Origin: Ignavibacteriota bacterium
GTDB taxonomy: Bacteria > Bacteroidota > Ignavibacteria > UBA10030
Direction: 5' to 3'
Assembly (NCBI GenBank): GCA_003142475.1
Contig: PLMK01000005.1
Coordinates: 38,364 to 86,426 of the forward strand
DNA: 48,063 nucleotides
Shown here: one piece after another, positions 1 through 48,063 of the stretch
Numbering within the stretch: position 1 is the stretch's first letter
How the letters are laid out: each line of letters begins with the position of its first letter
Notes under the pieces: generated by a model
The model's input: only the letters and a program-made list of their open reading frames with translations
The model's database searches: none
What the model was told of the DNA's origin: nothing
Translations under genes and position numbers: made by a program

Positions 1-1
1 T

Positions 2-2185
2 AATGCGGAATATGGACAAGCAACGTCCGGTGTTGTGAATGTATCTTTGAAAGAGGGTTCGCAAGATTACCACGGAAGTCTTTCTTATAAACGCGATCAT
101 CTTGGCAGAGCCAATGGTTCTTTGCATATCTTTAATCAAGATCTCAACGAGTTTACATTGAGCGGTCCGGAGCCATTGACCACTTTCTTAATACCGCTCT
201 TTGGTGTTCATGATATTGGTGCTTTAACTTTCTTTACAGATTTTAGTGCTAACTTTTCCGATGGAACATTTGGAAAGCGCGCCAACCAAATAAATTCTTC
301 TATTTTCTATGGGACCCGGTTTACCCCGCGGGAAGAAAATAATTACTTCGGCTTAGTAAAACTGACATGGAAAATATCACAAATGATGCGTATTTCGTAT
401 TCATACACTCGTTCTGTTTCGGTCACCCAAAATACGCAATCGCTGCAGACAAATCTGGAGTATGTCGAATCGAGCCCAGGGTTCCAATATGCGTTTGAAA
501 ATATTTTAGATAATGCTAATACATACACACACGATAATCAGATGCATATGATTAGCCTTACGCATACATTATCCAATTCCTTGTTCTATGAATTGAAGTA
601 TTCGCATTATTATACTCACCTTCGCGCTGATGCCAATGGATTGAATTACAATCAATATACAGAACCCTTAGACATCGTTACATTCCCCGTAGCGTACTTT
701 CCAGTGAACTGGCCCGTACGAGATACGGTTAATGTTATCCCTGGTGACGGTTTGTATGACCTTGGAAATGGGTTCCAGTGGCATGATCATTATGTCATAG
801 AAAATAGTTTAAAATTTGACCTCACGAAGAATTTCTCAGAAAAAAATACATTCAAGACAGGGTTTGACATTACATTTCAAGAGATGCAGAATATCGATAT
901 CTATGAACCCTGGGTTGGTACACTTGGACTCAATAATGATATTTACAGAGTCTTCCCTGCGTTTGGCGCTCTCTATGCACAGGACAATATTACGTATGGC
1001 GGTATGATTCTTAATGTGGGATTGCGTTTTGATTATTGGGCTCCCGGGCAATATGTGGATGATGCAGTAAAAGACACGAATGTAATCACTATCCCGAGTG
1101 AGATTCGAAATGACTACATGAATTCAACTTATTCATTCTTAGGACATCGCTGGAAAGGAAGAATTAGTCCGCGGATTGGCATTTCACATCCGATATCGGA
1201 CAATCAAATGTTATGGTTCAATTATGGCCAGTTTTCAAAACGCCCCAAACCGCAATTTGTCTATGCAAAATTGAGTCCCTCAGCTGCGCAATCGAGTTTC
1301 CAAGAATTTGGTAATCCGGATCTTAATCCCGAAACAACGGTGTCTTACGAATTAGGCCTGCGGACGCAATTTTCGAATAACGACGTTCTGACGGTTGATG
1401 CCTATTACAAAGATATTTTTGATTATGTGACGACAAAATCTGCTAAGGTCACTTCGGCACGCTTATCAGGAAGTAGTTTTTACACTTATGTCAACCAAGA
1501 TTATGCTACATCTCGTGGTATTGAGGCCGAATATATAAAACATATAGGAAAATGGTTCCAAGGCACACTTTCAGGGTCATATTCTATAACGACAGGGAAG
1601 AGTTCTACTCCAGATCAAGCAGTGCTGGTAGCGCGTGGAATAGACTATGAAACGATTAAAGAAAATTATATGTCATGGGATCGTCCATTCCAATTTAATA
1701 TCATGACAATGTTCAACGTAATGAAAGATGAACCATTGTTTGGTTTCGGCCGTGGAATCCTGGATAATTATTCGTTCTATATACATGCATTCTATGAATC
1801 GGGAAAACGTTATACACCGGATATTTATTCCGGAGTTGCTGCCAATGGTCAACCGATATATTATCAGGATCTAAACAATCTGTTAGGTGCTGTCGGTGAA
1901 GATTGGTTTTGGATAGATGTAAATTTTGAAAAAACATTTAAGCTAATGGGAATGGATTTTGTTTTTTCTGTGCAAGTGAAAAACATTCTCGACACTAAAA
2001 ATTCTGCCATCATTAATCCGGTAACTGGTAAGGCATATGAGTACGGTGACGATACTCCTTATGGCAAAAGCTGGAATAATCCATTATATCCACAAGTTCA
2101 GTCGCCTGTGACTGCATATCCTTATGATCCTTCCCGATATCTTGCCGGACGCAATGTGCTTTTTGGAATAAGTATGAAGTTCTAA
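2..2185 (+). CDS. TonB-dependent receptor, C-terminal part (5' end outside window)
   Basis: Outer-membrane beta-barrel receptor, expected to import a substrate using TonB energy. The reading frame is open from base 2, before the first ATG at 35. The first residues (NAEYGQATSGVVNVSLKEG) look like the end of a plug domain, so the gene continues upstream of the window. The rest is rich in alternating aromatic/polar beta-strands, contains the conserved late-barrel pattern around FQEFGNPDLNPETTVSYELG, and ends in a terminal strand finishing with phenylalanine (LFGISMKF), as expected for BAM-dependent barrels. The following PorV-like gene starts 2 bases after the stop, so the two are probably co-transcribed. 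The substrate cannot be told. It resembles receptors with an N-terminal carboxypeptidase-like domain, but that part is not visible. Confidence 0.9.
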   Translation, partial: NAEYGQATSGVVNVSLKEGSQDYHGSLSYKRDHLGRANGSLHIFNQDLNEFTLSGPEPLTTFLIPLFGVHDIGALTFFTDFSANFSDGTFGKRANQINSSIFYGTRFTPREENNYFGLVKLTWKISQMMRISYSYTRSVSVTQNTQSLQTNLEYVESSPGFQYAFENILDNANTYTHDNQMHMISLTHTLSNSLFYELKYSHYYTHLRADANGLNYNQYTEPLDIVTFPVAYFPVNWPVRDTVNVIPGDGLYDLGNGFQWHDHYVIENSLKFDLTKNFSEKNTFKTGFDITFQEMQNIDIYEPWVGTLGLNNDIYRVFPAFGALYAQDNITYGGMILNVGLRFDYWAPGQYVDDAVKDTNVITIPSEIRNDYMNSTYSFLGHRWKGRISPRIGISHPISDNQMLWFNYGQFSKRPKPQFVYAKLSPSAAQSSFQEFGNPDLNPETTVSYELGLRTQFSNNDVLTVDAYYKDIFDYVTTKSAKVTSARLSGSSFYTYVNQDYATSRGIEAEYIKHIGKWFQGTLSGSYSITTGKSSTPDQAVLVARGIDYETIKENYMSWDRPFQFNIMTMFNVMKDEPLFGFGRGILDNYSFYIHAFYESGKRYTPDIYSGVAANGQPIYYQDLNNLLGAVGEDWFWIDVNFEKTFKLMGMDFVFSVQVKNILDTKNSAIINPVTGKAYEYGDDTPYGKSWNNPLYPQVQSPVTAYPYDPSRYLAGRNVLFGISMKF

Positions 2186-2187
2186 GA

Positions 2188-3174
2188 ATGAAGAAATCAA
2201 TTTTCTTAATAGTTTGTGGGCTTTGTATTGTTTGCGCATCGACGATGAACGCGCAATTACTTCCTGTGTTAGGTGCACAACGTGCTGGGACGGCAACTGC
2301 TGAATTTCTAAAAATTGGCGTTGGTGCTCGAGCCACTGCGATGGGTGAATCGTTTGTTGCTATCGCGAACGATGCATCAGCCCTCTATTGGAATCCTGCC
2401 GGTATATCACAATTCCAAACGAACGAGGTCTATTTTGCTCATACAGAATGGTTTATGGATATAAAGCATGAATTTCTTGGAGCCGTGTATCATCTCTCTT
2501 CCGCGGATGCTATCGGGTTGTCGGTAATCTCCTTGCATATGGATGATATGCCGGTTACGACAGAATTTGCGCCGTTCGGTAATGGCAATTATTTCACATT
2601 TGGTGATGTTGCCTTCGGCTTGAGCTATAGTCGAAAGTTAACCTCTCAATTTAGCTTTGGTGGTACTATACGCTATATTGAAGAGACTATGGATATATTA
2701 AAAATGCGTAGTGTAATGGTAGATTTTGGGACATATTATTGGACTGGACTTGGCACATCAAGGTTCTCTGCGGTAGTGACGAATTTTGGAAATCGGATGT
2801 CGCCAAGTGGCTCTCTGACTCTCAATAGCGGTCAGATAATAAATCAATTTCAAGAATTTTCTCCACCAACAATATTTAAATTTGGATTTGCGTTTGAGCC
2901 GATTATGGATGATAAAAACATGCTCACGACATCGATTCAACTCAACCACCCAAATGATAATTCTGAAAATATTTGTATGGGTGCTGAGTATAGCTTGCTA
3001 AAAACATTTTTTCTACGTGCTGGTTACAAACTAAATGTTGAGGAACAATCCATTTCCTATGGTGCCGGTGTTGCTACATCAATAGATGGCATTAACATTA
3101 ACTTCGATTACGGATACGCCGCATTTACAAATCTCGGCGGAGTACATCGCATTTCCATTATTGTGAAGATATGA
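2188..3174 (+). CDS. PorV/PorQ-family outer-membrane protein
   Basis: A 328-residue exported protein: hydrophobic signal sequence of about 22 residues (MKKSIFLIVCGLCIVCASTMNA), then the family-typical opening GTATAEFLKIGVGARATAMGESFVAIANDASALYWNPAGI (about residues 35-75), followed by a FadL-like beta-barrel. PorV-type proteins are outer-membrane components used by T9SS to shuttle cargo, and paralogues accompany TonB receptors or surface proteins. It follows the TonB receptor by 2 bases and its stop overlaps the next start (ATGA at 3171), so the three genes form an operon. Whether it is the PorV of the secretion machine or a paralogue dedicated to this operon cannot be decided. The T9SS-sorted proteins elsewhere in the window make a functional T9SS likely. 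Confidence 0.85.
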   Translation: MKKSIFLIVCGLCIVCASTMNAQLLPVLGAQRAGTATAEFLKIGVGARATAMGESFVAIANDASALYWNPAGISQFQTNEVYFAHTEWFMDIKHEFLGAVYHLSSADAIGLSVISLHMDDMPVTTEFAPFGNGNYFTFGDVAFGLSYSRKLTSQFSFGGTIRYIEETMDILKMRSVMVDFGTYYWTGLGTSRFSAVVTNFGNRMSPSGSLTLNSGQIINQFQEFSPPTIFKFGFAFEPIMDDKNMLTTSIQLNHPNDNSENICMGAEYSLLKTFFLRAGYKLNVEEQSISYGAGVATSIDGININFDYGYAAFTNLGGVHRISIIVKI

Positions 3175-4277
3175 AAATAATTTTTTCCATTAGTATTGTT
3201 ATTGTTTTCTCTCTTATTGCATGTCAAGTAGACAAGTATCCTGTCGAAAATCTTCCTCAATCCCAAGGTCAAACGAGTGTGATTGCAGAGACGACGTATG
3301 TCCAACAGAAACCTGATTGGGATTGGCAGGGATTTAATATGCCGCAGGCTATCATTATAGGGTACGAACCTTTCATTTATGTGGCTGATACATACAACGA
3401 TAGGATTGTGATGCTGGATATCGCAGGCCGCGTGATTGGCTATTCGCAATATATAAAACGGCCTATTTCACTTGCGCAAGATAGACGGCTCCAATTACTT
3501 GTCTGTGCCAGCTTCGACACTCTACTTGCGGGGCACATTGCACCAACAACATTTGGTGCACTCTATCGGTTGAATTTACCAGCAGTAAATCATACAATCT
3601 CTATGGCGACACCGGGACGAGTCTTCTTTGAACCGGCCGATTCTACAAGACGATATACAGCCGTTGCAACACTTTATAATGATATGTACTATGTTGCTCG
3701 TACCGGTCCTAAAAATGCTCTTACACTGATAGACCGTGATGATGCAATTCTCCTTTTCTCGAAAACAGACCATCTCATCACTCCGGTAACAACAGGTTTT
3801 TCTCCAGATGGGACTGGTTTACTCTCCATTCACTATGTAACATCACTTGCGACATTATCTTCGGGAAATGGCGTGGACTTTATCTTTGGACAAGTTGAAG
3901 TGCCGGGCGGAGTGATTCCTCTTCTGAAAGTTCAGTGGATTCAGCTGACTATTCAGGGCCAAACAGAGGGGTATGCTTCTAAATATCACAGCATTGATCC
4001 CACGATCGGCATAACACAGATCAATAAATTTATGCAGCCAAGAGGTGTGGCGGTTGATCCATCGGGCAATCTATTTGTAGTCGATTCCGGTACTGACAGC
4101 CTTTACAGATTTAACACACGTGGGATAGAACAATATTCCTTCGGCGGACACCACGATAAATATGGAAGAAACTTGGTCGAACCTTACGGTGTCGCTTTCT
4201 ATAACTATACGATATTTATTGCAGATAGGGGGAGTAATCGAATTTGCAGGTTTAAACTCTCTACTGATATGGAATGA
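3171..4277 (+). CDS. NHL-repeat lipoprotein
   Basis: A 368-residue predicted lipoprotein with a short hydrophobic leader and lipobox ending in SLIAC (Cys18). The body has beta-propeller NHL-type repeats: PQAIIIGYEPFIYVADTYNDRIVMLD near residue 60, and toward the end PRGVAVDPSGNLFVVDSGTDSLYRFN and EPYGVAFYNYTIFIADRGSNRICRF. NHL propellers usually bind proteins or glycans. Its ATG overlaps the stop of the PorV-like gene, so translation is probably coupled. The likely role is a periplasm- or surface-anchored partner of the TonB/PorV pair, inferred from context only. Confidence 0.8.
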   Translation: MKIIFSISIVIVFSLIACQVDKYPVENLPQSQGQTSVIAETTYVQQKPDWDWQGFNMPQAIIIGYEPFIYVADTYNDRIVMLDIAGRVIGYSQYIKRPISLAQDRRLQLLVCASFDTLLAGHIAPTTFGALYRLNLPAVNHTISMATPGRVFFEPADSTRRYTAVATLYNDMYYVARTGPKNALTLIDRDDAILLFSKTDHLITPVTTGFSPDGTGLLSIHYVTSLATLSSGNGVDFIFGQVEVPGGVIPLLKVQWIQLTIQGQTEGYASKYHSIDPTIGITQINKFMQPRGVAVDPSGNLFVVDSGTDSLYRFNTRGIEQYSFGGHHDKYGRNLVEPYGVAFYNYTIFIADRGSNRICRFKLSTDME

Positions 4278-4299
4278 AAAAAAGATTTGTTTTATAGAA

Positions 4300-4325
4300 A
4301 AAGGCGTCAAACATTTAACGCCTTT
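4300..4325. terminator. Bidirectional hairpin terminator between convergent operons
   Basis: Perfect 8-bp stem AAAGGCGT / ACGCCTTT with a 10-nt loop. It lies between the stop of the NHL lipoprotein (4277) and the stop of the minus-strand E2 gene (4378). An A-run precedes the left arm and T's end the right arm, so it can serve both strands, although the T-run is short. Confidence 0.6.
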
Positions 4326-4377
4326 CCTATGTACACGAGCTTCAAGAGGCAATTCAATAGAAATAGAAGGATTATGA

Positions 4378-5607
4378 TTACAACATCAGCGCTATCGGTT
4401 TCTCCATCAGATTTTTAAGATCTTGCAAGAATCGTGCTGCGACAGCTCCATCAATGATGCGATGATCGGAGGAAAGCGTAACCTTCATTGTGTGCCCGAT
4501 GACAATTTGCCCCTTTTTTACTACCGGCTTTTCTACAATTGAACCGACGGCAAGAATGGCTCCTTCCGGCGGATTGATGATCGCAACGAAATCTTCTACG
4601 CCAAACATTCCGAGGTTGCTTATTGTGAACGTAGCTCCCTGATATTCTTCCGGTTTGAGTTTGCGGCTGCGAGCGCGTTCTGCGAGGTCATGCAATTCTG
4701 AATTGATCTGAAGAATAGTTTTTTGTTCGCAATTTCTCATTACAGGAGTTACCAAACCATCGTCAAGTGCAACGGCTACGGCAATATGCGCTTCGCCAAA
4801 TTGGCGTATTGTGTTTCCTAGATATGTCGCGTTAATAGTAGGATGTTGCATCAATGTACTGGAAACGGCTTTTACGAGAATATCAGTAAAGCTGATTTTG
4901 GTTTCGGTTGCAGAGTTGAATTGTTCGCGGAAAGATATTGTAGGTTCCATATCAATCTCTACCGTGACGTAAAAATGAGGCACCGTTTGTTTGCTTTCCT
5001 GCATTCGTTTTGCAATTGTTTTTCTTATGAGCGAAAGCTCTACATCACGATGACCGCCGGGAATGATCGATGCCAGCACTTTGGCAGATATTGGTTGTTC
5101 TCTGCCAACGAGAAGTTCAATATCTCGTTTGATAACACGGCCTTGCGGTCCGCTTCCGGTAATCGAGCGAAGTTCAATTTTATTTTCTAATGCAAGTCGT
5201 TTTGCGAGCGGAGAAGCTTTTACGGATCCGTCCGTTACATCGGCAGTTGTGCCTGGTTGGGAAGGCGACAGTGGTAACGATGTTGGCGATTCTTTTTTTG
5301 ATGCTTCAATCGCTTCCGTTTTCTGTGGAAATAACGGAGCTTCAATCAATAATCCAGTAATATCTTCGTTTGCACCGGCTATGATGCCGATGGGAGCGCC
5401 AATGCCCGCTTTGCCTCCGTCAGGAACTAGTATCTTGCGCAATACACCTGAATCATAAGCTTCCAATTCCATATCCGCTTTATCAGATTCAATCTCGACG
5501 AGCGTTTCACCTTGCTTAACTTTTTCGCCTTCCTTCTTAAGCCATTTGAGAATGATTCCTTCATTCATCGTATCGCTTAATTTTGGCATCAAAATTTTAG
5601 TAGCCAT
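4378..5607 (-). CDS. pdhC: Pyruvate dehydrogenase E2, dihydrolipoamide acetyltransferase
   Basis: Transfers the acetyl group from E1 to CoA in the pyruvate dehydrogenase complex. 409 residues: one lipoyl domain (1-75) with the lipoylated lysine in ESDKADME (K43), a linker rich in P/S/T, a peripheral-subunit-binding domain (about 131-168, SPLAKRLALENKIELRSITG), then the catalytic domain with the SSDHRIIDGA motif (H382, D386). Start chosen from GAGGAG five bases before ATG. It is the last gene of an operon in the order E1alpha, E1beta, E2; no E3 (lipoamide dehydrogenase) follows, so E3 must lie elsewhere. The single lipoyl domain and two-subunit E1 fit Gram-positive/FCB-type complexes. Branched-chain oxoacid or acetoin dehydrogenase E2 is the main alternative. 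Confidence 0.93.
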   Translation of the reverse strand: MATKILMPKLSDTMNEGIILKWLKKEGEKVKQGETLVEIESDKADMELEAYDSGVLRKILVPDGGKAGIGAPIGIIAGANEDITGLLIEAPLFPQKTEAIEASKKESPTSLPLSPSQPGTTADVTDGSVKASPLAKRLALENKIELRSITGSGPQGRVIKRDIELLVGREQPISAKVLASIIPGGHRDVELSLIRKTIAKRMQESKQTVPHFYVTVEIDMEPTISFREQFNSATETKISFTDILVKAVSSTLMQHPTINATYLGNTIRQFGEAHIAVAVALDDGLVTPVMRNCEQKTILQINSELHDLAERARSRKLKPEEYQGATFTISNLGMFGVEDFVAIINPPEGAILAVGSIVEKPVVKKGQIVIGHTMKVTLSSDHRIIDGAVAARFLQDLKNLMEKPIALML

Positions 5608-5625
5608 AGTTCTCCTCGCTGGCGG

Positions 5626-6609
5626 TTAATCGAGATACATTACTTTGCGCACTGCGCGAATTACTTTTTGAATATTCGGCAATGAAGCTACTTCAAGATT
5701 ATGTACATAGGGCAGAGGAACGTCTTCCTGCGTTACCCGTTCAATTGGAGCATCGAGAAAATCGAAACAATGGTTACTCACTTCGTGCGATATTTGTGCC
5801 CCGACTCCTGCAAACGGCCAACCTTCTTCCACAATTACTAAGCGGTTTGTCTTCTTCACAGAATTGAATATCAATTCCCAGTCCATCGGTTTTATTGTGC
5901 GGGGATCAATAAGTTCAACACTGATATTTTCTTCCGCAAGCCGGCTGACTGCTTTCGTTGTGATGTGCTGAAGGATTTTTGACCAGGAGACAATTGTCAC
6001 GTCTTTCCCTTCTCGAACAATATCTCCAGTGCCAAATGGAATTGTGTATTCACCCTCCGGAATTTCACCTTTCTCGCCGTACATTACTTCGCTCTCGATG
6101 AAGATAACAGGATTGTTGTCGCGAATAGCAGTCTTTAATAATCCTTTTGCATCGCGCGGATTAGACGGCATAACAACCTTCAGTCCGGGAAAATGAGCAT
6201 AGAGGGATTCCAACGCTTGTGAGTGAGTTGCCGCAAGATTATGTGCTGCGCCGCCGGGACCACGAAAAACAATCGGCACATTAAAATTCCCGCCGGACAT
6301 GGAAAGCATTTTAGCGGCGTTATTGACGATTTGATCAAAGGCGACAAGGGAAAAATTCCATGACATAAATTCGACGATTGGGCGGAGACCGACCATTGCA
6401 GAACCGATGCCGATACCAGCAAATCCTGCTTCTGCAATAGGTGTGTCGATAATGCGCTTTGGCCCGTACTTAGCAAGCAATCCCTGGCTGACTTTATACG
6501 CACCGTTATATTGCGCAACTTCTTCGCCCATCAGAAACACGCGTTCGTCACGCGCCATTTCTTCGTCCATTGCTTGGTTTAATGCTTCACGATAACTTAC
6601 GACAGGCAT
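5626..6609 (-). CDS. pdhB: Pyruvate dehydrogenase E1 component, beta subunit
   Basis: Forms the thiamine-diphosphate-dependent E1 heterotetramer with the alpha subunit and decarboxylates pyruvate. 327 residues with the family landmarks MGEEVAQYNGAYKVSQGL, DTPIAEAGFAGIGIGSAMVGLRPIVEFM, FRGPGG (about 117-122) and the C-terminal region EEGWPFAGVGAQI. GGGAG lies 8 bases before the ATG. It sits 17 bases downstream of the E1alpha stop and 18 bases upstream of E2, a tight operon. The length matches the family. Residues specific for pyruvate over branched-chain substrates cannot be judged by eye. Confidence 0.93.
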   Translation of the reverse strand: MPVVSYREALNQAMDEEMARDERVFLMGEEVAQYNGAYKVSQGLLAKYGPKRIIDTPIAEAGFAGIGIGSAMVGLRPIVEFMSWNFSLVAFDQIVNNAAKMLSMSGGNFNVPIVFRGPGGAAHNLAATHSQALESLYAHFPGLKVVMPSNPRDAKGLLKTAIRDNNPVIFIESEVMYGEKGEIPEGEYTIPFGTGDIVREGKDVTIVSWSKILQHITTKAVSRLAEENISVELIDPRTIKPMDWELIFNSVKKTNRLVIVEEGWPFAGVGAQISHEVSNHCFDFLDAPIERVTQEDVPLPYVHNLEVASLPNIQKVIRAVRKVMYLD

Positions 6610-6626
6610 GCGTTCGTCTCCCAGTT

Positions 6627-7688
6627 CTAATCTGCATAGACATCAGTATAAAGCTCTTCGAGCGGCGGTTCAGAACTATTCTCCGTGAATGCAACACACT
6701 CATCAACAATACTCTTGATCCGTTCTTCTGCCGAATTGAAATAATCTTCTGAGGCAAGATTCGTGTCAGTTAAAATTCCCATAAACAATGTAATCGGATC
6801 CAATTTTTTTTGTTCTTCAACTTCTTCCTTCGTGCGATAATGACCATGGATCGGATCAGACATTGAATGACCGCGGTAACGAAATGTCTGCACTTCCAGC
6901 AAACTTGGCTCATAGGTTTTGCGGGCATGGTCAACGGCGGCTTTAACAGATTGGTAGACTTTCAGTACGTTGTGGCCTTCTTCGATTACTTCATTGCGCA
7001 TGTTATATGCAGCGGCTTTCAGATGGAGCTCATCGACAGCGGAGGCACGATCAACGGCAGTTCCCATTCCGTACTTATTATTTTCAATGATATATATGAC
7101 GGGAAGTTTCCATAGGGCTGCAAGGTTGAGAGCTTCGTGAAACTCGCCAATGTTCGTTGCACCATCACCCATAAAGCACAGGCAAACTCGTTTTTCATCT
7201 CGATACTTGCTTGCAAACGCAGCGCCTGCTGCTAATGGAATGTGGCCGCCAACGATGGCATGTCCGCCGAGAAAATTCTTTTCGCGGCTGAATAGATGCA
7301 TCGAGCCGCCTTTTCCTTTCGTTGTGCCGGTACTCTTGCCAAGAAGTTCTGCAAGAATGCGCCGTGGGTCAAGTCCCTTGGAAATTGCTAATCCATGATC
7401 GCGATAAGCGGTAATGACGTAATCATCCGGATTAATCGCACCAATAGACCCTGTAGCAATTGCTTCCTGACCATTGTAAAGGTGGCAAAAACCGCCAATC
7501 TTTCCCATACCATACAATTGAGCACACTTTTCCTCAAAACGACGAATGAGAAGCATCTCATCGTACCACTTGAGGAGAATTTCCGGTGAGAGTCCGAGGA
7601 GATCAGTTTGCATGTTATTTTTCAACTTCGTATGATTCATTTTAGATTGAAGAATATTAATTGATTCTGGCATTCCTTTTTTTAACAC
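6627..7688 (-). CDS. pdhA: Pyruvate dehydrogenase E1 component, alpha subunit
   Basis: TPP-binding subunit of pyruvate dehydrogenase E1. The TPP/Mg motif is GDGATNIGEFHEALNLAALWKLPVIYIIENN (about 170-200), and the phosphorylation-loop equivalent is YRYRGHSMSDP-like (FRYRGHSMSDP). The longest frame starts at a GTG (7688), but the first 25 residues are unconserved in style. Better starts may be the ATGs at 7673, 7640 or 7613; none has a clear ribosome-binding site. It is the first gene of the pdh operon; the 237-bp region to the divergent Rieske gene must carry the promoter. Confidence 0.92.
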   Translation of the reverse strand: MLKKGMPESINILQSKMNHTKLKNNMQTDLLGLSPEILLKWYDEMLLIRRFEEKCAQLYGMGKIGGFCHLYNGQEAIATGSIGAINPDDYVITAYRDHGLAISKGLDPRRILAELLGKSTGTTKGKGGSMHLFSREKNFLGGHAIVGGHIPLAAGAAFASKYRDEKRVCLCFMGDGATNIGEFHEALNLAALWKLPVIYIIENNKYGMGTAVDRASAVDELHLKAAAYNMRNEVIEEGHNVLKVYQSVKAAVDHARKTYEPSLLEVQTFRYRGHSMSDPIHGHYRTKEEVEEQKKLDPITLFMGILTDTNLASEDYFNSAEERIKSIVDECVAFTENSSEPPLEELYTDVYAD

Positions 7689-7925
7689 AGAAATATAGCA
7701 TAAAGTTGCAGAAAATGAAGAAAGAAGGGATGAAAAAAAGACATAGGAAGGTCAATGAAGAGAGAGGAAATAGTGATAGTTAATAAGTTGTGGGAACAAT
7801 AAAAGATACTTCTTTGTTTAATATTTTAAGTTTGCAGCAGTGTTAAACCTATTACATACTCGGAATGTATTTTAAAAAGAGAAGATGTCGATTCTTTCAT
7901 TAATAATCTAATATAGGAGGCAGTA

Positions 7926-8342
7926 ATGGATAGAAAAGAATTCTTGACGACAGTAGGAATTGGCGCTGTGGCGGCGATATGCACTTCTTGTTTTGCCGGT
8001 TGTAATCCTCTTGATCCAATGACAAATTCACCGACGAATGTCGACTTTACTCTGAATCTGGCAGATCCTACAAATAGTGCATTGAACACAAATGGCGGGT
8101 TTATTTATAAAGATAATATTATCGTGGCACGCATTTCGAATGGATCATACATAGCGGTCAGTTCCATCTGTACACATCAGGGAAACACAATTGCATACGA
8201 CGTCACAGCAAATAGATTCCATTGCCCGGCTCATGGTTCCAACTTTGCGACAGACGGTTCTGTCATTAATGGGCCCGCAAGCAGTTCGTTAACGACTTAT
8301 AAAACATCTCTCAATGCAACATCGTTGAGAGTCTTTTCCTAG
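7926..8342 (+). CDS. Exported Rieske [2Fe-2S] protein
   Basis: 138-residue small Rieske protein. The cluster ligands are visible: C82-T-H84 and C100-P-A-H103-G, with the usual 15-residue spacing between the two boxes. A strong AGGAGG lies 6 bases before the ATG. The N-terminus (MDRKEFLTTVGIGAVAAICTSCFAGC) is a hydrophobic leader with a possible lipobox ending at C26, so the protein is probably anchored on the outside of the inner membrane; it lacks the twin arginine of classical Tat-exported Rieske proteins. It is followed by a four-helix membrane protein with paired histidines and a YceI protein, suggesting a small electron-transfer set rather than a full bc1 complex (no cytochrome b or c1 nearby). 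Confidence 0.9.
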   Translation: MDRKEFLTTVGIGAVAAICTSCFAGCNPLDPMTNSPTNVDFTLNLADPTNSALNTNGGFIYKDNIIVARISNGSYIAVSSICTHQGNTIAYDVTANRFHCPAHGSNFATDGSVINGPASSSLTTYKTSLNATSLRVFS

Positions 8343-8420
8343 GTTCAACCGATGGATAGAATCATTCTCATTGGTGAATATAAATCAATAATCTGAGTTC
8401 ATTATTTCATGGGGAAAAAT

Positions 8421-9095
8421 ATGAAACACATCGTCCTTTCTATCGTTGTTGTTGCACTCTTTATCCAAGTATTACAAGCTCAGGAGTATACATATCTGCC
8501 CAGCTTGAAAGATCAACTACTCTATGGTCCATTGGAACTGCAGATCGATTCTCTTCCGCAAGCACCGAAACGTAAACTCTTACCGGATAATATGAGCTTT
8601 ATGGAAAAGGGATTATGGGGCGAGGATGGGATTTTCCGGAGCATTGGTTTGGCTGCACCTCTGACGCCTGAATCGCGAAAAAGTGAACTTGCACTTCGTC
8701 GTACAATGCTTACCGCTCATCAAATTGGCGGATTTGTTACATTATGGTCGATGATTACTGCGGTATATTTTGGTCAACTACTCATTAATAATGGAGATCG
8801 TGGATATCGCAAAAACCACCAGATATTTGTTACTACAACAATTATTTCATATTCCGCAACCGGATTGCTTGCCGTGCTTTCACCGCCTCCTATGATCCGT
8901 CGCAATGAAATGAGCACGACGACAATTCATAAAACTTTGGCGTGGGTACATTTTGCCGGAATGGTATTGACACCTATTATTGGCCTCTCCGTCAAAAGAC
9001 ATGGGACAATTTCCGATGTAGCCCATTTTCATCAAGCATCAGCGTACATTACAACTGCGGCACTTGCCACATCCCTTATCATTATTACTTTTTAG
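8421..9095 (+). CDS. Four-helix membrane protein, cytochrome b561-like (tentative)
   Basis: About 224 residues, with a signal-like N-terminus (MKHIVLSIVVVALFIQVLQAQ), a roughly 80-residue extracytoplasmic segment, and four membrane helices. Each helix or its edge carries histidines: TAHQIGGFVTLW, KNHQIFVTTTIIS, TIHKTLAWVHFAGM, HFHQASAYITTAA. This pattern recalls di-heme b561-type proteins. I chose the ATG at 8421 because GGGG lies six bases before it; a longer frame starts at 8409. It sits between a Rieske protein and a YceI protein, which supports a redox role. Heme binding is inferred from histidine placement only; the family was not recognised with certainty. Confidence 0.65.
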   Translation: MKHIVLSIVVVALFIQVLQAQEYTYLPSLKDQLLYGPLELQIDSLPQAPKRKLLPDNMSFMEKGLWGEDGIFRSIGLAAPLTPESRKSELALRRTMLTAHQIGGFVTLWSMITAVYFGQLLINNGDRGYRKNHQIFVTTTIISYSATGLLAVLSPPPMIRRNEMSTTTIHKTLAWVHFAGMVLTPIIGLSVKRHGTISDVAHFHQASAYITTAALATSLIIITF

Positions 9096-9107
9096 CAAGG
9101 AGCACAT

Positions 9108-9653
9108 ATGTCAAAACTTTCTAAATTAATCATATTGCTGTTTGGATTTTGCATGAGTGCACTTGCACAACCAAAGTGGGCAGAAGTCATCAAAGACGAA
9201 TCTTCGGTAACATATCGCCTCACTCATCTTCTGCATACTGTCGAAGCTGTCAGTAAAGATGTAACATACCGGATTGAAATTGATGTATCGAAGAAAGAGA
9301 TAAAATCCGTTTCAGCTCAGGTTGATGTCACCACATTCGATAGTGGTAATTCAAACCGGGACTCGCATGCAATGGAAGTTATTGATGCTATCACTTATCC
9401 CAATGCCTCGTTTTCTAGCACATCGATTATACAACGAGGTGACAGCGTTACAGTTGCTGGTAAGCTGACATTCCATGGAGTTACGAAAGATGTTGTCCTC
9501 TTGGGAGTAACAAAATGGTCGCAGAATAGACTCGACGTACAGGGAGGATTTGAAATAAGTCTCACTGCATTTCAAGTCCAACGGCCTTCGTTGCTGATGG
9601 TTCCGGTCAAAGACGAATTACAATTTACATTGAAGGCATCTTTCGTATTATAG
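9108..9653 (+). CDS. YceI-like lipocalin-fold periplasmic protein
   Basis: 181 residues with a signal peptide (MSKLSKLIILLFGFCMSALAQ) and the YceI pattern: SVTYRLTHLLHTVEAVSKDV, SVSAQVDVTTFDSGNSNRDSHAMEVIDAITYPNASFSST, GDSVTVAGKLTFHGVTKDV and the closing LQFTLKAS strand. YceI proteins form a lipocalin-like barrel that binds long isoprenoids such as quinones. AAGGAG lies 6 bases before ATG and the gene follows the b561-like gene by 12 bases. With the Rieske and b561-like neighbours this suggests handling of quinone or electrons in the periplasm; that link is inference. Confidence 0.88.
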   Translation: MSKLSKLIILLFGFCMSALAQPKWAEVIKDESSVTYRLTHLLHTVEAVSKDVTYRIEIDVSKKEIKSVSAQVDVTTFDSGNSNRDSHAMEVIDAITYPNASFSSTSIIQRGDSVTVAGKLTFHGVTKDVVLLGVTKWSQNRLDVQGGFEISLTAFQVQRPSLLMVPVKDELQFTLKASFVL

Positions 9654-9728
9654 CAATTATCTATATCGATTTCGCAAGCTGAATAATAAAAAGAACAAAT
9701 GCTTATGTATCCAGCGGGCTGCGAACGA

Positions 9729-10511
9729 TTACTTCAACGTTGCCTTTAAAAATTTCTGCATCTCTGCCCAAGATTTCTTATCTGCGCTTTCGTTATAAGC
9801 GATAGGCATATTGAACTTTTTGCCGAGTTCTGTTGCCGCTGGATTGGAGAACGCGTGCAACGCACCCCTATACGATTTAAATGTAAAATCCACTCCGGCT
9901 GATTTCATTTCATTCTTAAAGTTACTGATACTTTCACTCGACGTGAATTTGTCTGCTCCGCCATTGCACACGAGAATTTTAGCTTTCACTTTTCCTTTTT
10001 GTGCAGGTTCTACCGCCGCCAGATTGCCGTGAAAACTCACGACACTCTTTAAATCTATTCCGGCACGCGCCATATTCAACACAACGCCGCCGCCGTAGCA
10101 ATAACCGATTGCTGCGATTTTGTTTGTATCGACGAGTTCGTTCTTCTTTAAAAGATCTATCGCTGCCAAGAATTTTTCCTTCAACGCGGAAAAATCTTTC
10201 ATCGATTCGCTGGCATACTTTTGTGCGTCGGTCGGATTATCGGCAATCTTACCGTCACCGTACATATCGGCAGCAAATGCTACATAGCCCAATTTCGCAA
10301 GCATCTCTGCACGCTTTTTGGGATAATCTGTGACGCCCCACCATTCATGAACAACTATGACAACCGGTCGTTTGTCTTTGATTGAATTGTCGTATGCAAG
10401 GTAGCCTTTCAGGGCTACACCGCCGGCGGTATATTCTATTGTCCTACCAATGACTTCAGCCCGCGCTACAACGAAGCTTGCAAGAACAAGCGTGAGAAAT
10501 GCGAGTTTCAT
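9729..10511 (-). CDS. Exported dienelactone hydrolase family protein
   Basis: 260-residue alpha/beta-hydrolase with a cleavable signal peptide (about residues 1-18). The dienelactone hydrolase triad is visible: nucleophile C138 in GYCYGGG, D187 in GGADKFT, H219 in ALHAFSN; E56 in VHEWWG matches the conserved glutamate. Family members hydrolyse small esters or lactones; the natural substrate here is unknown. It is transcribed alone, convergent with the YceI gene and divergent from the cassette array at 10928. Confidence 0.88.
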   Translation of the reverse strand: MKLAFLTLVLASFVVARAEVIGRTIEYTAGGVALKGYLAYDNSIKDKRPVVIVVHEWWGVTDYPKKRAEMLAKLGYVAFAADMYGDGKIADNPTDAQKYASESMKDFSALKEKFLAAIDLLKKNELVDTNKIAAIGYCYGGGVVLNMARAGIDLKSVVSFHGNLAAVEPAQKGKVKAKILVCNGGADKFTSSESISNFKNEMKSAGVDFTFKSYRGALHAFSNPAATELGKKFNMPIAYNESADKKSWAEMQKFLKATLK

Positions 10512-10927
10512 ATAGAGATTCCTTTGAGATGTGAAGAATCATAAAATGAGAGAATAAATATGCGTGTACTGTTTCTTCTATTACCATTACTCGATAAAAC
10601 AGTCATAAGAAGATGAAAGTTCCACACCTATGCCAACCTTATGAAAGAGAGAGCGGGGACTTTACCGGTAGAATCTCAAAAAGAAAAACGATCGAGCGTG
10701 AAGCATTATTTGTTTCTTCTTTAGCTTTCTCCTTGAAGTTTGTATTTCTTAAGTCACTTTTGTAGATTAGAACCAGTTCTACTATGATATGCACACGGGG
10801 AATAGCATATGCAGATTTGCCAACGTAAGAGTTTTCCAAACACACAATGATATTAATGGACTGAAAGGTGGAGTCTGTGGTTTACGCTTATAAGCGCAAA
10901 ATATAGATTAAGTCTATTTAATCACAT
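10512..10927. other. Intergenic gap before the cassette array
   Basis: About 416 bases with no convincing gene. A 68-codon minus-strand frame at 10639-10845 has no family likeness or ribosome-binding site. The promoter of the dienelactone hydrolase should lie at its left end. A perfect 12-bp palindrome CGCTTATAAGCG (10885-10896) lies just before the solo attC-like core. Confidence 0.5.
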
Positions 10928-10938
10928 GTTAGGGCGCA
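10928..10938 (+). repeat. Solo right-hand attC-like core (GTTAGGGCGCA)
   Basis: GTTAGGGCGCA is identical to the right end of the complete attC-like site at 11471-11656 and fits the attC core GTTRRRY. It lies 14 bases before the first cassette gene, where the boundary of a cassette is expected. No matching left core (TGCGCCCTAAC) is seen in the preceding 400 bases, so this is either a truncated site or the array edge. Confidence 0.6.
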
Positions 10939-10952
10939 GCCTTACATAACAG

Positions 10953-11462
10953 ATGCTGACAAATCAACAAAATAATACCGATCAAAAGTTACGAATCGCG
11001 GCATTTCATTTAACCGAGATCGCCAAATCTTATCAAGCTGCTATCGGCGATGACTTCAGTGTCGCTCATTATGAAGCCTTTCTCGCTCAGCTATTTGGCG
11101 CGTATGACTCATTTCTACAGGAAGTCAATCAATTCTTCGGATTTGAATTATCCCCTACGCAGGTTACATTGAACAATCTTTCAAGCAAGTCAACTCTAGT
11201 TCAGAAACCAATTTTTGATGAATTGACTTCATTGGTTAAAGATCCCAATAGTTGGTTCGGTCAAGCGAAACGGTTTCGCAATCATACAACCCATGTGAAC
11301 AGAGTTGGAATCACGTATCACGTTGGCGGTCCTAACAGCGGTAAATCTATGTTTCGTGATCCAAGTACTACGCAAACTCTTGAGCAAGATATCTTGTCAT
11401 TATTAAAAACATGGCTAAGCGAAATGGAACAACTTATTTCTAGATTAAGGTCTATTATGTAA
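10953..11462 (+). CDS. Hypothetical protein, HEPN-like (tentative), first cassette
   Basis: 169-residue mostly helical soluble protein, with no signal or membrane segment. A possible HEPN signature R-x4-H is seen at R109-N-H-T-T-H114, preceded by an aromatic residue (WFGQAKRF) as in many HEPN RNase or nucleotide-binding proteins; this motif is short and could be chance. The gene fills a unit bounded by attC-like cores (10928-10938 on the left, 11471-11656 on the right) and is the only gene in it, the normal shape of an integron cassette. No partner antitoxin or MNT-type gene is adjacent. The function is unknown. Confidence 0.7.
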   Translation: MLTNQQNNTDQKLRIAAFHLTEIAKSYQAAIGDDFSVAHYEAFLAQLFGAYDSFLQEVNQFFGFELSPTQVTLNNLSSKSTLVQKPIFDELTSLVKDPNSWFGQAKRFRNHTTHVNRVGITYHVGGPNSGKSMFRDPSTTQTLEQDILSLLKTWLSEMEQLISRLRSIM

Positions 11463-11470
11463 CAATCAGC

Positions 11471-11656
11471 TGCGCCCTAACCAGGCGTTCAAGCTGATCG
11501 GATGAGCCTGCCTGCCGGCAGGCAGGCGTGGGTACGTTAAGCATGGCGTACAGAGGTTTTGTGAAATTGGAAAGTAAATTACATGGAACTCGGTTCGGGC
11601 AGTTGTACATTGAAAGTTATCGTTGCTGCAACTTAACCGCCATCCGTTAGGGCGCA
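11471..11656. repeat. attC-like recombination site A
   Basis: 186-bp element with perfect 11-bp terminal inverted repeats TGCGCCCTAAC (11471-11481) and GTTAGGGCGCA (11646-11656), matching attC R''/R' cores. The inner boxes GGCGTTCAAG (11484-11493) and CTTAACCGCC (11632-11641) are complementary except for an unpaired base on the left arm, as in attC L''/L' boxes with an extrahelical base. A 22-bp palindrome (11506-11527, centre CTGCCGGCAG) lies in the variable middle. It is longer than typical attC (about 57-141 bp). Confidence 0.75.
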
Positions 11657-11680
11657 CAGAATTTACTCTAGGATAAAATT

Positions 11681-12991
11681 ATGACAAAACAAACCTTTAC
11701 AATCATAATATTATGTGAAGCCTGGATTGCATGCAATTCTCCTAACTCTCCTGTTGAATCAAAGAATAATATTATACCACCTTCAGATTCTTCACCAACA
11801 GTGTCTATAATTCCAAACAAAACAAAATTAGCTCCAGGAGATACGCTGAAGATATCTCTTCAAGCTTCTGATTCAACTTTAGCAAACGGTTCGATAGACT
11901 TTAGTGACGGAACTATTATTCAATTCAACCATTTGAGTAAGATCTTTGACACAACTATTGTTCATATTTATTCCCAAGTTGGAATATATAATATATATGT
12001 AAAATTTAGTGATGGAAATATGACAACATCTTCTTCGTTAATAATCACGGTCACATTTGTTTGGACGACACAGTCGAGCGGAACGATAAATACCCTTTAC
12101 AGTGTCTTTTTCACAAAAATGAATACAGGCGTGGTTGTAGGAGATAACGGAACCATTCTTCGAACGATTAATGAAGGTACTACGTGGGAAACCGTTAGTA
12201 GTGGAACAGCGGCTACTCTCAATAGAGTCTCATTCGTCAACGAATTAATTGGAACTGTCGTTGGGACTGGAGGTACTATTCTACGTACGATAGACGGAGG
12301 TAAAAGCTGGACACCACAGATAAGTGGAACAAACTCAAATCTACATAGCGTTTCTTTTATAGATGCTAATGACGGTGCAGTGGTAGGCGACAATGGTACC
12401 ATTCTACTTACTAAAGATGGTGGAACAAATTGGATAAATCAAACACCCATTAAATGGGATACTATTATCCCCCCATCTCCCCCAATGTTATATGATGTTT
12501 GCTATCCTGAACCCAATCACATTATTGCATTATCTGGCGGTACTTGGAGTTTTTCCTTGCGCACTACAAACGGTGGCACAAACTGGGTATATGAACGAAA
12601 TGTACCCAGTAATTATCCTAGGATAATATTTTGGAATAAAGATACAGGAATGATGTTTTGTCCAGATCATATGACGGGGCAGAATTGGACCATTGTATAT
12701 AAAACAACTGATGGTGGAAATACTTGGTTCCAATATGGCGGTAGTACTGGAGGTATATATGCATATGATGTATCCTTCTCGAATCCAGATAATGGAATGA
12801 TAGTAGGAAGTCCGAGTAGTGTTGGAGGTAGTACTATTGAGTGCACAACAGATGGAGGTCAAACTTGGACTGCGCAATCTAGTGGTACGACATCAATAGC
12901 TCTTTTTGGTGTCTTCTTTATAGCTGCTAATAATGGAACTATCGTCGGTAGTGGCGGTACAATTCTACACACAACACCTGGTGGGATGTAA
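11681..12991 (+). CDS. Ycf48-like beta-propeller lipoprotein with PKD-like domain
   Basis: 436 residues. Leader with lipobox ending WIAC (C18), a PKD-like beta-sandwich at about 45-125 (DGTIIQFNHLSK..., HIYSQVGIYNIYVKFSDG), then repeated propeller blades of the photosystem-II-assembly-factor/Ycf48 kind: GTILRTINEGTTWETVSSGTA, GTILRTIDGGKSWTPQISGT, GTILLTKDGGTNW and later TDGGQTWTAQSSGT. In non-photosynthetic bacteria such lipoproteins are secreted or surface-bound; substrates are unknown. It has no T9SS tail, unlike the next propellers. It is the sole gene between attC-like sites A and B. Confidence 0.85.
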   Translation: MTKQTFTIIILCEAWIACNSPNSPVESKNNIIPPSDSSPTVSIIPNKTKLAPGDTLKISLQASDSTLANGSIDFSDGTIIQFNHLSKIFDTTIVHIYSQVGIYNIYVKFSDGNMTTSSSLIITVTFVWTTQSSGTINTLYSVFFTKMNTGVVVGDNGTILRTINEGTTWETVSSGTAATLNRVSFVNELIGTVVGTGGTILRTIDGGKSWTPQISGTNSNLHSVSFIDANDGAVVGDNGTILLTKDGGTNWINQTPIKWDTIIPPSPPMLYDVCYPEPNHIIALSGGTWSFSLRTTNGGTNWVYERNVPSNYPRIIFWNKDTGMMFCPDHMTGQNWTIVYKTTDGGNTWFQYGGSTGGIYAYDVSFSNPDNGMIVGSPSSVGGSTIECTTDGGQTWTAQSSGTTSIALFGVFFIAANNGTIVGSGGTILHTTPGGM

Positions 12992-12999
12992 AATAATAT

Positions 13000-13222
13000 C
13001 GCCGCCTATCCAAGCGCTCAGGTTGACCGGATGAGCCCGCCACAAAGACGGCGGGCAAGCTCACTGCAAAATTCATGGCGAGCAGAGGTTGAGTGTTAAA
13101 TTGAAAGTTGATATAATGAACTTGTGGCGCAGAGCGCCATGGCGCGGAACATATAAATGTGAGGCGCCATTTCGTTATCAACATGTTGCAAATTATCAGT
13201 GCGGCAGCTTAGCGCCAATCCT
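13000..13222. repeat. attC-like site B, decayed
   Basis: Related to sites A and D but with damaged cores: the left end reads GCCGCCTATCC instead of ...CCTAAC, and the right end after CAGCTTAGCGCCAATCC lacks GTTAGG. Inner boxes remain (left AGCGCTCAGG; right CTTAGCGCC at about 13208-13216). The central palindrome is replaced by a different hairpin, GCCCGCC / GGCGGGC, showing structure kept while sequence changed. Shared middle text (GCAGAGGTT, TGAACTTG) aligns it with A and D. Confidence 0.6.
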
Positions 13223-13295
13223 GCTTGCTGAAAGTCTTATGCTTATATAAAATAATCACTAAATCATTCCTCATCTATGAAGAAGTGTACAATTT

Positions 13296-14675
13296 ATGGC
13301 CCGTAACACTGGAATTAAAATCAGCTCCTCATCACTGAGGAGACGCAAGTTTCTAAAGATGCTTGGACTCGCTGCTGTCGCAACAACGGGGATTCCAGGC
13401 ATAATAGACCCACTTAATTTCGCCAGGGCTGCAATTGCACCCGGCGAAAAGGGCATCTATATTACCGACATGTACATAGGGCAACTGTCCGGATGCGGCG
13501 GTGTTATTGTTCGTCTCGACACAAACAAAGGGATTTCGGGATATGGCGAATGCCGTGAGAACGACAGTTATGTTGTAACCGACCTGAGCTACCTCAAGCC
13601 GGCCGTTATTGGAATGAACCCTACTCAGGTTGACAGAGTTTTCGATGCAATGAACAATGCAATCCTGACTTATTACGATCCGCGCAGCGCCTACTCCATG
13701 AGCCTGATTCCTCCACGTTCAGGAGCACTGTGCGGCATTGAGGTGGCCTGCTGGGACATTGTCGGCAAAGTGTATAACATGCCGATATGGAAACTCATCG
13801 GCCCTAAACTCAGAGATAAAGTACGATTATATTGCGACACTACTGAGAGGACCGCGGACACGTTGCCGCAATACGTCCAGTCCCGATTAGACATGGGGTT
13901 TAGATGGTTTAAAGCAGATATGACTCTTACTTCCCTGTGCACTATTAATACCGATTATACCTCACAATCCGAAAGCGGTTATCCTTACACGTGCTATACT
14001 ATTAAAGATTCGGGGCTTCAAAAGTTTGCGAACTACGCCGGGCAATATCGAAGCTTAATCGGCAATGATTATCCTCTCTCATCCGATCACTATCAAGGGT
14101 GGGCCAGTAAAATTAACCTCGATGTTCCTTCGGCTGTTAAACTTGCCGATCTTATGTTGGAGTCGAACAATCAGGGTATGAACGGGGGATGGATGGAAGA
14201 TATCATCCAATGGTGGTATCCCGATCAATTCGCGCAGGTAACTGCCGGTACAGATATGCCGATTCTTACCGGTGAGGACATTTATAGTTTTAGCGAGCTC
14301 AAGCCATGGATCGATGCGGGGACGTTGGATTATATTCACCCGGATCAAGCCTCTTTCGGAGGGATACACGAGACCAGCCGTGCCGCCTCGTATGCGCATT
14401 CGAAAGGCATTTTTACTGCGTTACACTGCGCCGGGGGGCCGTTCTCGTTCGCAGCCAACCTTCACATTGCCGCAGGCATCCCCGATTTTCTCGCCCTGGA
14501 ATACCACCATGTAGACGATTCGTGCAACTCCTGGTTTGACAGCGTGGTTGACGGTTTTATAAGGCCTTTTATTCAAAGCGACGGACATTCATACGTACCA
14601 AATGGACCCGGACTGGGCATAACGCCGAACGCGACGGCGAATTCGCATGGTCTCTCATGGACACAGGTGACATAG
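13296..14675 (+). CDS. Tat-exported mandelate racemase/muconate lactonizing-family enzyme
   Basis: 459-residue enolase-superfamily protein with a twin-arginine signal (SLRRRKFLKMLGLAAVATTG, residues 13-32). The N-terminal capping domain is followed by the barrel, with WFKADM (catalytic-lysine position), metal-ligand candidates in SSDHYQGW, GGWMEDI and LTGEDIYS, and the catalytic histidine region TALHCAGGP. Members abstract the alpha proton of carboxylates, often sugar acids (dehydratases) or racemase substrates; which applies is not visible. Export by Tat is uncommon for this family and suggests action on extracellular sugar acids. GC content is clearly higher than in the flanking genes. It shares a unit between attC-like sites B and C with the following propeller gene; their ends almost touch. 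Confidence 0.87.
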   Translation: MARNTGIKISSSSLRRRKFLKMLGLAAVATTGIPGIIDPLNFARAAIAPGEKGIYITDMYIGQLSGCGGVIVRLDTNKGISGYGECRENDSYVVTDLSYLKPAVIGMNPTQVDRVFDAMNNAILTYYDPRSAYSMSLIPPRSGALCGIEVACWDIVGKVYNMPIWKLIGPKLRDKVRLYCDTTERTADTLPQYVQSRLDMGFRWFKADMTLTSLCTINTDYTSQSESGYPYTCYTIKDSGLQKFANYAGQYRSLIGNDYPLSSDHYQGWASKINLDVPSAVKLADLMLESNNQGMNGGWMEDIIQWWYPDQFAQVTAGTDMPILTGEDIYSFSELKPWIDAGTLDYIHPDQASFGGIHETSRAASYAHSKGIFTALHCAGGPFSFAANLHIAAGIPDFLALEYHHVDDSCNSWFDSVVDGFIRPFIQSDGHSYVPNGPGLGITPNATANSHGLSWTQVT

Positions 14676-14683
14676 GAATATTT

Positions 14684-15985
14684 ATGAAACAAGTTTTGCG
14701 GTTCTCTACGGTCTGGATGGCCGTTGTATTGTCATTCGGAAATGCAGTGGTTGGTTTTACACCGGTTGCTACAGCCAATGTGCATGGCAATGACGGCGCT
14801 TCGGCCTGCACAACCACGCTCGACAGCGAATGGATACAGACAAATTGGCCGGCAAGCAACAGTTTTTTTAGTCTTTACACGAGCCAGGACAAGGTTTTTG
14901 CAAGGATCTGGGACAGTCTTAATGGCGGCCGTATGTTTCTTACCGTCGATGACGGCACAAACTGGACTCAGATCGGTTCTGCAGACAGCAGTATTGACAT
15001 TCTATCCATTGTAATGTTGAACTCCAAAATTCTTGCCGGTACATGGAATGGTTTTTTTCAATCCACCGATGACGGCAGAACCTGGAATGCTGTCATACCC
15101 ACTGGAATAGCTGCAGACACTACCATATGGTCCATTGTGATGATTAATTCCACTCTTTTTGCGGGCATAACAGGTGGTATCTATAAATCCTTAGACAATG
15201 GCAGTACCTGGACCGGAGTAAGTTCGGGAATACCAGTGGATGTCCGTATTACCTCTATTGTTGCAAGTGGGAACACCATTTTTGCAGGAAGTGCCAGCAA
15301 CGGTGTTTTCAAAACAACAAACGGCGGAACAAGCTGGACTGCAATCAATTCCGGCCTTACTGATAAGCACATCTCCCAGCTCGCGGTTTTGGGTACTAGA
15401 ATGTTCGCAGTGACCTTGACCGGTGTTTTTATATCCGACAATTACGGCACGAACTGGGCGGCAGACAATTCCGGCCTAGAGAACGTAAATTGCTTCGTCG
15501 TTGTGAATGATCAGCTTTTTGCCGGCACCGATGACAACGGAGTCCACCGCTCGACCGACGGCGGCGTAACCTGGGCTTCATTCAGCTCGGGGATACCTGC
15601 CAACACTCGTATTTGGTCCCTGGCCGTAAACAGCGACGGTATCTTTGCCGGGACAAGTTCCGGTGTCTGGGTTACGGCTTCTCCCACTGAAGTAAAGATA
15701 GAAAGAGTAATCTCAGATCCCTTTTCATTTTCCTTGAAACAGAACTTTCCAAATCCGTTTAATCCCAGTACAACTATTTCATTCACCCTCGCTAAAAGAT
15801 CATTTGTGATTTTAAAAGTATATGACATTTTAGGAAGAGAGGTTGAGACATTAATAAATGGAGAAATGCAAGCTGGTAATCATAATCAACTATGGAATGC
15901 GGCCAATTTATCAAGCGGTATATACTTTTATCGTTTACAGGCTGGATTGTTTACAGAAACAAAGAAATTAGTTTTATTGAAATGA
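14684..15985 (+). CDS. Secreted beta-propeller with T9SS sorting domain (chimeric composition)
   Basis: 433 residues from the ATG at 14684 (AGGAA nearby, and a signal peptide MKQVLRFSTVWMAVVLSFGNAVVG begins there); a longer frame from 14657 overlaps the upstream gene and is less likely. Residues about 35-335 are BNR/sialidase-like propeller repeats (DGRTWNAVIPTG, NGSTWTGVSSGI, GGTSWTAINSGL, GGVTWASFSSGI). The last ~90 residues are a T9SS type A sorting domain (NFPNPFNPSTTISF ... LSSGIYFYRLQ). The propeller part is about 50% GC, whereas the sorting-domain part from about 15700 is near 34%, an abrupt change inside one gene. Likely a surface or secreted binding protein. Confidence 0.85.
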   Translation: MKQVLRFSTVWMAVVLSFGNAVVGFTPVATANVHGNDGASACTTTLDSEWIQTNWPASNSFFSLYTSQDKVFARIWDSLNGGRMFLTVDDGTNWTQIGSADSSIDILSIVMLNSKILAGTWNGFFQSTDDGRTWNAVIPTGIAADTTIWSIVMINSTLFAGITGGIYKSLDNGSTWTGVSSGIPVDVRITSIVASGNTIFAGSASNGVFKTTNGGTSWTAINSGLTDKHISQLAVLGTRMFAVTLTGVFISDNYGTNWAADNSGLENVNCFVVVNDQLFAGTDDNGVHRSTDGGVTWASFSSGIPANTRIWSLAVNSDGIFAGTSSGVWVTASPTEVKIERVISDPFSFSLKQNFPNPFNPSTTISFTLAKRSFVILKVYDILGREVETLINGEMQAGNHNQLWNAANLSSGIYFYRLQAGLFTETKKLVLLK

Positions 15986-15989
15986 AAGA

Positions 15990-16123
15990 AAAACTTGAAA
16001 ATTATTGATGCCGCAGCGCGTTGTTTGTGTCCCGCTAAAGCGGGATCCGCACTTCGACCACGATTTGATTGGGAAACATCAAATCTGTCGAAGCGGGACT
16101 TAGCGCCGATCCGTTAGGCGGCA
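15990..16123. repeat. attC-like site C (left core lost)
   Basis: The right end GTTAGGCGGCA (16113-16123) and L' box CTTAGCGCC are intact; no left CCTAAC core is present, and the element begins directly after the upstream stop codon. From AACTTGAAAATTAT (15992) to the right core it matches site D over about 125 bp. Inner arms GTCCCGCT (16029-16036) and AGCGGGAC (16092-16099) can pair and enclose a hairpin with arms GATTTGAT / ATCAAATC. Confidence 0.65.
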
Positions 16124-16161
16124 CTTGATTTTTACAATTAGTAAAATACAGAGGAGGTCTT

Positions 16162-18267
16162 GTGAAAAATATTTTATTTGTTGTTTTTAGTTTAGTGCTT
16201 ATATCAACGGAATCTTTTTCTCAATGGGTTCAAACCAGCGCGCCAGCGGGCGGATATATTACATCTTTTGCATGCAGCGGCACAAATATTTTTGCTGGAA
16301 CATACGGAGCCGGTGTTTTCCTTTCTTCGGATAACGGAACAGATTGGGTACCTGTAAATTCAGGAGTGCTTTATCCTTCTGTCCGCGCACTTGCAACTAT
16401 TGGAACAAATCTTTTTGCTGGTACTTGGGGTGGTATGTATCTTTCAAAGGATAATGGAAAAAAATGGACGTCCATTAATGCAGGGTTAACGACAGGTGCG
16501 ATCTGGGCTCTTATAGCAAGTGATACAAATCTTTTTGCTGGAACTTTTGATGAAGGAGTTTTCTTATCTACTAATAATGGCTCAAGTTGGGTTGCGGTCA
16601 ATACAGGATTAACAAATTTACGTATTAGTTCTTTTGCTATAAAGGATACAAATCTTTTTGTGGGCACAGATGGAGGTGTCTTTCATTCTACAAATAATGG
16701 TACGAGTTGGACCGAAGTCAACACAGGGTTAACGCATACCGGCATTACTGCTCTTATTGCAAGTGGTTCGAATCTTTTTGCTGGTACCAATTATGGAGAT
16801 ATCTATATTTCTACAAATAATGGTGAAAATTGGAATGCCACCAATTTGATTAATCCATATTCTAATAATATTACTGCCTTTGCAGTTCGTTCAGATGGGA
16901 TAGGTGATACACTGCTCTTTGCAGGTACAAATGGGTACGGTGTTTTTCTGTCTACAAATAACGGAACAAGTTGGACTGGAGTAAATACCGGATTAACAGC
17001 TATCTCTGTATTTGCCTTAATGGAGTATGGAACAAACCTCTTTGCAGGAACGGAAGTCGGTGTGTTTCTCACTAACAATGATGGTGCAAATTGGAATGAA
17101 AGTGACTCTGGTCTATCGGCAACGGAAATCCATGCATATAATACAAAAGGATCAAATATTTATGCTGCTACCTGGGCGAGTGGAGTATTTGTTTCCAAAA
17201 ATGATAGCTTGAACTGGACGCGTTTAAATACTAGAATAAAAATATACAATATTACATCACTTGTAGTAAGTGTTTCAAATATCTTTGTTGGAACTGACGT
17301 TGATGGTTTCTTTATTTCCACAGACAATGGCACAACATGGTCAAAAAGCAATACAGGACTGACGAATACTAATATTCAAACTCTTGCTATCTCTGATTCA
17401 AATCTTTTTGCAGGAACTGATGGCGGTGGTATTTTTCTTTCCTCGGATAATGGCGCAAATTGGAATGCTGCCAATATCGGATTGACAAATATGACTGTAT
17501 ATAATCTAACAGTATACAATAATACCATTTATGCTGGGACTGCTGAGGGGGGTGTTTTTGTTTCGAGTAATAATGGTTCAAGTTGGTCATCCCTTGGTGT
17601 TGTGTCGCCGAAATGTCAAGTGCGCTCAATTATAATTTGTGACACAAATATTTTTGTTGGAACTTTGGGCAAAGGTGTTTTTCTTTCTACATACAACGAT
17701 ACAAGTTGGACTGCAGTTAGCACTGGTTTGACCGATATGAATATTTTTTGTCTTGCTGTAAGCGGTAAAAATATATTTGCTGGAACATGGCTCGGAGGTG
17801 TTTTTCTTTCTACTAACAATGGAACTAATTGGACTTCTGTAAATACTGGGTTGCCAAATACTCCAGTGTACGCTCTCAGAGTGATTAGTGAAAATCTATT
17901 TGCTGGAACTAGTAGTGGAACTAGTAGTGGATCTGTTTGGAAACGGCCTCTCTCTGAGATGATTACCGTTACCTCTGTTAGGAAAGTTCCTGCTCAATTA
18001 CCAGAAAGATTTGCGCTATATCAGAACTATCCAAATCCGTTTAATCCAAGTACGTCAATTTCATTTAGTCTCCCATTAAAATCTTTTGTGTCGTTGAAGG
18101 TTTTTGATATTATGGGTAGAGAAGTTGCCACTCTTGTCAATGAAGAGTTATCTGCTGGGAATCATCTTCAGCAATGGAATGTAGCAAATATATCAAGCGG
18201 AGTATATTTCTATAGGATACAAACGGGTCTATTCACCGAAACAAAAAAATTATTATTGCTCAGATAA
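16162..18267 (+). CDS. Large secreted BNR-type beta-propeller with T9SS sorting domain
   Basis: 701 residues. Signal peptide (MKNILFVVFSLVLISTESFS), then about fourteen ~40-residue repeats of the form NLFAGT..GVFLSTNNGTSWT.VNTGLT, the pattern of sialidase/BNR Asp-box propeller blades; fourteen repeats would make two seven-blade propellers. The C-terminal ~90 residues are a T9SS type A sorting domain (NYPNPFNPSTSISFSLP ... NISSGVYFYRIQ). It starts with ATG? No: the start codon is GTG at 16162, with AGGAGG seven bases upstream. It is the only gene between attC-like sites C and D. It is paralogous to the preceding cassette's propeller but with AT-rich, host-like composition throughout. Catalytic residues of a sialidase are not evident, so binding is more likely than hydrolysis. 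Confidence 0.85.
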   Translation: MKNILFVVFSLVLISTESFSQWVQTSAPAGGYITSFACSGTNIFAGTYGAGVFLSSDNGTDWVPVNSGVLYPSVRALATIGTNLFAGTWGGMYLSKDNGKKWTSINAGLTTGAIWALIASDTNLFAGTFDEGVFLSTNNGSSWVAVNTGLTNLRISSFAIKDTNLFVGTDGGVFHSTNNGTSWTEVNTGLTHTGITALIASGSNLFAGTNYGDIYISTNNGENWNATNLINPYSNNITAFAVRSDGIGDTLLFAGTNGYGVFLSTNNGTSWTGVNTGLTAISVFALMEYGTNLFAGTEVGVFLTNNDGANWNESDSGLSATEIHAYNTKGSNIYAATWASGVFVSKNDSLNWTRLNTRIKIYNITSLVVSVSNIFVGTDVDGFFISTDNGTTWSKSNTGLTNTNIQTLAISDSNLFAGTDGGGIFLSSDNGANWNAANIGLTNMTVYNLTVYNNTIYAGTAEGGVFVSSNNGSSWSSLGVVSPKCQVRSIIICDTNIFVGTLGKGVFLSTYNDTSWTAVSTGLTDMNIFCLAVSGKNIFAGTWLGGVFLSTNNGTNWTSVNTGLPNTPVYALRVISENLFAGTSSGTSSGSVWKRPLSEMITVTSVRKVPAQLPERFALYQNYPNPFNPSTSISFSLPLKSFVSLKVFDIMGREVATLVNEELSAGNHLQQWNVANISSGVYFYRIQTGLFTETKKLLLLR

Positions 18268-18273
18268 TGCAAT

Positions 18274-18540
18274 TGCGCCCTAACCAGGCGCTCAAGCTGA
18301 CGGAATGAGCCTGCCTGCCGGCAGGCAGGCGTGGATACGTTAAGCATAGCTAATAGAGGTTTTGATGTTTAATAATTAATTTTTCAGCATGAACTTAGTT
18401 CGTTTTCAGCAACTTGAAAATTATCAGCGCGGCAGCACGTTGTTTGCGTCTCGCTAAAGTGGGATCCGCACTTCGACCACGATTTGATTGCGAAGCATCA
18501 AATCTGTCGAAGCGAGACTTAGCGCCGGTCCGTTAGGCAC
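18274..18540. repeat. attC-like recombination site D
   Basis: 267-bp element with left core TGCGCCCTAAC (18274-18284) and right core GTTAGGC (18532-18538). L'' GGCGCTCAAG (18287-18296) pairs with L' CTTAGCGCC (18518-18526), leaving one unpaired C (18293), exactly the extrahelical-base layout of attC. It contains the same 22-bp palindrome as site A (18309-18330) and the same 125-bp right module as site C. Arms GTCTCGCT (18448-18455) and AGCGAGAC (18511-18518) differ from site C by a compensatory pair. Confidence 0.78.
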
Positions 18541-18541
18541 C

Positions 18542-18682
18542 ATGCAGAATAGAACAAAAAAGGTAAATGAAATGCAAAAAATTTCCAATACAATCGATAA
18601 TATACGCACAATTGCTATAGCACTAACTTTAAATGTTCTTCGCATAGTTAATACAATCTTCTTGATAGGAGTTTTGAAATGA
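18542..18682 (+). CDS. Possible small membrane peptide upstream of ZIP transporter
   Basis: 46-codon frame beginning three bases after the right core of site D (MQNRTKKVNEMQKISN...) and ending in a hydrophobic stretch (IALTLNVLRIVNTIFLIGVL). Its stop overlaps the ZIP start as ATGA, suggesting translational coupling. There is no clear ribosome-binding site of its own and no recognised family, so it could be a leader rather than a functional peptide. Confidence 0.35.
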   Translation: MQNRTKKVNEMQKISNTIDNIRTIAIALTLNVLRIVNTIFLIGVLK

Positions 18683-19398
18683 ACTACGTAGCAATAATAT
18701 TGGCCTTGATAACATTTTTATCGACGCTCTTCGGCGGGTTCATCGTCTTGAAATTCAAAAAAAGTCTTTCAATTATATTCGCTTTTGCAGCAGGGAGCGT
18801 CTTAACCGTCGCGCTCATGGAGATACTGCCCGAAAGCTTGGATATTGCAAATAAATTCGGAATCCCGGTTAAGTATATAATGATGTCTGTTGTGTTGTCA
18901 TTCCTGTTTTTTATAATTCTCGAGAAGCATTTCTCAGCTCATCCTATCAAAGGGATAATTTCTGAGGGGCATGTCATGGGACCCATTGGTGCAGGAAGTC
19001 TTATTCTGCTAAGCTTCCTGGATGGTCTCACCATGGGGATAGCGTTTCAAGTGCGCGTCTCTATTGGCATCGTGGTGGGCCTTTCAGTAATAATCCATGA
19101 CTTGCCGGACGGCATTAATACAGTGGTTTTGATGCTCAAGAACGAACAGTCAAAGAAAAAGGCATTGATCTTTCTTTTTATGGATGGTCTCGCACCGCTG
19201 TTGGGTGTTTTGCTCACGTCAATCATATTAATTCCGAAGAGTGTTCTCGCAATATTGCTGGCGGTTTTTGCCGGTGAGTTCATTTTTGTGGGAGCGGCGA
19301 GTCTTCTCCCGGAGAGCCAGGAGCACAACGTCCCCCGAATCGCGGTAGCAACGACTTTGGGCTTCCTCTTTATATTCGTGATTACGATATTCCTGTAG
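18679..19398 (+). CDS. ZIP family divalent-metal transporter
   Basis: 239-residue membrane protein with about eight helices. Metal-site motifs of ZIP transporters are present: LSFLDGLTMGIAFQ in helix IV (variant of HSVxDG, histidine replaced) and VIIHDLPDGINTVVLML in helix V (HxxPDG, variant of HNxPEG). ZIP proteins move zinc, iron or similar ions into the cytoplasm or across inner membranes. GGAG lies about 8 bases before the ATG. It directly follows the last attC-like site, so it may be the last cassette or the start of the chromosomal flank. The loss of the helix IV histidine may alter metal selectivity. Confidence 0.85.
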   Translation: MNYVAIILALITFLSTLFGGFIVLKFKKSLSIIFAFAAGSVLTVALMEILPESLDIANKFGIPVKYIMMSVVLSFLFFIILEKHFSAHPIKGIISEGHVMGPIGAGSLILLSFLDGLTMGIAFQVRVSIGIVVGLSVIIHDLPDGINTVVLMLKNEQSKKKALIFLFMDGLAPLLGVLLTSIILIPKSVLAILLAVFAGEFIFVGAASLLPESQEHNVPRIAVATTLGFLFIFVITIFL

Positions 19399-19464
19399 AG
19401 TTGTGCGAATAAGTCTCTAAACAAAATGATTAATTTATACAACAAAATATCGGAAAATATTATT

Positions 19465-20022
19465 ATGACCTTTTCAAATAATTTAAATCGAATACATCTT
19501 GAACAAGCCCTGACAGCGAAACAATTGCGAGTAATTGTCATCATCAGAATTGCCCTGATGTTTGGAATCTTGTTCTACTACTTCGTTGTTCTTCTGTTAT
19601 ATTCTCTGTTCAATCCCGGCGGCTTTAGTAAACAAGATACGTCGTTGATGGATGTGCTTTCCGTAGCACATGCTGTTTTCACGCTAGTAGCGATCACATT
19701 GGCGTTTTATCTCTCAAGCCTTCTGCTGCGTCCCGAACGTCTCACCGAGCAGTCTGACATTCAAACACCGGAAGAGGCTGCTCTTTATGCCGTTGGATTA
19801 TATCGGGCAAGCTCACTGATACTCATGGCACCCATTGAAGGAGCATCCTTCTTCGGAGCTGTGATTTGTATGATTGGGGTTCAGAACGGGACAATAGAAT
19901 TTTATCCGATGTATTGGCTGAATGCAGCATCTGCCGTTTTATTAATCTTGGTAGGAATAATGACATTCCCGACACGCGAGAGGGTTCTTAAAACGTTGGA
20001 GTCTGCATTCGTGCAACGGTGA
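19465..20022 (+). CDS. Hypothetical four-helix membrane protein
   Basis: About 185 residues. Predicted membrane helices: VIVIIRIALMFGILFYYFVVLLLY, VAHAVFTLVAITLAFYLSSLLL, SLILMAPIEGASFFGAVICMIG and YWLNAASAVLLILVGIMTF. The start is uncertain: ATG at 19465 is preceded by GGAAAA, while a longer frame from 19426 adds 13 unremarkable residues. No family is recognised. It is preceded by the ZIP transporter and followed by a thioesterase; there is no evidence for a joint function. Confidence 0.65.
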   Translation: MTFSNNLNRIHLEQALTAKQLRVIVIIRIALMFGILFYYFVVLLLYSLFNPGGFSKQDTSLMDVLSVAHAVFTLVAITLAFYLSSLLLRPERLTEQSDIQTPEEAALYAVGLYRASSLILMAPIEGASFFGAVICMIGVQNGTIEFYPMYWLNAASAVLLILVGIMTFPTRERVLKTLESAFVQR

Positions 20023-20032
20023 TTCTTGTAAG

Positions 20033-20062
20033 GCCGCAATCTATCCAAGTGCTTAAGTTAGA
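20033..20062. repeat. Possible attC-like left-end remnant
   Basis: CTATCCAAGTGCTTAAGTTA resembles the left end of decayed site B (CTATCCAAGCGCTCAGGTTG), differing by transitions only. It lies between the membrane-protein gene and the thioesterase gene. A second short match to the middle of site D (TTAAGTATAGCTGATAGAG, 20513-20531) lies just beyond the thioesterase. Short and degenerate, so tentative. Confidence 0.35.
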
Positions 20063-20076
20063 AAAGGAATTTGTTT

Positions 20077-20481
20077 ATGAATGAAATCAAAAATATTGTC
20101 CAAAAAGATGCTTTTGCTAAATTTCTAGGCATTAAAATTCTGTCGATCGGAGAAGGGACAGCAACAGCGGAGATGACTATCACAAAGGATCATCTCAACG
20201 GGGCATGTACAGCCCATGGAGGCGCTATTTTTTCACTTGGTGACACAGTCTTCGGTGCAGCGTCGAATACTCGCGAAGGATTAGCCATGGCAATTAATGT
20301 CAGTATCTCTTTTTTCAAAGCAATCACCGAAGGAAAACTTACTGCAGTCGCAGAAGAAATATCTCTGCACAAGAAACTAGCAACATATATCGTCAGAATC
20401 TTCGATGATAAATCAAAAATCATTGCTTTATTCCAGGGGACTGTCTATAGAAAAGAATACAAAGAGGGATTTGATCGATGA
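20077..20481 (+). CDS. PaaI-type hotdog-fold thioesterase
   Basis: 134 residues in the single-domain hotdog fold. Typical text: FAKFLGIKILSIGEGTATAEMTITKDHLNGACTAHGGAIFSLGDTVFGAASNT; the N-G-x-x-H-G-G-A-I-F-S-L-x-D segment carries the catalytic region of PaaI/4-hydroxybenzoyl-CoA thioesterases, with the aspartate in LGDT. It hydrolyses acyl- or aryl-CoA thioesters. ATG at 20077 was chosen over the in-frame TTG at 20071 because AAGGAA lies upstream at good distance. No phenylacetate genes are nearby, so the substrate is unknown. Confidence 0.88.
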   Translation: MNEIKNIVQKDAFAKFLGIKILSIGEGTATAEMTITKDHLNGACTAHGGAIFSLGDTVFGAASNTREGLAMAINVSISFFKAITEGKLTAVAEEISLHKKLATYIVRIFDDKSKIIALFQGTVYRKEYKEGFDR

Positions 20482-20591
20482 AGAACCCCTATAGGGTACA
20501 AGTATAGTTTATTAAGTATAGCTGATAGAGACACCTTGCCTTTCAAGCGAGCGTTTATTAATTTTATTCACACAATTATTTATCATACCTG

Positions 20592-21131
20592 ATGCCTCGA
20601 TTTACGATAGACGAAATACGCAGTAAATTTGCTAACGGTAAAGATTTTAACGAGATTTTCGATGCCTTTGAAGATGCGCTGGTGCAAGGTATTCAAGATG
20701 TCGAACTCTACCGGCTCCTTTTCTGGAACTCTGCACTCTGTCCCGATGAGTTACGTCTTTTCGGCGATAAACTTGCGAAGGAATTCCCAAATCTTGCTTA
20801 TGAAACATATATGTGGTTAGCAAGTGTTTTCGAGGCAACATATTCCTTGTCTGATAACTTTGAGTTAGCAATGCAGTACTATCGTAAGGCGGCGGTGGTG
20901 AAACCCGAAGAAGTTCAACCGTATCTTGATGCCGCCGATTGTCATGATCCGGAACTCAATATCCCGCCGCTTTATTGGCTCGTGGAGTTTTTAAAGTTAG
21001 GCATCAACCTTGTAAAAGATAAAAAAACGCTTCTGCACAGATTATCATATCTCTACCAAATGCATGGAGATCAGAAGCAGGCAGATTTTTACAGAAACCT
21101 TGCTGATGACCTCGGACACAGCCAAAACTAA
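20592..21131 (+). CDS. TPR-like hypothetical protein
   Basis: 179-residue soluble, all-helical protein. Segments such as ETYMWLASVFEATYSLSDNFELAMQYYRKAAVVKPEEVQPYLDAADC and LLHRLSYLYQMHGDQKQADFYRNLADDL look like tetratricopeptide repeats (about 75-120 and 150-175). No catalytic motif. Its 3' end overlaps the start of the EamA transporter gene, so they are probably co-translated. Likely a protein-interaction module; partner unknown. Confidence 0.7.
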   Translation: MPRFTIDEIRSKFANGKDFNEIFDAFEDALVQGIQDVELYRLLFWNSALCPDELRLFGDKLAKEFPNLAYETYMWLASVFEATYSLSDNFELAMQYYRKAAVVKPEEVQPYLDAADCHDPELNIPPLYWLVEFLKLGINLVKDKKTLLHRLSYLYQMHGDQKQADFYRNLADDLGHSQN

Positions 21132-22074
21132 TATACCCATTCATCGCTCGCATACACTCCGCGGATTTATTCTCCTTATGATTGCTGTACTTTTCTGGGG
21201 AAGCTCGGCGCCAATAGGAAAATATCTCATAGTAACACGCTTTGATACACTTATCATGGCGCAGACACGTACGTCGCTTACCTTCATACTTTTACTTTTC
21301 TTTTTTCTATTAAGTAATCGAAGTGTATTCAAGATTAATCTTTCGGATTTATGGAAATTTGGAATATTAGGTGTGGTAGGCATTTCATTGACAAATTATA
21401 CTTATTACTTCACTGCGAAGGAATCATCAGTAGCGACGGCAATCCTTGTCCAATATAGTGCGCCGGTTTGGGTTGTGCTTTATTCAGTGTTCGTTATTAA
21501 GGAAGATAAGCTTGATCGCGTTACATTCTTCTTGCTCGTCCTCGCACTGATCGGCTGTTACTTTGCAGTAACTTCCGGCTCGATGCAAAGTATAAACCTG
21601 AAAGGATGGGCGATTATCACCGGACCGGTGTCGGCATTCACGTTTGCATACCAGATTGTGGCGACGAAACAGTTGCTGAAGCGTTATTCCGTCTGGACGA
21701 TGTTAGTGTATATGTTCGGTTTCTCCGCGATCTTTTGGTTGTGTATAAATCCCCCTTGGAATATTCTTGCGAAGAATTATACGTACGACGACTGGGGAAT
21801 ATTTTGGATGTTTGCAATTATATCGATTCTTATACCACAGACGGCATTTGCATCGGGATTAAAATTGCTGGACGCATCCACTGTTGGAATTGTCAGTATT
21901 TTAGAACCGGTAATCGCAATTGTGGCTGCATTTCTCATTCTTGGCGAATCGCTTAGTGTCGTACAAATGTTCGGCGGTGTGCTGGTAGTAGTGGCAGTAG
22001 GATTATTACAAGCCCATCCGAGGTTAATGAAAAAAATAAAGTGGAAATACGTATCTTCGATAAAAGTAGAATGA
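21106..22074 (+). CDS. EamA/DMT-superfamily transporter
   Basis: Inner-membrane drug/metabolite transporter with ten helices in two EamA halves of about 140 residues each: first half opening LRGFILLMIAVLFWGSSAPIGKYL, second half opening LKGWAIITGPVSAFTFAYQIVATKQLL, and the family's ending LEPVIAIVAAFLILGESLSVVQMFGGVLVVVAVGLL. ATG at 21106 overlaps the TPR gene by 26 bases; a frame from 21064 would extend the overlap further and adds non-membrane sequence. The stop overlaps the trmH start (ATGA). The substrate is unknown; amino acids or metabolites are usual. Confidence 0.88.
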   Translation: MTSDTAKTNIPIHRSHTLRGFILLMIAVLFWGSSAPIGKYLIVTRFDTLIMAQTRTSLTFILLLFFFLLSNRSVFKINLSDLWKFGILGVVGISLTNYTYYFTAKESSVATAILVQYSAPVWVVLYSVFVIKEDKLDRVTFFLLVLALIGCYFAVTSGSMQSINLKGWAIITGPVSAFTFAYQIVATKQLLKRYSVWTMLVYMFGFSAIFWLCINPPWNILAKNYTYDDWGIFWMFAIISILIPQTAFASGLKLLDASTVGIVSILEPVIAIVAAFLILGESLSVVQMFGGVLVVVAVGLLQAHPRLMKKIKWKYVSSIKVE

Positions 22075-22655
22075 GAACAGAACGCCGATTAAATCGTTTA
22101 GAACAAGTGTTGCGGCATCGTCAGCCGGATATTACGGTTGTTATGGAAAATATTCATGATCCGCATAATGTCAGCGCTGTACTACGTTCATGTGATGCAG
22201 CCGGCGTGATGGAAGTACAATTAATCTATACGGATGTAGATTTTCCAAACATCGGCAAAAAAAGCTCGGCGAGCGCAAAAAAATGGGTTGAACTGCGGCA
22301 ATTCGAAAATGTGAAAGATTGCTATAAAAAGTTGCACGAAGAAGGGTTTGCAATTTTCGCAACGCATCTGGAAGAAAAAGCAAAATCATTGTACGAAATT
22401 GATATGACAAAAAAGATAGCGATTGTTGTCGGGAATGAACACAAAGGAGTATCATCGGAAGCAGCACGGTTGGCGGATAGTATTCTCCAGGTTCCAATGT
22501 TCGGGATGATTCAAAGCCTCAATGTCTCTGTTGCAACGGCAGTCATTCTTTTTGAAGCCGTCCGCCAGAGAATCGCATCAGGACAGTATGACGAATCAAA
22601 ATATTCTAAGACAGAATTAGCGAGACTTCTTAAGATTTGGGCGATGAGACAATGA
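22071..22655 (+). CDS. trmH: tRNA (guanosine(18)-2'-O)-methyltransferase, SpoU/TrmH family
   Basis: 194-residue SPOUT methyltransferase. The N-terminal text RHRQPDITVVMENIHDPHNVSAVLRSCDAAGV closely follows the TrmH pattern (RQPDLTV..E..HKPHNVSAI.R..DA.GV) as known from E. coli TrmH. Motif 2 is KIAIVVGNEHKGVSSEA and motif 3 is VPMFGMIQSLNVSVATAVILFE, forming the knotted SAM site. ATG at 22071 overlaps the transporter stop (ATGA); a GTG at 22041 is in frame but unlikely. Expected to methylate the 2'-O of G18 in tRNAs. Related 23S rRNA methylases (RlmB, RlmH-like TrmH group) are the alternative. Confidence 0.88.
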   Translation: MRTERRLNRLEQVLRHRQPDITVVMENIHDPHNVSAVLRSCDAAGVMEVQLIYTDVDFPNIGKKSSASAKKWVELRQFENVKDCYKKLHEEGFAIFATHLEEKAKSLYEIDMTKKIAIVVGNEHKGVSSEAARLADSILQVPMFGMIQSLNVSVATAVILFEAVRQRIASGQYDESKYSKTELARLLKIWAMRQ

Positions 22656-22680
22656 ACGATGCATTACTCATGGCTAACGA

Positions 22681-23364
22681 ATGAATATTCGCTCAGATAT
22701 TGCAGAATTTATTGTTAATCTTGAAGTATTCAGTAAAAGGAAGCTGACCTATCCGTTGGAAGTTGGTGAATTACTTCAGATTGCTGTTGAGACCGGGTTG
22801 ACAGACGAGTTTGAAGAATTGATCTTTCAAGCGAAGTTTCTGACGCGGACGCAGGATGTGATGAGACAAATCAGTCATGACGCGGAGGGATTCGAAAAAC
22901 TTTCAACGGAATTTAATTCCGGCATAAAAATTTCAATGGAGTTGATGAAGATGCTTGTCGGAAGAGCGGCTGTAGATGTTACACGAAGATATTCTGAAGG
23001 CTTCTTTGCAATAGAAACAGAAAGTATTTCTCGTTTGATGAAATTGTATTCTGATTTGAGCTGGGTAAAAAATTGGCAGATTGACGGAAAATCATTGCCG
23101 TATGAAACAAAATCACCAGTAATAACTAGTATTCAAGAAAATGTAAATTTTCAAACAATAGAAAAACAACAAAATAATAAATCCATAAAACATCTTTCCC
23201 GGATTCAAAAAAGTGCGATGCTTAGCGTGATTCTCTTAGTGTTATTTCTTCTTATCGATCCACCGGCAACAATCCTCGGATGGATAATCTCACTATGGAT
23301 TGCGGCATTGCTTACGTATATTGTTGTCCAGATACTATTCTTAACTAGAAGACTAATCGAATAG
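22681..23364 (+). CDS. Hypothetical protein with C-terminal membrane hairpin
   Basis: 227 residues. A helical soluble N-terminal region of about 130 residues (MNIRSDIAEFIVNLEVFSKRKLTYPLEVGELLQIA...), a polar low-complexity linker (EKQQNNKSIKH) and two C-terminal membrane helices (MLSVILLVLFLLIDPPATILGW, ISLWIAALLTYIVVQILFL). No family recognised. Seven bases separate it from the NamZ-like gene, so co-transcription is likely; a cell-envelope role is possible but unproven. Confidence 0.65.
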   Translation: MNIRSDIAEFIVNLEVFSKRKLTYPLEVGELLQIAVETGLTDEFEELIFQAKFLTRTQDVMRQISHDAEGFEKLSTEFNSGIKISMELMKMLVGRAAVDVTRRYSEGFFAIETESISRLMKLYSDLSWVKNWQIDGKSLPYETKSPVITSIQENVNFQTIEKQQNNKSIKHLSRIQKSAMLSVILLVLFLLIDPPATILGWIISLWIAALLTYIVVQILFLTRRLIE

Positions 23365-23371
23365 ATTTTAA

Positions 23372-24634
23372 ATGAAAAACAAATTTCGCTCATTAATGTT
23401 TCTTTGCTTAATATTTACATTGCAATTATTTTCTGCCGCTCCAACAGTGAAGCCTGGAATTGATGTGCTGCGCGAACGCGATTTTGATATTCTTCAAGGA
23501 AAGCGTGTTGGTCTTATCACAAATGCTACAGGTGTTACTTCGGATTTACAGAGCACGATTGATGTGCTGTTCAACTCTCACGGAGTGAAACTTGTTGCGC
23601 TCTTCAGTCCAGAGCATGGTGTGCGTGGCGATGCTGATGCAGGAAAAGAAATCAACGGTTATAATGACTCAAGAACTGGATTGCCGGTGTACTCACTCTA
23701 TGGTAGAACACGCAGACCGACAAAGGATATGCTCAGAGGAATAGATGTGCTTGTGTATGATATCCAGGATATTGGCGTGCGTTCGTACACATTCATCTCA
23801 ACGATGGGATTGGCGATGGGAGCCGCAGCGGAAAATGGAATTAAGTTTGTTGTTCTGGATAGACCGAATCCATTGACTGGCGAACGAATAGAAGGAGCGA
23901 TGTTAGAACCAAAATTTAAATCGTTTATCGGTGAGTATCCGATTCCTTATGTCTATGGAATGACCATCGGCGAACTAGCACAGATGATAAATGGAGAACA
24001 ATGGCTCAACAACAGAGGCTCATCTAATACAGCAGATAAATGCGACCTAACAGTTGTAATGATGAAAGGATGGAAACGATCCATGTGGTGGGATGAAACA
24101 GGTTTAGCTTGGGTTCCGACATCTCCCCACATTCCACATTCCTTTACAACGATCTTTGCCGTACTCACTGGACTTCTAGGAGAACTTGGTACTGCCAATC
24201 AAGGTGTTGGGTATACGCTGCCATTTGAATTAGTTGGTGCTCCATGGATAGACGGCTACGCTCTTGCTCGCTATCTGAATAATCTCAATATGCCAGGTGT
24301 ACACTTCCGTCCAATTTCGTATATCCCATTCTACAAAGATACGACAGGAATTCGGTATAAAGGCGTGCAGATACATATCATAGATCGGACGATACTGAAT
24401 ATAACTCAGGTGCAGATTGCCATTCTTGAAGCTCTGCTTTATCTTTTTCCGGATAATAATATTTTTGATCGTGCAAAGCCAGAGAAGATCAATGCATTCG
24501 ATAAAGCTGTTGGAACGGATGATTTACGACGTGCACTTCAGAATAAAACTTCTGTTGAAGAAATACTTCATAGAATCGATCTATTGCGAGCGCAGTTTAT
24601 GATAAAACGGGAGAAATATCTTTTATATAAATAG
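23372..24634 (+). CDS. DUF1343 / NamZ-type exo-beta-N-acetylmuramidase
   Basis: 420-residue exported protein (signal peptide MKNKFRSLMFLCLIFTLQLFSAA). The DUF1343 landmarks are clear: PGIDVLRERDFDILQGKRVGLITNATGV, ALFSPEHGVRGDADAG, GLPVYSLYGRTRRPT, DVLVYDIQDIGVRSYTFISTM and VVLDRPNPLTGERIEGAML. NamZ enzymes release terminal N-acetylmuramic acid from peptidoglycan fragments, so this is probably a periplasmic peptidoglycan-recycling enzyme. No MurNAc uptake or kinase genes are adjacent. The length is as expected and the gene appears intact. Confidence 0.9.
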   Translation: MKNKFRSLMFLCLIFTLQLFSAAPTVKPGIDVLRERDFDILQGKRVGLITNATGVTSDLQSTIDVLFNSHGVKLVALFSPEHGVRGDADAGKEINGYNDSRTGLPVYSLYGRTRRPTKDMLRGIDVLVYDIQDIGVRSYTFISTMGLAMGAAAENGIKFVVLDRPNPLTGERIEGAMLEPKFKSFIGEYPIPYVYGMTIGELAQMINGEQWLNNRGSSNTADKCDLTVVMMKGWKRSMWWDETGLAWVPTSPHIPHSFTTIFAVLTGLLGELGTANQGVGYTLPFELVGAPWIDGYALARYLNNLNMPGVHFRPISYIPFYKDTTGIRYKGVQIHIIDRTILNITQVQIAILEALLYLFPDNNIFDRAKPEKINAFDKAVGTDDLRRALQNKTSVEEILHRIDLLRAQFMIKREKYLLYK

Positions 24635-24943
24635 CAAAGTGAACTTTTTTTAGATAATAGATGCCGCTTGTCTGAATTGTAGGCAGCGAAAAAATTCCAT
24701 TTCCATCCGTTGCATTTCATGCAAGGCTTTCCTATTTTATTGATGAATTCAATATGAACATCCAGATAAACATGAGTCCATGGAGCGAATCGAAACAGGT
24801 CATTCAGACCTGAAAGCCAAAGTTTGTTTTATCCCTACGCGTTCCACGGAATACGAGTCCCCTGCACCATCTCCAAAATTAAATTATCACAGACATCAGC
24901 GTAAAGCAAATGCTTTCATAGGTATTGTTGAAGGAAGGAGTGT
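24635..24943. other. Intergenic gap with hairpin, no gene recognised
   Basis: 309 bases without a credible coding frame. It contains a hairpin CAGGTC-attca-GACCTG (24796-24812), and the ends TGGAG (24781) and CTCCA (24871) are complementary, so 24781-24875 could fold as one unit. It does not show the tRNA T-loop or anticodon geometry, nor the SRP RNA tetraloop motif. The plsC promoter should lie near its right end. Confidence 0.4.
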
Positions 24944-25657
24944 GTGTTGTTTTTAACAATTGCAAAATTAATATTTTTATTTCCTATATCATTAGTGTTC
25001 TCATTATTAGCATTTGGTTCTATCCCATTTGATCGAAAAGGAGATTTTTTTCGCTGGTGTCCTTGGATGTGGTCAAAGTGCATTCTGTGGACTTTTGGTA
25101 TTAAAGTAACTGTGAAAGGACTTGAAAATATTGATCTCAATCAGCCGTACATTTTCGTCTCGAACCATGCAAGCATGGCTGATATTCCAACAGTGATGGT
25201 TGCTTTGAACGGCAAAGTGAATATTGTGTTTAAAAAAGAATTGACTTGGGTGCCTATCTGGGGATGGGCGTTGCGCTACGGGCATTTTATTATGATTGAT
25301 CGTTCGAATCCACGTGATGCAATGGATAGCATTGAACGGGCAGTGCAAACTATCCGCAGTGGTCAGTCGGTAATATTGTTTCCGGAAGGAACACGGACAA
25401 ACGACGGCAAACTGCAGCCATTCAAACGCGGCGCATTCACACTGGCGGCAAAATCAGGGGTTCCAGTTGTGCCGATGATAATCAATAATACATTTGGGAT
25501 TATGCCTAAAGGGTCTCTCAACGTCAAGCGGGCAGATATTTCAGTAGAATTAGAAAAACCAATTCCCACAGACGAACTTGAAAACAAAACCGATGAATTG
25601 GAATTGATGGACAAAGTACATAAAGCGATTGAAAAACATTATATTAACCAATCATGA
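24944..25657 (+). CDS. plsC: 1-acyl-sn-glycerol-3-phosphate acyltransferase
   Basis: 237-residue membrane-associated acyltransferase that converts lysophosphatidate to phosphatidate in phospholipid synthesis. Motif I is NHASMAD (H75, D80: H-x4-D), motif III is LFPEGTRTNDGKLQPFKRGAF, and motif IV is VPVVPMIINNT. One N-terminal membrane helix (LIFLFPISLVFSLLAFG). No ATG is available at the 5' end: GTG at 24944 or TTG at 24947 follows AAGGAAGGAG. The gene lies 9 bases before gatC. Confidence 0.9.
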   Translation: MLFLTIAKLIFLFPISLVFSLLAFGSIPFDRKGDFFRWCPWMWSKCILWTFGIKVTVKGLENIDLNQPYIFVSNHASMADIPTVMVALNGKVNIVFKKELTWVPIWGWALRYGHFIMIDRSNPRDAMDSIERAVQTIRSGQSVILFPEGTRTNDGKLQPFKRGAFTLAAKSGVPVVPMIINNTFGIMPKGSLNVKRADISVELEKPIPTDELENKTDELELMDKVHKAIEKHYINQS

Positions 25658-25666
25658 GATGATTGT

Positions 25667-25959
25667 ATGGCAATAACAATAAAAGATGTTGAACACATAG
25701 CTAAACTAGCGAAATTGGAATTTACAGACGCAGAAAAAGAAAAGTTCACACACCAGATGAATCAAATATTGGAATACATGGAACAATTAAATACACTGGA
25801 TACGGGCAATGTTGAACCGCTCTCGCATGTTATCGAACTCAGCAATGTGTTCCGTGTAGATGAAGTGAAGCCTGGTGTATCAACTGAGGACGCATTGAAG
25901 AATGCACCGGCAAGGAACGAGCAGTTTTTCAAAGTGCCGAAAGTAATTGGCGAGAAATC

Positions 25960-25963
<4 letters not shown>
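25667..25963 (+). CDS. gatC: Asp-tRNA(Asn)/Glu-tRNA(Gln) amidotransferase subunit C
   Basis: 98 residues with the usual GatC pattern: ITIKDVEHIAKLAKLEFTDAEKEKFTHQMNQILEYMEQLNTLDTGNVEPLSHV near the N-terminus and DALKNAPARNEQFFKVPKVI at the end. GatC stabilises GatA in the amidotransferase that makes Gln-tRNA or Asn-tRNA. gatA and gatB are not in this window, so the genes are dispersed. Its stop overlaps the kdsB start. Confidence 0.92.
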
Positions 25964-28367
<2,404 letters not shown>

Positions 28368-28426
28368 ATTAAACAGAAGAAGCAAGCATCAATGTTGGTC
28401 AGTGTTATGAATGGATAGGAGTAAAA

Positions 28427-28546
28427 ATGTTTGCGAAGAAGACGCCTGATAAAATATTGTACGTATATATCTTCGGGGAAGTTCTTAGACAGGTTAAAAA
28501 AACTCACGCTCCTGAAGCAAGGGGGATGCCTCAAGAGCGCGATTAG
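28427..28546 (+). CDS. Possible 39-residue small protein
   Basis: In the pyrG-recG gap an ATG follows AGGAG by 6 bases and opens a 39-codon frame (MFAKKTPDKILYVYIFGEVL...PQERD). The sequence is basic at the start with a short hydrophobic segment. No family is recognised. Support is only the ribosome-binding site; conservation in relatives would be needed to accept it. Confidence 0.3.
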   Translation: MFAKKTPDKILYVYIFGEVLRQVKKTHAPEARGMPQERD

Positions 28547-29150
28547 AGTCTCAATAGACCACGTATCCACTAGACGTGATCGCGCAGAGACGTACGCTGA
28601 ATTTACCTATAAATTATCATCTTACAATATACAAACTTATCAAAGTTGAACATTTATTTTTCTCATCATCATTTCAATTGTCTTTCATTCAACTTCCAAT
28701 ATAAATGTTCACGAAATATGCCAGTTGAAGAAAGGTAATTCATTAAAATGAAAAAACGAGGAGATGCTTGATAAATAAGTAGAAAACGAGATAAGGTTAA
28801 AATTCTTTATACGGATATTTTGGCTTTTAATGTGTAAGTTCTACAAATATTCTGTATTCCTGAAATTCAGATATTACAAGATGATAATGTATCTACAAAA
28901 AGGTGAGGAGCTTAATGAAGCAAGAACTCGCCGCTTGGGCTAATTTAAAAAAATGTTTCAAATTTATTCTAATTTTAAACTCGCTGTTTCATAGTTCATA
29001 ATCTACAAATTCGCATGAGTATTTGAATCTCTATCGGTTCTTGATTGGACAATGCGTACTGAATTTGAATTTCATTAGCTCTTTGGCTATCTTCTTTCAG
29101 CATTTTAAGTAAATGCAATATGTTAATACATAACTAAATAAAACTACACC
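28547..29150. other. AT-rich intergenic gap before recG
   Basis: No sizeable gene. It holds a spaced inverted repeat GAACATTTAT (28648-28657) / ATAAATGTTC (28701-28710), and a 28-codon frame at 28915-29001 (MKQELAAWANLKKC...) preceded by GAGGAG five bases upstream, which may be chance. A recG promoter is expected but no confident match was seen. Confidence 0.4.
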
Positions 29151-31331
29151 GTGACTCTGAATTCACAGCCTTCTCTTCAATATATTAAAGGTGTTGGACC
29201 TAAACGCGCAGAGGCGCTGGCGAATCTCGGCATCCATAACATCAAAGATCTCTTCTCGTATTTTCCACGTGGTTATTTGGACCGCAGTCAAATTGTGCGT
29301 ATTGCTGATTTGAAGAATTATCTCGAGAGCGGTGAACCAGTTACCATCTTCGCAGAAGTGTATCGACAAGAAGCAAGACGCACACGACGCAGCAACAAAT
29401 TGATATTTATGCTTACAGTGAAAGATGAAAGCGGATTTCTTACATGCGTGTGGTTTGAAGGATTCTATTGGTTGAAAGATGCGTTTGAGGTTGGCGAGTT
29501 ACTTGCACTTTCATCTATTCCAACGCTTGATAAGCTTAATCGTCCGCAATTTGTCCATCCGCAATTTGATAGATTGAAAAGTGTTGAAGAGGATGAGCCG
29601 GATTGGGGCAAATTATTCAATACGGGCGGTATCATTCCAAAGTATCGCTCCAGTGCTGAACTCGAAAAAGTCGGACTCGACAGCCGCGGTTTTCGACGTA
29701 TCATTCGTAATGCAGTAGATCACCATTTCTCTGCAATTGAGGAAACAATCTCACACGAAATATTACAGCGTCATTCTCTTTGCGACGAACCGTCAGCAAT
29801 ACATTCCATCCACTTTCCAGCCAGCTTTCAGGAATTAGAGGCAGCACAGCGACGGCTCAAGTTCGAGGAGTTATTTTTTCTTCAGTTAATGTTAGCGTTA
29901 CGAAAACGTGGGGCACAGCAGCAATTACGTGGATTAACATACAACACAGAAAGCAAGCTTGTTCACCAGCTTGTTAGTACACTTGAGTTTGAATTAACAC
30001 CTGCGCAAAAACGTGTTATGCAAGAAATTATTAAAGATTTATTATCTCCATATCCAATGAACCGGCTTATGCAGGGCGATGTTGGAAGTGGAAAAACAAT
30101 AGTTGCGCTTTGTACAGCACTTATTGCCGTCGAAAATGGTTTACAGGTTGCATTTATGGCGCCAACAGAAATTCTTGCTGGACAGCATTATCAAACCCTT
30201 AAATATTTTTTAAAAAATCTACCGGTGAACGTACGCATGCTCATCGGAGGTCAGCGAAAAGTATTACGAGAAGATGTTATGGAAGACATCCGAAGTGGAA
30301 GTGCAAATATCGTGATTGGTACGCATGCATTAGTTGAGGAAAAAGTCGAATTTGCCAAGCTTGGTTTTGTTATTGTAGATGAACAACATCGATTTGGGGT
30401 AATGCAGCGTGCAGCATTACGCGGAAAAGGTATCAATCCTGATGTGCTCGTAATGACGGCAACACCAATTCCGCGCACGCTTGCAATGACTTTGTATGGC
30501 GATCTTGAAATATCAATCATTGACGAACTGCCCGCAAACCGTAAATCTATTCGTACGGCACTTCGGACTGAATCTCAAAAGCATAAAGTTTATCAATTTG
30601 TCAAGGATGAGATTGACCGAGGCAGGCAGGCATATATTGTTTTTCCCCTCATCGAGGAATCAGAAAAGATTGATCTTAAAGCCGCAACGAAAGAGTATGA
30701 ACATCTACAAAATAATATTTTTCAGAATTATCGGCTCGGTCTTTTGCATGGCAGATTGAAGCCGGAAAAGAAAGATGAAGTGATGCAGAAGTTCAAAGCA
30801 GGCGAAATTCAGATTCTTGTTTCAACAACGATTATCGAAGTTGGTATCGATATTCCAAATGCGATTATTATGATTATTGAAAATGCGGAACGGTTTGGAC
30901 TATCGCAGTTGCATCAACTGCGCGGCCGCGTGGGACGCGGAGCCGATCAATCCTATTGCATTCTAATTGCAAATTACAGTTGGTACGATGCACATAGCAA
31001 GGGAATAGAAGCAACGGAATTGCGTGACGAAAAGGAACATGCGCGTACCCGTTTAGAAACAATGGTGCAGACGACAGATGGATTTAAAATAGCGGAAGTG
31101 GATTTGAAATTACGAGGACCAGGGGAATTTTTTGGAACACAGCAAAGTGGAGTTCCGGCGCTTCGCATTGCAAATCTTATTGATGATGCAGATTTGCTTG
31201 CGTTGGCACGCACAGAAGCATTCGATCTCATCAAGAATGATCCGCATCTACGTCAAAAGTCGAATGAATGTATTCGAAAACATTATGAAGAAGAGTTTAG
31301 AGAAATTCTTGAGTTGGGAAATATTGGGTAA
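29151..31331 (+). CDS. recG: ATP-dependent DNA helicase RecG
   Basis: 726 residues. N-terminal wedge/OB domain (PSLQYIKGVGPKRAEALANLGIHNIKDLFSYFPRGYLDRS), then superfamily 2 helicase motifs: Walker A MQGDVGSGKTIVA, motif II VIVDEQHRFGVMQR, motif III TATPIPRTLAM, motif V TTIIEVGIDIPNA, motif VI QLHQLRGRVGRG. RecG reverses stalled forks and migrates branched DNA. The start is GTG at 29151; no ATG lies nearby that would keep the conserved N-terminus. Complete and of normal length. Confidence 0.95.
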   Translation: MTLNSQPSLQYIKGVGPKRAEALANLGIHNIKDLFSYFPRGYLDRSQIVRIADLKNYLESGEPVTIFAEVYRQEARRTRRSNKLIFMLTVKDESGFLTCVWFEGFYWLKDAFEVGELLALSSIPTLDKLNRPQFVHPQFDRLKSVEEDEPDWGKLFNTGGIIPKYRSSAELEKVGLDSRGFRRIIRNAVDHHFSAIEETISHEILQRHSLCDEPSAIHSIHFPASFQELEAAQRRLKFEELFFLQLMLALRKRGAQQQLRGLTYNTESKLVHQLVSTLEFELTPAQKRVMQEIIKDLLSPYPMNRLMQGDVGSGKTIVALCTALIAVENGLQVAFMAPTEILAGQHYQTLKYFLKNLPVNVRMLIGGQRKVLREDVMEDIRSGSANIVIGTHALVEEKVEFAKLGFVIVDEQHRFGVMQRAALRGKGINPDVLVMTATPIPRTLAMTLYGDLEISIIDELPANRKSIRTALRTESQKHKVYQFVKDEIDRGRQAYIVFPLIEESEKIDLKAATKEYEHLQNNIFQNYRLGLLHGRLKPEKKDEVMQKFKAGEIQILVSTTIIEVGIDIPNAIIMIIENAERFGLSQLHQLRGRVGRGADQSYCILIANYSWYDAHSKGIEATELRDEKEHARTRLETMVQTTDGFKIAEVDLKLRGPGEFFGTQQSGVPALRIANLIDDADLLALARTEAFDLIKNDPHLRQKSNECIRKHYEEEFREILELGNIG

Positions 31332-31479
31332 ACAGAAAAACAAAAGCAATAAACTGCCCACAATATATTTTCCTTCACCCGATCTTCTATCTGTATTTCT
31401 CAAATCATAAATCAAAAATTATTTCTTCTTGTCATACTTATGTGTTGCGAAAAATTCATCGGTAAACGAGCGAAAAAAC

Positions 31480-31507
31480 TTGACAACAAGATATAAAGGA
31501 TTATATT
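31480..31507 (+). promoter_or_regulatory. Sigma-70-like promoter of the ATP-grasp/KamA operon
   Basis: TTGACA (31480-31485), 16-base spacer, TATATT (31502-31507). This is about 70 bases before the first gene of the operon. It is the best housekeeping-type promoter match noticed in the window, though FCB bacteria may use divergent consensus sequences. Confidence 0.5.
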
Positions 31508-31579
31508 AGTATCAACATTTGTTGTTCATTGAAACAGCAAAGTTGATTAGTTCAACAAGAGAAAGGTTGATCTTACCGC

Positions 31580-32677
31580 TTGCTACAGCGACTGAACGTA
31601 GCTCTCGTCTATAACATGAAGAAAGAATGTGTAGATGAAGTTTCGAGTGACGATGGTGATCCGGATAAATACACCAGAAGAAATGATGCCGTCGCAGTAA
31701 AAACAAAACTTCATCAGACGAAAGCTGACACATACGCAGAATGGGATACGGAAGAAACTATTCTCGCTGTGAAGACAGCGCTCGAATTGCATCATGATGT
31801 TACTCTCATCGAAGCAAACGAACAATCCTATCTGACACTCCTTCAAACGAAACCTGATATAGTTTTCAATATTGCTGAGGGTCTGCGAGGACCATCGCGC
31901 GAAGCACAAATTCCAGCAATTCTCGAGATGCTTGGTATACCCTACACTGGTTCTGATTCACTTACGCTTGGAATTTGTCTTGATAAGTCGCGGACAAAAG
32001 AAATCCTCTCATATTACAAAATTTTGACTCCACCGTTTACTGTTATCAATTCTCTTCATCAATTATCGAAAATAAATATATCTCTGCCTTGCATTGTGAA
32101 ACCATTGCATGAAGGATCGAGCAAAGGGATTTACAACGCATCCGTTGTTCACACAGATGAAGAACTTCGTCTTCAGGTCAAGAGAGTAATGGAAGAGTAT
32201 AATGAACCTGCATTAATAGAAAAATTCTTAACAGGACGCGAGTTCACTGTGGCAGTTCTTGGCAACGACTCCGACATTCGAATATTGCCAATTGTAGAAA
32301 TTTGCTTCGATTCATTGCCTGATGGTGTCAATCCTATTTATTCATATGAGGCGAAATGGATCTGGGATACGATAGAGAATCCCATCGATGTGCATGAATG
32401 TCCGGCTAAAATTTCCTCAGAACTTCAGAAAGAAATTGAAGCTGTTTGCCGTTATACTTACCGTATATTGCGTTGTAGAGACTGGTGCCGAATTGACATA
32501 AGGTTAGATGAACAAGGACGTCCAAATGTGCTGGAATTGAATCCTTTGCCCGGAATATTGCCAAATCCTGAAGAACATTCTTGTTTTCCACAAGCCGCCA
32601 GAGCGGCAGACATGGATTACAATACATTGATTAACGCCGTGTTAAATGCAGGAATCAAGCGATACAACTTATGCTAA
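31580..32677 (+). CDS. D-Ala-D-Ala-ligase-like ATP-grasp enzyme (1)
   Basis: 365-residue ATP-grasp ligase related to Ddl. Seen: N-terminal strand LNVALVYN, FNIAEGLRGPSREAQIPAILEMLGIPYTGSD, ATP-site CIVKPLHEGSSKGI, ALIEKFLTGREFTVAVLG, and the metal site RIDIRLDEQGRPNVLELNPLPG (E and N ligands). In Ddl the acceptor loop carries a Lys-Tyr pair (EAKY); here it is EAKW, and the HGxxGEDG region is AEGLRGPSRE, so the acceptor is probably not D-alanine. Start is TTG at 31580; an in-frame stop lies just upstream and the next ATG (31616) would remove the first strand. First gene of a four-gene operon with a second ATP-grasp, GNAT and lysine 2,3-aminomutase. Confidence 0.82.
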   Translation: MLQRLNVALVYNMKKECVDEVSSDDGDPDKYTRRNDAVAVKTKLHQTKADTYAEWDTEETILAVKTALELHHDVTLIEANEQSYLTLLQTKPDIVFNIAEGLRGPSREAQIPAILEMLGIPYTGSDSLTLGICLDKSRTKEILSYYKILTPPFTVINSLHQLSKINISLPCIVKPLHEGSSKGIYNASVVHTDEELRLQVKRVMEEYNEPALIEKFLTGREFTVAVLGNDSDIRILPIVEICFDSLPDGVNPIYSYEAKWIWDTIENPIDVHECPAKISSELQKEIEAVCRYTYRILRCRDWCRIDIRLDEQGRPNVLELNPLPGILPNPEEHSCFPQAARAADMDYNTLINAVLNAGIKRYNLC

Positions 32678-32684
32678 TCGAAAA

Positions 32685-33785
32685 ATGACGCTCAAAATGG
32701 AACATATTGCAGTAGTTTTTAATGAACCGACGATTACCACGGAAAAAGGGCGAATGTTCATATCAGCAGAAGGGCAAGTTGGAGCTCTTGCGTCTCATTC
32801 GGAAATAGTCTCTAATATGTCGAATCATTTAGTTGACATGTCGGAGGTTGGAGTAATCGAAGAGCGTGAGCAAGTTGAAAAAGCACTTCAGCACAGAGGG
32901 TATCGCACTTCACTTTTTAATATTGATGGTGACATCAAGCGTCTTATCAATTTCATTGAGGTACAAAAACCGGATCTTATATTCAATTTGTGCGAATCGC
33001 TGATGGGAGAATCACTTCACGAGATGCACATTGCCGGTATTTATGAATTGATGAATATTCCCTACACTGGTGCCGCGACGCTTGCTTTAGGAACATGTTT
33101 GAACAAAGTCCGCACTAAAGAAATTCTTCGGGCACATGGAATACCGACCGCGCAGCATATCATTTCCGCGAATGTTGAAGCTTGCCATATCGATGATGCG
33201 CATTTGCACTTTCCATTTATTGTTAAGCCAATACATGAAGACGCAAGTATTGGTATAGAGAATTCATCTGTGGTGTATGATATCCAATCGCTTCAAAAGC
33301 AGATTGCCTACATTTTAAAGACCTTTGACGAGCCGGCTTTAGTGGAAGAATATATTGAAGGAAGAGAATTGAATGTTGCCATAATCGGCAATGGGCAACC
33401 AACATTGTTGCCGATTTCTGAAATTGATTTTTCAAAATTACCGGCTGGCTATCCAAAAATTGTAACGTATAATGCAAAATGGGTCGAGGGGACACCGGAA
33501 TATGATGGTACTGTCGGAACTTGCCCGGCACAGCTTGAGCCCTTTGTTGAACAACGTGTGCGGGAAATTGCATTGCATGCATATCAATTAATGGATATTC
33601 GAGACTATGCGCGAGTAGACATCCGTCTTGATGCTTCGAATACGCCGTATGTTTTGGAAGTAAATCCGAATCCGGATATTTCATGTGATGCTGGTTTTGC
33701 TCGTTCAGCCCGCACTGCCGGAATGACATTTGACGATATGATCGTGAAAATAGTAGAGACCGCGCTTAAGCGGCCGCATCGGTAA
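32685..33785 (+). CDS. D-Ala-D-Ala-ligase-like ATP-grasp enzyme (2)
   Basis: About 366 residues, paralogous to the preceding ligase: FNLCESLMGESLHEMHIAGIYELMNIPYTGAATLALGTCLNKVRTKEIL, ATP-site IVKPIHEDASIGI, ALVEEYIEGRELNVAIIG, metal site RVDIRLDASNTPYVLEVNPNPD. It also has AKW instead of AKY in the acceptor loop, and the terminal PG of the ligase motif is PD. I took the ATG at 32685; a frame from 32646 overlaps gene 1 by 32 bases, and ATG 32697 is another option. Two divergent ligases in tandem suggest two sequential amide-bond steps or a heteromer. Product unknown. Confidence 0.82.
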   Translation: MTLKMEHIAVVFNEPTITTEKGRMFISAEGQVGALASHSEIVSNMSNHLVDMSEVGVIEEREQVEKALQHRGYRTSLFNIDGDIKRLINFIEVQKPDLIFNLCESLMGESLHEMHIAGIYELMNIPYTGAATLALGTCLNKVRTKEILRAHGIPTAQHIISANVEACHIDDAHLHFPFIVKPIHEDASIGIENSSVVYDIQSLQKQIAYILKTFDEPALVEEYIEGRELNVAIIGNGQPTLLPISEIDFSKLPAGYPKIVTYNAKWVEGTPEYDGTVGTCPAQLEPFVEQRVREIALHAYQLMDIRDYARVDIRLDASNTPYVLEVNPNPDISCDAGFARSARTAGMTFDDMIVKIVETALKRPHR

Positions 33786-33789
33786 CGAT

Positions 33790-34263
33790 ATGCCGATCCG
33801 GAAATTTGAAAAAGAAGATATTAAACCACTTGCAGAAATTGTGCGGGCGACGGGTGTGTTTCGTGAAGAAGAAGTTAGTGTCGCAGTGGAATTGATGGAC
33901 ATTGCTGCAAACGATAAAGAACAGAAAGATTATTTTCTTTTTTCATATATAGATGAAACCGGTACCGTACAAGGATATTATTGTGCGGGACCTACACCAA
34001 TGACGCAAAAAACATTTGACTTATATTGGATTGTCGTGCATCCACGTGTACATAAAAAACGAATTGGTCATGAATTACTTGAGCATTGTGAAGAGCAAGT
34101 GAAAACGATGGGTGGGAATTTGCTGGTGGTGGAAACATCATCACAACCGAAGTATGAGCAAACGCGAAGGTTCTATCTTCGGCATCATTATGCAGAAGCA
34201 GCCCGTATCAAAGATTATTATGCACAGGATGACGACCTCGTCATCTATTCTAAATACTTTTAA
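33790..34263 (+). CDS. GNAT-family N-acetyltransferase
   Basis: 157 residues with a GNAT fold: MPIRKFEKEDIKPLAEIVRATGVF at the start, the acetyl-CoA-binding motif A in LYWIVVHPRVHKKRIGHELLEHCEEQVK (variant of Q/RxxGxG/A), and the motif B end RRFYLRHHYAEAARIKDYYAQDDDLVIYSK. It starts 4 bases after the second ligase and ends 18 bases before kamA. In archaeal and some bacterial osmolyte clusters a GNAT protein (AblB) acetylates beta-lysine made by the aminomutase. This protein is much shorter than AblB, so it is an analogue in context rather than a clear orthologue. Confidence 0.85.
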   Translation: MPIRKFEKEDIKPLAEIVRATGVFREEEVSVAVELMDIAANDKEQKDYFLFSYIDETGTVQGYYCAGPTPMTQKTFDLYWIVVHPRVHKKRIGHELLEHCEEQVKTMGGNLLVVETSSQPKYEQTRRFYLRHHYAEAARIKDYYAQDDDLVIYSKYF

Positions 34264-34281
34264 GGAGCAATAGCATTATTT

Positions 34282-35457
34282 ATGGAACTCTGGCAAGAAA
34301 TGCTTAGACAGAGCGTCGACAGTGCAAAAGATTTAGTTGAACGCTTTGGATTTGATAAAGAGACAGCAGAGAAACTTGATAAATTTTTTCATATTAGAAT
34401 TAATCCGTACTACTTGAGTTTGATTCGTTATCCGAACGATCCTATCTGGCGGCAATGTATTCCTGATGCAATCGAACTTCAGGATGAGAAAGCACCAGAA
34501 GATCCACTCAATGAAGATGCCGACAGTCCGGTTCCGAGCATCACACATCGATATCCGGATAGAGCGTTATTCCTCATCACAAGTCAGTGTTCTATGTATT
34601 GTCGGTTTTGCACACGTAAAAGAAAAGTGAGCGATTCGACGAAGATCAATGCAAAATATATTAAATGGGGATTGGATTATATTCGCGCTCATCCGGAAAT
34701 ACGAGATGTGATTATCTCTGGCGGCGATCCATTGATGGTGACAGACTACGCGTTGGAGCGTGTCCTGTCAGGTTTACGGGAAATTCCTCACGTCGAGATT
34801 ATTCGCATTGGCACAAAAATGCCTTGTGTTTTGCCGCAACGCATCACTGTAAAGCTATGCAAAATGTTGAAGAAGTATCATCCTCTTTATATTAATACAC
34901 ATTTTAATCATCCATGGGAATGTACACCGGAAGCTGAACGCGCCTGCAATATGCTGGCTGATGTCGGAATCCCTGTTGGCAATCAATCCGTGCTGATGAA
35001 AGGTGTGAATGATGATCCAGATGTAATGTTGGAACTGCATCGGAAGCTGCTCAAAATGCGCGTACGCCCGTACTATATTTATCAAGCCGATTTGACAAAG
35101 GGCACGAATCACTTCAGAACCCCTGTTCGTGTTGGTTTGGAAATTATGGATAAACTGCGTGGACACACCTCGGGCCTTGCGATTCCTTATTATGTTATTG
35201 ATGCACCGGGCGGCGGCGGCAAAATACCATTACTTCCGCAATATGTACTTGGAAGGAATGGAAAAGATATTATTCTCCGCAATTACAAATATGAAATCTA
35301 TACTTATCCAGATGTGGAAGAAGCCCCGGTTGAACAACATCCAGTGGAGCATAAGTACCTGCGGAAACGTCAGAACGGAAGACGAAAACCTATGACCGTT
35401 GCAGATACACCTAAAGGGATGGAGGAAAAGGTCCCTATGGAACAAGTTGGAAAGTAA
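34282..35457 (+). CDS. kamA: L-lysine 2,3-aminomutase, radical SAM (KamA)
   Basis: 391 residues. Radical-SAM cluster C103-SMY-C107-RF-C110, followed by R112 (carboxylate-binding position in the clostridial enzyme). PLP lysine K314 in DAPGGGGK. The two aspartates that hold the epsilon-ammonium of lysine in clostridial LAM (D293 and D330) have counterparts D270 (QADLTKGTNHFRTP) and D307 (IDAPGGGGK). Glutamate 2,3-aminomutases replace them, so lysine is the predicted substrate and beta-lysine the product. No efp gene is adjacent, which argues against an EpmB role. Last gene of the operon; terminator at 35479. Confidence 0.9.
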   Translation: MELWQEMLRQSVDSAKDLVERFGFDKETAEKLDKFFHIRINPYYLSLIRYPNDPIWRQCIPDAIELQDEKAPEDPLNEDADSPVPSITHRYPDRALFLITSQCSMYCRFCTRKRKVSDSTKINAKYIKWGLDYIRAHPEIRDVIISGGDPLMVTDYALERVLSGLREIPHVEIIRIGTKMPCVLPQRITVKLCKMLKKYHPLYINTHFNHPWECTPEAERACNMLADVGIPVGNQSVLMKGVNDDPDVMLELHRKLLKMRVRPYYIYQADLTKGTNHFRTPVRVGLEIMDKLRGHTSGLAIPYYVIDAPGGGGKIPLLPQYVLGRNGKDIILRNYKYEIYTYPDVEEAPVEQHPVEHKYLRKRQNGRRKPMTVADTPKGMEEKVPMEQVGK

Positions 35458-35478
35458 CTGATTGAGTTATACATTTAA

Positions 35479-35508
35479 CCCGTCCCGACGAGTTGGGACG
35501 GGATTTTT
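35479..35508 (+). terminator. Rho-independent terminator after kamA
   Basis: CCCGTCCCGA (35479-35488), loop CGAG, TTGGGACGGG (35493-35502): a 10-bp GC-rich stem with one G-T pair, followed by ATTTTTT. It ends the ligase-ligase-GNAT-kamA operon about 20 bases after the kamA stop and separates it from the M24 peptidase. Confidence 0.9.
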
Positions 35509-35568
35509 TATTCTATATCAATCCTGCCCACAACAATAATAAATGCACTCAATGAGGAAGTTGCGATT

Positions 35569-36777
35569 ATGAACGCATTAAAAGATTACTCCGAATTGAT
35601 CCATGAAATCCAAAAAGCATTGCAGACAGAACACATAGATGGTTGGCTTCTTTACAACTTTCGTGATTCGAACATATTTGCAACTCGCCTTCTTGCACTT
35701 CCGAAGCATATTATGTTCACACGAAGATATTTCTACTATATTCCCGCTGAAGGTGAACCAAGAAAATTAGTTCACCGAATAGAAGAATGGAACTTAGATG
35801 CGCTCCCCGGTGATAAGAGCATCTATCTAAGTTGGCATTCGCTGGAAGAAGAGTTGAAAGAACTTCTTTCTAGTGCGAAAAAAGTTGCGATGGAATATTC
35901 GCCCCGATGCGCAATTCCGTATGTTTCAACCGTTGATGCTGGTACTGTTGAACTTGTTCGAGGTACGGGAGTTGAAATTGTATCATCAGCGAATCTCATC
36001 CAGTACTTTGAAGCCCGATGGGATGATGAGCAATTAAGAGACAACATTGCGAGTGCAGCACATTTGCGTCAGATCGTTGATGAAACGTTTGGATTTATTC
36101 GTAAGAATATAAATTCGAATAGTGCGATTACAGAATACGATGTTCAACAGTTTATGTTGTCGGAGTTTATTAAACGCGGGTTGGTAACATCGAGCGATCC
36201 GAATTGTTCTGTAAATGCAAACAGCGCGAATCCCCATTATGAACCGACGAAGGAAATTCATACTCCGTTACATAAAGGTGATTACGTGCTGCTGGATCTT
36301 TGGGCAAAGAAAGATAAGCCGCGATCGGTCTACGCTGACATCACTTGGATGGGATTTCTTGGAGATACAGTGCCGGATGAATTTGAAAAAATATTCCAGA
36401 TCGTTAAAGGCGGCCGCGATGCAGCATTGGACTTCGTTCGTTCATCAATAAAAGCAGGAAAGATTATTCACGGGTATGAAGTAGACGATGCCGCGCGTAA
36501 TTATATTACCCAGCATGGATATGGCGAATATTTTGTACATCGCACCGGACATTCAATAGGAGAGGAAGTGCATGGCAACGGGGCTAATATGGACAATCTT
36601 GAAACGCGCGATGAACGAATGATCATACCGCAAACTTCATTTTCCATTGAGCCGGGAATTTATTTGCGCGACAAGTATGGTATCCGCAGTGAGATAGATG
36701 TCTATATCTCGAAAGACAGGGAAGTGATAGTTACCGGCTTGCCGATGCAGGAGAAGGTAGTTCCGATATTACAATAA
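35569..36777 (+). CDS. M24-family metallopeptidase (Xaa-Pro aminopeptidase-like)
   Basis: 402 residues: N-terminal creatinase-like domain (1-150), then the pita-bread catalytic domain. Metal ligands are visible: D243 (LLDLWA), D257 (YADITW), H328 (HRTGHSIGEEVHG), E361 (SIEPGIYL), E375 (RSEIDVYI). The spacing between the two aspartates is 14 residues, slightly longer than the usual 11, with the LWAKKDKPRSVYAD insertion. Removes N-terminal residues next to proline, or cleaves dipeptides. It follows the kamA operon but is beyond a strong terminator, so co-regulation is not shown. Confidence 0.88.
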   Translation: MNALKDYSELIHEIQKALQTEHIDGWLLYNFRDSNIFATRLLALPKHIMFTRRYFYYIPAEGEPRKLVHRIEEWNLDALPGDKSIYLSWHSLEEELKELLSSAKKVAMEYSPRCAIPYVSTVDAGTVELVRGTGVEIVSSANLIQYFEARWDDEQLRDNIASAAHLRQIVDETFGFIRKNINSNSAITEYDVQQFMLSEFIKRGLVTSSDPNCSVNANSANPHYEPTKEIHTPLHKGDYVLLDLWAKKDKPRSVYADITWMGFLGDTVPDEFEKIFQIVKGGRDAALDFVRSSIKAGKIIHGYEVDDAARNYITQHGYGEYFVHRTGHSIGEEVHGNGANMDNLETRDERMIIPQTSFSIEPGIYLRDKYGIRSEIDVYISKDREVIVTGLPMQEKVVPILQ

Positions 36778-36867
36778 CGAAATCGGTGATTACTCTCTGA
36801 ATGTTCCCTGCACTTTTCATAAAATAGTAATTTGATATATATTCACGTTCTATAAAACAATCACTTT

Positions 36868-37545
36868 ATGAAACATTATTTTATGATGCGTCTGCTTTCC
36901 ACAGTAATAATTCTTGTTTCCTTCAATATATCGATATATGGTCAATCATCATCCAAAACTATAAAACTCTGGAATGGTAAGGATTTTACTGGTTGGGAAC
37001 TTATTACCAGTTCTGCCGCGGACATCGAATCCGTTTGTACAATTAACCCCGATAGCGTGCTTGCTGTGGCCGGCAAGCCCATTGGTTATCTGGCAACTAT
37101 TGGTTCATATGAAAACTACAGGCTTCACATAGAGTATAGATGGCCGATTAACGCTGTTAAAAATAGCAACAGCGGTGTGCTTATCCATATTGCATCTGGA
37201 CCGATTGATCGAAATACATGGCCAATGTGTTTTCAGATTCAGACGAAGATCGCGCATGTCGGCGACTTGCTACCAATGGCTGGCGCGAAATTCGCCGAGC
37301 CGCTCTCAACTGCCCCTGAAGCCAAGACACCTCAGCTTGAACGCCAGAAACCCGACAGTGAAAAACCTTTTGGCGAATGGAACACCGTCGATATAATTTG
37401 CTGTGATAGCACTATTGAGTGTACGATCAATGGCATTGTTCAAAATCGTGTAACCAAATGCGAACCACATGCCGGCAAGATTGGCATTCAACTCGAAGGA
37501 GTTCCATTTGAGTTACGCAATATTTGGATGAATATATTGGATTAA
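36868..37545 (+). CDS. DUF1080 (3-keto-disaccharide hydrolase-like) exported protein
   Basis: 225 residues with a signal peptide (LLSTVIILVSFNISIYG). DUF1080 landmarks: KLWNGKDFTGWELI, YLATIGSYENYRLHIEYRWP, NSGVLIHI, then FGEWNTVDIICCDSTIECTINGIVQN and IGIQLEGVPFELRNIWMN. The fold is a concanavalin-like jelly roll; some members act on 3-keto-glycosides. Context gives no carbohydrate pathway, so the substrate is unknown. Confidence 0.85.
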   Translation: MKHYFMMRLLSTVIILVSFNISIYGQSSSKTIKLWNGKDFTGWELITSSAADIESVCTINPDSVLAVAGKPIGYLATIGSYENYRLHIEYRWPINAVKNSNSGVLIHIASGPIDRNTWPMCFQIQTKIAHVGDLLPMAGAKFAEPLSTAPEAKTPQLERQKPDSEKPFGEWNTVDIICCDSTIECTINGIVQNRVTKCEPHAGKIGIQLEGVPFELRNIWMNILD

Positions 37546-37833
37546 GTCGCATACAATGCATAATTTGTCTTCAAATATTAGATCCATTGGGTTCTATCTT
37601 ACGCCAAATTTCAAATAAGCAAGCTTTACTCCCCACTTAAAAGGATGCAACTTTTCAAGGTTTAATCCTTTGCAATTCATTACTTCTATTTATAAATTGT
37701 TCTCGTCAATCGGAGAGGAAGCTATGTCTGTAAATTTGACCTGGCAATTATTATACCAGTCTAACACAACTTATCTTTTTACATCTAATTCGTCCTCGGG
37801 CAAGATAGAAAGCTATAAAATACAGGGGAAACA

Positions 37834-38523
37834 GTGACTACAGAGAATCCAATTCGAATTCTCTTAGTTGAAGATGAGAAACGATTGGCGCGTCTGATCG
37901 AACGCCAGCTAATTCGTGCGGACTATAGCGTTAGTCTTGCATTCACAGCGGAAGAAGCACTCATCAAAGCAATATCGGAGGAGATCAATCTCATTCTCCT
38001 CGACATAAATTTACCGGATAAATCCGGTTTTGAAGTTCTTCAAGAACTCCGTAACAAATCGTATTCTACTCCCGTTCTTATTCTCACAGCACGCCGTCAG
38101 GTCGAAGACCGAATTCAGGGTTTGGAAAATGGCGCAGATGATTATCTGGTAAAGCCGTTTGATTCAGGTGAACTCCTTGCACGTATTCACGCTATCCTCC
38201 GCCGGTCAGGGGTTGAGCGCACTTCAATTTTAAGCGCTGCCGACTTGGTCTTTGATGTTGTGAAAAAAACTGTAAGACGCAATGATAAAGAACTCAACTT
38301 GTCGCAACGCGAACAGGCATTATTGGAATTCTTCCTAAAGAACAAGAACCAGATTATCACTCGCAAACGTATCGCGCAAGAAGTATGGGGTTATAAATTT
38401 GAAACCGGTACGAATATAGTCGATGTGTACGTGAGCTATTTGCGTCGTGCTATTGACGACGGCTTTGAGCGTAAGCTTATCCAAACGGTTTATGGTCAAG
38501 GATTTATTCTAAAAGATTCCTGA
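37834..38523 (+). CDS. OmpR/PhoB-family response regulator
   Basis: 229 residues: receiver domain (1-120) with E13/D14 acidic pocket, phospho-acceptor D57 (ILLDINLPDKSG), T85 and K107 (YLVKPFD), then a winged-helix DNA-binding domain (about 130-228; RNDKELNLSQREQALLEFFLKNKNQIITRKRIAQEVWG ... DVYVSYLRRAIDD). Start is GTG at 37834 with AGGGGA upstream. The histidine kinase follows; the response-regulator stop overlaps an ATG (TGATG at 38521-38525). Target genes unknown. Confidence 0.92.
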   Translation: MTTENPIRILLVEDEKRLARLIERQLIRADYSVSLAFTAEEALIKAISEEINLILLDINLPDKSGFEVLQELRNKSYSTPVLILTARRQVEDRIQGLENGADDYLVKPFDSGELLARIHAILRRSGVERTSILSAADLVFDVVKKTVRRNDKELNLSQREQALLEFFLKNKNQIITRKRIAQEVWGYKFETGTNIVDVYVSYLRRAIDDGFERKLIQTVYGQGFILKDS

Positions 38524-38541
38524 TGCAAAACATTAAATTAA

Positions 38542-40221
38542 CTTAAAGAAGATAACATTAACGCACTTCAATCCATATTCCTGCGTTTTGAAAATTTAAT
38601 ACACCATCGTACATACCTCTTCACCGTTATTGGTTCTATCATTCTGGCAATCATAATCGGTTGCATCGATTATTTAATCGGCACTGAATACTCAATTCTA
38701 GTCCTTTATCTAGTACCCGTGGGTTTTGCCTCATGGTTCGGAAAAAAAAATATTGCTATTATTGTGTGCATCCTGTGTGCTATTTTTTGGATAGTGGCAG
38801 AAATAATTAACCAACCTATTTATTCCACCCAGTATGTCTTATATTGGAATTCCGCAATTAGATTTTCAGTGTTTCTCTTATTTGCACTGCTTCTTAATAC
38901 ACTCAAGAAAAAGTACTATGAGCGTGGAGACATAATTCAGCAACACTCAAAAGCGCTTGTCGAAGAGAAAGCAAGCCGCAAACATGCAGAAACCCTTATT
39001 CAGCGGACACTTGAACAATACCGTGATATGATAGAAAACATGAGCGAAGCGTATGTCGTGTGGGACACTCAGTTGAATATATTGTATTGTTCTCCCAACG
39101 TTTCTATACGAACAGGGTATTCTGTAGAGGAAATCAAAACACTGGGTTACAGGAAACTTATTGTGCCTGAAGATTGTAACCGTGTCGTCGATTTCTATAG
39201 CAGTCGAGCCGCCGATGGTACACTTGATACGACCTGTGAATTCCGAATACAATGCAAAGACAAAAGAGTCATTTGGCTTGAAATGTCAACACGCATATTG
39301 CGTGATCCCAACGGTGCACCAATAGAATTTCGGACCATAGCTCGCAATATTACCGTTCTCAAAGAAGCAGCAGAAGTTCTTCAGCAAAGCCAGAATCGCG
39401 TGCATGATTTGTTCCGGCAGTTTCAAGGTAATGGTGCATCACTTCCAGCCAAAGATATCTTTTATGAATTACCAGTCAAATCTGTGCATACGCTCGCTCA
39501 GGAGATTGGCAGAACACTCACTCTATTTGAAAAACAACTCCGGCATGTTCTCACCTTTTCATCGCTTGCCTCGCATGAATTAAGAACACCGCTCTCTATT
39601 ATTCGGGCGCAACTCGAACATACTTTACGCACCAGCACTTCGGTAGAAGCGATACGTGATAGCATCACTTCAGTCTACGATGATGTTTTAACACTTAATC
39701 ATATAATTGACGATCTCCTTGATTTTAGTCAATTGATTGCCGGAACGCTTCGTATTAAAACACAGCAGATAAATATTCGTTCATTTCTTCAGGACTTTTA
39801 TGACGAAGGATGTATATTAGCTCGCAGTAAAGATATTTCTCTCTTCTTCCGGCTCGGACCCGATATTACAATATCTGCTGACCCGACTAAATTGCGGCAG
39901 GTGCTCTTTAATATTTTAGATAATGCAATAAAGAATACATCGGAAAAAGGTAAAATCCACATGAGCTATCATATCGATGGCGATTACCTTGTGCTGCAGA
40001 TTGATGATAATGGAATTGGCATTCCGGAAGATTCGATTACAAAAATATTCGAACCATTTTACAAAGGTTCCGAGGCACACCCTCAAAAAAGTGCAGGACT
40101 TGGACTTACACTTGTGAGAGCGCTCATTGAAGCGCATCACGGGAATTTACATATTGAGAGTGAACAGGATAAAGGCACAACTGTCAGCATTCAACTACCG
40201 CTTCATACTCCAAGTGAATAA
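38542..40221 (+). CDS. PAS-domain sensor histidine kinase, 5' end unusual
   Basis: Coding signal extends well upstream of the first usable start (GTG 38719): bases 38581-38718 encode a membrane helix and the conserved-looking text IDYLIGTEYSILVLYLVPVGFASWFG, typical of the N-terminal region of this sensor type. The frame is open back to 38542 but holds no ATG, GTG or TTG; ATT 38557 or CTG 38581 are the only possible starts unless a frameshift links it to the ATG at 38523. Then come further helices, a PAS domain (about 105-215 counted from 38719), HisKA with SHELRTP (H286), N box LFNILDNAIKNT, G1 DDNGIGIP and G2 GLGLTLV. Partner of the preceding response regulator. Confidence 0.85.
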   Translation, partial: LKEDNINALQSIFLRFENLIHHRTYLFTVIGSIILAIIIGCIDYLIGTEYSILVLYLVPVGFASWFGKKNIAIIVCILCAIFWIVAEIINQPIYSTQYVLYWNSAIRFSVFLLFALLLNTLKKKYYERGDIIQQHSKALVEEKASRKHAETLIQRTLEQYRDMIENMSEAYVVWDTQLNILYCSPNVSIRTGYSVEEIKTLGYRKLIVPEDCNRVVDFYSSRAADGTLDTTCEFRIQCKDKRVIWLEMSTRILRDPNGAPIEFRTIARNITVLKEAAEVLQQSQNRVHDLFRQFQGNGASLPAKDIFYELPVKSVHTLAQEIGRTLTLFEKQLRHVLTFSSLASHELRTPLSIIRAQLEHTLRTSTSVEAIRDSITSVYDDVLTLNHIIDDLLDFSQLIAGTLRIKTQQINIRSFLQDFYDEGCILARSKDISLFFRLGPDITISADPTKLRQVLFNILDNAIKNTSEKGKIHMSYHIDGDYLVLQIDDNGIGIPEDSITKIFEPFYKGSEAHPQKSAGLGLTLVRALIEAHHGNLHIESEQDKGTTVSIQLPLHTPSE

Positions 40222-40756
40222 AGTTTTAATGTGAAGAATTTGAAACGAAGCCATCGAATTTATTTAAAATCCGTTTCGAGGACTTGTCATTCTTTCCCAG
40301 ATAAAAATCGTGAGAAGAATCTGAAATAAAAATTGGACTTTTCGCACTCCTCAGAGTAACAAAAGGATTTTTAATACAAACTCCATCCTTTCGTAACACC
40401 CAGAATATTTCGATATTTCCTTTGATATTAAATAAGATGATTCACTTCTGAACAATTCTATCTTTCGTTACGTAGATAATTATCCACTGGCTTTTTGGCA
40501 GAACTCCATTAGAACAGAGAAACATTCTCTAGTGCTCTGGAGTTTTTACAAAATAATGTGCCAATGACACCGACGGAGTTCCCTTATGATATTCCTTTTA
40601 GAAGCATTGTCTAAGTAACTGTCAACAAAGTACATTTTTTTCTTTTTTCATTAGAATCTTTAATAATTATTAAAATATTCTAATAACTTTTATAGGTTTC
40701 TTAATAGCGAAAATCCTCTATCTTTCGTATATTACATTATAGGATAAAAAGACATT
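40222..40756. other. Non-coding gap; right end is a copy of the 43985-44072 upstream region
   Basis: No gene seen in 535 bases. From about 40650 to 40756 it matches the region upstream of the intact receiver gene (shared CTAATAACT, AGGTTTCT, AATAGC, TCCTCT). The TTAGA-N4-TCTAA dyads that are perfect at 43988-44021 are degenerate here. Confidence 0.55.
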
Positions 40757-41306
40757 ATGGCACCTCTTAATTTAGAAATACTTGTAGCTATGAAAACACG
40801 AATAAAAGAATAACACTCCGCTCAATTATTGACCGGTGAAAGTTCCGAGCATATTGCAGTTGAAGCGATGAAATGAAAAACTTATATGTAATTACTTCAA
40901 GGAGACAGCAGATATGGAACGAATTGATGGAGAAATTCAAACTACGAATAGTCAACATATGCTGAATGAGGAAAAAGCTACTGCATCAACAAATCAAGCT
41001 CCCACAATACAAGAACAGCACTTGACAGAGATGGTCAATTCCGTGGCAAGTGTTATTCTGAATTCTCTCGCAACAATGCGGATGAAGATGGATGAAAGTG
41101 AACAAGAGTTAACGCAGTTTACCACAGGCACCCAACAAGAAAATATAAAAGGCATCTGGAGTGAACTGAAGAATGACCAAGAAGTGGTGACGTCTGCTGT
41201 GATGACTCTGCTCAGTATTGCAAAAGTTGTTGATGGAGAAAAGAAGATGTCGTTCACTGCAACACAAATTGAAGGATTCAAGAAAAAGTTTTCTGAAAAA
41301 ATATGA
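40757..41306 (+). pseudogene. Decayed copy of the receiver-domain protein at 44073
   Basis: Begins ATGGCACCTC TTAATTTAGA like the intact paralogue (MAPLNLEILVA vs MAPPNLKVLVA), then has an internal deletion of roughly 180 bases removing about residues 12-70, including the phospho-aspartate, and small indels that create stop codons (TAA at 40811, TGA near 40876). Homology resumes (AAAAGAATAACACTCCG, ACCGGTGAA, GTTGAAGCGATGAAA) and runs into an intact C-terminal frame (40914-41306). It is the first half of a tandem duplication with 44073-44795. Confidence 0.85.
40914..41306 (+). CDS. Possible stand-alone C-terminal domain from the decayed receiver gene
   Basis: 130 residues, an intact frame starting at the methionine equivalent to M111 of the paralogue at 44073. 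By eye it differs at about 17 of 130 positions (87% identity), with substitutions concentrated in the linker, while the helical core LATMRMKMDESEQELTQFTTGTQQENIK is unchanged. A sequence AAGGAG nine bases before this ATG has arisen where the intact gene reads AAAGGAA. It may be translated as a receiver-less protein, or may simply be a recent remnant. Domain family not recognised. Confidence 0.45.
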   Translation: MERIDGEIQTTNSQHMLNEEKATASTNQAPTIQEQHLTEMVNSVASVILNSLATMRMKMDESEQELTQFTTGTQQENIKGIWSELKNDQEVVTSAVMTLLSIAKVVDGEKKMSFTATQIEGFKKKFSEKI

Positions 41307-41684
41307 ATGATAAATATTAAATGAACGAAAATAAAAAAACAATGGCTGAGTATTTCAGATAAATTTTAAAAATCTTTATACCAAAATAATCTTTTATTAA
41401 AATCCCTTCTTTTAACGTGTAAATGCCCTATTAATAATTTATTTTACAGCTATGTATCATTATGATACATAGCTGTATGATATAAGTCCATTTATCTAAT
41501 AGTATTGTTTTTTAACCGTGATTAGCAGGTTCTCATTGTGAGCCACTGTTCTCGATATGATACATAAGGATTTATAAAATCCCTGAAATCCTTTAAAAAC
41601 AAGCGATTTTTTGCTGGCACACAGATTGACGTAATTTAACTAAAATATGAAATTAAAATTCAATCAAGCAATATGGAGATTCAA
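41307..41684. other. Gap upstream of first large T9SS protein
   Basis: 378 bases without a gene. Contains the 31-nt palindrome at 41446-41476 and a direct repeat of its right arm (TATGATACATA at 41556-41566). Close to the gene, TGGCAC-N5-TTGAC (41615-41630) resembles a sigma-54 site but lacks the -12 GC. Confidence 0.5.
41446..41476. promoter_or_regulatory. Perfect 14-bp inverted repeat, probable operator
   Basis: Arms ACAGCTATGTATCA and TGATACATAGCTGT separated by three bases. No T-run follows, so it is not a typical terminator. Part of the arm, TATGATACATA, recurs at 41556-41566 (95 bases downstream). Absent from the corresponding position of the second copy (44796-44908). Confidence 0.5.
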
Positions 41685-43754
41685 ATGAAAAAAATTAGTT
41701 TTATTCTTCTTACCGCACTGCTCGTTGTTGCACTGAGTGCAACAACATTAGCAGTGACCAAGACCAGTGCCAAAACTGGAAACTGGAACACGGCTAGTAC
41801 GTGGACACCGAGTGGTGTGCCAGCGGCAGGTGACCTAGTCATCATCGCAAACACTCACACTGTTACCGTTAATGCTGCGAAAACTTGCGCTAGCGTGACT
41901 ATTAATACAGGTGGAATTCTTACGATGACTACTTTCGGACTTACCATTGCTGGTCCTTGGGTTAACAACGGTACATTCAATGCCGGAACCGGAACTGTCA
42001 CTTTCAGCGGTACCGCAGCGGCTATTGCTGGTACTGGAACAGGGAACTTCTACACAATAACTTTACCAACTGGCATTAATACTTTAACAATAAATACTTC
42101 TGTAGTTTGCACAACTTTTACAATGCCTCAAAATACTACTAATGGAGATATAAATACTGTCAACATTACTGGATCAAACATATTGACTGTTTTAGGTGTG
42201 CTCTCAATTGATCGTATTTCAACTTTTAATGTTAATACTGGAACATTGAATGCTGCATCTATAAATATGACTGGAGGTAGCGGAGTTAATCAAGCAAATT
42301 TAATTATTACGACTGGAACAGTTACTGTTACCGGTAATATTGCATTTCTTGGTGGTATAACAACTATACAAAAAATTACTTTGGGTTCAGGCACATTAAA
42401 TGTTGGCGGAACATTTGACGCGGATGGTACATTAACAGTCGGAACAGGCACTGTTAATTTCACAGGTACTAATCAAACCATTCCACCTTATACGTACAAA
42501 AACCTTACAGTCTCAGGCAGTGGCACTGTTAACCTTTCAGGTATTACAGTAAATGGTGATATTGCGGTAATAGGGACGGCAACAGTTACATTACCGCCAA
42601 CGTGTAACGACCTCACTGTTAATAATTCTAATGGCATAACGTTGAACAGCGCAACAACCATTAGCGGAAACCTAATATTTACATTAGGCAATTTATATCT
42701 CGGCAACTACAACCTTACACTTAATGGTTCTGTGGTCGGTGCGGCAGCAAGTAAATGTATCGTTACAAATGGAACCGGAGTGGTTTCTCGCAGCATTACA
42801 GCAGGTAACTTTACATTCCCAATCGGTTCTGATGCAACACATTACAATCCGCTGAGAATTGCTAACAATAGTACTACTGCCAAAACGTACACTGCACGTA
42901 TCGTGACAGGAACAACCCCGATTGGCAGTGCAAAAACGACTAACACTTGCGGCCAAACATGGATAATAACAGGTACCTCGGCAGATACTGTAGCGTTCTC
43001 TTGGAACACTTCTGAAGCTGGTACTGCACTGCAAGCTGGTCTCGTCGGAGCAAGCGCGTGGCGTTCTGATAATGGTAATGATTGGATAGAACAGTTCAGT
43101 ATTACAGCTGTAGGCACTCCCAATGCAACTACAGTTACAGGCGTTACATCGTTTTCTTCTTGGATCGTTGGTACGGGTGGTAGCTTGCCGGTTGAAATGA
43201 CTTCTTTTGCAGCGGCTGCTCAGAATATGAATGCACAGCTGAAGTGGAACACAGCTACAGAAGTCAACAACTATGGTTTTGAAATCGAACGCAGAGCCAT
43301 TGCAAGCAATGCATGGGAAAAGGTTGGTTTTGTGTTAGGTTCTGGAACCAGTAATACTGCACACAATTATACTTATGCAGATAATAATCTATCAGCAGGG
43401 AAATATGCCTATCGTCTCAAACAGATTGATAATGACGGTGCATTTAAGTACTCCGTCAGCACCGAAGTTGAGATCATTGGCGTAGCAAAAGAGTTGAAAC
43501 TTTTTGGCAATTATCCGAATCCGTTTAATCCGTCAACGAAGGTGCAGTTTGCAGTTCCTGAGAATGGCAATGTAAGTCTGCGCGTGTATAACATCATCGG
43601 TCAGGAAGTAGCAACATTGTTTGATGGTGCAGCTGAAGCAGGTAATATCTATACTGCGAATTTTGATGGATCGCATATGGCAAGCGGCTTGTATTTCAGT
43701 GTGTTGGAATTTGGCAATCAACGCATAACACATAAAATGATGATGACGAAGTAA
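41685..43754 (+). CDS. T9SS-secreted repeat-rich surface protein (copy 1)
   Basis: 689 residues from the ATG at 41685 (GGAG six bases upstream; a frame from 41673 is slightly longer). Signal peptide MKKISFILLTALLVVALSATTLA, then a long Thr/Asn/Gly-rich beta-helix-like region (TGTVTVTGNIAFLGGITTIQKITLGSGTLNVGG...) beginning with the motif GNWNTASTWTPSGVPAAGDLVII. About residues 500-600 form a fibronectin-like module (LPVEMTSFAAAAQ...YAYRLKQIDNDGAFKYS), then the T9SS type A sorting domain (NYPNPFNPSTKVQF ... MASGLYFSVLEF). The last ~190 residues match copy 2 at about 87%. Probable adhesin or surface-layer component; no enzyme motif seen. Confidence 0.85.
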   Translation: MKKISFILLTALLVVALSATTLAVTKTSAKTGNWNTASTWTPSGVPAAGDLVIIANTHTVTVNAAKTCASVTINTGGILTMTTFGLTIAGPWVNNGTFNAGTGTVTFSGTAAAIAGTGTGNFYTITLPTGINTLTINTSVVCTTFTMPQNTTNGDINTVNITGSNILTVLGVLSIDRISTFNVNTGTLNAASINMTGGSGVNQANLIITTGTVTVTGNIAFLGGITTIQKITLGSGTLNVGGTFDADGTLTVGTGTVNFTGTNQTIPPYTYKNLTVSGSGTVNLSGITVNGDIAVIGTATVTLPPTCNDLTVNNSNGITLNSATTISGNLIFTLGNLYLGNYNLTLNGSVVGAAASKCIVTNGTGVVSRSITAGNFTFPIGSDATHYNPLRIANNSTTAKTYTARIVTGTTPIGSAKTTNTCGQTWIITGTSADTVAFSWNTSEAGTALQAGLVGASAWRSDNGNDWIEQFSITAVGTPNATTVTGVTSFSSWIVGTGGSLPVEMTSFAAAAQNMNAQLKWNTATEVNNYGFEIERRAIASNAWEKVGFVLGSGTSNTAHNYTYADNNLSAGKYAYRLKQIDNDGAFKYSVSTEVEIIGVAKELKLFGNYPNPFNPSTKVQFAVPENGNVSLRVYNIIGQEVATLFDGAAEAGNIYTANFDGSHMASGLYFSVLEFGNQRITHKMMMTK

Positions 43755-43763
43755 TCCCAATAC

Positions 43764-43800
43764 AAATCTTTATCAAGATTGTATATTCTTGATAAGATTT
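43764..43800 (+). repeat. Imperfect hairpin after copy-1 surface gene
   Basis: Arms AAATCTT-T-ATCAAGA (43764-43778) and TCTTGATAAGATTT (43787-43800), 14 bp with one bulged T. Not followed by a T-run; it precedes the true terminator and may protect the 3' end. The same text begins again after the copy-2 stop at the window end. Confidence 0.5.
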
Positions 43801-43815
43801 AGGTAAACAGTTTGG

Positions 43816-43845
43816 AAAGGCTCAGAGAGATCTGAGCCTTTTTTA
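43816..43845 (+). terminator. Rho-independent terminator after copy-1 surface gene
   Basis: AAAGGCTCAGA (43816-43826), loop GAGA, TCTGAGCCTTT (43831-43841), continuing in T's. An 11-bp perfect stem with a U-tract, about 60 bases after the stop codon of the T9SS protein. Confidence 0.9.
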
Positions 43846-43987
43846 TTTCCGCACTCATTACGAAGTAATTAATTGCGACCTCCCAATCTTCGACATCCCC
43901 TCTTTTTGATATGAAGAAAATCGGATTCTTTCGGAAACCTGTCAAGTATAAAGTGACATTTTTTCGATAAGAGTCACCTCACAATCA

Positions 43988-44021
43988 TTAGAGCTTTCTA
44001 ATAACTATTAGAGGTTTCTAA
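43988..44021. promoter_or_regulatory. Two tandem TTAGA-N4-TCTAA dyads, probable operator
   Basis: TTAGA-GCTT-TCTAA (43988-44001) and TTAGA-GGTT-TCTAA (44008-44021). The centres are 20 bases apart, about two helical turns, so a dimeric regulator could bind both on one face. They sit 52-85 bases before the ATG of the receiver gene. Confidence 0.55.
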
Positions 44022-44072
44022 ATAGCAAAAGTCCTCTGATCTTAATACCCTACTACAGGGGAAAAAGGAATT

Positions 44073-44795
44073 ATGGCACCTCCTAATTTAAAAGTACTTG
44101 TAGCTGATGATGATGAACTCTTTCGTACTTTCATTGAACATAAACTTTTAAGTTATGCATACGACGTAGTATTATGTACGAATGGACAAGAGGCAATCGA
44201 TCTGTTAATGCAAGAAACGTTCGATGTTATTCTTCTTGATTACAAAATGCCGGAACGATCCGGCTTGAACGTATTGCAATGGATGCATGAGCAAAAGAAT
44301 AACACTCCGGTCATAGTATTAACCGGTGAAGGTTCTGAGCATATTGCCGTTGAAGCGATGAAATTGGGAGCTTATGCGTACCTACAAAAAGGAACAGCAG
44401 ATATGGAACGAATTGATGGAGAAATTCAAGCTGCAAATGGTCAACACATGCTGAATGAGGAAAAAGCTGCTGCATCCACAAATCAAACTTCCGCAACTGA
44501 AGAACAGCACCTAACAGAGATGGTCGATTCCGTGGCAAGTGTTGTTCTGAATTCTCTCGCAACAATGCGGATGAAGATGGATGAAAGTGAACAAGAGTTG
44601 ACGCAGTTTACCACAGGCACCCAGCAGGAAAATATAAAAAGCATCTGGAGTGAACTGAAGAATGATCAAGAACTGGTGACGTCTGCTGTGATGACTCTGC
44701 TCAGTATTGCAAAAGTTGTTGAGGGAGAAAAGAAGATGTCGTTCACTGCAGCACAAGTTGAAGAATTTAAGAAAAAGTTTTCTGAAAAAATATAA
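44073..44795 (+). CDS. Receiver-domain protein with novel helical C-terminal domain
   Basis: 240 residues. Receiver domain (1-112): acidic pocket A11-D12-D13-D14, phospho-acceptor D56 (ILLDYKMPERSG), T84, K106 (YLQKGTAD). A polar linker (about 113-150, NEEKAAASTNQTSATEEQ) leads to a helical domain (150-240) with MRMKMDESEQELTQFTTGTQQENIK and KMSFTAAQVEEFKKKFSEKI, probably coiled-coil forming; it is not a DNA-binding HTH, HD-GYP, GGDEF or CheB-like output that I recognise. It lies directly upstream of the large T9SS protein gene, as in the duplicated unit. May act through protein-protein contact. No kinase is adjacent. Confidence 0.88.
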   Translation: MAPPNLKVLVADDDELFRTFIEHKLLSYAYDVVLCTNGQEAIDLLMQETFDVILLDYKMPERSGLNVLQWMHEQKNNTPVIVLTGEGSEHIAVEAMKLGAYAYLQKGTADMERIDGEIQAANGQHMLNEEKAAASTNQTSATEEQHLTEMVDSVASVVLNSLATMRMKMDESEQELTQFTTGTQQENIKSIWSELKNDQELVTSAVMTLLSIAKVVEGEKKMSFTAAQVEEFKKKFSEKI

Positions 44796-44908
44796 ATGAC
44801 AAATATTAAAGAACAAAAAAACTTGTAATATCGAAATAGCAAATTAAAATAATATTAGACCGATGTGTTCAGTCTTATTTCTTTATCACGTTTTTCGAGG
44901 AGAGCTAT

Positions 44909-47900
44909 ATGAAAAAAATATTTCTGTTTTTATTAATCAGCATGCTTGTGCTGACTTTTACACAAGCATTTGCCGCAACTAAAACCTGGGCAGGCGGCGC
45001 TGGAACGGGTTTGAATTGGACAACACCTGCAAACTGGGGTGGTACAGCACCAGTTGCAGCGGATGATATTGTGTTTAATACAGCAGGAACGATAACATTT
45101 TCAACAATGCCAACAGGTACTATTGCATACAATTCTCTTACTATCTCTCAGGGTACAATAACACTGGCTGGAAGTTCAAGTTTGACGATGACACTCGGTG
45201 GTAATTCCGGAACTGATTTTACAGTTGCAAGTGGAGCTACGCTAGTAATAAATGCAAATGTGAACATTATTCTTGCCTCAAGTGAAACTGCAAGTATTGC
45301 CGGAACTCTTACAACAAGTGTAGGAACAACTACTATTAATGGTACAATTACTAATTCTGGAACAGTGACAGGAACTGCAACCACACTTATTTTTACAAGC
45401 GGTTCAACATACGAACATGCACGGGATGGTGGTGCCATCCCTACGGCAGGATGGAATGTAAATTCAACTTGCTTAGTGACTGGCATAAAAACTACTAAGT
45501 TAACTTCTGCTATTCCTTCAAACATTGGTAATCTTACATGGAACTGTACTGGTCAAAATTATGGTAGTGAGACTGCAATAACTGGTCCTCTTACAGTTAA
45601 TGGAAATCTGACAATTATGAGTACTGGTAGTGCGACTAATAAGTCTGCTCAATTTAGGGTCTCGACAGGCAATATAGCTGTAAATGGTAACTTTATTATG
45701 ACGAAAAGTCCGGGAAGTAATAGTACTTTAGTAGTGTCGGGGCAATCTTCAAAAAATCTTGTTGTGGGAGGCAATGTTGATTTAGCTAGTGGTGATAGTT
45801 TAATACTGAATCTTGATGGTTGGCCTGCCGATGGTTGGTTACACGTTGCAGGTAATTTAACAAATGCTGGTATCATCACGGTAAAAGGAACATCTACGGC
45901 TAGTGGTATTACATTCACCGGGACAGGTACACAAATATTTACTTCAAGTGGAACATTAGATGGTGTATTCAGCGACACTGTGAAAAGTGGTGCTACATTA
46001 ACTATTAACGGCGCTAGTGCTATTCCAATCTCAAAATTTACGGTAAATGGAACAACAACGAACAACAGTAGTGCGCTTACAGTATCTACAACGCTTGAAG
46101 GAACAAGCACGCTTACTAATACAGGAGTACTCAACATCGGTGGAACTTCCTCAATTACCACTCTTACAAATTCAGGAACAGTAGCTATAACCGGCTCGGG
46201 CGCAATTAGCACAACCCTTGCCAATTTTACTAACACCGGCACGCTTAATCTCAACGGATCAGGAACAATTGCTGGCATTACCAACAACGCTGCAGGTATA
46301 GTTAACCTTAGCAGTTCCGGTACAATAACCAGTTTTAATAACGCTACTTCAACAAGCACGCTTAACATTAGTGCAGCTACTGTACCAACAATTACCACAC
46401 TTACAGCAACCGCTGCCGGCAATATGGTCAATTATACTGGTGCTGCTCAAACAGTTAAGGTAACACCGTATAGTAATTTAACTCTTTCAGGTTCGGCTGC
46501 AAAGACAATAGGAGCTATTACTGTAAATGGCATCCTCTCAATGGAAGGAACTGCAACAGCTTCTGCAGCTCCAACCTACGGCGCAGCGGCAACACTGCAA
46601 TATAACACGGCGACTGCTCGCACTGCAGGTGTGGAATGGATAACCCCATTTGTAGCGACCGGTGGAGTTATCATTGCCAATACCGGAACAATCACCTTAA
46701 ATGCTGCAAAAGTTTTCAATGCTTCAATCCCACTTACAATCCAAAGTGGTGCAACGTTAGCCACTAACGGCTACGCTCTAACACTTGGCGGCAACTTTAC
46801 CTGCGCTGGCAATTTCAACGCAGGTGCGGGAACGTTCACATTGAATGGCTCCGGTTCCCAAACGGTTGGCGGAGCAACATACAATAATCTCACATTGAGC
46901 GGTGGCGGAGCGAAATCACTTGGTGGTGCAGCGACCGTGAATGGTGTACTTAACTTTGGCGCTGCGAATAATCTTTCTCTTGGTGCAAATACCTTAACAC
47001 TTGGTGGAACAGTAAGTGGTGCAGCAGCCGGACAGTGCATTGTGACTGATGGTGCGGGAGTGGTTTCTCGCAGCATTGCAACGACTGGGAATTTTTTATT
47101 CCCTATCGCTCCAATAGCCGGCAAATATAATCCGGTAAGCATCACGAACAATGATGTATCAGCACAAACATACACTGCCGCTGTGGAAGTTGGAGAGAAT
47201 CCGTCGACAATATATAATGCATACGGATGCAATAGAACATGGAGGCTTACAAAATCAGGTACTTCTGATGCTGATGTAGTCTTTACGTGGTATGATGCAG
47301 ACAAAAACGGTTCATGCGTTGGTTCGTTGTGCGATGTATACAGCAGCGAAGGAGGAGGAGCCTGGATAGAGAAGGGTGGTAGTGGTACAACTGGCACTGG
47401 CACACCCTATACGACAGCAGTTACAACCAATGTAATGTCCAATTGGACAGTTGCTAATAGCGGTGCGTTTCCCGTTGAAATGACCTCCTTTACAGCGGCT
47501 GCTCAGAAGATGAGTGCGCAGCTGAAGTGGAACACAGCTACAGAAGTCAATAACTATGGCTTTGAGATTGAGCGCAGAGCCATTGCAAGCAATGTATGGG
47601 CAAAGGTTGGATTCGTGTCAGGCAACGGAACCAGTAACATTGCACACAATTATACTTATGCAGATAATAATCTCTCAGCAGGAACGTATGCCTATCGTCT
47701 CAAACAGATCGATAATGACGGTGCATTTAAGTACTCCGCCAGCACCGAAGTCGCTATTGCCGGTGTGCCTACAGAGTTAAAACTCTTTGGTAATTATCCG
47801 AATCCATTTAACCCATCAACGAAGGTACAGTTCACAGTTCCTGAGAATGGCAATGTACGTCTGCGTGTGTATAACATCATCGGACAGGAAGTGGCGACCC

Positions 47901-48037
47901 TCTTTAATGGTGCAGCTGAAGCCGGGAATCTCTATACGGTAGATTTTGATGCGTCGCGTATGGCAAGTGGTTTATATTTCAGCGTGTTGGAATTTGGCAA
48001 TCAGCGCATAACGCACAAAATGATGATGACAAGATAA
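44909..48037 (+). CDS. Giant T9SS-secreted repeat-rich surface protein (copy 2)
   Basis: 1042 residues, complete. GGAG(AG) precedes the ATG. Signal peptide MKKIFLFLLISMLVLTFTQAFA, then KTWAGGAGTGLNWTTPANWGGTAPVAADDIVF, which is the same kind of opening as copy 1, and a very long Thr/Ser/Gly/Asn-rich region of short beta-helix repeats (TLTNTGVLNIGGTSSITTLTNSGTVAITGSGAIS, TLNLNGSGTIAGITNNAAGIVNLSSSGTITSF). The C-terminal ~190 residues repeat copy 1 at about 87%: FPVEMTSF module and T9SS sorting domain with NYPNPFNPSTKVQF. The central region is much longer than in copy 1, so the copies diverged by repeat expansion. Likely a secreted fibre or adhesin. Confidence 0.87.
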   Translation: MKKIFLFLLISMLVLTFTQAFAATKTWAGGAGTGLNWTTPANWGGTAPVAADDIVFNTAGTITFSTMPTGTIAYNSLTISQGTITLAGSSSLTMTLGGNSGTDFTVASGATLVINANVNIILASSETASIAGTLTTSVGTTTINGTITNSGTVTGTATTLIFTSGSTYEHARDGGAIPTAGWNVNSTCLVTGIKTTKLTSAIPSNIGNLTWNCTGQNYGSETAITGPLTVNGNLTIMSTGSATNKSAQFRVSTGNIAVNGNFIMTKSPGSNSTLVVSGQSSKNLVVGGNVDLASGDSLILNLDGWPADGWLHVAGNLTNAGIITVKGTSTASGITFTGTGTQIFTSSGTLDGVFSDTVKSGATLTINGASAIPISKFTVNGTTTNNSSALTVSTTLEGTSTLTNTGVLNIGGTSSITTLTNSGTVAITGSGAISTTLANFTNTGTLNLNGSGTIAGITNNAAGIVNLSSSGTITSFNNATSTSTLNISAATVPTITTLTATAAGNMVNYTGAAQTVKVTPYSNLTLSGSAAKTIGAITVNGILSMEGTATASAAPTYGAAATLQYNTATARTAGVEWITPFVATGGVIIANTGTITLNAAKVFNASIPLTIQSGATLATNGYALTLGGNFTCAGNFNAGAGTFTLNGSGSQTVGGATYNNLTLSGGGAKSLGGAATVNGVLNFGAANNLSLGANTLTLGGTVSGAAAGQCIVTDGAGVVSRSIATTGNFLFPIAPIAGKYNPVSITNNDVSAQTYTAAVEVGENPSTIYNAYGCNRTWRLTKSGTSDADVVFTWYDADKNGSCVGSLCDVYSSEGGGAWIEKGGSGTTGTGTPYTTAVTTNVMSNWTVANSGAFPVEMTSFTAAAQKMSAQLKWNTATEVNNYGFEIERRAIASNVWAKVGFVSGNGTSNIAHNYTYADNNLSAGTYAYRLKQIDNDGAFKYSASTEVAIAGVPTELKLFGNYPNPFNPSTKVQFTVPENGNVRLRVYNIIGQEVATLFNGAAEAGNLYTVDFDASRMASGLYFSVLEFGNQRITHKMMMTR

Positions 48038-48063
48038 TCTCGATACAAACCTTGTAACCTTGT

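Follow-up and report, generated by a model that had tools for sequence, protein, structure and literature searches.

Introduction

How do cassettes come to be arrayed at a locus that has no integron integrase gene beside it? This question is raised by a stretch of 48,063 nucleotides of DNA from an Ignavibacteriota bacterium, hereafter the window, in which the initial annotation described an integron-like array of cassettes with secreted cargo and with neither integrase nor platform. Clusters of attC sites lacking an integron integrase are termed CALINs in IntegronFinder. As worded in passages of PMC9024848, integrase-less arrays have been proposed to be degraded integrons.

attC sites and cassettes of the window

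The attribution to an integron cassette array is supported by our analysis. The four elements that separate the genes lie where they had first been placed, and all five genes are on the plus strand (Table 1). A covariance model (R1) trained on 21 attC sites of the same genome, all from other contigs and none from the window, finds three of the four sites, namely A, B and D. Site C is not found as a whole attC (best overlapping match E 0.29, filters off); its right half departs from the right-half consensus at 2 of 21 positions and shares 91-92% identity with that of D over 87-91 bp. The two halves pair around an unpaired L'' base as whole sites in A and D and as a decayed site in B, and fail to do so in C. 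The L boxes of A and D had been quoted as pairing with one unpaired base, which is exact in D (GGCGCT-C-AAG / CTT-AGCGCC), whereas A reads GGCGTTCAAG / CTTAACCGCC with an extra unpaired base. The variable part of A carries the palindrome CCTGCCTGCCGGCAGGCAGG, and the R' core of B has decayed to CTGCTTG in place of CGTTAGG. Covariation is little among the 21 attC sites and, for the leader hairpin described below, no better than in shuffles (7 leaders), so that the pairing rests on complementarity.

Table 1. Features of the array and its flanks in window coordinates
Feature	Position	Strand	Evidence or content
Conserved upstream part of leader	10728-10895	+	about 150-200 bp common to G004 C9, G004 C8 and own C43
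attI-type site (attI-B)	10896-10930	+	covariance model R2, E 1.1e-10, own genome; one of the 7 R2 training rows
Cassette 1	10929-11646	+	gene 10953-11462, 169 aa, DUF6586 (Pfam)
attC site A	11471-11656	+	R1 match 11475-11652, 71.6 bits, E 2.3e-19 (filters off)
Cassette 2	11647-13222	+	gene 11681-12991, 436 aa, Ycf48/BNR propeller, Pfam PF14870
attC site B	13000-13229	+	R1 match 13004-13229, 47.4 bits, E 1.7e-12 (filters off)
Two-gene unit	13223-16113	+	genes 13296-14675 and 14657-15985; Pfam PF13378, PF02746, PF18962; TIGR04183
attC site C	15990-16123	+	right half only; left half lost
Cassette 4	16114-18532	+	gene 16162-18267, 701 aa, BNR propeller with T9SS tail, Pfam PF15902/PF18962
attC site D	18274-18540	+	complete; R1 match 18278-18538, 97.3 bits, E 1.3e-26 (filters off)
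Right part of variable block	18541-20528	+	ZIP transporter 18679-19398; unknown ORFs 19426-20022, 20071-20481

The ends of cassette 1 are perfect: GTTAGGGCGCAG at 10928 and CTGCGCCCTAAC, which opens site A, are reverse complements in 12 of 12 bases. The corresponding complementarity between R'' and the start of the own cassette fails for cassette 2 and has 3 mismatches in 13 for cassette 4. The two-gene unit probably represents two fused cassettes; its first gene encodes a mandelate racemase/enolase-type protein of 459 aa and its second a propeller of 442 aa with a T9SS tail. The gene of cassette 1 also has a HEPN_Cthe2314 match slightly below the cut-off. Further to the right, the block up to 20528 possibly consists of old cassettes with decayed attC sites, although a candidate decayed site at 20040 was rejected, its left-half-like match having 6 mismatches in 19, the chance level. 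Rfam at gathering scores gave no match in the window, and ARAGORN no tRNA.

As to the cargo, the propellers and the enolase-superfamily enzyme were confirmed by domain search, and the Tat-like N-terminus of the latter (RRKFLK) and the lipobox-like one that makes the product of cassette 2 a probable lipoprotein were read by eye. The cargo had been called unusual, which it is not within this genome. On contigs that we assigned to main arrays, 35 of 73 ORFs have an N-terminal hydrophobic segment by a crude rule, as do 30 of 68 ORFs of satellites from the own and related genomes, and propeller-like cassettes turn up repeatedly in the main arrays. Secreted cargo as a special feature of the locus was therefore dismissed, being common in the other arrays of this genome too. 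The T9SS genes would point to a Bacteroidota- or Ignavibacteria-like lineage.

The left end of the array

At the left end, a right core at 10928-10938 had been taken as solo. Its coordinates are right, but it is the end of an attI-type leader, so that the window does hold a platform. The leader has a hairpin, ATAGAT-TAA-GTCTAT, at 10903-10917, followed by TTTAATCACATG|TT, with the cut (the bar) between 10928 and 10929. Its upstream part matches own contig C43 at 89% over 155 bp and G004 at 77% over 227 bp (blastn), the latter match stopping 5 bases beyond the cut; in G004 this part, on reading, resembles the degraded end of an acetyltransferase-like ORF. The window was correctly described as free of intI, and with none beside attI the locus is not a complete integron in the sense of an intI adjacent to attI. 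Judged from the sequence, and from matches of the leader model at the intI-linked sites of G018 and G001 C66, an attI site appears to be present at the start of the array.

Copies of the leader in the genome and the genus

The leader model (R2) is a covariance model from seven array starts that are not beside intI. In the own genome (G000) it gives 10 matches at E <= 10, eight of them at E <= 1e-5, and 9 of the 10 leaders have attC sites downstream. This genome has 86 attC-like matches on 25 contigs, from 150 of 1260 candidates scored; the 21 sites that trained R1 are among them, as are matches that are weak or partial. All six members of the genus carry copies, 31 leaders altogether. This count includes the seven that trained R2 and weak matches at own C3:6834 (E 2.94), own C43 (0.017) and G002_C145 (0.096). 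It leaves out two weak G003 matches (C5 and C18, E 0.03-0.05), reverse or partial overlaps, further weak matches on L268 and L269, matches of E 0.1-0.2 at the attI regions of L216 and L218, and the matches outside the genus. The last are found in 3 of 55 other genomes at E <= 0.1: G018, beside its intI (E 5.8e-7, the sole strong one), G035, beside its intI (E 0.008), and G009, away from its intI (E 0.013).

For 22 of the 31 leaders an R1 match follows downstream on the same strand, ahead of any further leader. Nine have none; for five of them the contig ends within 3 kb, and the others are G001_C116, G002_C145, G003_C90a and G004_C16. The last was considered as an "empty" platform and rejected, because its leader is followed by a propeller gene that is probably a decayed cassette; a 49% relative of the cassette 4 gene sits directly after the leader there. 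First cassettes show the exact 12-bp self-complement at 17 of 31 leaders (12 of 24 outside R2 training) and a one-mismatch form at four more, against 1 and 26, respectively, of 1898 control GTT positions upstream of leaders; at other GTT positions the exact form occurs in 2 of 6626. At the remaining 10 leaders it is absent or present with two mismatches, which is the chance level (449 of 1898 controls). Across arrays attC sites decay weakly away from the leader (first above last in 13 of 18, p 0.04, exploratory; one match cut by a contig end, L269:10053, left out), and the window lies off this gradient with scores of 71.6, 47.3 and 78.0.

These data bear on two alternatives. By attG insertion, a route reported in work on different integrases (Loot 2024, cited by PMC12901181 and PMC12444791), an integrase would have put the cassettes into an unrelated chromosomal G|TT without attI, and arrays far from intI would result. 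The target here is no bare GTT and is not unlike attI or attC: it matches a leader found at ten places in the genome, nearly all with attC downstream, and resembling the intI-side sites of G018 and G001 C66. The R2 results have largely refuted this alternative, which we regard as very unlikely. Another is that the leader is an unrelated dispersed repeat, a REP- or MITE-like palindrome that chances to attract cassettes. Leaders do contain palindromes and their upstream contexts are diverse; the layout of a hairpin followed by CTAATCA.TAG|TT recurs, though, beside intI in both G018 and G001 C66, and in the two remaining clades of the genus the sites next to intI end in TCTAATCATAG|TT, which leaves a repeat highly improbable.

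Integrases

That no integrase accompanies the array holds for the window and not for the genome, which has an intact integron integrase on contig C49. This IntI (clade A) scores 446 bits with TIGR02249 against a cut-off of 265, its alignment to the IntI of PDB 2a3v spans residues 6-318, the IntI-specific insertion included, and has a single gap, and it is the only TIGR02249 match in G000 at E <= 1e-40. The integrases of G018, G005 and G001 C66 form one supported clade (98/90), clade B. In G001 C66 a distance of 103 bp separates the cut of the leader from the start of a partial clade-B intI; this gene has gaps, is truncated where the contig stops and scores 195 bits with TIGR02249, below the cut-off. 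No intact clade-B IntI was found in G000, so the clade-A IntI is no more than a putative user of the window site, a point against the preferred reading; a short IntI remnant lies on C74 of G000 (64% to G018 over 61 aa), with no R2 leader match on that contig.

The array might instead descend from a complete integron whose own clade-B intI once stood here and was later deleted, with most cassettes dating from that time. An intI or its remnants do lie upstream of 5 of the 31 leaders, and the remnant on C74 and the two decayed attC sites of the window agree with such a history. Against it, no trace of intI was found within 4 kb upstream of the other 26 leaders, that of the window included (tblastn E <= 1e-3), and no IntI remnants upstream of the leaders of the own genome; the satellite C11 has an attC of 159 bits, similar to main-array sites; and attI copies without intI occur in two other types as well, on C59 (clade-A type) and on C24 and C6 (clade-C type). 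We consider this history rather unlikely, and it overlaps the preferred reading given below, the two not being exclusive.

Different and shared cassettes among relatives

The same gene order in all relatives without exchange, which the initial annotation had named as speaking against integron recombination, did not occur, and cassettes differ between relatives at the G|TT cut. At the window locus, G004 has the leader at the same place followed by different cassettes, and another relative has 426 bp instead; DNA homology with G004 and G005 restarts at 20529-20535. Different first cassettes behind homologous left flanks are seen in three pairs: the window and G004_C9, C3b and G004_C8, and G001_C92 and G003_C117. 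One cassette is common to non-orthologous platforms of two species, standing third both at G000 C11 and at G004 C9 (84% identity over 1265 bp, the homology bounded by recombination cores).

Chance or an assembly artefact is a negligible explanation. The own genome is a draft of 81 contigs with pairs of N inside attC sites on small contigs, but the window is free of N, E-values go down to 1e-26, and the leader recurs in place in G004, a genome of ~20 contigs.

Discussion

The region is, in our view with high probability, a satellite integron platform loaded in trans, a CALIN that has an attI of its own. It would consist of an attI-type site without adjacent integrase gene and, after it, of four or five cassette units with attC sites at their junctions. 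An integron integrase encoded at another place in the genome would have put the cassettes in at the attI cut, the clade-A IntI of C49 being a candidate today and a clade-B-like IntI, leaving the remnant on C74, a former one; cassettes whose attC was lost through mutation and deletion would stay fixed. The action in trans at this site, the identity of the integrase and whether it still acts here are matters of inference. Decayed sites B and C fit a mostly inactive platform.

Compared with known systems, the locus is a CALIN in having at least two attC sites, some decayed, with intI not near but elsewhere in the genome; CALINs at loci other than the intI locus are described for Xanthomonas in passages of PMC12444791. 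It differs in that an attI-type site, of which the genome has about ten, can be identified at the start of its array. With the sedentary chromosomal integron on C49 it shares the attC family and an array running away from an attI-type site, whereas it has no intI and its leader is of the clade-B, not the C49 type. As in attG insertion (Loot et al. 2024, as cited), cassettes lie at a chromosomal position other than that of the main platform, but the target is a conserved attI-type leader and not a diverged genomic site. In Delta-attI-type cassettes, according to passages of PMC12901181, attI pieces can travel with cassettes. A similar case is G003_C29, where a 29-bp attI-A-like piece lies between the attI-B cut and the next cassette; here, unlike in those cassettes, whole attI-type leaders begin arrays at many loci.

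In listings and abstracts of the open-access literature we found no account of dispersed or orphan attI sites; the wordings "attI-like site" and "second attI site" occur in PMC10127599 and PMC7056807, respectively. IntegronFinder 2.0, as described in parts of PMC9024848, detects no attI outside class 1, where attI is poorly described. Since searches for attI are seldom made beyond class 1 integrons, platforms of this kind would escape notice.

A wider proposal, which we put forward tentatively, is that one intact integrase serves all the landing sites of a genome, a dozen or more and of three attI types, with attI as dispersed modules, each array expressed from its own chromosomal neighbourhood and no master array. 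The modules may have spread by integrase-mediated recombination. In this genus three attI types tied to three integrase clades offer a natural test of attI specificity. If true attI sites served in trans stand at the start of many integrase-less arrays, these would be working outposts; cassettes could then come under the control of differing local promoters, and one attI per integron would no longer hold as a rule. With its type of landing site scattered through the genomes of this bacterium and its close relatives, one integron system may load many places.

The attC sites of the array

The sequence of the window from 10928 to 18540 matches its initial annotation as an integron-like cassette array with four related elements (A to D), two of which, A and D, had been credited with attC-type cores. 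A covariance model of attC (R1), trained on 21 whole sites with the canonical R''/L''/L'/R' layout, all from other contigs of the same genome (G000), matched sites D, A and B; of site C only the right half remains, and it is 91-92% identical to that of D. In the whole genome, R1 gave 86 matches on 25 contigs (E <= 0.1), a count that takes in the 21 sites used for training as well as matches that are weak or partial. The two ends of the first cassette are perfectly complementary over 12 bases. A palindrome, CCTGCCTGCCGGCAGGCAGG, occupies the equivalent point of the variable part in A and D, and the right halves of C and D share some 90 bp rich in hairpins, for which the other G000 stretches compared gave one partial match (81%, 42 bp, L199). 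N pairs lie inside attC sites of the small contigs L017-L028, which suggests scaffold joins at repeats, and the cassette order there may be of doubtful reliability.

Features of the window array and of related loci
Feature	Sequence	Position
Homologous to G004 17430-17655	window	10728-10933
Leader (attI-type)	window	10896-10930
Solo right core	window	10928-10938
First cassette	window	10929-11646
DUF6586 protein	window	10953-11462
attC A	window	11471-11656
attC B	window	13000-13222
attC C	window	15990-16123
attC D	window	18274-18540
Palindrome	window	11506-11533; 18309-18334
Hairpin-rich stretch	window	16008-16100; 18429-18519
Conserved right flank	window	from 20592
Second intI fragment	C49 (L017)	6774-6932
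XerC/D-like recombinase beside clade-C type attI	C24 (L022)	2-727 and 1163
attI region copy	C59 (L211)	~1078
29-bp piece, minus strand	G003 C29 (L272)	just past 1598

Integrases in the genome and its relatives

The search for intI elsewhere, as the annotation had advised, found one intact integron integrase in G000, on contig C49, which scores 446 bits against TIGR02249 (cut-off 265) and has the IntI of 2a3v as its top match among solved structures. Its gene and an attC array point away from each other, and an attI-type site separates them; downstream of the gene lies a second fragment of the intI C-terminus (97%, 35 aa). IntI above the cut-off was found in 18 of 61 genomes (G000 and 60 relatives), within the genus in G000, G001, G004 and G005, and no match at E <= 1e-40 was found in the drafts G002 and G003. 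The IntI tree contains clade A (G000 C49, G001 C29, G009; 100/99), clade B (G005 C183, G001 C66, G018; 98/90) and clade C (G004 C7, G001 C56; 100/100).

The leader and its distribution

The homology with G004 upstream of the window array stops at the solo right core, and the leader motif found here also opens other scattered arrays of G000. A covariance model of it (R2), trained on seven such array starts, matched 10 places in G000 at E <= 10, of which 8 also pass E <= 1e-5, and had matches in all six genus members. Across 55 further genomes it found an intI-adjacent site in G018, a weaker intI-adjacent one in G035 and one weak match in G009. When 32 genomes of the family were searched at E <= 0.001, matches were confined to the genus (all six members) and G018. 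In G001 C66, 103 bp separate the leader from a partial intI. Since the integrases beside the leader matches of G018 and G001 C66 both belong to clade B, the leader is, judged from sequence, most simply read as an attI of clade-B integrons.

Downstream of 22 of the 31 genus leaders, R1 matches on the same strand ahead of any next leader. The 12-bp self-complement of the first cassette is exact at 17 leaders, has one mismatch at 4 and two at 7, and is absent at 3; among 1898 control GTT positions upstream of leaders the counts are 1, 26 and 449, so that two-mismatch cases are uninformative. The R1 score tends to fall with distance from the leader (first above last in 13 of 18 arrays; exploratory within-array permutation p 0.04), a trend which the window array does not follow (71.6, 47.3, 78.0).

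Other attI types also occur without intI in G000: the clade-C type on C24 and C6, and on C59 a copy of the clade-A (C49-type) region (~145 bp, 83%), followed by a gene which we take to encode O-acetylhomoserine sulfhydrylase. On C24, where the attC sites are well preserved, a XerC/D-like tyrosine recombinase, which gave no match to the integron integrase model, divergently adjoins the attI.

Cassette exchange between relatives

The suggested comparison of related strains revealed different contents between flanks that are conserved in G004 and G005 (left: PDH E2/E1b/E1a, Rieske, 8409 and YceI; right: from 20592): in G005 they enclose 426 bp, in G004 about 12 kb that includes a leader and other cassettes. 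First cassettes differ too in two further platform pairs with homologous left flanks, where the available downstream sequence of G003 C117 is just 0.7 kb and the flanking homology of the C3b/G004 C8 pair lies at unequal distances from the cut. The arrays of G000 C11 and G004 C9 have one cassette in common (84%, 1265 bp), presumably encoding an FG-GAP-like protein, with homology that starts at the right end of the preceding site and reaches the R'' end of the cassette's own attC. A second common stretch links G000 C35 and G001 C93 (76%, 578 bp).

Cassette cargo

Domain searches bore out the propellers, T9SS tails and enolase-superfamily enzyme of the window cassettes. The product of the first cassette is a DUF6586 protein that also matches HEPN_Cthe2314, slightly below cut-off. 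By blastp alone, ORFs resembling the propellers occur on G000 C62, C8, C78, C65 and C24, G003 C55 and G004 C16; the match of C61 may be to the T9SS tail only. The idea that secreted cargo is unusual did not hold: by a crude hydrophobicity rule, an N-terminal hydrophobic segment is found in 35/73 ORFs of main arrays (contigs assigned by us) versus 30/68 of satellites, namely platforms without adjacent intI in G000 and relatives. Signal peptides are a known trait of cassettes, with 13.2% given for archaeal cassettes (PMC9668308) and 11.6% for Xanthomonas (PMC12444791); because the methods differ, these figures are not comparable.

Discussion

The sites, the leader, the presence of an integrase elsewhere in the genome and the exchange are all observed. 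We infer that cassettes are inserted at the leader by an integrase working in trans, which would be supplied from elsewhere. Regarding the spread of leaders, they could derive from former integrons by loss of intI, as five leaders with intI or its traces suggest; besides G001 C66, short remnants lie upstream of the leaders of G004 C15, G001 C92, G005 C41 and G003 C117 (the last 26 aa, E 1e-4), and none was found upstream of the other 26 of 31 (4 kb examined for 25, 3.8 kb for one). They could also have been duplicated together with their flanks, for which the window and C43 have 155 bp in common at 89%, or moved as attI pieces by the integrase, to which one case in G003 C29 points. There, 29 bp that end in an attI-A-like half site separate the attI-B cut from the following cassette, which, from the sequence, looks as though attI pieces might move like cassettes.

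Both CALINs, which are arrays that lack intI, and attG insertion, which takes place away from the platform, are already known. The window array likewise has no adjacent intI, but differs in starting at its own attI-type site. Arrays starting at dispersed attI sites are not described in the available parts of PMC9024848, PMC12444791, PMC12901181 and PMC12690207, and a search of the open-access literature gave nothing on the point. What appears to be new is a CALIN having its own attI, which is one of many in the genome.
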